Assembly: GCA_028279425.1 (NCBI GenBank)
Contig: JANQNV010000016.1
Location: 1 to 42,624, forward strand
DNA from: Longimicrobiales bacterium
Lineage (GTDB): Bacteria; Gemmatimonadota; Gemmatimonadetes; Longimicrobiales; Gaopeijiaceae
Length of the DNA stretch: 42,624 nucleotides
Direction: 5' to 3'
This document shows, piece after piece, positions 1 to 42,624 of the stretch; within the stretch, counting starts at the first letter, position 1, and the number at the start of each line of letters is the position of its first letter. Under the pieces are notes generated by a model. That model saw only the letters and a list, made by a program, of their open reading frames with translations, ran no database searches and was not told where the DNA came from. A program made the translations under genes and the position numbers.

Positions 1-1
1 C

Positions 2-286
2 CTCCCGATGGACGCACCCCTGCTGGTGCAGTGCCGAAATCTGCTCGACGGTGACCCCGCCGAAGCGGTCTGCAGCGTCGCCTGCACCGGGTGCAAACGC
101 TGCGTTCAGGATGCCGCCCCCGGCCTGATCGAGGTGCGCGACGGCCTGGCCGTCATCGACTACCGACAAATCGAACGGGCGAACCCGAAGGCCGTCGAGC
201 GCTGCCCCACGGGCGCGATCGTCTGGATCGACGGGCGCCAGTTCCCATCACTCCGCCTCCCGGATGACCACGAGGTAATGGCATGA
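2..286 (+). CDS. rnfB: RnfB C-terminal ferredoxin domain (5' truncated by window edge)
   Basis: This is the 3' end of a gene that begins before the window, and the ATG at 8 is probably internal. RnfB is the iron-sulfur subunit that receives electrons from ferredoxin and passes them to the membrane part of the Rnf complex. The visible part reads CSVACTGCKRC, then LAVIDY and ERCPTGAI, as in the RnfB C-terminal ferredoxin domain. In the usual two-cluster domain a second CxxCxxC precedes CPTGAI. Here that stretch reads YRQIERANPKAVERCP with no cysteines, and the fourth position of the first motif is Asp. Only one [4Fe-4S] cluster can therefore be built from this segment (CxxCxxC plus the late CP). 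The stop overlaps the PFOR start (ATGA). The assignment rests on motif order and on the rnfCDGEA genes that follow. Confidence 0.75.
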   Translation, partial: LPMDAPLLVQCRNLLDGDPAEAVCSVACTGCKRCVQDAAPGLIEVRDGLAVIDYRQIERANPKAVERCPTGAIVWIDGRQFPSLRLPDDHEVMA

Positions 287-3200
287 TTGCGGTGAAGTAT
301 CCTGGAATTCCGTCGGCCTGCGACGGGAGTGACGCGGTCGTCCACGCCGAAACGCATGCCAGCGAGGCCGCCGGGGCCTATCCCATCACCCCCTCGACCC
401 AGATGGGCGAGGGATGGGCGCTGGCCGTGGCGGCGGGCAAGGAAAACGTCTTCGGACGCCGTCTCGTCTTCTTCGAACCGGAGGGCGAGCACGCGGCGGC
501 CGGTGTGACGGCCGGGCTCAGCATGACCGGTATGCGGTCGACCAACTTCTCGAGCGGGCAGGGCATCGCCTACATGCACGAGTCGTTGTATGCGGCCGCA
601 GGGAAGCGGCTTCCCTACGTGCTCAACGTGGCAGCGCGGGCGATGACGAAGCACGCCCTCAACGTCCACGCGGGGCACGACGACTACCACGCCGTCGACG
701 ACACGGGCTTCTTCCAGCTGTTCGCGAAGAACGTGCAGGAGGCCGCCGACCTGACGCTCATCGCCCACCGCATCGCCGAACTCTCCCTGACGCCCGGCAT
801 CAGCGCGCAGGATGGGTTTCTGACGAGCCATGTGATCGAAGACGTGCGTCTGCCGGAACCGGAGCTGATCCGGGACTACCTCGGGGACCCGGCCGACCTG
901 ATCGATTCTCCGACACCGGCCCAGCGGCTCGTCTTCGGAGAGAAGCGACGGCGTGTGCCGCAGCTCTTCGATCTCGACTACCCGGCCATGCTCGGGGTCG
1001 TTCAGAATCAGGACTCCTACGCGCAGGGGGTCGCCGCGCAGCGCCCCTTCTACTTCGATCATCTGAAGGAGCTCACCGAGCGCGCCTTCGACGAGTACGC
1101 GGCCCTCACCGGACGTCGGTACTCGCGTGTGATGGGGTACCGGCTCGAGGACGCCGAGTGGGTGCTGGCCGGCATGGGCACCGTCGTGCCGAATGCCGAG
1201 GCCGTCGTCGACCACCTTCGTGCGCAGGGGATCAAGGCCGGGGTGCTGAACGTGACCATGTTCCGCCCGTTCCCCTCCGATCTGATCGCCGCGCTCCTCG
1301 CCGGCAAGAAGGGCGTCACGGTGCTGGAACGCGTCGATCAGCCGCTCGCGGCGGATCCTCCGCTTCTACGCGAGATCCGGGTGGCGATGGGCCAGGCGAT
1401 GGAAAACGGGCGAGCTCGCCGTCCCGCGGCGTATCGTCGGTTCCCGCTCCCCTCGGCCGAGCCGGCGCCTCTGCCGTTCCCCGGGCTGCCCGCCCTTCAG
1501 CCCGACGAGATTCCCGGGTTCTGGGCCGCCGGATTCGGCTTCGGTTCCCGCGACCTGCAGGGGGGCGATCTCGTGGCGGCGGTCGAGCACATGCGCAGCG
1601 GCGACCCGTCCCGGCGGCACTACTACATCGGGGTGGAGTTCATCCGGAAGAACACCCGCCTTCCCAAGCTGCAGGTCTGGCAGGATCAGCTCGAGGAGGC
1701 CTATCCGGACATCGCGAATCGAGCGCTACCTCCCGGGGAGCAGATCAACCTGCTCCCGAAGGACGCCGTATCGCTCCGGATCCACTCCGTCGGTGGGTGG
1801 GGCGCGATCACCATGGGCAAGAACGTCGCCCTCACTGCCTTCGAGCTGTTCGGGATGCATGTGAAGGCGAACCCGAAGTACGGCTCCGAGAAGAAGGGCC
1901 AGCCCACCACCTTCTACGCCGTCCTGAGCCATGAAGAGGTGCGGCCCAACGCCGAACTGAAATACGTCAACGTGGTGTTGTCGCCCGACGGCAACGTCTT
2001 CGGGCACTCCAACCCGCTCGCGGGGCTCGCGCGCGGCGGGGTCTTCGTCATTCAGAGCGACCGCCCGCCCGAAGAGGTCTGGGCCAGCTTCCCGGAGTAC
2101 ATCCGCCGCGATATCCGGGATCGCGACATCGCGGTGTACGCGCTCGACGGCTTCGGGATCGCCCAGGACGAGGCGAGCGATGCCGAGCTTCGCTACCGCA
2201 TGCAAGGCGCAGCCTTCATGGGGGCCTTCTTCCGGACGAGCCCGCTCCTGGCCCAGGAGGGGATGAGCGAAGATCGGCTGTTCGAAGGGATCCTCGAGCA
2301 GATGCGGAAGAAGTTCGGCAAGAAGGGCGATCAGGTCGTACAGGACAACGTACGGGTGATTCGGCGCGGCTTCGACGAGATTCGTCGGATCGACCCGTCG
2401 GGAGAGGCGGGGGCCGACGAGCCGACCGAGGCACCGGCCTCCCGGATGCCGACGCAGATGGACGTGCCGGCCGAGGCGGGACTCGCCGACCCGGGGCGGT
2501 TCTTCGAGCAGGTCTGTGCCGTGTGCGCCGTGGGGCAGGACGGCATCGCCGACCCCTTCGCCGCGATCAGCGCGATTCCGGCGGCGACCAGCGCGGTGCG
2601 CGACATGACGGATATTCGCTTCGAGGTGCCCGACTTCGTGGCGGACAAATGCACCGGCTGCAGCCAGTGCTGGATGCAGTGTCCGGATGCGGCGATCCCC
2701 GGCCTCGTGGTGCCCGTCGAAGACCTGCTCGAGCGTGCCGTGGCCCATGCCCCGGGCGCTCCCAAGGACCGCGTGCGACAGGTGTCGAAGCACATCGCCC
2801 GCGAATGCCGCACGGTGATGCAGGCGGGTGCGTTCAGCACCTTCGGCGATGTCGCGGCCCGCGCCTACGCGAGTGTCGCCGATCGGCTCGGGTGGGCCCC
2901 GGATCGACGATCGCAGCTCGACGACGAATGGGCCGCCGTGTTCGGGGTCCTGGCGGAGTTTCCCGTGGCCCGAACGACCCCGTTCTTCGATGTGCCGGAA
3001 CGGCGGGAGAAGGGTTCGGGGGGGCTTCTGGCGATCACCATCAACCCCGAGGCCTGCAAGGGCTGCAACATCTGCGTCGAGGTCTGCCCCGAAGAGGCGC
3101 TGGTGACGGTCCGTCAGGACGACGAGATCGTCGACCGGCTACGGCGGAACTGGAAGTTCTGGGAGACGCTCCCCGACACGCCCGATCGCTTCGTGAACGT

Positions 3201-5418
3201 GTCGGATCTCGAAGAGGGGATCGGCGTCCTGTCGTCCCTCCTGCTCAAGAAGGAGAACTACCAGTCCATGGCCGGCGGCGACGGCGCCTGCATGGGGTGT
3301 GGTGAGAAGACCGCGGTTCACCTCGTGGTGAGCACGATCGAGGCGGTGGTGCGGCCGCGCGTAACGGCGTTCGTAGCCAAGCTGGACCGCCTGATCCAGG
3401 AGCTCGATGGCAAAGCCAGGGCGTTGGTGGCCGAGCACGCCGACCCCGAGCGGCTGGCGGCGGGCCCTGCGATCGTCGAGGTGCCCGACGACGTGCGGTC
3501 CCGTGTCGAGGTGATCAACCGCACCCGGGCCGCCCTCCAGGATCTGCGGTGGCGCTACGAGAAGGGCCCGAGCGGACGCGGTCGTGCGCCGGTCGGCATC
3601 ACCAACTCGACCGGGTGCTCCTCGGTGTGGGGAAGCACGTATCCCTACAACCCCTACCCGTTCCCCTGGGTCAACCACCTCTTCCAGGACGCCCCGAGCA
3701 TCGCGATCGGCGTCTTCGAGGGGCACATGCGGAAGATGGTCGACGGCTTCGTGGAGGTGCGCCGAGCGGAGGCTCTGCTCGAGGATCGCTATGCCCCGGA
3801 GCGGGACGAGCCGGCTCTGGCGACGCTGGACTGGCAGGGCCTCGACGACGAGGAGTTCAAGCTCTGTCCACCGATCCTGACGATCGGTGGTGACGGGGCG
3901 ATGCTCGACATCGGCTTCCAGAACCTCTCCCGCCTGATGGCGAGCGGAAAGCCGATCCGAGTGCTCGTGCTCGACACCCAGGTGTACTCCAACACCGGAG
4001 GTCAGGCGTGCACGTCGGGCTTCACCGGGCAGATCGCCGACATGAGCGCCTGGGGCAAGGCGCATCACGGGAAGGAGGAGGTGCGCAAGGAGCTGTCGTA
4101 CATCGCCATGGCGCATCGGGGCGTGTTCGTGCACCAGTCGTCTCAGGCGCTGGCCTCCCACCTCATGCAGGGGGTGATGAAGGGGCTGAATTCGCGACGT
4201 CCGGCCCTGTTCAACATCTACACGCCGTGTCCGGTGGAGCACGGGCTCGCCGACGAGTGGGCGCCGGAGGCGGCCAAGCTGGCCCTCGAGAGCCGGGCTT
4301 TCCCGTTCCTCACCTACGACCCCGACGGGGGGCCCGACATCGCCGACTGCCTCTCGCTCGATGGCAACCCGGCGCTCGACGAGACCTGGCCCACCTACTC
4401 GCTCGACTATCTCGACGAAGAGGGCGAACAGCAAACGGCTTCGTTCCCGCTCACGATCGCGGATTGGGCGTTCACGGAGACCCGGTTCCGCAAGCACTTC
4501 CAGGTACTCTCGCGCGACGATTGGGACGACGACGCGCACGTGCTCTTCCACGAGTTCCTCGAGATCGCGGCTTCCGAACGCGAAGGGAAACGACCGTTCA
4601 TATGGACGCTGGCGGCGGATCGCACACGATCGCGGGTGGCCGTGTCGAAGGAGATCGTCTCGCTCGCCGAGGAGCGTCTCAACTTCTGGCACCAGATCCG
4701 TGAACTCGCCGGCCTCGACGTACCCGACGAGGTGCGCGAACGGCTCGACGACGCCGCCGAGGAGCAGTTCGCGGCCCGGTTCGAGGCGCTGCGGACCGAA
4801 TACGAGGCCAAGCTTGCGCGTCTACGGGCCGACCTGCCCGCTGCCGTGGCTCGGCGCATGGCGCAGGGACTGCTGGCGCACGGCGGCGGTGATCGCACGG
4901 TCGCCGACATCCTCGCCCAGGCCTTCGCCAGTCCTCTGGACCCGGTAACGGCGGACGACGTGGGCGGGCTGCGATGGGGCGGGGGGAACGGCCAGGAGGG
5001 CGACGCGCCGGGCGGCGGTGGTGCGTTGGCGGTTGCGACCGACGGTTCCGGGGCGGCGACTTCGCTCGCGGCGTCTCCGAAGGCGCCGGCCGCCCCCATC
5101 CCCGCAGATCCGGCAGACGCGGTAGATGCGGCAGGCGCGACGGCGGCGCCCGACGCCGACGACACCTTCGCTCTCGAGCCGTGGATCGATACGCCGCTCT
5201 GCACCTCGTGCAACGAGTGCATCCAGATCAACGGTCAGCTGTTCGTTTACAACGCGTCCAAGCAGGCCGAGATCGGCGATCCGCGCGCCGGCACCTTCGC
5301 CCAAATCGTCCAGGCCGCCGAGAAGTGTCCGGCTGCGATCATCCATCCCGGGACTCCCTTGAATCCCAAGGAGAAGAACCTCGAGAAGTGGATCGCGCGC
5401 GCCGAGCCCTTCAACTGA
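283..5418 (+). CDS. nifJ: Pyruvate:ferredoxin (flavodoxin) oxidoreductase, long form with C-terminal ferredoxin domain
   Basis: Oxidatively decarboxylates pyruvate to acetyl-CoA and CO2 and reduces ferredoxin, in the cytoplasm. The domains run in the order of single-chain PFORs. The N-terminal pyrimidine-binding domain has YPITPSTQMGE near residue 33 and SSGQG at 90-94. An inserted 2[4Fe-4S] ferredoxin domain has C790/793/796/800 and C925/928/931/935. The TPP domain has GGDGAM near 1203 and SNTGGQ. The proximal-cluster cysteines expected from PFOR structures are present: C1003, C1006, C1112 and C1316. At 1711 residues it is roughly 500 longer than typical PFOR. The tail holds an Ala/Pro-rich linker and a single-cluster ferredoxin-like domain (C1640, C1643, C1646, C1682-Pro). 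It lies between rnfB and rnfC with ATGA coupling, so it is probably co-made with Rnf. Another 2-oxoacid substrate is possible but less likely. Confidence 0.93.
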   Translation: MIAVKYPGIPSACDGSDAVVHAETHASEAAGAYPITPSTQMGEGWALAVAAGKENVFGRRLVFFEPEGEHAAAGVTAGLSMTGMRSTNFSSGQGIAYMHESLYAAAGKRLPYVLNVAARAMTKHALNVHAGHDDYHAVDDTGFFQLFAKNVQEAADLTLIAHRIAELSLTPGISAQDGFLTSHVIEDVRLPEPELIRDYLGDPADLIDSPTPAQRLVFGEKRRRVPQLFDLDYPAMLGVVQNQDSYAQGVAAQRPFYFDHLKELTERAFDEYAALTGRRYSRVMGYRLEDAEWVLAGMGTVVPNAEAVVDHLRAQGIKAGVLNVTMFRPFPSDLIAALLAGKKGVTVLERVDQPLAADPPLLREIRVAMGQAMENGRARRPAAYRRFPLPSAEPAPLPFPGLPALQPDEIPGFWAAGFGFGSRDLQGGDLVAAVEHMRSGDPSRRHYYIGVEFIRKNTRLPKLQVWQDQLEEAYPDIANRALPPGEQINLLPKDAVSLRIHSVGGWGAITMGKNVALTAFELFGMHVKANPKYGSEKKGQPTTFYAVLSHEEVRPNAELKYVNVVLSPDGNVFGHSNPLAGLARGGVFVIQSDRPPEEVWASFPEYIRRDIRDRDIAVYALDGFGIAQDEASDAELRYRMQGAAFMGAFFRTSPLLAQEGMSEDRLFEGILEQMRKKFGKKGDQVVQDNVRVIRRGFDEIRRIDPSGEAGADEPTEAPASRMPTQMDVPAEAGLADPGRFFEQVCAVCAVGQDGIADPFAAISAIPAATSAVRDMTDIRFEVPDFVADKCTGCSQCWMQCPDAAIPGLVVPVEDLLERAVAHAPGAPKDRVRQVSKHIARECRTVMQAGAFSTFGDVAARAYASVADRLGWAPDRRSQLDDEWAAVFGVLAEFPVARTTPFFDVPERREKGSGGLLAITINPEACKGCNICVEVCPEEALVTVRQDDEIVDRLRRNWKFWETLPDTPDRFVNVSDLEEGIGVLSSLLLKKENYQSMAGGDGACMGCGEKTAVHLVVSTIEAVVRPRVTAFVAKLDRLIQELDGKARALVAEHADPERLAAGPAIVEVPDDVRSRVEVINRTRAALQDLRWRYEKGPSGRGRAPVGITNSTGCSSVWGSTYPYNPYPFPWVNHLFQDAPSIAIGVFEGHMRKMVDGFVEVRRAEALLEDRYAPERDEPALATLDWQGLDDEEFKLCPPILTIGGDGAMLDIGFQNLSRLMASGKPIRVLVLDTQVYSNTGGQACTSGFTGQIADMSAWGKAHHGKEEVRKELSYIAMAHRGVFVHQSSQALASHLMQGVMKGLNSRRPALFNIYTPCPVEHGLADEWAPEAAKLALESRAFPFLTYDPDGGPDIADCLSLDGNPALDETWPTYSLDYLDEEGEQQTASFPLTIADWAFTETRFRKHFQVLSRDDWDDDAHVLFHEFLEIAASEREGKRPFIWTLAADRTRSRVAVSKEIVSLAEERLNFWHQIRELAGLDVPDEVRERLDDAAEEQFAARFEALRTEYEAKLARLRADLPAAVARRMAQGLLAHGGGDRTVADILAQAFASPLDPVTADDVGGLRWGGGNGQEGDAPGGGGALAVATDGSGAATSLAASPKAPAAPIPADPADAVDAAGATAAPDADDTFALEPWIDTPLCTSCNECIQINGQLFVYNASKQAEIGDPRAGTFAQIVQAAEKCPAAIIHPGTPLNPKEKNLEKWIARAEPFN

Positions 5419-5448
5419 CCGGGGCGGCGCAGGGGTGATGGGCTCGTG

Positions 5449-6810
5449 ATGTCGCGCTTGACCGACTGGTGGCAGAGGGGCTTCCGGCACGGTGTGCACC
5501 CGCCCGACCACAAGGAGGCGACCGCCGCCGTCCCCATCCGCCGGATGCCTTTCCCCGACGAGATCGTGCTGCCCCTTCGTCAGCATGCCGGGGCGCCCGC
5601 CCGGTGTCTGGTGTCGGTGGGCCAGCGGGTCGAGCGGGGCGATCAGGTGGCCGAGGCCCAGGGCCACGTATCGGTCCCCGTCCACGCCTCGGCCTCGGGC
5701 ACCGTGGTCGACGTCGGATGGTGGCCTCATCCCGACGGCTCGCAGGCCGAGGCGATCCGAATCGCCGTCGACCCCCACTCGGCCCAGATCCCCCGCCCTC
5801 GGCTCGTCCCACGATGGGAGGATCTCGACCCCTCGGGCGTGCGCGCAGCCGTGAAGAACGCCGGCGTCGTCGGGTTGGGTGGTGCGGCCTTCCCCACCCA
5901 CGTGAAGCTCGATCCGCCGCCGGATCGATCGGTCGAAGCGCTGATCGTGAACGGAGCCGAGTGCGAGCCCTACCTGACCTCCGACCACCGGGTCATGGTC
6001 GAGCATCCGGAGCGGGTGCACTTCGGAATCCGCATCGTGATGCAGTGCCTCGGTACCTCGCGGGCGGTGATCGGCGTCGAACGAAACAAGCCGGATGCGG
6101 TGGCCCGCTTGCGAGCCACGGTGCCCGACGACCTCGACGTCGAGGTCGTGTCGCTGCGGGTGAAGTATCCGCAAGGTGCCGAGAAGATGCTGATCCACGC
6201 CGTCACCGGGCGGGAGGTGCCCTCGGGCAAGCTGCCGATCCATGTGGGCACCGTGGTCCAGAATGTGGGATCGATCGCGGCCATCGCCGAGGTGTTCGAG
6301 ACGGGATACCCGCTCATCGAGCGGATCGTCACCGTCTCCGGCCCCGGCGTGGTGCGCCCATCGAACCTCCTCGTGCCGGTGGGCACGAAGCTTCGCGATG
6401 TCCTCGCCTTCTGTGGCGGGCTCACCGACGACGCCCGCGAGTTGCTCATGGGCGGGCCGATGATGGGTACGCCCCAGGCCGATCTGGATGCGCCCGTCTT
6501 GAAGGGCACGAGCGGTCTGGTCGCACTCACCGCGGCCGAGGCGAAGCCGCGCCGGGTGTACCCCTGCATCGGGTGTGGGCACTGCCTCGACGCCTGCCCC
6601 GTGTTCCTCAATCCGTCACTCCTCGGCAAGCAGGCGCAGGCGGGGCGCTACGACGAGATGGTCGGGCACAGCCTGATGGACTGCATGGTGTGCGGCTCGT
6701 GCTCGTACGTGTGTCCGTCCAACATCCCGTTGTCGCAGATGTTCGCGGTGGCCAAGGGCGCTGTGCGAAGGGGGGCGCGGCGGGAGCCGGGCGGAGGGCA
6801 GGCCGCGTGA
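5449..6810 (+). CDS. rnfC: Rnf electron transport complex subunit RnfC
   Basis: Peripheral cytoplasmic subunit that carries the NADH/FMN site and two [4Fe-4S] clusters, giving electrons from the Rnf chain to NAD+. The 453-residue protein has the Rossmann-type GLGGAAFPTHVK segment near residue 142, a SLBB-like region with VVQNVGSIAAIAEVF, and two ferredoxin motifs, C373/376/379/383-Pro and C412/415/418/422-Pro. It lacks the long Ala/Lys-rich tail of proteobacterial RnfC. GTG at 5446 and ATG at 5449 are both possible starts; I chose the ATG. The gap from the PFOR stop is about 30 bases. The 3' end overlaps rnfD by GTGA. Confidence 0.93.
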   Translation: MSRLTDWWQRGFRHGVHPPDHKEATAAVPIRRMPFPDEIVLPLRQHAGAPARCLVSVGQRVERGDQVAEAQGHVSVPVHASASGTVVDVGWWPHPDGSQAEAIRIAVDPHSAQIPRPRLVPRWEDLDPSGVRAAVKNAGVVGLGGAAFPTHVKLDPPPDRSVEALIVNGAECEPYLTSDHRVMVEHPERVHFGIRIVMQCLGTSRAVIGVERNKPDAVARLRATVPDDLDVEVVSLRVKYPQGAEKMLIHAVTGREVPSGKLPIHVGTVVQNVGSIAAIAEVFETGYPLIERIVTVSGPGVVRPSNLLVPVGTKLRDVLAFCGGLTDDARELLMGGPMMGTPQADLDAPVLKGTSGLVALTAAEAKPRRVYPCIGCGHCLDACPVFLNPSLLGKQAQAGRYDEMVGHSLMDCMVCGSCSYVCPSNIPLSQMFAVAKGAVRRGARREPGGGQAA

Positions 6811-7850
6811 GCGTGCACTCCGGGCCGGCGCGGCCGAACCCGGTACGTCTCGAACTCGTCGCGTCGCCGCACCTGAAGGCGCCCGACTCCACGGCGCGCA
6901 TCATGTGGACGGTGTCGGCGACCCTGCTGCCCCTGGTGATCGCAGCCACCTGGAGCTTCGGCCCCTCGGCCCTGCTCGTCATCGCGTCGGCCGTCATCGG
7001 CGCCGTCGGGGTGGAGCGGTGGTTCGGTCACGACGGTGCCCTCGGGGATGGCTCGGCGGCGCTGACCGGCCTTCTTCTGGGCCTGACGCTACCGGCCGGC
7101 CTGCCGCTGTGGATGGCCGCGTTGGGCGGAGCCTTCGGGGTCGGCTTCGGGAAGCTGCTCTTCGGAGGACTCGGGCAGAACGTCTTCAATCCGGCGCTCG
7201 TGGGTCGCGCCTTCCTCCAGGCCGCCTTCCCGACCGCCCTCACCACCTGGCCCCTGCCGCGGCAGGGGTGGTCGGTCTTCGCGGGCGATACCTTCGCCAT
7301 TCCCATGCTGCGGGGCGGGACCGACGCCCTCACCGGGGCCACGCCTCTGGGTCTGATGAAGTTCGAGCAGGTGTCGACTCCGGTGTACGATCTCTTCCTG
7401 GGCACGACCGGCGGATCGCTCGGCGAAACGTCGGCGGTGCTGATTCTGCTGGGCGGGGCCTACCTCGCCTATCGCAACTATCTCAACTGGCGTATCCCGG
7501 TAAGCATTCTGGCCGTCGTCGCAGGTCTCTCCAGCGCGATTCACGCGATCGATCCGGCCGGCTTTCCGGGTGCGCCCTTCATGTTGTTCTCCGGTGGACT
7601 GATGCTCGGCGCCGTGTACATGGCGACCGATATGGTCACGAGTCCCGTGACCCACCGGGGGGCATGGATCTACGGCGCCGGCATCGGGGCGCTCGTCGTT
7701 CTGATCCGGCTCTGGGGTGGGCTTCCGGAGGGGATCATGTACGCGATCCTCCTGATGAACGCGCTCGTGCCGTTCATCGACGGCGCCACCCAGCCGCGTG
7801 TGTTCGGTACTGCCGCGGCCCGCGGCGGTAGCGGGGGAGTCGCCCGATGA
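6807..7850 (+). CDS. rnfD: Rnf electron transport complex subunit RnfD
   Basis: Polytopic membrane subunit of about 347 residues. It has many hydrophobic segments and the covalent-FMN motif LTGATPL, with the flavinylated threonine at about residue 179. The segment GLGQNVFNPALVGRAFL is typical of the RnfD/NqrB family. The frame stays open far upstream over rnfC, but that part is a shadow. The family-like protein begins at the GTG at 6807, which overlaps the rnfC stop (GTGA). The 3' end overlaps rnfG (ATGA). It should form the ion-conducting membrane core with RnfA, RnfE and RnfG. Confidence 0.92.
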   Translation: MSVHSGPARPNPVRLELVASPHLKAPDSTARIMWTVSATLLPLVIAATWSFGPSALLVIASAVIGAVGVERWFGHDGALGDGSAALTGLLLGLTLPAGLPLWMAALGGAFGVGFGKLLFGGLGQNVFNPALVGRAFLQAAFPTALTTWPLPRQGWSVFAGDTFAIPMLRGGTDALTGATPLGLMKFEQVSTPVYDLFLGTTGGSLGETSAVLILLGGAYLAYRNYLNWRIPVSILAVVAGLSSAIHAIDPAGFPGAPFMLFSGGLMLGAVYMATDMVTSPVTHRGAWIYGAGIGALVVLIRLWGGLPEGIMYAILLMNALVPFIDGATQPRVFGTAAARGGSGGVAR

Positions 7851-8596
7851 GCACGGCGCTCCCGACGGTCTCGGCTCCCGAGGCGCGAGGCACTCCCTCG
7901 GTCCAACTCGTCGCGACGCTCGCCGTGGCCGGAGCCATCGCCGGCTTCTTCATCGTGCTCGTCCACCTGTGGAGTCAGCCGCGCATCGTCGAGTACCAGG
8001 CGCGCGTTCTCGAGCAGGCGGTGGTCGAGGTGCTCGAGGGCCCGGCGAGCACGCGCACCTTCTACATGATCGACGGGTCCTTCACGGACCAGCCGCCGGC
8101 TGCCGCCGACACGGCGGCGGCGGATCGTTTGTATGTCGGCTTCGATCCAGCGGGCGACCCCGTGGGCGTAGCCCTGTCGGCGGCCGAGCCGGGATTCCAG
8201 GATGTGATCCGACTCATTTTCGGCTACGATCCGGGCGCCGGGATGGTCCTGGGGATGAAGGTGCTCGAATCCAAGGAGACACCGGGCCTCGGCGACAAGA
8301 TCGAAAAGGACAGCAGCTTCGTGGCCGAATTCCGGCGCGCTGCGACGCCGCTGATCGGTGTGAAGCCCGGAGCGGGCTCCGGCGCCGATGGCGAGATCGA
8401 CATGATCACGGGAGCCACCATCAGCGCCCGCGCCATCGTCGACATCATCAACAACCGCCTCGACGCCGTCGGGGGTGCGGTGGATGTCCTCTGGGGCACG
8501 GCGCCCATCGCCGGCGGCGCGCTGGCCGACCCCGCACCGGCCGACTCTCAGTCGGCCGAGTCCGCTCGGGTCCGTATCGTGGGAGGCCTGCCGTGA
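7847..8596 (+). CDS. rnfG: Rnf electron transport complex subunit RnfG
   Basis: 249-residue subunit with one N-terminal membrane segment (about residues 25-45) and a periplasmic FMN-binding domain. The flavinylation motif reads ITGATISARAIVDIIN, with the modified threonine at about 191. ESKETPGLGDKI is also characteristic of the FMN-binding domain. Covalent FMN attachment needs an ApbE flavin transferase, and none is encoded in this window. The C-terminal tail after about 210 (GGALADPAPADSQ and onward) is low-complexity and probably disordered. It overlaps rnfD (ATGA) and rnfE (GTGA). Confidence 0.92.
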   Translation: MSTALPTVSAPEARGTPSVQLVATLAVAGAIAGFFIVLVHLWSQPRIVEYQARVLEQAVVEVLEGPASTRTFYMIDGSFTDQPPAAADTAAADRLYVGFDPAGDPVGVALSAAEPGFQDVIRLIFGYDPGAGMVLGMKVLESKETPGLGDKIEKDSSFVAEFRRAATPLIGVKPGAGSGADGEIDMITGATISARAIVDIINNRLDAVGGAVDVLWGTAPIAGGALADPAPADSQSAESARVRIVGGLP

Positions 8597-9270
8597 GTCC
8601 CCGGGTCACTACGCCGGCCGAAGACTTCGCACGTGGCGTCTGGCGCGAGAACCCCGTTCTCGTCCAGCTACTCGGCCTCTGTCCCGCCCTCGCCGTCACG
8701 AACACGGTCGCCAACAGCATCGCCATGGGGGTGGCGACGTTTTTCGTGCTCACCGGCTCGAGCGTGCTCGTCTCGCTCCTGAAGTCCTGGATCCCGAAAG
8801 AGGTGCGAATCAGCGCGTACATCCTGATCATCGCGACCTTCGTGACGATCGCCGATATGGTACTCGCCGCCGTCGTGCCCGAGATCCACAAGGCGCTCGG
8901 CGCCTTCATCGCCCTGATCGTGGTGAACTGCATGATCCTCGGGCGGCAGGAGGCGTTCGCCTCGAAGCGGCCGGTCGGTCGCGCGCTCCTCGATGCGTTC
9001 GGCACTGGTGTGGGATTCATGATCGCCCTGCTTCTGATGGGCGCGCTGCGTGAAGTCCTCGGCAACGGCTCGTTCCTGGGGGTCTCCCTCTTCGGAGACG
9101 CCTTCGAGCCATGGATCGTCATGATTCTGCCAGCGGGAGGCTTCTTCACGCTCGGCGCGCTGCTTCTCGCCCTTGCGTGGTGGGAGGAGCGGCGGGTGGT
9201 CCCCGTGCATCCTCGGCAGTGGCCGCACGGGGTGACCGCCACCGTCGACACCGGCGCGCGGGAGGCTTGA
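8593..9270 (+). CDS. rnfE: Rnf electron transport complex subunit RnfE
   Basis: 225-residue polytopic subunit of the RnfE/NqrD family. The two cysteines that the family uses for the membrane-embedded iron centre are in place: C30 in LLGLCPALAV and C113 in VVNCMILGR. The start is the GTG inside the GTGA overlap with the rnfG stop; the open frame further upstream is a shadow of rnfG. The C-terminal WWEERR region is cytoplasmic and basic. One base separates its stop from the rnfA start. RnfE and RnfA are homologous, inversely inserted partners that share one iron-sulfur centre between them. Confidence 0.92.
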   Translation: MSPRVTTPAEDFARGVWRENPVLVQLLGLCPALAVTNTVANSIAMGVATFFVLTGSSVLVSLLKSWIPKEVRISAYILIIATFVTIADMVLAAVVPEIHKALGAFIALIVVNCMILGRQEAFASKRPVGRALLDAFGTGVGFMIALLLMGALREVLGNGSFLGVSLFGDAFEPWIVMILPAGGFFTLGALLLALAWWEERRVVPVHPRQWPHGVTATVDTGAREA

Positions 9271-9271
9271 G

Positions 9272-9847
9272 ATGAGCGAACTGGCGTGGATCTTCGTGTC
9301 GGCGATGCTGGTCAACAACTTCACCCTGGTGCTCTTCCTCGGCCTCTGTCCGTTCCTCGGGGTGTCGGCGAAGGTCGGTACGGCGGTGCGCATGGGGGGC
9401 GCGAACGTCTTCGTGCTCGTGATCACGTCACTGACGGCGTCGTTTCTCAACGCCTACGTGCTCGTCCATGCCCCCTACCTGCGCCTGATCTCGTTCATCG
9501 TCGTCGTCGCGTCGCTGGTGCAGATCGTGGAGATGGCGATCAAGAAGCTGAGTCCGACCCTCTTTCGCGAACTCGGGATCTTCCTCCCTCTGATGACGAC
9601 GAACTGCGCGATCCTCGGCCTCGCGATCTTCCAGACGAACCGCGGTTACGGTGCGGTCGAAGGGCTGGCCTTCGCCCTCGGGGCGGGTGCGGGTCTCACC
9701 CTCGCCCTCGCCCTCATGGCGTCGATCCGAGAGCGGGTCGAACTCGCCGACGTTCCCGCCGTGGCTCGCAACATGGGACTCGTGCTGGTCCTCGCCGGGA
9801 CCCTGTCGCTAGCGTTCATGGGGTTCGCCGGCCTCTTCACCTCGTAG
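9272..9847 (+). CDS. rnfA: Rnf electron transport complex subunit RnfA
   Basis: 191-residue polytopic subunit of the RnfA/NqrE family, the pseudo-symmetric partner of RnfE. Iron-centre cysteines are visible at C26 (LGLCPFLG) and C112 (TTNCAILG). The length matches the family. It is the last recognised structural subunit of this operon; a four-cysteine membrane peptide follows after 11 bases and is probably co-transcribed. Confidence 0.93.
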   Translation: MSELAWIFVSAMLVNNFTLVLFLGLCPFLGVSAKVGTAVRMGGANVFVLVITSLTASFLNAYVLVHAPYLRLISFIVVVASLVQIVEMAIKKLSPTLFRELGIFLPLMTTNCAILGLAIFQTNRGYGAVEGLAFALGAGAGLTLALALMASIRERVELADVPAVARNMGLVLVLAGTLSLAFMGFAGLFTS

Positions 9848-9858
9848 GGGGACGACGA

Positions 9859-10020
9859 ATGGAATGGACCGTCTGGATCGGAGTGATCGGCTTCGCCGGC
9901 CTCTTCGCCCTCGTGGCTGCTCTGCCGTTCCGCCACAGGCCCTGCGACGGGTGCACTGGAGGAACCGACTGCCCACTCGAAGGCCGGACAGGCGACTGCG
10001 CAAAGGTGCGACTGCCGTGA
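9859..10020 (+). CDS. 53-residue membrane protein with four cysteines, possible Rnf iron-centre maturation factor
   Basis: One N-terminal membrane helix (about residues 4-24) is followed by a short tail with C29-x2-C32-x5-C38-x8-C47. ATG at 9859 follows a purine-rich GGGGGACGACGA stretch and lies 11 bases after the rnfA stop, so it is probably part of the rnf operon. In the related Na+-NQR system, NqrM is a small one-helix protein with four essential cysteines needed to load iron into the NqrD/NqrE centre, which is homologous to RnfE/RnfA. Size, topology, cysteine count and gene position fit an analogous role. I cannot show homology, since the cysteine spacing was not compared by alignment. 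The function is inference. Confidence 0.65.
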   Translation: MEWTVWIGVIGFAGLFALVAALPFRHRPCDGCTGGTDCPLEGRTGDCAKVRLP

Positions 10021-10036
10021 GCCGGCACGCTGCCCC

Positions 10037-10072
10037 TACCTTGGGGGACCCCTCGGTCCGCCGCTCGGACCG
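10037..10072 (+). promoter_or_regulatory. Possible -10 box and hairpin between the rnf operon and the Cys-rich pair
   Basis: TACCTT at 10037-10042 resembles a -10 box, without a clear -35. A 7-bp hairpin follows (CGGTCCG 10054-10060, CGGACCG 10066-10072) with no T tract. Together they suggest separate expression of the next two genes or an mRNA processing point. Confidence 0.25.
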
Positions 10073-10103
10073 CAGACCGCGGCTGACGCCGCGAGGAGAC
10101 CAT

Positions 10104-10343
10104 ATGGCATTCGACGCCCACCTCGCGTACTGCTCCGGTTGCGACCGGAAGGTGCGCGTGATCGTGAACCCGCGGGTCGTGGCCGAAGGGCGTGAGCCGA
10201 CCGCGAAGGACCTGATCTGCCTCGAGCACGGGGACAGCTGCACGGGTGACCTGTGTCCGCTGTTCGATGTGCCGAGTGCCGAGATGAAGGAGCGCTACGC
10301 CGACCTGCTACGTCGCGCTCGCGACCGACAAGGGGGAAACTGA
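10104..10343 (+). CDS. Small Cys-rich protein, zinc-ribbon-like (paralogue of next gene)
   Basis: 79 residues. Cysteines lie at C10, C13, C39, C46 and C51 (YCSGCDRK, then LICLEHGDSCTGDLCPLF), suggesting a metal-binding fold. The C-terminal 25 residues are charged and probably helical. ATG at 10104 has a good GAGGAG ribosome site eight to twelve bases upstream. The next gene starts two bases after the stop and repeats the same cysteine pattern, so the two look like a tandem duplication. I do not recognise a named family. Position directly behind the rnf operon suggests, but does not prove, a link to redox metabolism. Confidence 0.7.
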   Translation: MAFDAHLAYCSGCDRKVRVIVNPRVVAEGREPTAKDLICLEHGDSCTGDLCPLFDVPSAEMKERYADLLRRARDRQGGN

Positions 10344-10344
10344 C

Positions 10345-10722
10345 ATGGAGACATCATCCGTATACTGCCCCGGGTGCAACCACAAGGTGCGCCTGACCAT
10401 GACGAAGGAGCACCGCTCCGGCCACGCGAGCCTTCCGGACGGCGGCGAGGTGGTGTGTCTCGATTTCGGGGAGGGCTGCAGCGAGGGAACCTGCCCCCTC
10501 ACGGGCCGGCCGGGGATGGTCATGGGAGTGCGGCTTGCCAAGAGCGATTTGCCGCACGAATCGAAGACGTTGACCGCGCACTGTGAGGCCTGCGGAAACG
10601 TGGCCGAAATGGAGATTCTCGACCGCACGCACGCGGTGTGCTCGCTCTGTGGGAGTACCACGGAATACACCGTGGTGCCGATCGACGCTACCCACGCGAT
10701 CACCGTGACGCGATCGCCGTGA
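10345..10722 (+). CDS. Cys-rich protein with duplicated N-terminal module plus a second zinc ribbon
   Basis: 125 residues. The N-terminal half repeats the layout of the preceding gene: C8, C11, C38, C45 and C50, in YCPGCNHKVR and EGCSEGTCPLTG. The C-terminal half adds a classical four-cysteine ribbon, C80-x2-C83 and C99-x2-C102 (HCEACGN, VCSLCGS). All cysteines are compatible with zinc or iron binding. It is very likely translated with its neighbour, since the start is two bases after the previous stop. No catalytic motif is visible and I do not recognise a function. The conserved spacing between the two paralogues supports both being real genes. Confidence 0.72.
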   Translation: METSSVYCPGCNHKVRLTMTKEHRSGHASLPDGGEVVCLDFGEGCSEGTCPLTGRPGMVMGVRLAKSDLPHESKTLTAHCEACGNVAEMEILDRTHAVCSLCGSTTEYTVVPIDATHAITVTRSP

Positions 10723-10879
10723 GCCGGAGTCCGTCGCCCGTCGCGAGCATGTGGCCGGTTTCGCATGCGTGCCGGACCGCGGCGGCGGGCGACTAGCGTC
10801 TCGGGCCGTCGTGTCGACACCTCCACACCACCGGCCCGGTGGTGGCTTCCGTGCCCCGTGGCTGACCGAGGGTCCGGAG

Positions 10880-11163
10880 CGCCGCGGCGGCTCCGACCTG
10901 CTCAGCCTACCGATCGGCGCCTACGAGCCGAGGTGGTTCATGCGGGAAGCGCACATGAACCCGGAGGAGGCCGTGCAGGCCTATGTCGACCTCGGGGGTT
11001 CCGGCCGCTTCGTCGGCATGCACTGGGGCACATTTCGGCTCACCGACGAGCCGCCGCTCGTGCCCCCGGCGCGCGCACGAGCCGAGTGGCACCGGAGGGG
11101 CTACCCGAGGCCGACCTCTGCGAACCCGGCCTCGGGGGGACGATCCGGATCCCTCCGGTGTAG
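10880..11163 (+). pseudogene. Decayed C-terminal fragment of an MBL-fold (NAPE-PLD/UlaG-like) hydrolase
   Basis: From about 10890 one frame reads SDLLSLPIGAYEPRWFM, then HMNPEEAV and HWGTFRLTDEP. These are characteristic of the C-terminal part of NAPE-hydrolysing phospholipase D-like metallo-beta-lactamase-fold proteins. At about 11096 the match jumps to another frame, which continues GLPEADLCEPGLGGTIRI to a stop at 11163, so one base has been lost there. The N-terminal two thirds, with the HxHxDH metal site, is absent upstream: 10723-10880 shows no recognisable coding. This is an N-terminally deleted, frameshifted relic. It fills most of the otherwise gene-free 10723-11171. Confidence 0.75.
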
Positions 11164-11171
11164 ACCCTCGC

Positions 11172-11420
11172 ATGGTTCGATTCGCGGATGCCCCCGACTC
11201 CCTCGACGAGCTGTTCCCGCTGGGAGACGGCACGGCCGACGACCTCGTCGAGGCGCACTGCCCGTATTGTGGCGAGCTGTGCGAGATCGTGCTGGACCCG
11301 GGTGGGGGAGCACACCAGCACTACGTCGAGGACTGTCCGGTCTGCTGTCGGCCTTGGGCCGTCACCGTCACCTGGGCGGGAGGCGTCGCTTCGGTGCGAC
11401 TCGCCACCGAGGACGACTAA
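11172..11420 (+). CDS. CPXCG-motif small cysteine-rich protein
   Basis: 82 residues with HCPYCGELCEIVLD and YVEDCPVCCRPWAV, the two metal-binding knuckles of the CPXCG Cys-rich family (C30, C33, C37, C55, C58, C59). ATG at 11172 is chosen because it begins just before the conserved region; the frame is open further upstream but overlaps the hydrolase relic. The function of this family is not established. It probably binds zinc. The gene ends 57 bases before the convergent cyclophilin gene. Confidence 0.75.
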   Translation: MVRFADAPDSLDELFPLGDGTADDLVEAHCPYCGELCEIVLDPGGGAHQHYVEDCPVCCRPWAVTVTWAGGVASVRLATEDD

Positions 11421-11429
11421 ACCCGTACG

Positions 11430-11475
11430 ACGGCGAGTTGGCGAGTTGGCGCGTCGGCGATCCCGCGCGTCGGCG
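11430..11475. repeat. Short imperfect direct repeats between convergent genes
   Basis: Tandem GGCGAGTT units and two copies of CGCGTCGGCGA lie between the CPXCG gene and the cyclophilin gene. They are too short to classify and are probably slippage-derived. Confidence 0.35.
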
Positions 11476-11477
11476 AC

Positions 11478-11942
11478 CTACGCGATCGTCACCGTCTTCA
11501 TCACGACCTCGTCTTTGGGCCGGTCGCCCATCCCGGTCGGCACCTTGCCGATCGTGCGCACGACGTCCATGCCGTCGACGACCTTGCCGAAGATCGCATG
11601 CTTGCCATCGAGCCAGGGCGTGGCAGCGAGGGTGATGAAGAACTGTGAGCCACCGGTGTTGGGCCCGGCGTTGGCCATCGAGAGGATGCCCTCGCCCTCG
11701 TGCGTCAGGCCGGGACCGAACTCGCACTCGATCTGGTAGCCGGGCCCGCCTCGCCCCGTCCCGGTCGGATCGCCGCCCTGAATCATGAAGCCGTCGATCA
11801 CCCGGTGGAAGATGACGCCGTCGAAGTAGTTCTTCTCGGCCAGCTCGATGAAGTTGGCGGTGGTCTTGGGGGCCGCGTCTTCGAAGAGTTCGACCTTCAC
11901 GGTGCCGTGGTTGGTCTCGATCGTGGCGTGGCGATTGGCCAT
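11478..11942 (-). CDS. Cyclophilin-type peptidyl-prolyl cis-trans isomerase
   Basis: Catalyses prolyl bond isomerisation during protein folding. The 154-residue protein has the bacterial cyclophilin signatures [19 protein letters not shown] (catalytic Arg), [18 protein letters not shown] and [18 protein letters not shown]. There is no signal peptide, so it is cytoplasmic, unlike the periplasmic PpiA type. It is a single gene transcribed away from the lipoprotein gene at 12052, with about 110 bases of shared upstream sequence. Confidence 0.95.
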
Positions 11943-11985
11943 GGAAGCTCGCTTCAGGGTGGGGAGTCGCAGGAACGGCGTCGGC

Positions 11986-12015
11986 TTGGCGTGGAGCCGG
12001 CAACCGTTCTATCAT
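11986..12015 (+). promoter_or_regulatory. Candidate sigma70-type promoter for the hydrolase lipoprotein
   Basis: TTGGCG (11986-11991), an 18-base spacer and TATCAT (12010-12015) lie 37 bases before the start at 12052. Seen by eye only. Confidence 0.45.
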
Positions 12016-12051
12016 CGGCGGTCACCTCGTCCACGTCCCCGCCGCAACCCC

Positions 12052-14004
12052 ATGCGCCCCTCCATGGTTCCCATTCGGTCTCGAACGATCGCCGTCTCAT
12101 GTCTCGCGCTCTTCGCCCTGGGGTGCCGAGGGACCCTCGAATTGACGCCCTCGGATGCGGCCACCGTGTTGTCGCAGCAGACGCTGGAGGCGCCCGATCC
12201 CGGCCAGCGCGGCCCCTTCACCGTGCGCACGCTCTACTACGGGAGCGGAAGCGACGAGAACCGGCCCGAATACCGCGACTCGGTGTCGATCACCACCGAG
12301 TCGGTCGATGCGTCGAAGCTGGTGTCGCTGGGTTCGTCGGCGCGAAGTCGGAACGACTACTGGGGCTTCACGCCTCGCGAGTTCCCGCTCAACGCCAGGG
12401 TGTGGTACCCGGAGGGCGACGGCCCCTTCCCGCTGGCGTTGGTCGTGCACGGCAACCACGACATGACCGACTACAGCGACCCGGGCTACGACTATCTGGG
12501 CGAGTTGCTGGCCAGCCGGGGGATCATCCTGGCGTCGATCGACATGAACTTCATCAACGGCGGCATTCGGGGCGAAAACGACGGGCGCGGGTGGCTTCTG
12601 CTGAAGCATCTCCAGGCGTGGCAGGGGTTCAACGACGATCCCGACAATCCCTTCGCCGGGCGCGTCGACATGAGCAGGCTCGCCGTCATGGGTCACTCGC
12701 GCGGTGGTGAGGCGGCTCCGGTCGCCGTCGCCTTCAATCGCCTTACCCGATATCCCGACGACGCCTCGCTCGAATTCGACTTCGACTTCGACATCCGAGC
12801 CGCAGTCTCGATCGCTCCCGTCGACGGGCAGTATCGCCCCACCGGTCGCCCGCTTCCGCTCGAGAACGTCGACTACCTGGTGTTCCACGGCTCGCACGAC
12901 GGCGATGTGACGAGCTTCCACGGTCTGCGAATCTGGGATCGCCTCCAGTTCACCGACGGCGGAGACTACTTCAAGTCGGCCATCTACATGTACCGGGCCA
13001 ACCACGGTCAGTGGAACTCGGTCTGGAACTCGTTCGACAACGGCCCGCGGTCGCCGCGGATTCTGGATCTGCGCTACCTCGTACCGCCGGCCGACCAGCG
13101 CCGATTCGCCGAGCTCTACGTGACGGCCTTCCTGGAGGCGAGTCTCAAGGACGACGATCGCTGGCTGTCGATGTTCCGGGACCACCGGGTGATCGGACAG
13201 TGGCTGCCCGAGACGATGTACATCACGCGCCTTCAGCACAGCTCGTTCCGAGCCCTGGCCGATTTCGAGTCCGACGTCGATGTGACCACCGGCGCGGTCG
13301 AGGGACTGCGTCTGCGGGGCGACAGCCTCGCGACGTGGCGCGAAGAGCGGTTGCTGCTGCGCTCATCGAATCGGGCGACGACGTCGGCGTCGCAGGAGAA
13401 CCAGGCGGTGCGCCTGGGCTGGAACAACCGCCTCGCGGGTGCCGACACCACGCGAATGGGGCCCGTCGCGCGCTACGAGTTGGCTCTTCCGGACGGCCTC
13501 GCACGCGAGTGGTCCATCGGCGAGGGGCACAGCCTCGACCTGATGCTGGCGCCGCTGGAGCGGATTCCGGGCCCGCGACGGCCACCCGAGTCGGCCGACG
13601 ACGAAAACGACCAGGAGGAAGGGGAGGAGCCGTCGGGCCGAGAGGCGGGGCCGCGCCCCGACCCGGATGCGCCCAAACCACCCGTCGACCTGTCGATCGA
13701 GATCGAGGACGCCGGGGGCACCACTGTCTCGGTCCCGCTCTCCGACTACGGCCCGATTCGCCGACCGCTCGAGATCACGATTCTCCGGCGCACCGATCTG
13801 GAGACCCGTGACCCGTCCGAGCTGGTGCTACAGTCGTTCCACATTCCCCTGTCGGACTTCACGGCGGCCTCACCCGGGCTCGATCTGACGCGCATCCGGG
13901 CCGTGCGGCTGGTCTTCGACCGCGCCGTCGCGGGCGAGATCGTCGTCGACGACATCGGGTTCTCGAAGATGCCGCCCGACTACTGGTCGGCCCGGGTTCG
14001 CTGA
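12052..14004 (+). CDS. Lipoprotein alpha/beta-hydrolase (PAF-acetylhydrolase/dienelactone hydrolase-like)
   Basis: 650 residues. A short signal sequence ends in a lipobox (LALFALGC), so it is probably anchored in a membrane on the periplasmic side. The hydrolase core shows LALVVHGNHD (oxyanion-hole region), the nucleophile elbow MGHSRGGEA with Ser at about 216, VFHGSHDGDV (probable acid loop) and YRANHGQW with a candidate catalytic His at about 318. The region after about 430 is a beta-rich domain with an acidic, Pro-rich linker (near 520-550), resembling a carbohydrate-binding-like jelly roll. The substrate is unknown; ester hydrolysis is the general expectation. ATG at 12064 is an alternative start. 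It converges on the PorV/PorQ-like gene with 7 bases between. Confidence 0.75.
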   Translation: MRPSMVPIRSRTIAVSCLALFALGCRGTLELTPSDAATVLSQQTLEAPDPGQRGPFTVRTLYYGSGSDENRPEYRDSVSITTESVDASKLVSLGSSARSRNDYWGFTPREFPLNARVWYPEGDGPFPLALVVHGNHDMTDYSDPGYDYLGELLASRGIILASIDMNFINGGIRGENDGRGWLLLKHLQAWQGFNDDPDNPFAGRVDMSRLAVMGHSRGGEAAPVAVAFNRLTRYPDDASLEFDFDFDIRAAVSIAPVDGQYRPTGRPLPLENVDYLVFHGSHDGDVTSFHGLRIWDRLQFTDGGDYFKSAIYMYRANHGQWNSVWNSFDNGPRSPRILDLRYLVPPADQRRFAELYVTAFLEASLKDDDRWLSMFRDHRVIGQWLPETMYITRLQHSSFRALADFESDVDVTTGAVEGLRLRGDSLATWREERLLLRSSNRATTSASQENQAVRLGWNNRLAGADTTRMGPVARYELALPDGLAREWSIGEGHSLDLMLAPLERIPGPRRPPESADDENDQEEGEEPSGREAGPRPDPDAPKPPVDLSIEIEDAGGTTVSVPLSDYGPIRRPLEITILRRTDLETRDPSELVLQSFHIPLSDFTAASPGLDLTRIRAVRLVFDRAVAGEIVVDDIGFSKMPPDYWSARVR

Positions 14005-14011
14005 GCGGGGC

Positions 14012-14980
14012 TCAGCGCCAGCCGAGGGTGAAGCGATGCACTCCGTCGGTACCGTCGACCGAATGGAAGGCGTAGTCGAGCACGATCGAGTCGCCCCAGA
14101 AGGAGCCCCCGAAACTCACCGGTGAGGCGTCTCCTTCCGGTACCGAGCGCAGCCCTACCCGGCCGACGAACGTTCTGCCTCGCACGGGCCAGTAGCCGAA
14201 CTCGAGCCCGCCGCGCGTCAGCCATTCACCGTCGGCGCGGCGCGTGACGTCGATGGCTCCTCCCACATCGAGGGGGCCGAGCGGACGTCCATACGCGCCC
14301 CAGCCGAGTGCCACTTCGGTAGGGAGTTCGACGTCGCCCTCGCTCCAGTTCGTCGCCTCGCCGAGATTGCGGACGGCGAAATGAATCCAACCGGGGCCCA
14401 GTCGCTGGGCGAGCCCGAGGTCGACCGCCACGGTCGCGGCGTTGGAGTCGCCGATCCGTTGCATGAGGTACTTGGCGCCGATGCCGGCGCGCACCCCGAA
14501 GAGAGATCTGCCGTACCCGGCGCTGAGCGCCAATTCGGTGCTGCCGGGCTGTCCCGCTTCGAGAAGGGGATCGAGCCCGCCCGGGTACTGTCCCGCCGGT
14601 GCGCCGTTCCAGTCGAGCACCTGGATCGCCCCGAAGACGCCGCCGCCGTACCAATCGCTCGCCGTCGAGAGCGAGGCCGCGGTCCCCTCGGTGTCAAAGC
14701 GCTCGAAGCCGAGTCGGAAGCCGTCGGCGATGGCCGCGAGAGCCGGATTCACGAAGGCGGCGTTCGGATCGTTCGCCCCAGGCTGGAAGGCGCCACCCAG
14801 ACCCTCGGCCCGTGCGCCCGTCCCGATCCCCAGAACCACCGGGCCCCGCTCGGCTGCCTGGGCCCAGACGGACTGGGGCGCGGTGACGGCGAGGCAGACC
14901 GCGGCGAAGAGTGGGATGCGTCCAGAGCGGAGGGCCGCGCTGGGCCACCGTGGGAAGCTTCGGACGGAGAGCGGGGTCAC
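14012..14980 (-). CDS. PorV/PorQ-family-like outer-membrane protein
   Basis: 322 residues with a signal peptide (LFAAVCLAVTAPQSVWAQ) and a beta-rich body. GTGARAEGLGGAFQPGANDPNAAFVNPALAA is the N-terminal signature of the FadL-like PorV/PorQ group (a Gly-rich strand followed by an NPA motif). The GTG at 14980 is chosen because CAGGAG lies about ten bases upstream, and because the longer frame would overlap nudC. In type IX secretion, PorV shuttles cargo proteins, but many relatives outside Bacteroidota have no proven role. It lies about 60 bases downstream of nudC on the same strand and may be co-transcribed. Confidence 0.7.
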   Translation of the reverse strand: MTPLSVRSFPRWPSAALRSGRIPLFAAVCLAVTAPQSVWAQAAERGPVVLGIGTGARAEGLGGAFQPGANDPNAAFVNPALAAIADGFRLGFERFDTEGTAASLSTASDWYGGGVFGAIQVLDWNGAPAGQYPGGLDPLLEAGQPGSTELALSAGYGRSLFGVRAGIGAKYLMQRIGDSNAATVAVDLGLAQRLGPGWIHFAVRNLGEATNWSEGDVELPTEVALGWGAYGRPLGPLDVGGAIDVTRRADGEWLTRGGLEFGYWPVRGRTFVGRVGLRSVPEGDASPVSFGGSFWGDSIVLDYAFHSVDGTDGVHRFTLGWR

Positions 14981-15039
14981 GAGACACGACTCCTGCGGGT
15001 GGGGGATCAGGGACGGCGCAAGCTCGGGCGACCGCGGGT

Positions 15040-15873
15040 TCAGGGCAACTCGCCCCCTGCCCATGTGTCGATCAGACTGCGGGCGATCGACACGCGGCCG
15101 GGGATTCGAGGAAGGTCGTCACGCGTGAACCAGGCGACGTCGTCGAGTTCTCCGTCGGCTGGTCTCGCGTTCCCGCCGGCGTATCGCGCGAAGAAGCCCA
15201 CCATCAGGGAATGGGGGAAGGGCCAGGGCTGGCTCGAGTAGTACCGGAGATCGCCGACCTCGATGTCGGCTTCCTCGCGGATCTCGCGGTGTACCGCCTG
15301 TTCGAGGGATTCGCCGGGTTCCACGAACCCGGCGAGGGTCGAGTACATGCCTTCGGGCAGGTGGCGTCCGCGGCCGAGTAGCGCGCGATCCCCGTCGTGC
15401 ACGAGGACGATCACGGCCGGGGAGAGTCGGGGGAACGAAAGGTGATCGCAATCATCGCACCCCAGGGCCTCGGACCGGTGGGTGGTCGGGCTGCCGCACA
15501 CCCCGCAGTACCGATGGGTGCGGCGCCACTCGAGGAACTGCCAGGCCCACCCCGCTCGCCGGAAGAGCGCGTCACTCATCGCGGAGGCCGCTACGCGCAG
15601 GTCGACCCACTCGAAGCCGTCGGGGGGTGGTGGGGCGTCGGTGTCGAGGATCGAGTGCGCGACGTCGTGGGGTACAGCGGGCCGGGGTGCGTCGACGGAC
15701 GCCGCCGAGCCCATGGGGACCAGCATGTCGATCGAGTCGTCGCGGCCCGACAGTGGGAGTTCGCGCGGTCGTGGGTCGGTCCGGTGGCCGCCGCCGTCGG
15801 CGAGCCACGCCCTGGCGAGGAGTACGCGTCGTCCGTGGAAGACCCACCGCGGACCCGTGCGGTCGATGCTCAC
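15040..15873 (-). CDS. nudC: NAD(H) pyrophosphatase / NAD-capped RNA decapping Nudix hydrolase NudC
   Basis: Hydrolyses NAD(H) and can remove NAD caps from RNA. The 277-residue protein has a zinc ribbon (CGVCGSPTTHR, then GCDDCDHLSFPR), the Nudix box GFVEPGESLEQAVHREIREEADIE, and the NudC-specific SQPWPFPHSLM. The start is the GTG at 15873, because it overlaps the stop of the upstream zinc-ribbon gene in a GTGA junction. An ATG at 15936 is possible but would overlap that gene by more than 60 bases. Confidence 0.9.
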   Translation of the reverse strand: MSIDRTGPRWVFHGRRVLLARAWLADGGGHRTDPRPRELPLSGRDDSIDMLVPMGSAASVDAPRPAVPHDVAHSILDTDAPPPPDGFEWVDLRVAASAMSDALFRRAGWAWQFLEWRRTHRYCGVCGSPTTHRSEALGCDDCDHLSFPRLSPAVIVLVHDGDRALLGRGRHLPEGMYSTLAGFVEPGESLEQAVHREIREEADIEVGDLRYYSSQPWPFPHSLMVGFFARYAGGNARPADGELDDVAWFTRDDLPRIPGRVSIARSLIDTWAGGELP

Positions 15874-16085
15874 CCGGGGCCGGGTCGGGGGCGATCCACG
15901 ACCAGGGAGCGCCGGCAGCTCCCGCATTGAAGCCATCGCCTCGACCGTACGTAGGCGACATCGGACCTCGGCTTCACCTCCTGCACGTCCATGCGGGTAC
16001 CGCACTCCGGGCAGTGGGGTGGCTGGCCGTCTTCAACGGTCCGGCGGAGCGCGGCCTCGTGCTCGCGGGAGTAGTGAGCCCTCAT
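15870..16085 (-). CDS. 71-residue zinc-ribbon protein upstream of nudC
   Basis: Contains HCPECGTRMDV (C25, C28) and WLQCGSCRRSL (C54, C57), a four-cysteine zinc ribbon, with an Arg-rich C-terminus. The ATG at 16085 begins the compact protein. It is divergent from infA, with 116 bases between, and coupled to nudC by GTGA. I recognise no specific function. The coupling to a decapping-type Nudix enzyme that carries its own zinc ribbon may hint at an RNA or nucleotide role. Confidence 0.6.
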   Translation of the reverse strand: MRAHYSREHEAALRRTVEDGQPPHCPECGTRMDVQEVKPRSDVAYVRSRRWLQCGSCRRSLVVDRPRPGPG

Positions 16086-16138
16086 ACCGCAACATCGGGA
16101 CCCGCGCCACGGAGGACCAGTGCGCCGCGGCGTCGCTG

Positions 16139-16168
16139 TTGATTTCGGCCCCGCAGATGCGGTACGAT
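16139..16168 (+). promoter_or_regulatory. Candidate sigma70-type promoter of infA
   Basis: TTGATT (16139-16144), an 18-base spacer and TACGAT (16163-16168) end 33 bases before the GTG start of infA. Confidence 0.5.
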
Positions 16169-16201
16169 ACGAGGCGAAATTCCCCATGAATCGGAGTACA
16201 C

Positions 16202-16417
16202 GTGGCAAAAGAAGCAATCGAGATCGAAGGTACCGTGAACGAGGTTCTCCCGAACGCGACGTTCCGGGTCGAGCTGGAAAACGGGCACGAGGTGCTCGCA
16301 TACCTCTCGGGCAAGATGCGGCAGAACTACATTCGGGTGCTCGAGGGCGACCGGGTGAAGGTGGAGTTGTCGCCGTACGACCTCAGCAAGGGTCGTGTGA
16401 CGTACCGCTACAAGTAG
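16202..16417 (+). CDS. infA: Translation initiation factor IF-1
   Basis: Essential S1/OB-fold factor that binds the 30S A site during initiation. 71 residues; [19 protein letters not shown], then [19 protein letters not shown] and [10 protein letters not shown] match IF-1 along its whole length. The start codon is GTG at 16202, preceded by CGGAG. It is monocistronic here, not in a ribosomal protein operon. Confidence 0.97.
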
Positions 16418-16545
16418 TCCCCCCGCCGCCGAATCCGGTGGCACGATAGGACCTCCAGGGCCATGGGTTCGCCCTGCTTCCCCGATGATCATCGAGGCAT
16501 TCCCCCGGGCGCCTGCCGCCCGTCCCGAACCGCACCGGGCTCGGA

Positions 16546-17325
16546 ATGTTCTCGACACCGCCTCTCCCGAAGCTGATCGGCCGGAGCCCGGCCTTCGGTG
16601 CCGTTCGCGCCTTCGTCGAACGCGCCGGGCCAGTCGATGCGCCCGTACTGATCCAGGGTGAATCCGGGACCGGTAAAACGCTCCTCGCGCGACACATGCA
16701 CCTTCGGAGTCGTCGGGCTGGATCCCCGATGGTGGCGATCAACTGCGCGGCGGTCGCGGAATCGCTCTTCGAGAGCGAGTTGTTCGGCCACGCACGCGGT
16801 GCCTTCACCGGAGCGCATGCCGATCGGCGAGGTCTCATCGCGGCCGCCGACGGCGGCACCCTGTTTCTCGACGAAGTCGGTGACCTCCCGGCCGCGCAAC
16901 AGGCGAAGCTGCTTGCAGCCGTGGAGGAACGCAGGATCCGACCGATCGGCACGTCGGAGTGGATCTCGATCGACTTCCGGCTGATCTCGGCGACCTGCCG
17001 CACCCTTGCTGAGGAGCGCCGAGCAGGCCGGTTCCGCGAGGACCTGTTCCACCGCATCGCTCTGCTGACGGTCACACTCCCCCCGCTCAGAGACCGCCGC
17101 GACGACATCATGCCCCTGGCGCGTCGGTTCCTCGACGCGGCGGTCGTGCGCCACGGCCTCGATGAGCGTGTCTTCGATCTTCCGGTCCGGGAAGTGCTGT
17201 CGGCGCACCCCTGGCCCGGCAACGTCCGACAGCTCGCGCACGTGGTCGAGGCCTCTGCGGTCTTGTCGGAGGGCACCCGGATCGAAGTCGACGTGGTGCG
17301 TGGCCTGTTGGAGCGTTCGACGTGA
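16546..17325 (+). CDS. Sigma-54-type AAA+ ATPase domain protein without receiver or HTH domain
   Basis: 259 residues that consist almost only of the enhancer-binding-protein ATPase domain. It has Walker A GESGTGKT near residue 39, the sigma-54-contact loop GAFTGA at 85-90, Walker B GGTLFLDEVGDL, the arginine-finger region GRFREDLFHRI, and WPGNVRQL. Members of this family remodel sigma-54 RNA polymerase. The usual N-terminal sensor domain and the C-terminal Fis-type DNA-binding helix-turn-helix are both missing; the protein ends about 20 residues after the AAA lid. It might act from solution or need a partner. The intact GAFTGA argues that sigma-54 contact is retained. Confidence 0.85.
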   Translation: MFSTPPLPKLIGRSPAFGAVRAFVERAGPVDAPVLIQGESGTGKTLLARHMHLRSRRAGSPMVAINCAAVAESLFESELFGHARGAFTGAHADRRGLIAAADGGTLFLDEVGDLPAAQQAKLLAAVEERRIRPIGTSEWISIDFRLISATCRTLAEERRAGRFREDLFHRIALLTVTLPPLRDRRDDIMPLARRFLDAAVVRHGLDERVFDLPVREVLSAHPWPGNVRQLAHVVEASAVLSEGTRIEVDVVRGLLERST

Positions 17326-17331
17326 GGCGAG

Positions 17332-18426
17332 TCAGCGCGGATCGATGGGCGAGGTCCAGGCACGCAGGCCGTTCCCTTCGTCCTTGAGAATCAGCCACGC
17401 CGCCGCACCGGGTGCGATGCGGGTGTCGCGTGGTGGGTCCACGATCCAGAGGGTATCGCGTTGCTCGAAGGCCCATCGATCCGAACCGTCGGCCACGATG
17501 GTTCGGACCACCGCGCGATTCGATCCGGAGCGGACTCCGACGATCCCCGGGTAGTGCGTGGGCACGTCGAGGCCGAGTCCCACGGCCGCCGCCCGCCGGG
17601 CCAGGCCCCCGAACATGCGCTCGCGGAGCGAGTCGGGGATGGCGAGGGGGTGGGGGCGCGGTAGACACAGTTCGCGGGACGCCTCGCCCGAGACCTCATC
17701 GAGGCAGGGGTACAGATTCGATCCTGCGTAGACGGCCCCTTCCATCGCCAGCAGAAGGGGCACCATGTGGGGGTCGGCACGGCCTCGGACGAGAGGGCGC
17801 CGGTCGATCCGTTCGACCGTCCCCGCGTCGTCGATGCGATGCACCTCGAGGTCGGCGTCGAGGCCGTCGTAGCAGCGACGGGCCGTCCACCACGCCTCGG
17901 CGTGCCGGAGCACGACATCGCCGAAGGTGCCTCGACAGCTGCCGGCGGGCACGACCAGGCGGCGAGGAAGCCCCGCCGCGGGGAAGAGGTCTACACGCTG
18001 CCCGGAGGCATCCAGGACGGCGACTCCGGCTTGGTGGTCGAGGGCGAGCGCGTGGGGGCGCGAGAGTTCGCCCGGCCCCTCGCCCCGCCTCCCTACTCGG
18101 CGGACGAGGGCTCCTGCTGTATCCAGGACGAGCACCTCCCCTTCGGATCGGTCCAGGAGGGCCCACCCGGAGCTGGCGTGCGTCACCTCATCGGCCTCGA
18201 AGACTGCGAGCCATCGACCCTCTCCGCGGGGCGCCACCTCGATGAGCCGGCTCTCGAGTGTAGGCGGGGCAACCCCGTCGTACTCTGCGTTTCCGCCCGA
18301 AAGCAGAGACGGAATCGCCCGGAGGGCGACGAAGCAGAGGATCGCGGCCAGCGCCGTACGCCGGGCGAGGCGTAGGCGGGAGGCTTCTGGTGCCGAGGCT
18401 CGGGGGGAATCGTAAACGCGGCGCAT
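17332..18426 (-). CDS. 6-bladed beta-propeller protein, membrane-anchored or secreted
   Basis: 364 residues. A hydrophobic segment near the N-terminus (TALAAILCFVALRAIPSLL) would act as signal or anchor. The body has NHL/propeller-like blades, including VRRVGRRGEGPGELSRPHALALD and VAVLDASGQRVDLF, the typical GxxGxGPGE turn of the 6-bladed beta-propeller family. No catalytic motif is seen. Such proteins are common in Gemmatimonadota and Bacteroidota, usually of unknown ligand. ATG at 18426 is chosen over the ATG at 18477 because it leaves a normal-length n-region. Confidence 0.65.
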   Translation of the reverse strand: MRRVYDSPRASAPEASRLRLARRTALAAILCFVALRAIPSLLSGGNAEYDGVAPPTLESRLIEVAPRGEGRWLAVFEADEVTHASSGWALLDRSEGEVLVLDTAGALVRRVGRRGEGPGELSRPHALALDHQAGVAVLDASGQRVDLFPAAGLPRRLVVPAGSCRGTFGDVVLRHAEAWWTARRCYDGLDADLEVHRIDDAGTVERIDRRPLVRGRADPHMVPLLLAMEGAVYAGSNLYPCLDEVSGEASRELCLPRPHPLAIPDSLRERMFGGLARRAAAVGLGLDVPTHYPGIVGVRSGSNRAVVRTIVADGSDRWAFEQRDTLWIVDPPRDTRIAPGAAAWLILKDEGNGLRAWTSPIDPR

Positions 18427-18492
18427 GGCTCTCCGGGTCGGGGGACGACCCAGGGTCGGGACGATGGCAGGGCGCAAGAATGGCGGGATGGG

Positions 18493-18523
18493 GCGGGCCC
18501 GACCGCGCGGCGGCCGGACCCGC
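18493..18523 (-). terminator. GC-rich hairpin downstream of the Cys-rich secreted protein gene
   Basis: GCGGGTCCG pairs with CGGGCCCGC (minus strand, 18523-18493) with one G-U pair. There is no T tract, so termination is uncertain. Confidence 0.35.
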
Positions 18524-18528
18524 GTCTC

Positions 18529-18846
18529 TCACCCGAACGGATTCAGGATCGAGCCGATGAACTTGAACGGCATGCCCAGGTTGCAGGAGAGGAGGTCGAC
18601 CTGGGTGCCGGCGTGGCATCGCACACCGTCGAGCAACGACGTCTTCTTCTCCATGCACTGGTAGTGCGAGTCCATCGCGTTCCAGAGGCACTCGCCATAG
18701 CGCTCGAGGAACGTGCAGTCCCTGGGACTTCCGTGGGAGTCGTAGGCGTCACAGGCCCAGACCGCCTGGGCGGAGGCGAGGCTGGCGGCGAGGGTGAGAA
18801 GAGCGACGAGGGCGAGACGAAGGGGTCTCCGGGCGAACGGTGACAT
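18529..18846 (-). CDS. Small secreted six-cysteine protein
   Basis: 105 residues with a clear signal peptide (basic MSPFARRPLR, hydrophobic core LALVALLTLAASLASA, cleavage near AQAVWA). The mature part has six evenly spread cysteines (C32, C44, C53, C64, C77, C88), an even number suggestive of three disulfide bonds in the periplasm or outside the cell. I recognise no family. The gene is single, with its own upstream region of about 250 bases shared divergently with the small membrane protein gene at 19103. Confidence 0.6.
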   Translation of the reverse strand: MSPFARRPLRLALVALLTLAASLASAQAVWACDAYDSHGSPRDCTFLERYGECLWNAMDSHYQCMEKKTSLLDGVRCHAGTQVDLLSCNLGMPFKFIGSILNPFG

Positions 18847-19102
18847 GGGCGGCTCCGATGTGGAGTCGAGGCTCCGACCGGCGAGTCCGGTCGGCCCGCG
18901 CGAGCCAGATGGAGTGGGAAACGACGAGTCGGCCGGAGAGGACGGACGCGCGCTACGGGTCGCCCGGCTTCCTTCATTTCGTGTGCCGTGGCGCGGTGCC
19001 GGGGCGCCGACAGGGTGGGGCAGGCCGGATCCGGTAGCTTGAAACCTCCGGCGGATCCTCTCGTAGGGCGGTGTGAACGACGCTTACGTGGGGAGGAACG
19101 AC

Positions 19103-19300
19103 ATGCGGTTTGGTGCGATGCTGGCGGGTGGAGTGCTCGGGTTGGTGGGTGTGAAGCTGCTGGCGCTGGTCATGGCCCCGATGGTCGGAGTCGTCACGGG
19201 CCTGCTTCTGATGGGCTTGAAGGCCCTGTTCTGGTTGACGATCGCCTACGTCGTCTACCGCATCTTCTTCCGCCGCCGAAGGGACTCGTCGGAGGTCTGA
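19103..19300 (+). CDS. 65-residue two-helix membrane protein
   Basis: Two hydrophobic segments (GAMLAGGVLGLVGVKLLALV and LLLMGLKALFWLTIAYVVYR) and a basic cytoplasmic tail FFRRRRDSSEV. The ATG at 19103 is chosen because GGGAGG lies six bases upstream; a GTG at 19073 is also in frame. TAGCTT at 19035-19040 could be its -10 box. Function unknown. It converges with the K+ channel gene. Confidence 0.55.
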   Translation: MRFGAMLAGGVLGLVGVKLLALVMAPMVGVVTGLLLMGLKALFWLTIAYVVYRIFFRRRRDSSEV

Positions 19301-19321
19301 TCGGTCCGACCCAGGTCGACG

Positions 19322-20341
19322 CTACCCTCCGAGGTGCTCTCGCAGCTGCTGGATCTGCTCGGTTCGGCCCAGCACGATCAGTTCGTCGCCTGAGGCGATG
19401 CGGGTGTCGGCCAGGGGATTGAAGACGAACTGGCCCTCGGGCCCGTCGCCGTTCCGTCGCATCCCGATCACGATCAGCCCGGTCTCCTGCGGGATCCGGG
19501 CTTCGGCGAGCGTCCTGCCGGCGAGGCGGCTCCCCTCGGGGATGGCGGTCTGTTCCATACGCAGGGCGAGGTTGGACGACCTCGTCGCGATGTCGAGGAA
19601 CGACACGACCGAGGGGCGAACCAGCATCGATGCCATGCGGATGGCGCCGCTGAGGTTCGGGCTCACGACGTGCGTCGCGCCGGCCCGGTACAGTTTGTCG
19701 AGAGTCTCCTCTTCATAGGCCCTTGCCACGATCGTCAGATCGGGTTCGAGGTCACGCGCCGACAGGCACACGAAAAGGTTGTCGGTGTCGGCGCTCAGGC
19801 AGGCCACGAGTCCGCGAGCGCGCTCGATCCCGGCCCGAATCAGCGTCTCGTCGTGCGTGGCGTCCCCCTCGACCACGAGGCCGCCCGCGTGGCTCGAGCC
19901 GAACGCCTCGACCCGCGCCGGATCCCGCTCGATGGCCACCCACTTCGCCTTCAGCGAATCGAGTTCGTCGATCACCTGTCGGCCCGTTCTCCCTGCGCCG
20001 CACACGATGACGTGGTCTTGAAGCCCTTCGAGATCCTTCATCAACCGACGTCTCCTGAATACGTGCGTCAGATCGAGCTCCACCAGGAGGGCGGTGATCA
20101 GAGCGAACCAGATGCCCATCCAGGTGATCCCCCCGCCCAGCAGCACCATCGTGAAGGTACGGCCCGCAGGGGTCAGCGGTCTCACCTCTTCGTAGCCGAC
20201 CGCCGTCAGTGTGATCACGGTCATGTAGACGGCGTCGGCGAACGGCCACCCCTCGATCGCCATGTAGCCGGCGGTCCCCACCACGGCGAGGACGCCGAAG
20301 ACCAGGAAGGCGAGGAGGAATCGCCGTGTGAAGATGCCCAT
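19322..20341 (-). CDS. Two-helix potassium channel with TrkA-N/TrkA-C (RCK) domains
   Basis: 339 residues. Two membrane helices flank a pore loop with the selectivity-filter-like TAVGYEE (TVGYG in classical K+ channels). Then comes an RCK domain with the Rossmann motif VIVCGAGRTGRQVIDEL and a TrkA-C domain at about 250-339 (EGSRLAGRTLAEARIP, ending SGDELIVLG). The filter carries Glu after VGY, as in many bacterial channel-TrkA proteins. It probably mediates ligand-gated K+ flux across the inner membrane. It lies seven bases downstream of the DbpA-like gene on the same strand and is likely co-transcribed. Confidence 0.88.
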   Translation of the reverse strand: MGIFTRRFLLAFLVFGVLAVVGTAGYMAIEGWPFADAVYMTVITLTAVGYEEVRPLTPAGRTFTMVLLGGGITWMGIWFALITALLVELDLTHVFRRRRLMKDLEGLQDHVIVCGAGRTGRQVIDELDSLKAKWVAIERDPARVEAFGSSHAGGLVVEGDATHDETLIRAGIERARGLVACLSADTDNLFVCLSARDLEPDLTIVARAYEEETLDKLYRAGATHVVSPNLSGAIRMASMLVRPSVVSFLDIATRSSNLALRMEQTAIPEGSRLAGRTLAEARIPQETGLIVIGMRRNGDGPEGQFVFNPLADTRIASGDELIVLGRTEQIQQLREHLGG

Positions 20342-20347
20342 GGGTGA

Positions 20348-21934
20348 TCAGGTGCGGGTGCGGCGAGCCTCCCTCGGCGTTCCGCGGCGCGGTCCGCGAC
20401 CCGCGCCGTCGCCCCTCGCTCGCTCGCTGCGATCCAGGTCGACCCGTACGGCGCGGCTCCGGACCGTGGTACCGTTGAGGGCCGCGATCACGCGGTCCGC
20501 CACGGACCGAGCCACCTCGACGCGCGAAAAGGTCTCCCGGATCTCGATCTTGCCGATCTGCTCGCCGTGGATGCCGGCCTCGCCCGTGATCGCACCGACG
20601 AGATCCCCGGCCCTCACGCCGTCCTTCGACCCGAGGCTGACGAACAGTTTGGCGTAGGGAGCGAGGCCTCCTGCCTCGGCCGAACCGGCCGCGGGTTGCA
20701 CCGTCGCCGACTCGGGCCGCGCTCTCAACAGGGCGAGGGCGGCCGCGGCGACCGCGGTCGGTCCGTGGGCGCGGAAGAGCGGTTCGAGCACCACTTCGTA
20801 GGCCTCCACGTCGTGGGTGCCGAGCGCCCCTTCGAGTTCGGCCATGACGGCATCGAGACCGCTTGCGCGCGGGGGGGGACCGGTACGTGAGGCCTCGAGC
20901 GCAAGGTCGTAGCCGGTTCGGGCTGCGATGTCGCGCAGGTGTGCGGTCTCTCGGGCTTCCGCGAGGATCGTTCCACCGTGCCCCCCGCCGTGGCGGCGGT
21001 CGAGGGAGTCGGGATCGGCCGGGGCGTCGAAGCTGACGGCCTCCACGGTCGATCCGTCCATGCCGTCGAGGACCTGGCGGCCAGCCAGATCGTCGACCAC
21101 GAGCCATACCGGGGACGCGGGATCTCCGGGCGCCCCCACTCCGAAGCCGCGCAGGGCGAGTCGGTCGCCGAGATCGGCGGCGACATCTTCGTTGCGGACG
21201 AAGACGACCAGGTGCCGCACGTCGTCCATGAGGAGATCGTTGGCGAGAGCAGCGGCCTCTTCTTCCTTCTCGCCCGCAACGACCCTCACGGCCACCCGCC
21301 CTCGGCGTGGGGGGGTCGATCCGGCACCCTCCGCGTCCTGGGGGGGGACCGTGACGGCGCGGCGGGCGTGACGACCGGCGAAATCGCGCACGGCGTCGGT
21401 GGCCGGAAGGGTGACGATCACGCGCTGGGCGTCGGAGGGAAGGGCCTCGGCGACGGCTTCGACGTCGTCCAGTCCGTCGAGTTCATCGATCACGGCGGCG
21501 CCGTCGAGAACGAACGCCCCCACCTGCTCCAGGCTGATTCCACCGGAGCGGAGCCGGTCCATGAGGTCCCGCGGGGTGGCCACGAGGATCGTAGCCCGCT
21601 CGGGCAGGGCCCAGGGGGCGCCGAGTGCAGCGACGCGATGGCCGGTCACGAGCGCGAGTCGCCCGAGGGCCTCGGCGAGGGCCCGCGCACGGTCGCGGGT
21701 CGGGGTCAGGACGAGCCCGACCATGCGCCCTTCGTCGCCGTCGAGACGCGACAGGACCGGCGCGCCGACGGCAACGAGCACCCCTGCGCCCGGACCGGCG
21801 ACGGCGACCAGATTGTTGCCGCGCTGGACCACGGGGATAGCCGCGGCCTGGAGTGCCGTGGGCCGCTCGATCCCCTCGGCCGCCAGTGCTTCGACGATAT
21901 CGGGGCTGAGATGCAGGTCTTCGAAAGAATCCAT
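20348..21934 (-). CDS. DEAD-box-like protein with eroded catalytic motifs and DbpA-type RNA-binding domain
   Basis: 528 residues aligned by eye to DEAD-box RNA helicases, but the motifs are lost. Walker A is AGPGAGVL (46-53) instead of A-T/S-GxGKT. Motif II is DGAA (144-147) instead of DEAD. Motif III is PAT instead of SAT. The motif VI region reads RRHGGGHGG instead of HRIGRTGR. Motif Ia (LTPTRDRA) and the overall layout survive. Residues about 420-505 (YAKLFVSLGSKDGVRAGDLVGAI, then IGKIEIRETFSRVEVA) match the DbpA RNA-binding domain, which binds 23S rRNA hairpin 92 in DbpA/YxiN. It probably binds RNA without ATP-driven unwinding. An intact DEAD-box helicase lies at 24854. Confidence 0.75.
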   Translation of the reverse strand: MDSFEDLHLSPDIVEALAAEGIERPTALQAAAIPVVQRGNNLVAVAGPGAGVLVAVGAPVLSRLDGDEGRMVGLVLTPTRDRARALAEALGRLALVTGHRVAALGAPWALPERATILVATPRDLMDRLRSGGISLEQVGAFVLDGAAVIDELDGLDDVEAVAEALPSDAQRVIVTLPATDAVRDFAGRHARRAVTVPPQDAEGAGSTPPRRGRVAVRVVAGEKEEEAAALANDLLMDDVRHLVVFVRNEDVAADLGDRLALRGFGVGAPGDPASPVWLVVDDLAGRQVLDGMDGSTVEAVSFDAPADPDSLDRRHGGGHGGTILAEARETAHLRDIAARTGYDLALEASRTGPPPRASGLDAVMAELEGALGTHDVEAYEVVLEPLFRAHGPTAVAAAALALLRARPESATVQPAAGSAEAGGLAPYAKLFVSLGSKDGVRAGDLVGAITGEAGIHGEQIGKIEIRETFSRVEVARSVADRVIAALNGTTVRSRAVRVDLDRSERARGDGAGRGPRRGTPREARRTRT

Positions 21935-22057
21935 GGTCGGCTCGGCTCGCCCGAGTGCCCGGTGGTCTTCCGGGCGCGTAGGGCAGGTGATTCAGGAACG
22001 TCGGGGAATGTGTCCGGATCGCCAGGTCGTGGCAACGGTTCACCGCCGCTTCGTGGC

Positions 22058-22086
22058 TTGATCCCGCCATGTTCGGGCCTGATATT
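22058..22086 (+). promoter_or_regulatory. Candidate sigma70-type promoter of the aminotransferase gene
   Basis: TTGATC (22058-22063), a 17-base spacer and GATATT (22081-22086) lie about 70 bases before the start at 22158. Confidence 0.5.
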
Positions 22087-22157
22087 CTCGCGTGCCCTCC
22101 CGCCGTTTCGCGGGTCCGTCGGACCCAATCCCCGGCACCCTTCGAGGACGATGTCCC

Positions 22158-23339
22158 ATGGAGTTGAGTTCGAACGTCTCGTCGCTCAAGCCCTCGGCAA
22201 CGATCGCAGTCAGTTCACTGGCAAAGCGGCTCGCGGCGGAGGGTCGTGACATCATCAACCTGAGTGCCGGAGAACCGGACTTCGACACCCCGGCCTGGAT
22301 CTCGGATGCGGCCATACAAGGCATCCGCGACGGCCGGACCCGCTACACCCCGACTCCGGGACTGCCCGAGTTGAGGGCTGCGATCGCCCGATTCGTGGGC
22401 GTCCCCGGCACGGCGATCGATCCGTCTCGAGTCGTGGTTTCGTCGGGGGCCAAGCAGTCGCTCTTCAACGCCTGCTTCAGCCTCTTCGGTCCCGGCGACG
22501 AAGTGATCGTCGCCGCTCCCTACTGGACCAGCTACCCCGAGATGGTCGGCCTGGCACGGGCCACGCCCGTCTTCGCAGCGGGTCGCGAGGACCGTGGATT
22601 TCGCCTCACCCCCGACGATCTCGAGAAGGTGGTCACCCCGGCGTCGCGTGGACTCCTGTTCAGTTCGCCCTGCAACCCCACGGGTGTGGTCTACACGGCC
22701 GATGAGCTGCAGGCGGTGGCGGAGTGGGCTCGCGACCGTGGCATCTATCTGATCTCCGACGAGATCTACCGCCACATCTACTTCGGCGAGGGGGGCGAGG
22801 CTCCGGGCCTGCTCGATCTGCCCTCGACGTCGCTGGGCCCGCACGTCATCATCAATGGCGCCTCGAAGAGTTTCGCCATGACGGGTTGGCGCATCGGCTT
22901 CTCGGTTTCCACACCCGAGCTCGCGTCCACCATGGGCGCCGTGCAGAGCCACATGACGTCCAACGCGGCGACGCCGTCGCAGATGGCCGCACTGGCCGCG
23001 TACACCGACGTCGGCCGCACGCACGAGGCCGTGGGTGCGATGCGTGAGGCCTTCCGCCGACGCCGTGACCTCGTCACGCAGCGGTTCGACCAAAAACTGC
23101 CGCAGCTCTCGTACCTTCGGCCGGAGGGAGCCTTCTACCTCTTCTTCCGCGTCGACTCCGGCTACGGAGATGGCCGCGAGTCGGCGGGTGCCGTGTGTTC
23201 GTGGCTGCTCGAAGAAACCGGGGTGGCCGTGGTGCCCGGCGAGGCGTTCGGCGAGCCGCGGTATGCGCGCATGAGTTTCGCCTCTTCGGACGCCCTTCTG
23301 GAAGACGCGATCGACCGTATGGCGACGCTTCTCGGCTGA
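22158..23339 (+). CDS. Class I/II PLP-dependent aminotransferase (aspartate/aromatic type)
   Basis: 393 residues, fold-type I, subgroup I-gamma in style. It shows INLSAGEPDFDTPAWI near the N-terminus, YTPTPGLPELRAAI, PCNPTG in the cofactor pocket, SDEIYRHIYF (Asp and Tyr contacting PLP) and the Schiff-base lysine K237 in GASKSFAMTGWRIGF. The Arg that binds the substrate carboxylate is in ARMSFASS near the C-terminus. Aspartate is the likely amino donor; prephenate or aromatic substrates cannot be excluded. The ATG at 22158 fits family N-termini and has GAGGACG upstream. Confidence 0.9.
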   Translation: MELSSNVSSLKPSATIAVSSLAKRLAAEGRDIINLSAGEPDFDTPAWISDAAIQGIRDGRTRYTPTPGLPELRAAIARFVGVPGTAIDPSRVVVSSGAKQSLFNACFSLFGPGDEVIVAAPYWTSYPEMVGLARATPVFAAGREDRGFRLTPDDLEKVVTPASRGLLFSSPCNPTGVVYTADELQAVAEWARDRGIYLISDEIYRHIYFGEGGEAPGLLDLPSTSLGPHVIINGASKSFAMTGWRIGFSVSTPELASTMGAVQSHMTSNAATPSQMAALAAYTDVGRTHEAVGAMREAFRRRRDLVTQRFDQKLPQLSYLRPEGAFYLFFRVDSGYGDGRESAGAVCSWLLEETGVAVVPGEAFGEPRYARMSFASSDALLEDAIDRMATLLG

Positions 23340-23370
23340 CGGTGGCGAGGTAGCGGGTCCGTCCGGGCAC

Positions 23371-24279
23371 TCAGGGCGACCCGGCCGCGCAGACCGCCCG
23401 AGCCGTCCGCCGGCAGCTGCCCAGGTAGCCGGAACCGAACAGATTCAGGTGCACCAGCAGGTAGTAGAGCTGGTAGGCGGGTCTGCGCGCGTCGTGGCCC
23501 GGCTCGAGGGGCCACGTCTCGCGGTAGGCGTCGAGGGCCCGTGTTCCGAGTCCGCCGAAAAGGGCGGCCATGGCGAGATCGACCTCACGGTGTCCCCGGT
23601 ACACCGCTGGATCGATCAACACGGGCCGGCCATCGGGGCCCGGATGAACGTTGCCCGCCCAGAGGTCGCCGTGCAGGAGGGAGGGGCCTTCGTGTTCGGC
23701 GGTGACGAGGAGGTGGTGGCAGGCGCCGATGGCCTGCTCGAACAGCGAGCGATCGGCGCCGTCCACGCGACGCTGGTCGACGGCCGACCGCAGCTGAGCT
23801 CGCAGCCGTCTCTCCGCCCAGAACTCGGCCCACGTCGGCAGGGGCGAGTTGCTCTGGTGGAGCGATCCGATCGTGTTGTCTTCGTGCCAACCCCATGCGT
23901 CCCCCGAGGGCCGGTGTAGATCCGCGAGGGAACGGCCCCACCGCTCGTCGAAGTCGGGAGAGGGGGTGCTGGGAGGGAGCCATTCGAGCACGAGCCATCC
24001 GGGCCCACCGTCTTCGGCGTCGTGCCAACCCCGCACTTCCGGGACCCGAATGTCGCCCCCTCGAGCCGCGGTCCGCAGAGCGTCGAGTCCCCGAGCCTCC
24101 ACCCCGAAGCCTCGCCCCGCGTCGCCGTCGCTGGACTTGCAGAAGAGAGGGCCATCATCTGTGTCCAGGCGAACGGCCGCATGGATGCAGCCGCCCCCGA
24201 TCGGGTGAACGGCGTCGATGCGCGAGACCCCGGGAAGCCGATCGAGGAGGGCGCGCTCCAGCGCCTCCGGAGGCGTCAC
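23371..24279 (-). CDS. Fructosamine/ribulosamine 3-kinase family protein
   Basis: 302 residues. Phosphorylates sugar amines formed by glycation of protein lysines, which destabilises them and frees the amine. The kinase-fold motifs are LLHGDLWAGNVH (catalytic Asp) and LIDPAVYRGHREVDLAM (metal-binding Asp), diagnostic of the family, plus HPIGGGCIHAA near the N-terminus. The start is the GTG at 24279, because it overlaps the stop of the upstream phosphatase gene (GTGA); a longer form from ATG 24315 is possible. Coupling to a low-molecular-weight phosphatase strengthens the deglycation assignment. Confidence 0.88.
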   Translation of the reverse strand: MTPPEALERALLDRLPGVSRIDAVHPIGGGCIHAAVRLDTDDGPLFCKSSDGDAGRGFGVEARGLDALRTAARGGDIRVPEVRGWHDAEDGGPGWLVLEWLPPSTPSPDFDERWGRSLADLHRPSGDAWGWHEDNTIGSLHQSNSPLPTWAEFWAERRLRAQLRSAVDQRRVDGADRSLFEQAIGACHHLLVTAEHEGPSLLHGDLWAGNVHPGPDGRPVLIDPAVYRGHREVDLAMAALFGGLGTRALDAYRETWPLEPGHDARRPAYQLYYLLVHLNLFGSGYLGSCRRTARAVCAAGSP

Positions 24280-24773
24280 ATCGTCTGCCGGACGTGTTCG
24301 ATCAATGCGCTGCACGATCGATCGATCATGTCGAAGACGCGGTCGAAGCCGTCCGGGCCTCCGTAGTATGGATCGGGCACGTCACCGTCGCCCGGATCCG
24401 GATCGAAGTCGCGCAGCAGGACGAGCTCGGCGCGGCCGCCGCTCCCGGCGGCGCGGCGCAGGTCCCGGAGATTCGAACCGTCCATGGCCACGATCAGATC
24501 GAAGGCGTCGAAGTCGTCGGGTTGCACGCGCCTCGCCGATTGGCCGTCGAGCGAGACCCCGTTCCGGCGCGCGACATCGACCGATCGGGGGTCGGGTGGC
24601 TCGCCCACATGCCAGCCTCCCGTGCCGGCGGACTCGATGTGGACCCAGGCGTCCAGGCCTGCGAGGCCGACGCGGTGGCGGAAGACCCCTTCGGCGAGGG
24701 GCGAGCGGCAGATATTGCCGAGGCAGACGAAGAGGATCGAAACGGATCGGGGGTCGGGACGAGGGGTCGACAT
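24276..24773 (-). CDS. Low-molecular-weight protein-tyrosine-phosphatase-like enzyme
   Basis: 165 residues. The catalytic P-loop FVCLGNICRSP has nucleophile C17 and R23, and the general-acid segment is DVPDPYYGG near residue 132. AMDGSNLRDL is also typical. Besides phosphotyrosine, members of this family remove phosphate from ribulosamine-5-phosphate adducts; the human enzyme LMW-PTP-A does so, and bacterial copies are often found beside fructosamine-kinase genes. Here the two genes overlap, so the deglycation role is favoured. The upstream region is shared divergently with the DEAD-box gene. Confidence 0.88.
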   Translation of the reverse strand: MSTPRPDPRSVSILFVCLGNICRSPLAEGVFRHRVGLAGLDAWVHIESAGTGGWHVGEPPDPRSVDVARRNGVSLDGQSARRVQPDDFDAFDLIVAMDGSNLRDLRRAAGSGGRAELVLLRDFDPDPGDGDVPDPYYGGPDGFDRVFDMIDRSCSALIEHVRQTM

Positions 24774-24853
24774 GCGGGGAAACTATGCGCCGACGCCGCG
24801 CGGGCCTACCTTTGTGCCTTGTAAACGTTGACGAATCAGGGAGTAGAACCGTC

Positions 24854-26125
<1,272 letters not shown>

Positions 26126-26136
26126 CCCGCCCCATC

Positions 26137-26547
26137 ATGCTTCTTCGTCGCTACGGCTCACAGTACCACAGTGTCGAGATGAACTTCGACAGCAAGGCGC
26201 TCAACGAGATCGGCTTCCGGCGCGATCGCCAGCAGTCCTTCGATGTCTACACGTTTCCCGACACCTTCGAGCGTGTGTCGGAACACGACTTCGATGCCCA
26301 CGCCGAGGGCGAAGTACACGACGAGGTGGAGCAGGCGGTTCTCTCACGGCTCGAAGAACAGGTCGTCGACCTGATGGACTCGCTCGCCCACGATCAGGTG
26401 ATCGTGATCCAGAGCGAACAGGGGGCGTCGTATCCGAAGACGCGGCAGGCGACTCGGAAGGTGATCCGCGACGGCGAAAACCGGCTCCATTTCACCGTGC
26501 ACATCGAGCCGCCCCTTCACCTGGCCGTGTACCGCCGCACGTCATGA
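26137..26547 (+). CDS. Conserved-looking hypothetical protein, 136 residues
   Basis: Starts MLLRRYGSQYHSVEMNFDSKALNEIGF and is acidic, with a long predicted helix near 65-90 (EGEVHDEVEQAVLSRLEEQVVDLM) and a C-terminal strand-rich part ending PPLHLAVYRRTS. There is no signal peptide and no cysteines. I do not recognise a family. It starts 11 bases after the helicase stop, and its stop overlaps the threonine dehydratase start (ATGA), so it is very likely translated and co-transcribed with both. Confidence 0.6.
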   Translation: MLLRRYGSQYHSVEMNFDSKALNEIGFRRDRQQSFDVYTFPDTFERVSEHDFDAHAEGEVHDEVEQAVLSRLEEQVVDLMDSLAHDQVIVIQSEQGASYPKTRQATRKVIRDGENRLHFTVHIEPPLHLAVYRRTS

Positions 26548-27803
26548 GTTCGGCGCGGGACCGCGAGGCGTCGGCGGTCACGGATACGCTGCCGGTCTCG
26601 CTGGACGACGTCCGAGCGGCCCGCGAGCGCATCGCGTCGGACGTCGTACTGACGCCCTGCCCGCACACGATGGCGTTTGCCGACGTGACCGGCGCGAGGT
26701 TGCACCTGAAACTCGAGAACCTCCAGCGCACCGGTTCGTTCAAGGATCGCGGTTCACTCAACCGACTGTTGCACCTCGATGAGGAGGAGCGCCGCAGGGG
26801 GGTGGTGACCGCGAGCGCGGGCAACCATGCGCAGGCGGTGGCCTATCATGCGCGACGGTTGGGCGTTCCCTGTACGGTGGTCATGCCCGAGACGGCTCCT
26901 CTCATCAAGGTCGCCAACACCGAGGGATACGGCGCGCGGGTGATCCAGCTCGGCGATGTGCTCGACGACTCGGCGGTCGAGGCCTATCGGCTGGTCGACG
27001 ACGAGGGCTTCGTCATGATTCATCCGTTCGACGATCCGCGTGTGATTGCGGGGCAGGGCTCCATGGGCCTGGAGATCCTCGAGCAGGTGCCCGACGTCGA
27101 TGTCGTCATCGTGCCCGTGGGAGGGGGCGGGATGATCGCGGGGATCGCGCTCGCGGTCCGAAGCCTCGCTCCTCATGTGCGGATCGTGGGTGTCGAGGCC
27201 GACGCGGCCCCCTCGGCCCGAGCCTCGCGGGATGCCGGGGAGATCGTCAAGATCGCGAGCTCCCGCACCCTGGCCGACGGTATCGCGACCAAACGGATCG
27301 GCGACAACACCTTCCCCATCATCGAAGCTCTCGTCGACGATCTGGTGAGCGTCACCGAAGAGGAGATCGCGAGTGCGGTGCTTCAGCTGCTCGAGCGGCA
27401 GAAGAGCGTGGTCGAAGGGGGCGGAGCCGTGTCGTTGGCGGCGCTCGCGAAGGGCGCGGTCGAGCTGGGAGCCGACCAGACCGCGGTTCTGCTCGTCAGC
27501 GGGGGCAATATCGACGTCAACATGGTGTCGCGCATCATCGACCGCGGCCTCGTGGCCGACGGCCGACTCGCCCGCGTGCTGGTTCGCGTGCCCGATTTGC
27601 CCGGATCGCTGGCCGGGGTGACGCGCCTGGTCGCGTCGCTCGGCGCGAATGTGCTCGAGACGTCGCATCGACGGGGATTCGCCGATATCTCCGTCGGAGA
27701 CGTCGAGATTCTGTTCACCCTGGAGACGCGCGGTCGAGCCCACGTGGATGGAATCCTGGCCCGGCTCGACTCCGAGGCGATGCACGTCGAGGAGTATACC
27801 TAG
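26544..27803 (+). CDS. ilvA: Threonine ammonia-lyase (threonine dehydratase) with ACT domain
   Basis: Converts threonine to 2-oxobutyrate and ammonia. 419 residues. PLP-lysine K67 lies in TGSFKDRG, followed by TASAGNHAQAVAY and the phosphate-binding PVGGGGMIAG, and the serine/threonine dehydratase layout continues to about 340. A single ACT-like domain follows (RVLVRVPDLPGSLAGVTRLVA), as in the short, TdcB-like/IlvA1 forms, which may be allosterically controlled. Whether it serves isoleucine synthesis or threonine breakdown cannot be told here. It overlaps the upstream gene by four bases. Confidence 0.9.
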   Translation: MSSARDREASAVTDTLPVSLDDVRAARERIASDVVLTPCPHTMAFADVTGARLHLKLENLQRTGSFKDRGSLNRLLHLDEEERRRGVVTASAGNHAQAVAYHARRLGVPCTVVMPETAPLIKVANTEGYGARVIQLGDVLDDSAVEAYRLVDDEGFVMIHPFDDPRVIAGQGSMGLEILEQVPDVDVVIVPVGGGGMIAGIALAVRSLAPHVRIVGVEADAAPSARASRDAGEIVKIASSRTLADGIATKRIGDNTFPIIEALVDDLVSVTEEEIASAVLQLLERQKSVVEGGGAVSLAALAKGAVELGADQTAVLLVSGGNIDVNMVSRIIDRGLVADGRLARVLVRVPDLPGSLAGVTRLVASLGANVLETSHRRGFADISVGDVEILFTLETRGRAHVDGILARLDSEAMHVEEYT

Positions 27804-28166
27804 GCGCGCCTCGTCGTTCGCTCCTCCCCTACGCGTCCAGGGAAATCTCCCTACATGCCGGGACGGTGCCCGCCCGACAGCCCGACTCCTGCCGACGGGG
27901 TATCCTTGTTCAGCCGCCAGAGCGCCGGAGTCCCGCTCGGTGTGCCGGACCGCAGAGCCCGCAGGACGGCTTCCCGGTTCATGATCGAGGGCTCTGGAGC
28001 GAGTCCGGTGACGAACGCCTGGTGAAGGGAGGGTCCCAGGTAGCCTGATCCGGGCCGCTCCTTTTTTTGTGAGGGGGGTCGAAGAAACCCTTGCTCCGCA
28101 TCCCCGCGTCTACGTTATCGTGGAAGAGTAGGCGACGTTGGCGGATCCTGCGGTGGGGGCGCACCG
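27804..28166. other. Intergenic region ilvA-rlpA
   Basis: No protein-coding gene is convincing in this stretch. It holds the structured RNA/attenuator at about 27901-28069 (separate entry) and a weak promoter-like TTGCTC-16-CGTTAT at about 28090-28117 that could serve rlpA. Confidence 0.5.
27901..28069 (+). ncRNA. Candidate structured RNA or transcription attenuator upstream of rlpA
   Basis: A -10-like TATCCT (27901-27906) is followed by nested complementary segments. AGAGCCC (27954-27960) pairs with GGGCTCT (27989-27995). CCGGAC (27945-27950) pairs with GTCCGG (28003-28008). CCTGG (28018-28022) pairs with CCAGG (28036-28040). A terminator is formed by GGAGCG (27996-28001) and CCGG (28005-28008) with CCGG (28050-28053) and CGCTCC (28056-28061), immediately followed by seven T (28062-28068). 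The CCGG at 28005 can pair upstream or downstream but not both, which is the logic of an attenuator or riboswitch. It does not match the 4.5S RNA, RNase P, cobalamin, TPP or c-di-GMP consensus that I can recall. It could be a stand-alone small RNA or the rlpA leader. Confidence 0.5.
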
Positions 28167-28820
28167 ATGGCGTGTTGGAAAGGAGCTGCACGGCGGGCCC
28201 GTGTCTCGGCCCGGTCATTGGGCGCGGGATCGCTGGTGGTCATCGCCAGCGCCTGCTCTCTGGTCGGCTACCCGGCGGGCGAGGTGCCGCCTCCGGCTCC
28301 GGCGAGCGCCCGACCCGTACCGGCCGAGGCGACGGTCGCGCCTCCGCCGGACCGGCCGCCGGACGCCGCGCGGGCCGAACCCTCTACACGGTCGACGCCG
28401 GCGCCGGAAGGGGCTCGTACGGACGCGGGCAAGTCGTACGAGGTGTTCGGACGGCGCTATCGGATCATGGGCACGGCCGACGGCTATCGGGAGCGCGGAA
28501 CGGCGTCATGGTACGGGGAGGCCTTTCACGGGCGGCCCACGGCCAGCGGCGAGACCTACGACATGTACGGGTTCAGCGCCGCCCATCGCACGCTTCCGCT
28601 CCACAGCTGGATCGAGGTATCCAACCTCGACAACGGGCGGAGCTTGATCCTCCGGGTGAACGACCGCGGCCCCTTCGCCGATGTCGGTCGACGTATCCTC
28701 GATCTGTCGTACGGGGCCGCCCGCGAGCTCGGGGTCGTGGGCCCCGGTTTGGCGGAGGTCGACGTGCGGGCCCTCACCGACGAAGAGGTCGAGAGGCTTC
28801 GCCAGAACGAGCAACGCTAG
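28167..28820 (+). CDS. rlpA: RlpA-family septal-ring lipoprotein
   Basis: 217 residues. The signal sequence has a lipobox (VVIASAC, lipid-modified C30), then a Pro/Ala-rich periplasmic linker to about 85, then a double-psi beta-barrel domain (RGTASWYGEAFHGRPTASGE, LPLHSWIEVSNLDNGRS, VNDRGPFADVGRRILDLSYGAARELG). The conserved RlpA residues, including the Asp in NDRGPF, are present. In Pseudomonas RlpA is a lytic transglycosylase acting on peptide-free glycan. There is no C-terminal SPOR domain, so septal targeting must occur another way. The TAG stop is the first base triplet of an inverted-repeat element. Confidence 0.88.
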   Translation: MACWKGAARRARVSARSLGAGSLVVIASACSLVGYPAGEVPPPAPASARPVPAEATVAPPPDRPPDAARAEPSTRSTPAPEGARTDAGKSYEVFGRRYRIMGTADGYRERGTASWYGEAFHGRPTASGETYDMYGFSAAHRTLPLHSWIEVSNLDNGRSLILRVNDRGPFADVGRRILDLSYGAARELGVVGPGLAEVDVRALTDEEVERLRQNEQR

Positions 28821-28983
28821 TGTAGTGTCGCCCAAGTCCTGATGCCGTTCGTGCGCGGGGGCATCCACGGGATGCGTCGTTGGGACTCCTTGCCGTAGCT
28901 ATCGCTACGCCGCGTCGTTCCGCCTCGCCCCCGCGGCGCCTCCGCACCCTCGGCGGTCACCAGACTTTGGCGACACTACACTA
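28818..28983. mobile_element. 166-bp terminal-inverted-repeat element, MITE/REP-like (copy 1)
   Basis: The outer 21 bases form terminal inverted repeats with one mismatch: TAGTGTAGTGTCGCC at the left and its complement GGCGACACTACACTA at the right. Inside are perfect hairpins CGTAGC-TATC-GCTACG (28894-28909) and GCATCC-ACG-GGATGC (28861-28875). No coding capacity is seen. The left end overlaps the rlpA stop codon. A second copy starts at 42530. No target-site duplication is obvious. It may also act as a transcription terminator. Confidence 0.8.
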
Positions 28984-29313
28984 CAAGGCTGCAGAGAAGT
29001 AGGGCGGGCATGATTGGGACCGCCATGGGCCCGGCATCAAGGCGAGAGGGTGAAGAGCCCGGGAGGGTGAGTGGGTCACGGAGCGGGTCTCGTCGGGAGC
29101 GCCACGGGGCCGGGGCCGAGACGGTTCGTCGAAGGCACTCTTCTACAGCCTTCTGGGGAAGAGTCCCCACACGCAGAGACGGACGACTCCCGACGAGCAC
29201 TACCGCGCACGCGCCGGTACATTTGGGTCCAGCTTGAGCCGTTCCGCCCCGACGGATCTGCCGAGTTGGCGGGCGACGACGCGCGAACGATGACTCGAGT
29301 GAAGGGACGGCTC
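28984..29313. other. Intergenic region after the repeat element
   Basis: No convincing gene. It contains an 11-bp perfect inverted repeat, CTCGTCGGGAG (29089-29099) and CTCCCGACGAG (29187-29197), enclosing a smaller perfect hairpin TGGGGA-AGAG-TCCCCA (about 29155-29170). This may be a folded RNA leader or the trace of an old mobile element. Confidence 0.4.
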
Positions 29314-29607
29314 ATGGGTAAGCTCATCCGCAACGGGGATCCCTTCTCCCTCTTTCCGAGCACCCCGTCCGATCGCCCCGAGAACCCCGCCGTCGACGAG
29401 CCGGCTCCTGAAGCCCCGCGGGGCCCGGTGCCTGCGGACTCGCTCCGCGCAACCATGACCCGCGCGACTCGCTGGGCCATGCGCGACGAGCGGCTCCTGA
29501 AGCGCTCCTACGGCCGTCCGCCCCGCACCAGGGCGTGGGACCCCCACAAGCCGTTCGACTGGCGGCGCCCGTTCCACGATCCGAGCGCGCACCCCCCGTC
29601 GGCGTGA
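29314..29607 (+). CDS. Hypothetical 97-residue basic, Pro-rich protein
   Basis: Reads MGKLIRNGDPFSLFPSTPSD, a Pro/Glu-rich middle, then SLRATMTRATRWAMRDERLLKRSYGR and a Trp/Pro-rich end (FDWRRPFHDPSAHPPSA). The ATG at 29314 has AAGGGA seven bases upstream; ATG at 29290 is an alternative with a poorer site. No family is recognised, and the composition is typical of a disordered protein. A terminator-like hairpin follows. It may be spurious. Confidence 0.35.
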   Translation: MGKLIRNGDPFSLFPSTPSDRPENPAVDEPAPEAPRGPVPADSLRATMTRATRWAMRDERLLKRSYGRPPRTRAWDPHKPFDWRRPFHDPSAHPPSA

Positions 29608-29667
29608 GGTAGCCCCACCCGACCCCGGGTCCTGTCACACCTCGGCTCCCCCCTGCGCACCGTAGTA

Positions 29668-29703
29668 CGGGCAGGGGCTCCGCGCTCCACGCCCTGCCCG
29701 TTT
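29668..29703 (+). terminator. Terminator-like hairpin before the methyltransferase gene
   Basis: CGGGCAGGG (29668-29676) and CCCTGCCCG (29692-29700) form a perfect 9-bp stem followed by TTT. It could end the preceding transcript or attenuate the next gene. Confidence 0.45.
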
Positions 29704-29757
29704 GCCGACGCGGGGCACCTCCCACGCGGCATGCATACCTCAACAGGGAGGTCGACG

Positions 29758-30543
29758 GTGAGCGGCTCGAACACGAGAGTAGATGGGGCCACACTGCAGG
29801 CAGCGATCCGCGAGGAGTACGATGTCGTGGCTCGGAAGCCCCACCGCGGGTTCCACTTTCACACCGGGCGGCCCCTGGCCGACCGCCTCGACTACGATGC
29901 GGGCTGGCTGGAGGGCATCCCGGAGACCGCGGTGGAGTCCTTCGCAGGCACCGGCTGCCCGTTCCGACTCGGACGGCTCCGGTCCGGCGAACGGGTGCTC
30001 GACCTGGGCTCCGGCGCCGGCCTGGACGCTCTCATCGCGGGTCGCATGGTCGGCCCGGAGGGACGCGTGGTCGGCGTCGACATGACCCCCGCGATGCTGG
30101 AGCGCGCCCGCCGCGCGAAGGGGGAGGCCGAGGTCGACAACGTCGAGTTCCGGGAGGGGCTGGCCGAAGCCATTCCCCTCCCCGACGAGTGGGCCGATGT
30201 CATCATCTCCAACGGCGTGTTCAACCTGTTCCCCGACAAACCCGCCGTGCTGGCCGAGATGGCTCGGGTGCTCGCCCCGGACGGTCGGCTCCAGATCGCC
30301 GACATCGTCGTCGGGCGCGCCGTGCCCGAAAACGCGAAGGAGCGCATCGACCTCTGGACCGGCTGAATCGCGGGAGCTCTGCTGGACCACGAGCTCCAGG
30401 CCACGGTCGTGGCCGCAGGATTCACCGACTTCGAGATCACCTGGCGGGCCGACGTCTTCGCGGGCGCGCCGCAAGCTTCGTCGGCGGCGGCGTTCGGAAC
30501 GCTGGGTGTCAACTTTCGGGCGCGGAAGGCCCCGGCCTACTGA
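29758..30543 (+). CDS. ArsM-like SAM-dependent methyltransferase with in-frame TGA, candidate selenoprotein
   Basis: Class I methyltransferase: RVLDLGSGAGLDALIAG (SAM site), VVGVDMTPAML, and IISNGVFNLFPDK. The frame meets TGA at 30364-30366 in DLWTG-TGA-IAGALL and then continues in family-like sequence (LQATVVAAGFTDFEITWRADVF, SSAAAFGTLGVNFRARK) to a TGA at 30541. In arsenite methyltransferases and relatives this position, LWGEC(I/L)GGAL, carries a conserved arsenic-binding Cys, so TGA would encode selenocysteine (about residue 203). A SECIS-like hairpin follows: GGAGCTC (30373-30379), 11-base loop with G at its second base, GAGCTCC (30391-30397). A second thiol is C67 in GTGCPF. The start is GTG 29758, six bases after AGGGAGG; ATG 29731 is an alternative. 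Otherwise it would be a nonsense-mutated gene. Confidence 0.8.
30367..30397 (+). promoter_or_regulatory. Candidate bacterial SECIS element
   Basis: Directly downstream of the in-frame TGA at 30364: six bases, then a perfect 7-bp stem (30373-30379 with 30391-30397) and an 11-base loop TGCTGGACCAC. Bacterial SECIS rules ask for a short stem and a G among the first two loop bases. The loop begins 16 bases from the U of UGA, at the short end of the accepted range. Confidence 0.6.
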
Positions 30544-30546
30544 CGC

Positions 30547-32274
30547 TCACTCGCGGAGGAGCACCCCGGGTTGAGTTCGAAGGAGTGCGCGAGCCCGGGG
30601 CCAGCCACCGACGGCGGTGGCGACCACCACCGCGAGCGCGAGCCATGGCGCCACGGTCGAGCGGGCGGCAGCGGCGACCATGCTGCCGCCCGCCACCCCC
30701 AGCCCGGCTTGGAGAACCCACGAGACGAGCACCCCCGCGACGGCGGCGCCGGCCGACAGGCGGACCGTACGCCACATGAGTCGCCGCGCGAGAGCGCCCG
30801 GCGCGCCGCCGAGTGCGAGCCGAATCGCCGTCGCACGGGCCCGGCCGCGTGCCTCGATGCGCCCGACGGCAGAGGCCGAAAACAGCGACAAGGCGAGGGC
30901 GACGATTCCCGAAAAGAGAAGCAGCCAACCGGACCACACCGCGGGGGCGATCATGGCCCGCTCGAGGTCGCCGAGTGTGGTTGGGACGCCGATCGGGTCG
31001 AGGCGCGGGTCGGAACCGCCGGGCGCCACCCCTTCGACCATCGAAGTCGGATGCTGGGCCAGCGCCACCCACAACACGGGGTCCGTCGTGTCGGGGGACC
31101 CCGGGCCGACCGCTTCGGGATCGTCGACCACCCCCACGATCTCGACCCACCGGTCGCCGCCGCCCCGAAGCCGAACCTGCCGGCCGATCGGGCGCCCGTC
31201 CTGGAAGTGTCGACGGAAGGCGGTGTTCACGACTCCGACGAGTGGCCGCTCCGCGTCGTCGCCCGCTTCGATCCCCCGCCCCTCGAGTACACGGGCACCC
31301 ATCGCCTCCAGCACCCCGTGGCCGACGGCGTGCACCGTCGTATCGACACCGTAGACCGGCATGTACCAGACTCCGACCGTGCACTCGCCGCAGTCGACGG
31401 TGACCATGTCCTGCACCCCCACCCCGATCCACGCACCCGGCGATGCGAGAAGCGGACCCGACACCCGACCCGAGTCGCCCACGACGAAGCGAGAGATGGT
31501 GAGGTCGGCCGACGCGGAGCCGTCGATCGCGACGTCGACCGGCTCGGGTACCTCGCCGATGAGTCCAAAGCCCGCCGAGGCGAACGCGACGGCCCCGGCG
31601 AGCTGAATCATCGCCAGGCCTCGACGCACCATGCCCGCCCGCGGGTCGTCGGTCACCCCATGCCCACGTCGCAGTGTGGCCGGCACGTGGCGCGCGAGGC
31701 CGAGCAGGGGCGCCAACACCCCGAGAGCCACCGTGCCCGTCACCACGGCGACGGTGAGCGCACCGACTGCGGCGAGCCGACCCCAACCGACGCCCTGCGG
31801 CTCGAGTGCGGGCACCCCCGGCCATGTCCACCCGACGCCAGAGACGAGGGCCACCCCCACCGCCACGCCGAGGACGGCGAGACCGCCCAACCGACGCCCG
31901 TCACGCGAGAGGAGGTGGCGAACGAGCCGTCCGGACGACGCGCCGAGCGCCCACCGCACACTGAGCCCCGGACGACGGCGTTCGCGTTCGCCGAGCACGA
32001 GAAGGAGCGCGGTGAAGAGCGCCTGGGCGGCCACGACCGCGAGGAGCCCTGCGGCGAGGCCCAGGCGACCGTCCAGAGCCGTCGCCACGACACCGTCGGC
32101 CCCAACGGCGTCGGGGCCCCAGGCCTCGCCCCATCTCGGCGCAGGCGAGGGGGCGGGGCGACCGACCAGACGAGGCAGGACGGCCGCGACGAGCACCGCT
32201 GCGACCGCCAGCTTGCCCGCACCAACGGCAACGGCGAAGAGCGCCCGATCTCGAGAAGGGGGTGGATTCGTCAT
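30547..32274 (-). CDS. MacB/FtsX-type permease, ADOP-like, without an adjacent ATPase
   Basis: 575 residues. A first membrane domain (hydrophobic stretches at about 10-30, 65-85, 115-140, 160-185) has LSVRWALGASSGRLVRHLLSRD, the FtsX-type coupling segment. A periplasmic core (about 240-440) holds GIEAGDDAERPLVGVVN and GRPIGRQVRLRGG. A second three-helix FtsX domain has TAIRLALGGAPGALARRLMWRTV. This is the layout of the duplicated orphan permeases common in Acidobacteriota and Gemmatimonadota, but shorter than the usual 800 residues. No ABC ATPase gene is nearby. The role could be peptide or lipoprotein export or mechanotransmission. It is transcribed toward the methyltransferase and diverges from the DUF3179 operon. 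Confidence 0.75.
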   Translation of the reverse strand: MTNPPPSRDRALFAVAVGAGKLAVAAVLVAAVLPRLVGRPAPSPAPRWGEAWGPDAVGADGVVATALDGRLGLAAGLLAVVAAQALFTALLLVLGERERRRPGLSVRWALGASSGRLVRHLLSRDGRRLGGLAVLGVAVGVALVSGVGWTWPGVPALEPQGVGWGRLAAVGALTVAVVTGTVALGVLAPLLGLARHVPATLRRGHGVTDDPRAGMVRRGLAMIQLAGAVAFASAGFGLIGEVPEPVDVAIDGSASADLTISRFVVGDSGRVSGPLLASPGAWIGVGVQDMVTVDCGECTVGVWYMPVYGVDTTVHAVGHGVLEAMGARVLEGRGIEAGDDAERPLVGVVNTAFRRHFQDGRPIGRQVRLRGGGDRWVEIVGVVDDPEAVGPGSPDTTDPVLWVALAQHPTSMVEGVAPGGSDPRLDPIGVPTTLGDLERAMIAPAVWSGWLLLFSGIVALALSLFSASAVGRIEARGRARATAIRLALGGAPGALARRLMWRTVRLSAGAAVAGVLVSWVLQAGLGVAGGSMVAAAARSTVAPWLALAVVVATAVGGWPRARALLRTQPGVLLRE

Positions 32275-32371
32275 GGCCTGATCGGTACGCCGCCCCACCC
32301 GGCACCGCAACCGCCACGATCCACGGCGGACCGCCCTCCACCCGGGCGGGCGGGAACCCGGTCGGGCTCGC

Positions 32372-33490
32372 ATGGCTTCATCCAACATGAGCCGATCCCA
32401 CGTTACCCGTCTCTGGTGCATCCTCCTGGCATTCGTCGTATCCGGCTGCACGGCCGATTCCGATACGCTGCCCACCACCGGACCGACGGAACCGACGAGC
32501 CCGCAGAACTGCACGATTCCGCAGTCGCTGATCTTCACCGCCGCGCCGGCCAAGGACTGGATCCCCGCCCTCACGAATCCGGAGTTCGTGCCCCCCGGCG
32601 ATGCCGCGCTTTCGTACCTGCGTGACTTCGATCGCGTGATCGGCATCGTGCTCGACGGTCAAGCGTACGCCATCCCCCTCAACATCATGTGGTGGCACGA
32701 GATCGTGAATCTCGACGTCGGTGGACACTCGCTGGCGATCACGCACTGCCCGCTCACCGGGTCGTCGCTGGTCTTCGACCGGGCGCCGCTGGATGGGGTC
32801 GAGTTCGGGGTGTCGGGGCTGCTCTATTTCAACAACCTGATCATGTACGACCGGTCGACGGGAGAGTCGCTCTGGCCACAGATGGCGCGGGGTGCGCGCT
32901 GCGGGGTCCAGAGCGGCACGGCCCTCCGCTCGGTGGCGTCGATCGAAATGCGTTGGGACCGGTGGCGACAGCTCTACCCGGCCACGGTGGTGGTCAGCGA
33001 GCGAACCGGGTTCCAGCGCGGATACGATCAGTACCCCTACGGCGACTATGCGGAGCCGCCCAACGAGGCGACGCTCTTCCCTCGAGGGCAGAACGACGAT
33101 CGTCTGCTTCCCAAGGAACTCGTGCTCGGAGTGCCCGACGGCGCCGACACGTGGGCCCTTCCGTTGTCTCGCCTCGAGACGCTCGGCTCGCGAGCGGCCG
33201 TCTACCCGTCGGAAGACTCCCCCGACCTCGTCGTGTTGTGGGATTCCTCGGCGGAGTCCGCCATGGCGTATCGCTCGCTCGACCCCTCTGGAGAGCGCCT
33301 GACGCTCCGCCTCGAGGGCGGTCGTGTCGTCGACGAAGAAACCGGCAGCACCTGGCAGATCGACGGACGGGCCACTTCCGGCCCACTGGTCGGGACCCAG
33401 CTCGAGCCGATCCCCGAGGCCTACCTCGCGTTCTGGTTCGCGTGGATCGACTTTCACCCCCAGACGCTATTGTGGGAGCCCCCACAGTGA
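32372..33490 (+). CDS. DUF3179 lipoprotein
   Basis: 372 residues. The signal peptide and lipobox (LLAFVVSGC) are followed by a DUF3179 domain: AYAIPLNIMWWHEIVNLDVGGHSLAITHCPLTGSSLVFDR, GVSGLLYFNNLIMYDRSTGESLWPQ, and LYPATVVVSERTGF. The family has selenocysteine-containing members at the CPLTG/CPLCG cysteine; here it is an ordinary TGC codon. Function is unestablished; a periplasmic redox or metal-binding role is plausible, because the operon also encodes a DsbA-like thioredoxin. ATG at 32387 is an alternative start. The 3' end overlaps the next gene (GTGA). Confidence 0.85.
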   Translation: MASSNMSRSHVTRLWCILLAFVVSGCTADSDTLPTTGPTEPTSPQNCTIPQSLIFTAAPAKDWIPALTNPEFVPPGDAALSYLRDFDRVIGIVLDGQAYAIPLNIMWWHEIVNLDVGGHSLAITHCPLTGSSLVFDRAPLDGVEFGVSGLLYFNNLIMYDRSTGESLWPQMARGARCGVQSGTALRSVASIEMRWDRWRQLYPATVVVSERTGFQRGYDQYPYGDYAEPPNEATLFPRGQNDDRLLPKELVLGVPDGADTWALPLSRLETLGSRAAVYPSEDSPDLVVLWDSSAESAMAYRSLDPSGERLTLRLEGGRVVDEETGSTWQIDGRATSGPLVGTQLEPIPEAYLAFWFAWIDFHPQTLLWEPPQ

Positions 33491-34404
33491 GCACGACCCG
33501 CGTGCGCGCTCGTCACCGGATGCTGCGGCTCGCCGCCGCCTGGTTCGCTGCCTCTTCGATGCCGGCGAGCCTGGCCGCACAGGCCATCTGCAGCGCCCCA
33601 CACTCCAGCCCGACGCTGTCGCAGAGCGGCTCGATCGGCACACTCGCGCCGGGGGCCGGATGGGTCCAGATCTCGGGATACGCCCAAAATGCGACGGAGT
33701 CGTTCAACCCGGTGGGCGACCGCCAACGCTTCGTGGCGGGCTCCGAGTTCCGCACGCGCTCGGCCTTCGTCACGGCCGCCGCGGGTGTCACCCCCGGTCT
33801 CGAGCTGTGGGCCCAGATTCCCATCCATCGCCTGACGGTGGACGGGCCCGGGGGCGCGAGTCGCGGCAATGGGGTGGGTGACGTGCGGGTGGCCACGCGT
33901 GTCACCGCCGACCTCGTCGGCTCTTCGTTGCCCCTCGCATTGAGGGCGGGAGCCAAGATCCCAGGGAGCGATTTCCCGGTCGACGCCCGACTGCTCCCCC
34001 TCAGCGAGGGGCAGACCGACCTCGAATTGAGCTTGGAGTCGGGGCGGGCCTTCGAGGCGCTCCCCGTGTATCTGGTCGGCTGGCTCGGGTATCGATGGCG
34101 AGCCGAAAATGCGACGGCCGATCGCGACCCCGGCAACGAATGGTTCGCACACGCGGCCGTCGGCGGGGCCGCCGGACGGCTGAACTGGGAGGTCGGCACC
34201 GACATCTTGCGAGGCGAGGCGCCGCGGGCGCAGGGATTCACACTCGAAAACGAGGGACGGCGCCTCGTCTTGCTCGTCCCGACGCTGGGGTACGCGGTGG
34301 GGCCGGGCCGGCTCGAAGCGACGCTCCAGTCACCGCTCTCCGGACGGAATCTCCCCGCGGCGACCGGACTCAGTGTAGGTTACCGGGCACTATGGGGATT
34401 CTGA
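33487..34404 (+). CDS. Outer-membrane beta-barrel protein (transporter-like)
   Basis: 305 residues with an N-terminal signal sequence (MLRLAAAWFAASSMPASLAAQ) and a beta-rich, Gly/Arg-patterned body ending in an aromatic residue (SVGYRALWGF), typical of outer-membrane barrels. ELWAQIPIHRL and GVGDVRVATRV resemble the transporter/phenol MetA-type barrel group, with low certainty. The start is the GTG inside the GTGA overlap with the DUF3179 stop. Its own stop overlaps the start of the DsbA-like gene. Confidence 0.7.
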   Translation: MSTTRVRARHRMLRLAAAWFAASSMPASLAAQAICSAPHSSPTLSQSGSIGTLAPGAGWVQISGYAQNATESFNPVGDRQRFVAGSEFRTRSAFVTAAAGVTPGLELWAQIPIHRLTVDGPGGASRGNGVGDVRVATRVTADLVGSSLPLALRAGAKIPGSDFPVDARLLPLSEGQTDLELSLESGRAFEALPVYLVGWLGYRWRAENATADRDPGNEWFAHAAVGGAAGRLNWEVGTDILRGEAPRAQGFTLENEGRRLVLLVPTLGYAVGPGRLEATLQSPLSGRNLPAATGLSVGYRALWGF

Positions 34405-35024
34405 GCACGCAGGGTGGGTCGGCCGCGATCGCGATCGCGATGATCTCGAGCTTCGGCGCCGGCGAGGTGCGAGCTCAGGTGGACCTGTCCGAGATCGGGC
34501 ATCTGCTCGGCGACCCGGAGGCGCCGATCCACGTCGTCGAGTTCAGCGACTTCGCCTGCGGGGCCTGCGGTGAATTCGCACGCGACAGCTTCGGCGAGTT
34601 GCGTCGCACCCTGGTCGAGAGCGGACGCGTCGTGTGGCGGCAGATTCCATTCGTGTTGGGATTCCGCCGCGGGGAAGAGGCGACGATCGCTGCGGAATGT
34701 GCCGCCGACCAAGGCGCCTTCTGGCCCATGCACGACGCCCTTTTCGAGGCCCAGGACGTGTGGCGCGAAGCCCGCGACGTCGACCAGGCCTTGACCCGCC
34801 TGGCGGTCGACATCGGCCTGGACCGTCGGCAGTTCACGCAGTGCCTCGACGACGAAACGCCCGAATCGCGGATCGACGACGCCAACGAGGCGGCGAAGAA
34901 GCTGGGCGTCCGCGCCACGCCCGCATTCTACATCCAGGGCCAACCCTTCCTGGGCGCTCTATCGGCCGAGTACTTCACGGCCCTCGTCGAAGTAGCGGAG
35001 TCCGACTTCGGAGGCCGGCGATGA
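34392..35024 (+). CDS. DsbA-like periplasmic thioredoxin-fold protein
   Basis: 210 residues. A signal sequence ends near VRAQ, then a DsbA/DsbG-type thioredoxin domain (PF13462-like) has the active site FSDFACGACGEF (C56-G-A-C59) and the cis-Pro loop VRATPAFYIQG. Two more cysteines (AAECAAD, FTQCLDD) lie in the helical insertion and may form a structural disulfide. It probably oxidises or reduces periplasmic thiols. It starts inside the end of the barrel gene and ends in an ATGA overlap with the sigma-like gene. Confidence 0.87.
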   Translation: MGILSTQGGSAAIAIAMISSFGAGEVRAQVDLSEIGHLLGDPEAPIHVVEFSDFACGACGEFARDSFGELRRTLVESGRVVWRQIPFVLGFRRGEEATIAAECAADQGAFWPMHDALFEAQDVWREARDVDQALTRLAVDIGLDRRQFTQCLDDETPESRIDDANEAAKKLGVRATPAFYIQGQPFLGALSAEYFTALVEVAESDFGGRR

Positions 35025-35521
35025 AGCGCACCCTCGAAGAACACGTGATGGCCGCCATGGACGTGCTGTTTCGGGGCGCCCTCTTCCTGACCGCAGGACG
35101 CGAGCGAGACGCCGAACGGCTCCTCGAGGACACCGTCCTCGTGGCCTACCACCAGGCGGAGCGATCCGCGACGCCCCCCGACGAAGCGGCTCTGCTCGTT
35201 CTCATGGCGCGTACCTTCCTCAGCCAGTCGGAGGGCGCGCCCACCACGCCGGAGGCGAGGCCGGTATCGCGCCCGCCGGGGCGACCGCACCCCGGAGCGC
35301 CGTTCACGGCCGACGACGTCTGCACCGCAGCGGCCGCCGTGGCACCGAGGGCGCGCGCCGCTCTCTGGCTCGTGCTCATCCAGCGGTGGAGCTACGCGGG
35401 GGCGGCCGAGGCCCTGCGGATCGACGACCCCGAGTTGCGGCGACGCCTCGCGCAACGGGACCGTTTCTTCGCCGCGCTCTCCGGCGCCTCCTCGTCGCAG
35501 ATCGCCGGACTCGGCGGATGA
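35021..35521 (+). CDS. Degenerate ECF sigma-factor-like protein
   Basis: 166 residues. LFLTAGRERDAERLLEDTVLVAYHQAERS resembles sigma region 2.1-2.2 (usually DAEDLVQETFLRAY). After a Pro-rich linker, VAPRARAALWLVLIQRWSYAGAAEALRIDDPELRRRLAQ resembles region 4 (usually [37 protein letters not shown]). Region 2.4 and the DNA-recognition helix are poor. The zinc-finger anti-sigma-like gene immediately downstream, coupled by ATGA, supports the assignment. It could be a diverged sigma factor or a sigma-derived adaptor that no longer reads promoters. Confidence 0.6.
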   Translation: MKRTLEEHVMAAMDVLFRGALFLTAGRERDAERLLEDTVLVAYHQAERSATPPDEAALLVLMARTFLSQSEGAPTTPEARPVSRPPGRPHPGAPFTADDVCTAAAAVAPRARAALWLVLIQRWSYAGAAEALRIDDPELRRRLAQRDRFFAALSGASSSQIAGLGG

Positions 35522-36330
35522 TCGATCCGAAGTCCATGACGTGCGAAGAGGCGCGCGCCGGCCTCTGGCCGCCCGAACGACCCCGCCTTGACGGCGAGGA
35601 AGAGGCAGCGGCCCGAGCCCACGTGCGCTCGTGCTCCGCCTGCGCCCGCTATTTCGCGCAGGATCGGGCGCTTCTCGAGTCACTCGACGAACTCCGACAG
35701 CGCACCGCGCCCCGGCACGTGCGTGAACGGGTCCTCGACGCGCTCGCCCGCGCTCGGTTGGAGGGGGCCAAGCCCTCGCCCGCCCGGGTCCACGAAACCG
35801 CGTCGGCGGCGGCCAAGCCGCGACGGGCCGCAACGATTCCCGTGCTCGCAGGGTTGGCTTCGTTGATCCTCGTGGGGTGGGCCGTCTCCTCGAGGGGCGG
35901 GGGCGACCTCGACGCCGCCGGGGCCGCGGTCGCCGAAGACTACATGCGGCGCGCCGTGGCCGCCGACTATCTCGTGACCGACGACCCGCGCGAGGTATCT
36001 CGGTTCCTGACGCGCGAGCTGGGGGTCCAGGTCGCGCCGCTCGACATCGACGGTCTCGACGTCGAAAGCGTGGAGATCTGCCTGATCGACGGACGGCGCG
36101 GCGCCCTGGTGGTGTATCGGAGCAGCGGGCGGCGGATTTCGCATTACCTGATTCCGCGCCCTCCCGGGCGAACGCGCCCGCCGGCTCCGGCGGAGACCGA
36201 CCCCATGGGGGGCTTTGCGACCGTTCCGGTCGTCACGTGGGCCAGCCCCACGATCGAACACGCCCTCGTGGGAGAGCTGACCGTCGATACGCTCGTGGCC
36301 CTCGCCCGGAGCGCCGAGCCGAGGCCCTGA
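35518..36330 (+). CDS. Zinc-finger anti-sigma factor, single membrane segment
   Basis: 270 residues. The N-terminal ZAS-type zinc site is HVRSCSACARYF (H-x3-C-x2-C) with an upstream Cys in MTCEEARAGLW. A membrane helix IPVLAGLASLILVGWAVSS lies near 105-123, and the periplasmic domain of about 145 residues contains one Cys (EICLIDG) and SHYLIPRP. It should hold the upstream sigma-like protein at the membrane until a periplasmic signal arrives. The co-encoded thioredoxin and DUF3179 proteins suggest a redox signal; that is inference. Confidence 0.8.
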   Translation: MIDPKSMTCEEARAGLWPPERPRLDGEEEAAARAHVRSCSACARYFAQDRALLESLDELRQRTAPRHVRERVLDALARARLEGAKPSPARVHETASAAAKPRRAATIPVLAGLASLILVGWAVSSRGGGDLDAAGAAVAEDYMRRAVAADYLVTDDPREVSRFLTRELGVQVAPLDIDGLDVESVEICLIDGRRGALVVYRSSGRRISHYLIPRPPGRTRPPAPAETDPMGGFATVPVVTWASPTIEHALVGELTVDTLVALARSAEPRP

Positions 36331-36393
36331 AAGGGGGAACGAGAGGGGCCCGCGAATCGTACTTGAAGGGGACCCCATCCCCTCGGAGCTCCG

Positions 36394-38727
36394 ATGTCAC
36401 CGCCTACCGCGCCCGCGCCTTCCAGAGACCTGTCCTGGCCCGACGACGTGCCTCAGCTGTTGCCGGTGCTCCCACTGGTCCACGTCGCCTGGTCGGACGG
36501 TGTCCTCACGTCGGGGGAGCGGCGCGTGTTCCGCGAACTGGTCCTTCAGAGCCCCGCCCTCGAGACCGATCACCGGTCGGCTCTCGAGCCGTGGCTCGAC
36601 CCCGATGCTCCGCCCTCTGCGCACGCCGTCTGGGAGTTGAGGGAACGGATCCGCAGCCTGGCTGCGCCCGAAGCCGAGGACTCCGTATCGCTGACGGAGT
36701 TGGGCTATCACATCGCTCGCCCCTCGGGGGGGCATCGCCCGTGGCGTGATCCCGCGGCACGCCACGCCCTCGCAGCCGCAGAGGCCGCTCTCGGTGTCCT
36801 CGGCCGGGAGGCCGTGCGCCGGGTGCTCGAGCCTCTCCCTCCTCCGGTCGACCCCGCGCACACGTCGCTCTTCGACGCGGCGCGCATGGCGGCGTATCTC
36901 GGCACCCCGCATCCCGAGATTCGCGAGCGGGTCATGGCTCTCCTGCACGACGACGTGTTCGACATGCCGGTCGAGCTCGACCGGGCTACACGTCGTGCCC
37001 GGGTTCTCGACGCCGTGCTCCGCCTCGCGGATGAAGGACTCGGCGCCCTTGCGTTTCCGGAAGAGTTCGGAGGATTGAACTCGCCCGCCGCAGGCATCGC
37101 CGTCTTCGAGACGCTGGCGTTCGGCGACTTGTCGACCGTGGTGAAGTACGGCGTGCAGTTCGGCCTGTTCGGAGGGAGCATTCATCAACTCGGGACCGAA
37201 CGTCACCACCGCCGCTACCTCCCCGACGTCGCTTCGATGCGGCTTCCGGGGTGCTACGGCATGACCGAGATCGGCCACGGCTCGAACGTGCGGGATCTCG
37301 AGACGCGTGCCACCTGGGACCCCGACGTGGCCGGATTCCGGGTCCACACTCCGCACGAGGGCGCCGGGAAGGAGTGGATCGGCAACGCCGGACTGCACGG
37401 TCGCATGGCCACGGTGTTCGCTCAGCTCCACGTGGCCGGCGAAGACCACGGCGTCCACGCGCTGCTGGTGCCGATTCGCGATGAGACCGGTCGCGCTCTT
37501 CCCGGTGTGCGACTCGAAGACAACGGGCCCAAAGTCGGGTTGAACGGCGTCGACAACGGCCGGATCTGGTTCGACGACGTCGTGGTGCCCCGTGAGAATC
37601 TCCTCGACCGTTTCGCGACGGTCACCGAAGACGGAGTCTACCAGAGTCCCATCGAATCGTCCGGGCGACGCTTCTTCACCATGCTGGGTACGCTCGTCGC
37701 AGGGCGCATCAGCATCGCCGCGGCATCGGTGAGCGTGGCGAAGACCGCGCTGACGATCGGCGTGCGCTACTCCTCGACGCGCCGTCAGTTCGGGCCCGCC
37801 GATGGCGCCGAGATCCCCATCCTCGACTACACGATGCAACGCCGGCTCCTGCTGCCTCGTCTCGCGACGACCTACGCCCACCACTTCGCGGTGCGCGACC
37901 TCGTGCGACGTTTCGACCTGGCCCGCGACGGAGGCAGCGAAGAGGAATCTCGCGAAATCGAAGGTCGAGCCGCCGGACTCAAGGCACTCGCCTCGTGGCA
38001 CGCGTTCGACACCCTCCAGGCCGTCCGCGAGTCGATGGGAGGCAGAGGGTACCACGCCGAAAACCGACTGGGGCGACTCAAGGCCGATCTCGACATCTTC
38101 ACGACCTTCGAGGGCGCCAACGTCGTGCTCCTTCAGCTGGTGGCGAAGGGATTGCTGACCCGCTTCCGGGAAGAAATGGGAGACCTCCACTTCTGGGATG
38201 CGGTCCGGTACGTCGCAGAACGAGCGCAGACACGGGTCACCGAACTCAACCCCGTGGTCGTCCGCCGCACCGACGAAGACCACCTGCGCGACCCCGACTT
38301 CCACGCGGCCGCCATGCGACATCGCGAGGAGCGGCTCGTGGTCTCCGTCGCGCGCCGACTCAAAGCGCGTCTCGACGGCGGGATGGTCGCCTTCGACGCC
38401 ATGAACGACGTCCAGGACCACCTGGTCACTCTCGCCCGGGCCCATACCGAGCGCATCATGCTCGAGGCCTTCCACGAGGGCGTCCAGCGAGCCCCCACTC
38501 CGGGCATCTCCGAGACCCTCCGGACCCTGGCGGAGCTGTTCGCCCTCGAGCGCCTCGAGGCGGATCGGGCGTGGTTCCTCGAAGCCGGCTACTTCGAGCC
38601 GAGCAAGAGCGAAGCGATTCGCCGCCAGGTCAATCGGTTGTGCGGAGAGGTCGCCGAGCACGCCGAAGTGCTGGTCGACGCCTTCGCGATCCCCGACGGA
38701 GTCCTGAAGGCGCGCGACGCGCGATAG
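36394..38727 (+). CDS. Acyl-CoA oxidase/dehydrogenase-like flavoprotein with N-terminal TerB-like domain
   Basis: 777 residues, longer than acyl-CoA dehydrogenases (about 390) and nearer to acyl-CoA oxidases. Residues about 20-90 (LPLVHVAWSDGVLTSGERRVF) look like a TerB-type helical module. The flavin domain has YGMTEIGHGSNVRDLETRATWD, KEWIGNAGLHGRMATVFAQL, GVDNGRIWFDDVVVPRENLL, then SSTRRQFG and IFTTFEGANVVLLQLVAKGLL, where Glu in TFEG is the oxidase-type catalytic base. It probably carries out the first step of fatty-acid beta-oxidation using FAD. The TerB fusion is unusual in my knowledge of the family. The start is ATG 36394 with GGAG eight bases upstream. Confidence 0.85.
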   Translation: MSPPTAPAPSRDLSWPDDVPQLLPVLPLVHVAWSDGVLTSGERRVFRELVLQSPALETDHRSALEPWLDPDAPPSAHAVWELRERIRSLAAPEAEDSVSLTELGYHIARPSGGHRPWRDPAARHALAAAEAALGVLGREAVRRVLEPLPPPVDPAHTSLFDAARMAAYLGTPHPEIRERVMALLHDDVFDMPVELDRATRRARVLDAVLRLADEGLGALAFPEEFGGLNSPAAGIAVFETLAFGDLSTVVKYGVQFGLFGGSIHQLGTERHHRRYLPDVASMRLPGCYGMTEIGHGSNVRDLETRATWDPDVAGFRVHTPHEGAGKEWIGNAGLHGRMATVFAQLHVAGEDHGVHALLVPIRDETGRALPGVRLEDNGPKVGLNGVDNGRIWFDDVVVPRENLLDRFATVTEDGVYQSPIESSGRRFFTMLGTLVAGRISIAAASVSVAKTALTIGVRYSSTRRQFGPADGAEIPILDYTMQRRLLLPRLATTYAHHFAVRDLVRRFDLARDGGSEEESREIEGRAAGLKALASWHAFDTLQAVRESMGGRGYHAENRLGRLKADLDIFTTFEGANVVLLQLVAKGLLTRFREEMGDLHFWDAVRYVAERAQTRVTELNPVVVRRTDEDHLRDPDFHAAAMRHREERLVVSVARRLKARLDGGMVAFDAMNDVQDHLVTLARAHTERIMLEAFHEGVQRAPTPGISETLRTLAELFALERLEADRAWFLEAGYFEPSKSEAIRRQVNRLCGEVAEHAEVLVDAFAIPDGVLKARDAR

Positions 38728-38997
38728 GCACCGGTCGCCCTCACTTCTGCGGGTCCCCCGCGGACGCACGACGGGGCGATTCTCCCCTGCGGCATGCACC
38801 TCAGGTATCGCGAGGCGGTGCCGACACTCTCCGAAAGACCCCGAGAAGGAACCCCGCTCGGCGTACTTCAGGGGCAAGAAAACTTTTTATGTGTTTTGAA
38901 CGACGTTGTACGCAGATTTGATGTAGGAGTGTGCGGGACGCCGTGCCGGCGTCGCGCACCCGCTACAGACAGCCCCAGCTTTCCGGAGGATGAGGGG
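38728..38997. other. Intergenic region with AT-rich promoter island
   Basis: Mostly GC-rich with a short GCGGG/CCCGC hairpin near 38749-38761 that might end the preceding gene. An AT-rich patch at 38878-38927 contrasts sharply with the rest and contains the promoter listed next. Confidence 0.4.
38896..38924 (+). promoter_or_regulatory. Candidate promoter of the barrel protein at 38998
   Basis: TTGAAC (38896-38901), a 17-base spacer and TGATGT (38919-38924) within an AT-rich patch that also has a run of five T upstream. It lies 73 bases before the start codon. Confidence 0.4.
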
Positions 38998-40002
38998 ATG
39001 CTTGCAAGACGTTTCCTGATCGCGTGCGCCGCGCTGGTCGCAGCCGCACCTGCAGCCGCACAGGACCACACGTGGACCCAGGACCGGGCCGACGCCGTCG
39101 CCCCCACCGGAATCGTGGGAGACCGCGTACTCGAAGCCGGTGAGTTGGAGCTCCGCTACATCTTCTCGAACGTCAACTTCGAGGGCGTGCAGCTCGGTAG
39201 CGAGTTGGTCGCTCCGGCGTCGGTGCTCGATTTCTACGACACCACGCCGTTCCAACGTCGCGACCGGGAGCACCGAGCGGTGCTCGCCTACGGAGCGTCG
39301 GAGTCGTTCACCCTCCTCTTCGACGCGCGGTTCGTCGATCGCAATCGCGACGTCGCCGACGAGGACTTCTTCATCACCACCAATGCCTCCGGGATCGCCG
39401 ACGTCACCGTCGAGGGCCTGGCTTCGGTCTTCGATGGTGAGACCGTGAAGGTGGCGTTGTCGGGCGGGGTCGAGATCCCGGTCGGCAGCACCGACGCGCG
39501 GGGCGATCTGCTCGTGCTGCAGGACCAGGTTCTGCCGTACGAGATGCAGCCGGGCTCCGGCTCGCTGTCGGTCGTGCCCGGGGTCGTGGCGCAGATGCAA
39601 AACGAGTTCGGTTCCGTCGGGGCCCAGTTGAAGGCCCGCCTCCGGATGAACGACAACGATCGCAACTACCGACTCGGTGACGTGGTCGAGGCCAACAGCT
39701 GGGTCGGCTACCGACTCAACAACTTCTTCGCACTCACCTCGGGCGTGCGCGCCACGAGCTGGGGCAGCATCGAGGGGCTGGCCGACGACGTCGATGTGGG
39801 GCGCGACCCGGGCGAGGACCCCGTCTTCACGGGCGGAAAGCGCGTCGACATCCCGCTCGGCCTCAACGTCTACCTGCCGGAAGGCAGCTTGGCCGGCCAC
39901 CGGTTCTCGGTGGAGTTCGTGTGGCCCGTGCATCAGGACTACGACAACTTCCGCGTCGCCAACGACTGGGGCTTCTCGGTAGGATGGCAGAAGGTCTTCT
40001 GA
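38998..40002 (+). CDS. Outer-membrane beta-barrel protein
   Basis: 334 residues. A signal peptide (MLARRFLIACAALVAAAPAAAQ) precedes a beta-rich body with alternating aromatic residues (LELRYIFSNVNFEG, FTLLFDARFVDRN, WVGYRLNNFFALTSGVRA) and an aromatic C-terminus WGFSVGWQKVF, the barrel-assembly signal. It resembles transporter-like barrels of unknown substrate. The ATG at 38998 follows GGAGG about eight bases upstream. Its own AT-rich promoter and a strong downstream hairpin suggest a monocistronic, well-expressed gene. Confidence 0.75.
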   Translation: MLARRFLIACAALVAAAPAAAQDHTWTQDRADAVAPTGIVGDRVLEAGELELRYIFSNVNFEGVQLGSELVAPASVLDFYDTTPFQRRDREHRAVLAYGASESFTLLFDARFVDRNRDVADEDFFITTNASGIADVTVEGLASVFDGETVKVALSGGVEIPVGSTDARGDLLVLQDQVLPYEMQPGSGSLSVVPGVVAQMQNEFGSVGAQLKARLRMNDNDRNYRLGDVVEANSWVGYRLNNFFALTSGVRATSWGSIEGLADDVDVGRDPGEDPVFTGGKRVDIPLGLNVYLPEGSLAGHRFSVEFVWPVHQDYDNFRVANDWGFSVGWQKVF

Positions 40003-40022
40003 TACGCGTCTTCTGACGCGTG

Positions 40023-40056
40023 CGAAGGGGCACTCCCGACCGGGGGTGCCCCTTCG
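40023..40056. terminator. Bidirectional terminator between convergent genes
   Basis: CGAAGGGGCAC (40023-40033) and GTGCCCCTTCG (40046-40056) form a perfect 11-bp stem between the barrel gene and tyrS. The T tract is weak. Confidence 0.7.
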
Positions 40057-40083
40057 TTGTGCCCGCCCCCCTCCGCCCCTCGC

Positions 40084-41364
40084 CTACTCCCCGCCGACGG
40101 CCTCGACGAGGTGGTAGCTCTTCTTGCCCTTCCGAAGCACGAGGAAGCGGCCCTCGACGAAGTCGGCGGCGCCGATGCGCGCGGCGGAGTCCTCGGCTCT
40201 CACGCCGTTGAGATAGATCCCACCTCCGTCGACCGAACGGCGCGCATCCCCCTTCGACGAGCAAAGGCCGGATTCCGCGAGCAGGTCGAGCAGCCCCACC
40301 CCTCCTTCCTCGATCGCGGTGCGCGGCACGCTCGACGACGGGACGTCGGCGAAGATGTCGGCGATTTCCTCGGCTCCCAGCCCATCCAGCGAGCCACCGA
40401 AGAGGGCCTGGGTGGCCTGTTGCGCGCGACGGAGCCCTTCCTCTCCATGGACGCGCGCCGTGACCTCCTCGGCGAGGGCTCGCTGGGCCACGCGCCGGTG
40501 CGGTTCCGCGGCCGTCGCCGCATCGAGCTCCGCGATGTCGCCCTGGTCCTCGAGCGTGAAGAATCGCAGGTAGCGACCCACGTCTTCATCGGAGACGTTC
40601 ACCCAGAACTGGTAGAACCGGAAGGGCGAGGTGCGTGCGGGGTCGAGCCAGACGGTTCCCTCTTCGGTCTTGCCGAACTTGGTTCCGGCCGATGTGGTGA
40701 CCAGAGGGACCACCGCCCCGAAGGCCTGGTGGCCGGTCACCCGCCGGACGAGATCCACACCCGCCGTGATGTTGCCCCACTGGTCGCTCCCGCCCATCTG
40801 CACGGAGCAGTCGTCGGCCTCGAAGAGATGGAGGAAGTCGGCGCTCTGGAGCAGCTGATAGCTGAATTCCGTGAAGCTGATGCCCTGCTCATCGCTTTCG
40901 ACCCGACGGCGAACCGATTCCTTGCGCAACATCGCGTTGACCGAGAAGTGCTTGCCGACGTCGCGCAGGAAGTCCAGCACATTGGTCGCCCCGAGCCAGT
41001 CGAGGTTGTTTCGCATCCGCGCGGGATTGGTCTCGGTCTCGAAGTCCAGGAAGTGGGCGAGCTGGGCTCGAATCCCCTCCGCATTCGCCTCCATCGCCTC
41101 ACGCGTCAGCAACGGCCGCTCGCTGCTCTTCCCCGATGGATCTCCGATCAGCCCGGTGGCTCCGCCCACGAGGGCGATCGGGTGGTGACCGGCACGCTGG
41201 AGGTGCACGAGCACCATGATGGGCAGCAGGCTGCCGACGTGCAGGGAATCCGCCGTCGGGTCGAAGCCGATGTACACGCCGCGGGGCGACTCGAGGTGTT
41301 CGCGTGTGCCTTCGGTGGCATCCTGAAGTAGCCCGCGCCAGGCGAGCTCGTCGAGAACGGACAT
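40084..41364 (-). CDS. tyrS: Tyrosine--tRNA ligase
   Basis: Charges tRNA-Tyr with tyrosine. 426 residues, class I synthetase. The tyrosine/ATP site YIGFDPTADSLHVGSLLPIM contains the HIGH-type HVGS; SYQLLQSADFLHLFEADDCSVQMGGSDQWGNI and KFGKTEEG (KMSKS-type loop) follow. The C-terminal S4 RNA-binding domain has SKGDARRSVDGGGIYLNG. The length is normal and the ATG start matches family N-termini. It is a single gene on the minus strand. Confidence 0.96.
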   Translation of the reverse strand: MSVLDELAWRGLLQDATEGTREHLESPRGVYIGFDPTADSLHVGSLLPIMVLVHLQRAGHHPIALVGGATGLIGDPSGKSSERPLLTREAMEANAEGIRAQLAHFLDFETETNPARMRNNLDWLGATNVLDFLRDVGKHFSVNAMLRKESVRRRVESDEQGISFTEFSYQLLQSADFLHLFEADDCSVQMGGSDQWGNITAGVDLVRRVTGHQAFGAVVPLVTTSAGTKFGKTEEGTVWLDPARTSPFRFYQFWVNVSDEDVGRYLRFFTLEDQGDIAELDAATAAEPHRRVAQRALAEEVTARVHGEEGLRRAQQATQALFGGSLDGLGAEEIADIFADVPSSSVPRTAIEEGGVGLLDLLAESGLCSSKGDARRSVDGGGIYLNGVRAEDSAARIGAADFVEGRFLVLRKGKKSYHLVEAVGGE

Positions 41365-41725
41365 GTTGCGTAGGGCTATGGGACCGAACCGGGGCGGCGG
41401 CCAGCGCCGAACGCCTGCGGGGTGCCCTGAAGCGTACCGACGAGGGGGACCGGGTCAAGGGACCGCACCCCTCCGTCCACCATCGAGGACACCCCACGCC
41501 CACCCATGCGAGCGCGCAGGGCGGGGCGACCGGGCCAAGTTTCTGCCCCGCAACTGCATACGTACGCGCGCGCAGTCCTGGCACCCGCCTTGCCCCCTTC
41601 TCGTAGGGAAGGGAGAGGTACGGGTGCCCGCAGTGGCACCGTCCTCTTCACTCGACATCGTCCCCGCACCGGCCGACCCGAACGGTGTGGGGACCGTCCG
41701 GATCGGGTCGACAGGAGTGGGGACG
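41365..41725. other. Divergent intergenic region tyrS / outer-membrane protein
   Basis: It must carry the promoters of both flanking genes. I see only a small hairpin CCCTTC-TCGTAG-GGAAGGG near 41600 and no clear gene or convincing -35/-10 pair. No T-box-like leader for tyrS is evident. Confidence 0.4.
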
Positions 41726-42532
41726 ATGAGGCGACACAACGGGATCCTGCGAGGTGCAGCGCTCCTGGTCGGGTGGGCACTGTTGGCCCCCGCCACGGTG
41801 GAGGCCCAGTGGCGGGAGCGGTCCGACGACCGGTTCCGCGACCGCACCCCCTCCGCCTACCTCGGCATCGGGTTCCTGGCCGCCGACCCCGTGGGAGAAT
41901 TCGGCCAGAACGTCGACCGTGGCTTCGGCCTCGACCTCGAGGGCCGCTTTCCCGTGTCCGGCACCTCGGGCATCTTCGCCCTCCGGCTCGACGGCGGCTT
42001 CATGATCTACGGCAATGAACGCCGCGGCATGTGCTTTCCCGCCCCGGTCGGATGCCGGATCGGCGTCGACCTCAACACCTACAACACGATCGCCTTCGTC
42101 GGGGTGGGTCCCGAGCTGGCCGGTCCCGGCCCGGTCAGCCCCTACATCAACGGGTCGTTGGGGCTGACGTGGTTCGTGACCAATTCGTCGTTGTCGGGTG
42201 CGGACGACTGGGACAACAACTTCAACACGACCAACTTCTCCGACTGGGCGACCGCCCTGCGCGCCGGCGGCGGGGTGCGATTCCAGGTCGGGCGCACCTC
42301 GGGCGGGCCGATCCAGCTCGACCTGGGTGCACAGTACCACCGGAACGGCGTCGCCGACTACCTCCGCGAAGGTGACATCCGCGATTACCCCGACGGCAGC
42401 ATCGAGCTGTTCCCGATCCGCTCGGAGGCCAACCTCGTGACCTTCAACGTCGGCATCTCGTTCGCCCTCGGGGGCGGCGGCGGCGACCGCGACGATCGGT
42501 ACGACGACCATCGGGGTCGGCGGCACCGCTAG
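41726..42532 (+). CDS. Outer-membrane beta-barrel protein
   Basis: 268 residues with a signal peptide (LRGAALLVGWALLAPATVEAQ) and a beta-rich body (YLGIGFLAADPVGEFGQNV, FGLDLEGRFPV, YINGSLGLTWFVTN, IQLDLGAQYHRNG) ending ISFALGGGGGDRDDRYDDHRGRRHR. The His/Asp/Arg-rich tail after the last strand is unusual for a barrel. The ATG at 41726 has AGGAG about ten bases upstream. Its TAG stop lies in the first three bases of the second inverted-repeat element. Confidence 0.72.
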   Translation: MRRHNGILRGAALLVGWALLAPATVEAQWRERSDDRFRDRTPSAYLGIGFLAADPVGEFGQNVDRGFGLDLEGRFPVSGTSGIFALRLDGGFMIYGNERRGMCFPAPVGCRIGVDLNTYNTIAFVGVGPELAGPGPVSPYINGSLGLTWFVTNSSLSGADDWDNNFNTTNFSDWATALRAGGGVRFQVGRTSGGPIQLDLGAQYHRNGVADYLREGDIRDYPDGSIELFPIRSEANLVTFNVGISFALGGGGGDRDDRYDDHRGRRHR

Positions 42533-42624
42533 TGTAGTGTCGCCAAAGTCCTGATGCCGTTCGTGCGCGGGGGCATCCACGGGATGCGTCGTTGGAACTC
42601 CTTGCCGTAGCTATCGCTACGCCG
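42530..42624. mobile_element. Terminal-inverted-repeat element (copy 2, truncated by window end)
   Basis: The 95 visible bases match positions 28818-28912 of copy 1 with two differences. The left terminal repeat here is the exact complement of the right terminal repeat of copy 1. As in copy 1, the left end supplies the stop codon of the preceding gene. Confidence 0.85.

Follow-up and report, generated by a model that had tools for sequence, protein, structure and literature searches.

We identified, within the window (the whole stretch of 42,624 nucleotides that was analysed), a gene that very probably encodes a selenoprotein belonging to the known group of selenocysteine (Sec)-containing, ArsM-like methyltransferases. 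The comparison with relatives indicates that its in-frame UGA behaves as a Sec codon, as the relatives carry a predicted SECIS element and the genome carries the genes of the Sec pathway. The earlier note on this DNA had proposed a selenoprotein from a reading frame broken by one TGA at 30364 and continuing to a normal stop, and the proposal is supported by the TGA/Cys column, the SECIS in relatives and the Sec genes. The frame opens with GTG and runs for 202 codons to the TGA, after which 58 more codons lead to the stop TGA at 30541-30543. Standard annotation would end the protein at residue 202. We propose that SelB, positioned on the hairpin downstream of the UGA, would bring Sec-tRNA to this codon, and that the ribosome would then continue to yield the complete protein. 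The features of the gene are collected in Table 1.

Table 1 Features of the gene and its surroundings, in positions of the window
Feature	Position	Strand	Remarks
Shine-Dalgarno-like agggagg, putative	29745..29751	+	5' of GTG 29758; read from the letters
Gene of the predicted Sec protein, SAM-dependent class I methyltransferase, ArsM/AS3MT superfamily	29758..30543	+	261 residues
Motif FHFHTGR, residues 32-38	29851..29871	+	Single-chalcogen clade; not seen in canonical ArsM rows
Motif SNGV, residues 151-154	30208..30219	+	Gly153 at canonical Cys174 (SNCV)
Putative Sec codon TGA, residue 203	30364..30366	+	Position of CmArsM Cys224; phmmer alignment, 152-sequence comparison
SECIS-like hairpin, GGAGCUC + UG [CUGGAC] CA, bulged C, GAGCUCC	30373..30397	+	RNAfold, family comparison
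Second hairpin, probable, GGCCAC-GGUC-GUGGCC	30399..30414	+	Common to the window and closest relatives; just 3' of the SECIS hairpin

The strongest evidence comes from codon 203 among the relatives. Homologues were taken from 97 genomes, the window's own included, from a search of genomic contigs (the best 80 of 145 loci), from 395 genomes of the window's phylum and from 400 genomes of the phylum of genome G419; at most 30 best matches were taken per genome search, and the set therefore leans toward close relatives. The 158 loci (L014-L123, L129-L176) all cover column 203, and 152 distinct sequences remain after dropping six identical neighbourhoods, among these the window's own copy (L014). 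Of these 152 sequences (151 relatives plus the window), 85 have TGA, 51 have TGC and 16 have TGT at this codon. An alignment of the family had been suggested earlier as a check for Cys in this column, and Cys is indeed the sole alternative residue, present in 67 of the 151 relatives, the remaining 84 having TGA. One relative flagged for TGA by the search tool (L024) has TGC here and was scored as Cys. Relatives with TGA share 42-72% identity with the window protein and span Chloroflexota, Acidobacteriota, Actinomycetota, Thermodesulfobacteriota, Myxococcota and Armatimonadota as well as the window's phylum; four of the genomes with TGA consist of one contig each (G003, G191, G226 and G346). 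Plasmid records gave 18 matches, all below 60% identity.

These observations decide against the reading of the TGA as a true stop, in which a pseudogene or a sequencing error would leave a product of 202 residues. The standard code does give a stop at this place, and the hairpin of the window taken alone is not decisive. However, TGA in 84 and Cys in 67 of the 151 distinct relatives make a sequencing error or pseudogene very unlikely, and the protein is conserved on both sides of the TGA. Together with the SECIS in relatives and the Sec genes in the genome, the conserved TGA/Cys column leads us to reject a sequencing slip or pseudogene, and a true stop is hardly credible. A second Sec of the UXPK-star type in the C-terminal extensions was also considered, for the 13 of the 60 best relatives with at least 70 codons past the Sec/Cys codon; it is rejected for these, as no case with a TGA coming next ends in U-x-P-K.

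By comparative analysis, the TGA relatives carry a hairpin of the bacterial SECIS type at a fixed place, with the consensus UGA-9 nt-GCUCUGC-UGGAR-GCAGAGC. At least six of the seven pairs form at this place in 79 of the 84 TGA relatives (79 of 85 when the window, one of six TGA forms below six pairs, is counted), whereas the same score is reached by none of the 17 single-thiol Cys forms and by only one of 50 canonical ArsMs. The hairpin is absent from L048, a Cys relative with 67% identity. Across the TGA forms, 557 of 595 pair cells are formed, compared to a mean of 375 (s.d. 7.7, maximum 396) in 500 synonymous shuffles. Pairs 15-29 (UA, CG, GC) and 18-26 (GC, CG, UA) covary, and two-sided changes occur in 35 cells, a number that none of the 500 shuffles reaches; counted by pairs instead of cells, the two-sided changes do not exceed those of the shuffles (2 against 2.3). 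Folding energy gives a modest signal, with a median z of -1.57 in the TGA forms, -0.67 in the single-thiol Cys forms and -0.28 in the canonical forms, and in 14 of the 85 TGA forms the energy is matched by at most two of 200 shuffles. Synonymous constraint was scored over 100 columns in the 29 closest TGA forms (identity of at least 60%), and the four most constrained codons were 207, 208, 209 and 211, all of which lie in the hairpin.

The window's own copy of this hairpin is unusual. A perfect 7-bp stem starting six bases past the TGA, with G second in the loop, had been reported for it and taken as a feature expected of a bacterial selenoprotein. The stem (GGAGCTC 30373-30379, GAGCTCC 30391-30397) and, in the open loop of 11 nt, the G at the second base stand as reported, but RNAfold adds the pairs U30380-A30389 and G30381-C30388 and bulges out C30390, which leaves a 6-nt loop with GG at positions 3-4. 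In the register of the family only four of the seven pairs form; residues 210-211 of the window are Asp-His, compared to Glu-Ala in most close relatives, and three outer pairs (GGA/UCC) replace the lost ones. The comparison indicates that the hairpin is the family hairpin moved outward, with the position of the loop UGG unchanged; it is related to the family SECIS as a drifted copy. The distance from the UGA to the loop is 15 nt and the G stands at loop position 3, narrowly outside the bSECIS limits of 16-37 and 1-2 given in the accessible text of PMC13188914.

The TGA, the aligned Cys and the hairpin had been argued to be unlikely together by chance. This is borne out by the comparison across relatives, which lies far beyond chance, but not by the window hairpin alone: an equally long perfect stem arises in 97 of 5000 synonymous reshufflings. 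Its folding energy is ordinary, as 54 of 200 synonymous shuffles are as low, and so are 10, 26 and 24 of 200 dinucleotide shuffles in three cuts. The shuffle frequencies and this energy rule out the window hairpin as stand-alone proof. We infer that the off-register hairpin would still work. Rfam gave no match in the window at gathering score, and one weak miRNA match nearby was taken as chance.

The second hairpin is probably conserved in the closest relatives, in which GCN-ACG-GTC-GTN-GCN folds with the loop GGUC. It was scored in 28 of 29 sequences, including the window and leaving out L058, which has a codon deletion. Two-sided changes occur in all five pairs, and 85% of the cells pair, a value as high being found in none of 500 shuffles. 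The GGTC loop is present in 19 of the 28 sequences, whereas 2000 synonymous shuffles give 2.6 on average and never more than 8. We grade this hairpin only as probable because partners slid by -3 columns still pair in 80.7% of the cells and because the sequences share ancestry. By eye, it was not seen in the more distant TGA forms. The SECIS of E. coli fdhF has a loop of the GGUC type, which we regard as a lead only.

The window comes from a metagenome-assembled genome (MAG) that is 89.8% complete and 5.8% contaminated. The search for selA, selB, selC (tRNA-Sec) and selD that the earlier note had called for found all four in this genome, with selA and selB cut by contig ends: selA is split into two parts that lie at the ends of different contigs, and selB is matched across 345 of 581 positions. 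Two tRNA-Sec scored over the cut-off, and ARAGORN assigned the anticodon TCA to both (C71:35240-35332, L002; C127:3211-3305, L003); the two in one MAG are either two copies or contamination. The selD gene (C324:30571-31497, L126) has one in-frame TGA, and SelD is therefore probably a selenoprotein itself. Among the 97 genomes, tRNA-Sec is present in all 14 TGA genomes from which the copy was fetched (own included) and in three of eight with single-thiol Cys forms (one weak, at 50 bits). Adding five unfetched TGA-flagged genomes gives 17 of 19, with no tRNA-Sec found in G046 and G086. In 27 further genomes, tRNA-Sec occurs in 19 of 22 with TGA (one weak, 52 bits), none being found in the other three, and in three of five with Cys (one weak, 54 bits). 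These counts stand against a background in which tRNA-Sec is frequent regardless (63 of the 97 genomes).

The contig fits the genus, since, of five genomes from the same genus, three encode a protein with 78-80% identity to the one at 26544-27800; the identity is 68% in another, and G003 has only a distant paralogue. The same-genus genomes G003 and G005 carry members of a more distant Sec clade (L027 and L029, with PKLWASUIGGALLEGE), and no close relative of the window gene is listed in the genus in the 97-genome search; together these give a hint of lateral transfer of the gene. The own genome holds no other match to the window protein with E up to 1e-20 and thus no canonical ArsM was seen in it, the genome being incomplete.

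The product is, by its predicted structure, a class I SAM methyltransferase whose fold is nearest to that of ArsM. Pfam methyltransferase domains match the protein, with Methyltransf_31 at the top (E 8.8e-31), and the nearest solved structures by sequence are ArsMs, CrArsM and CmArsM, with human AS3MT among the closest. An AlphaFold2 model built from 57 rows has a mean pLDDT of 94.9, and in a Foldseek search against the PDB its best 13 chains are all ArsM or AS3MT. The TGA had been placed at a conserved metal-binding Cys, and the phmmer alignment confirms this placement: the sequence DLWTG-U-IAGALL pairs its U with the Cys of LLGECLAGAL in CrArsM (5evj) and of LYGECLGGAL in CmArsM (4kw7).

The other arsenic ligands are missing. 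In CmArsM, arsenite is held by the conserved Cys72, Cys174 and Cys224, according to the accessible text of PMC5552862 and PMC7248198. The window protein has Thr65, Gly153 and Sec203 at these three columns, and the canonical Cys is absent from each. No Cys occurs at column 153 in any of the 85 TGA forms, or at column 65 in the 84 of them that cover it (L066 does not). Cys174 is kept in 50 of the 152 sequences, all with Cys at 203, and 48 of these also keep Cys72; 17 of the 152 lack both equivalents and have Cys at 203. With the equivalents of Cys72 and Cys174 missing, the predicted selenol would be the last of the three known arsenic ligands. The window has a Cys67 two residues past column 65, but no other covered single-chalcogen row has Cys at column 67, and it is thus not a conserved substitute ligand. 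The earlier description of the protein as ArsM-like therefore stands for the fold and the superfamily, but the name ArsM is too narrow.

The reading of the protein as an ordinary arsenite methyltransferase, with Sec simply standing in for Cys224 in a three-ligand site, agrees with the closest solved structures and with a match to the NCBIfam arsenite methyltransferase model (NF008823/PRK11873), although the match is below the cut-off (224 against 263 bits). The replacement of two ligands by Thr65 and Gly153, the lack of Cys at both places in the TGA forms, a Cys67 that is not conserved and the lack of an ars gene among the nine neighbouring ORFs scanned in the window all speak against it, and we consider it quite improbable. 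Instead, we favour a one-chalcogen site. Its clade is marked by the first two motifs of Table 1: in 57 rows, F34 and G37 of FHFHTGR are invariant and H33 and R38 are kept in at least 90%, and N152 and G153 of SNGV are invariant. We built a tree from 102 rows (74 of the 85 Sec forms, 16 of the 17 single-thiol Cys forms and 12 of the 50 canonical forms), leaving out short-match rows and most canonical rows. The tree, whose bootstrap is not fully settled, separates the single-chalcogen from the canonical rows with support of 100/98. The exception is the Sec form L103, whose branch is long and whose place among the canonical rows is unsure. The Cys forms need six changes on this tree, five of which are forced by well-supported branches.

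Sec-containing ArsM has already been catalogued, and the window gene is a new stand-alone member. In the accessible part of a 2026 review (PMC13188914, Table 1), 'Arsenite methyltransferase, NF008823, UxxG, 1 Sec' is given as experimentally verified with reference to Fomenko 2007; the fusions with AhpD, DUF2284 and UXPK-star stand lower in the table with another source cited. An arsenite methyltransferase selenoprotein is also listed in PMC9312934 and arsM selenoproteins are mentioned in PMC2398784, as far as the accessible portions of both go. Compared through its model and the review entry only, NF008823/PRK11873 resembles the window protein in superfamily, in having one Sec, in the motif (U-I-A-G fits UxxG) and in having no fused domain. 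The top NCBIfam models are ArsM_AhpD_UU, PRK11873, ArsM_DUF2284_UU and MTase_UXPK_star, every score being below its cut-off. ArsM_AhpD_UU (NF041537) is collinear over window residues 6-229 and ArsM_DUF2284_UU (NF041536) over residues 6-239, but the window protein lacks the C-terminal AhpD of the former (243 of 510 bits) and the C-terminal DUF2284 of the latter (216 of 575 bits). The methyltransferase/UXPK-star double selenoprotein (NF047649) is collinear over residues 4-255, but its second Sec near the C-terminus is absent from the window protein (205 of 460 bits). The available text of the review gives the motif UxxG for all three. Compared to CmArsM (4kw7), CrArsM (5evj) and human AS3MT (8xt7), the window protein has a similar predicted fold, with Sec203 in the place of CmArsM Cys224, but is shorter, lacks the equivalents of Cys72 and Cys174 and carries FHFHTGR. 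That Sec occurs only where both of the other arsenic-binding cysteines are missing looks new, and the literature searched, with partial coverage, links Sec in ArsM neither to the loss of other cysteines nor to TusA/DsrE.

Canonical ArsM holds As(III) with three chalcogens, of which Sec203 is the sole one remaining. We propose that it probably acts as a selenolate in binding a soft substrate, perhaps aided by His33 and His35 of FHFHTGR. It would act as a soft ligand or nucleophile beside the SAM methyl, which would be handed to the substrate bound there. The candidate substrates are arsenite, another metalloid, or sulfur/selenium species. We give arsenite or another trivalent metalloid about an even chance. 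As no TGA form has the other two cysteines and ArsR-type neighbours are fewer, arsenite is only a candidate. TtArsM of Thermus thermophilus shows that arsenite is possible with one chalcogen, since in the available text of PMC8649762 it methylates arsenite with a single Cys, two His being the proposed substitutes for the missing ligands; it differs in having no Sec and in its Cys77, which is described in the N-terminal domain and is probably at another position.

Possible, if unlikely, is a selenoprotein acting on sulfur or selenium species, e.g. persulfide, sulfide or selenide delivered by carriers of the TusA/DsrE type, and not an arsenite methyltransferase. The lack of Cys at the Cys72 and Cys174 columns in every TGA form would suit such a substrate, and the gene neighbourhoods point the same way in part. 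ArsR-type HTH proteins account for 3 of 89 neighbour ORFs at 29 single-chalcogen loci, compared to 18 of 100 canonical neighbour ORFs (100 of 139 listed, all picked by a simple score without gene calling). The canonical neighbours also include SBF (4), LMWPc (4) and ArsP (2), which are absent among the 25 commonest single-chalcogen neighbour families in a listing that mostly omits families matched by one ORF. Of 40 single-chalcogen loci, 12 have a DsrE, TusA or OsmC match fused or within about 4 kb (nine of the 35 with Sec and three of the five with Cys), compared to none of 40 canonical loci, a count biased by seeds that came from the single-chalcogen group. Pfam confirmed such neighbours at L046, L048, L059, L064 and L071. 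At three loci (L048:4001-5032, L059:4001-5050, L020:1501-2568) a TusA-like domain continues the reading frame of the methyltransferase; it scores over the Pfam cut-off in L059 and L020 and just below it in L048, and the methyltransferase has Sec in one case and Cys in two. Against the sulfur/selenium substrate stand this bias, the activity of TtArsM on arsenite, the equal numbers of rhodanese neighbours (3 and 3) and the window locus itself, which has no DsrE, TusA or OsmC neighbour. Ars neighbours, common for canonical ArsM, are not required.

The one-chalcogen site that we favour raises a testable question, because Sec is tied to a site that lacks the other arsenic ligands: does one selenolate do the work of three ArsM thiolates, or has the substrate changed? 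The natural Sec/Cys pairs left by the six changes on the tree form a set for studying why selenium is kept. Speculative and doubtful as a whole is the wider picture of a widespread ArsM-like clade, mostly selenoproteins, that would use a single selenolate and the His motif to methylate sulfur/selenium species fed by TusA/DsrE, so that the arsenite name would be wrong, and in which the GGUC hairpin of the closest relatives would take part in Sec insertion.

The nine window ORFs scanned matched PALP, DPBB, MacB-like, DUF3179, Phenol_MetA_deg and thioredoxin-like families, three being without a family. The DUF3179 protein (32372-33487, + strand) is in the Cys form, HCPLTG, and DUF3179 is among the families for which the accessible text of PMC13188914 gives Sec members (UxxC/T). 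Lying 5' of the Cys forms L018, L019, L021, L022 and L025 are recurrent same-strand ORFs, which by eye resemble a sigma factor and a zinc-finger anti-sigma factor.
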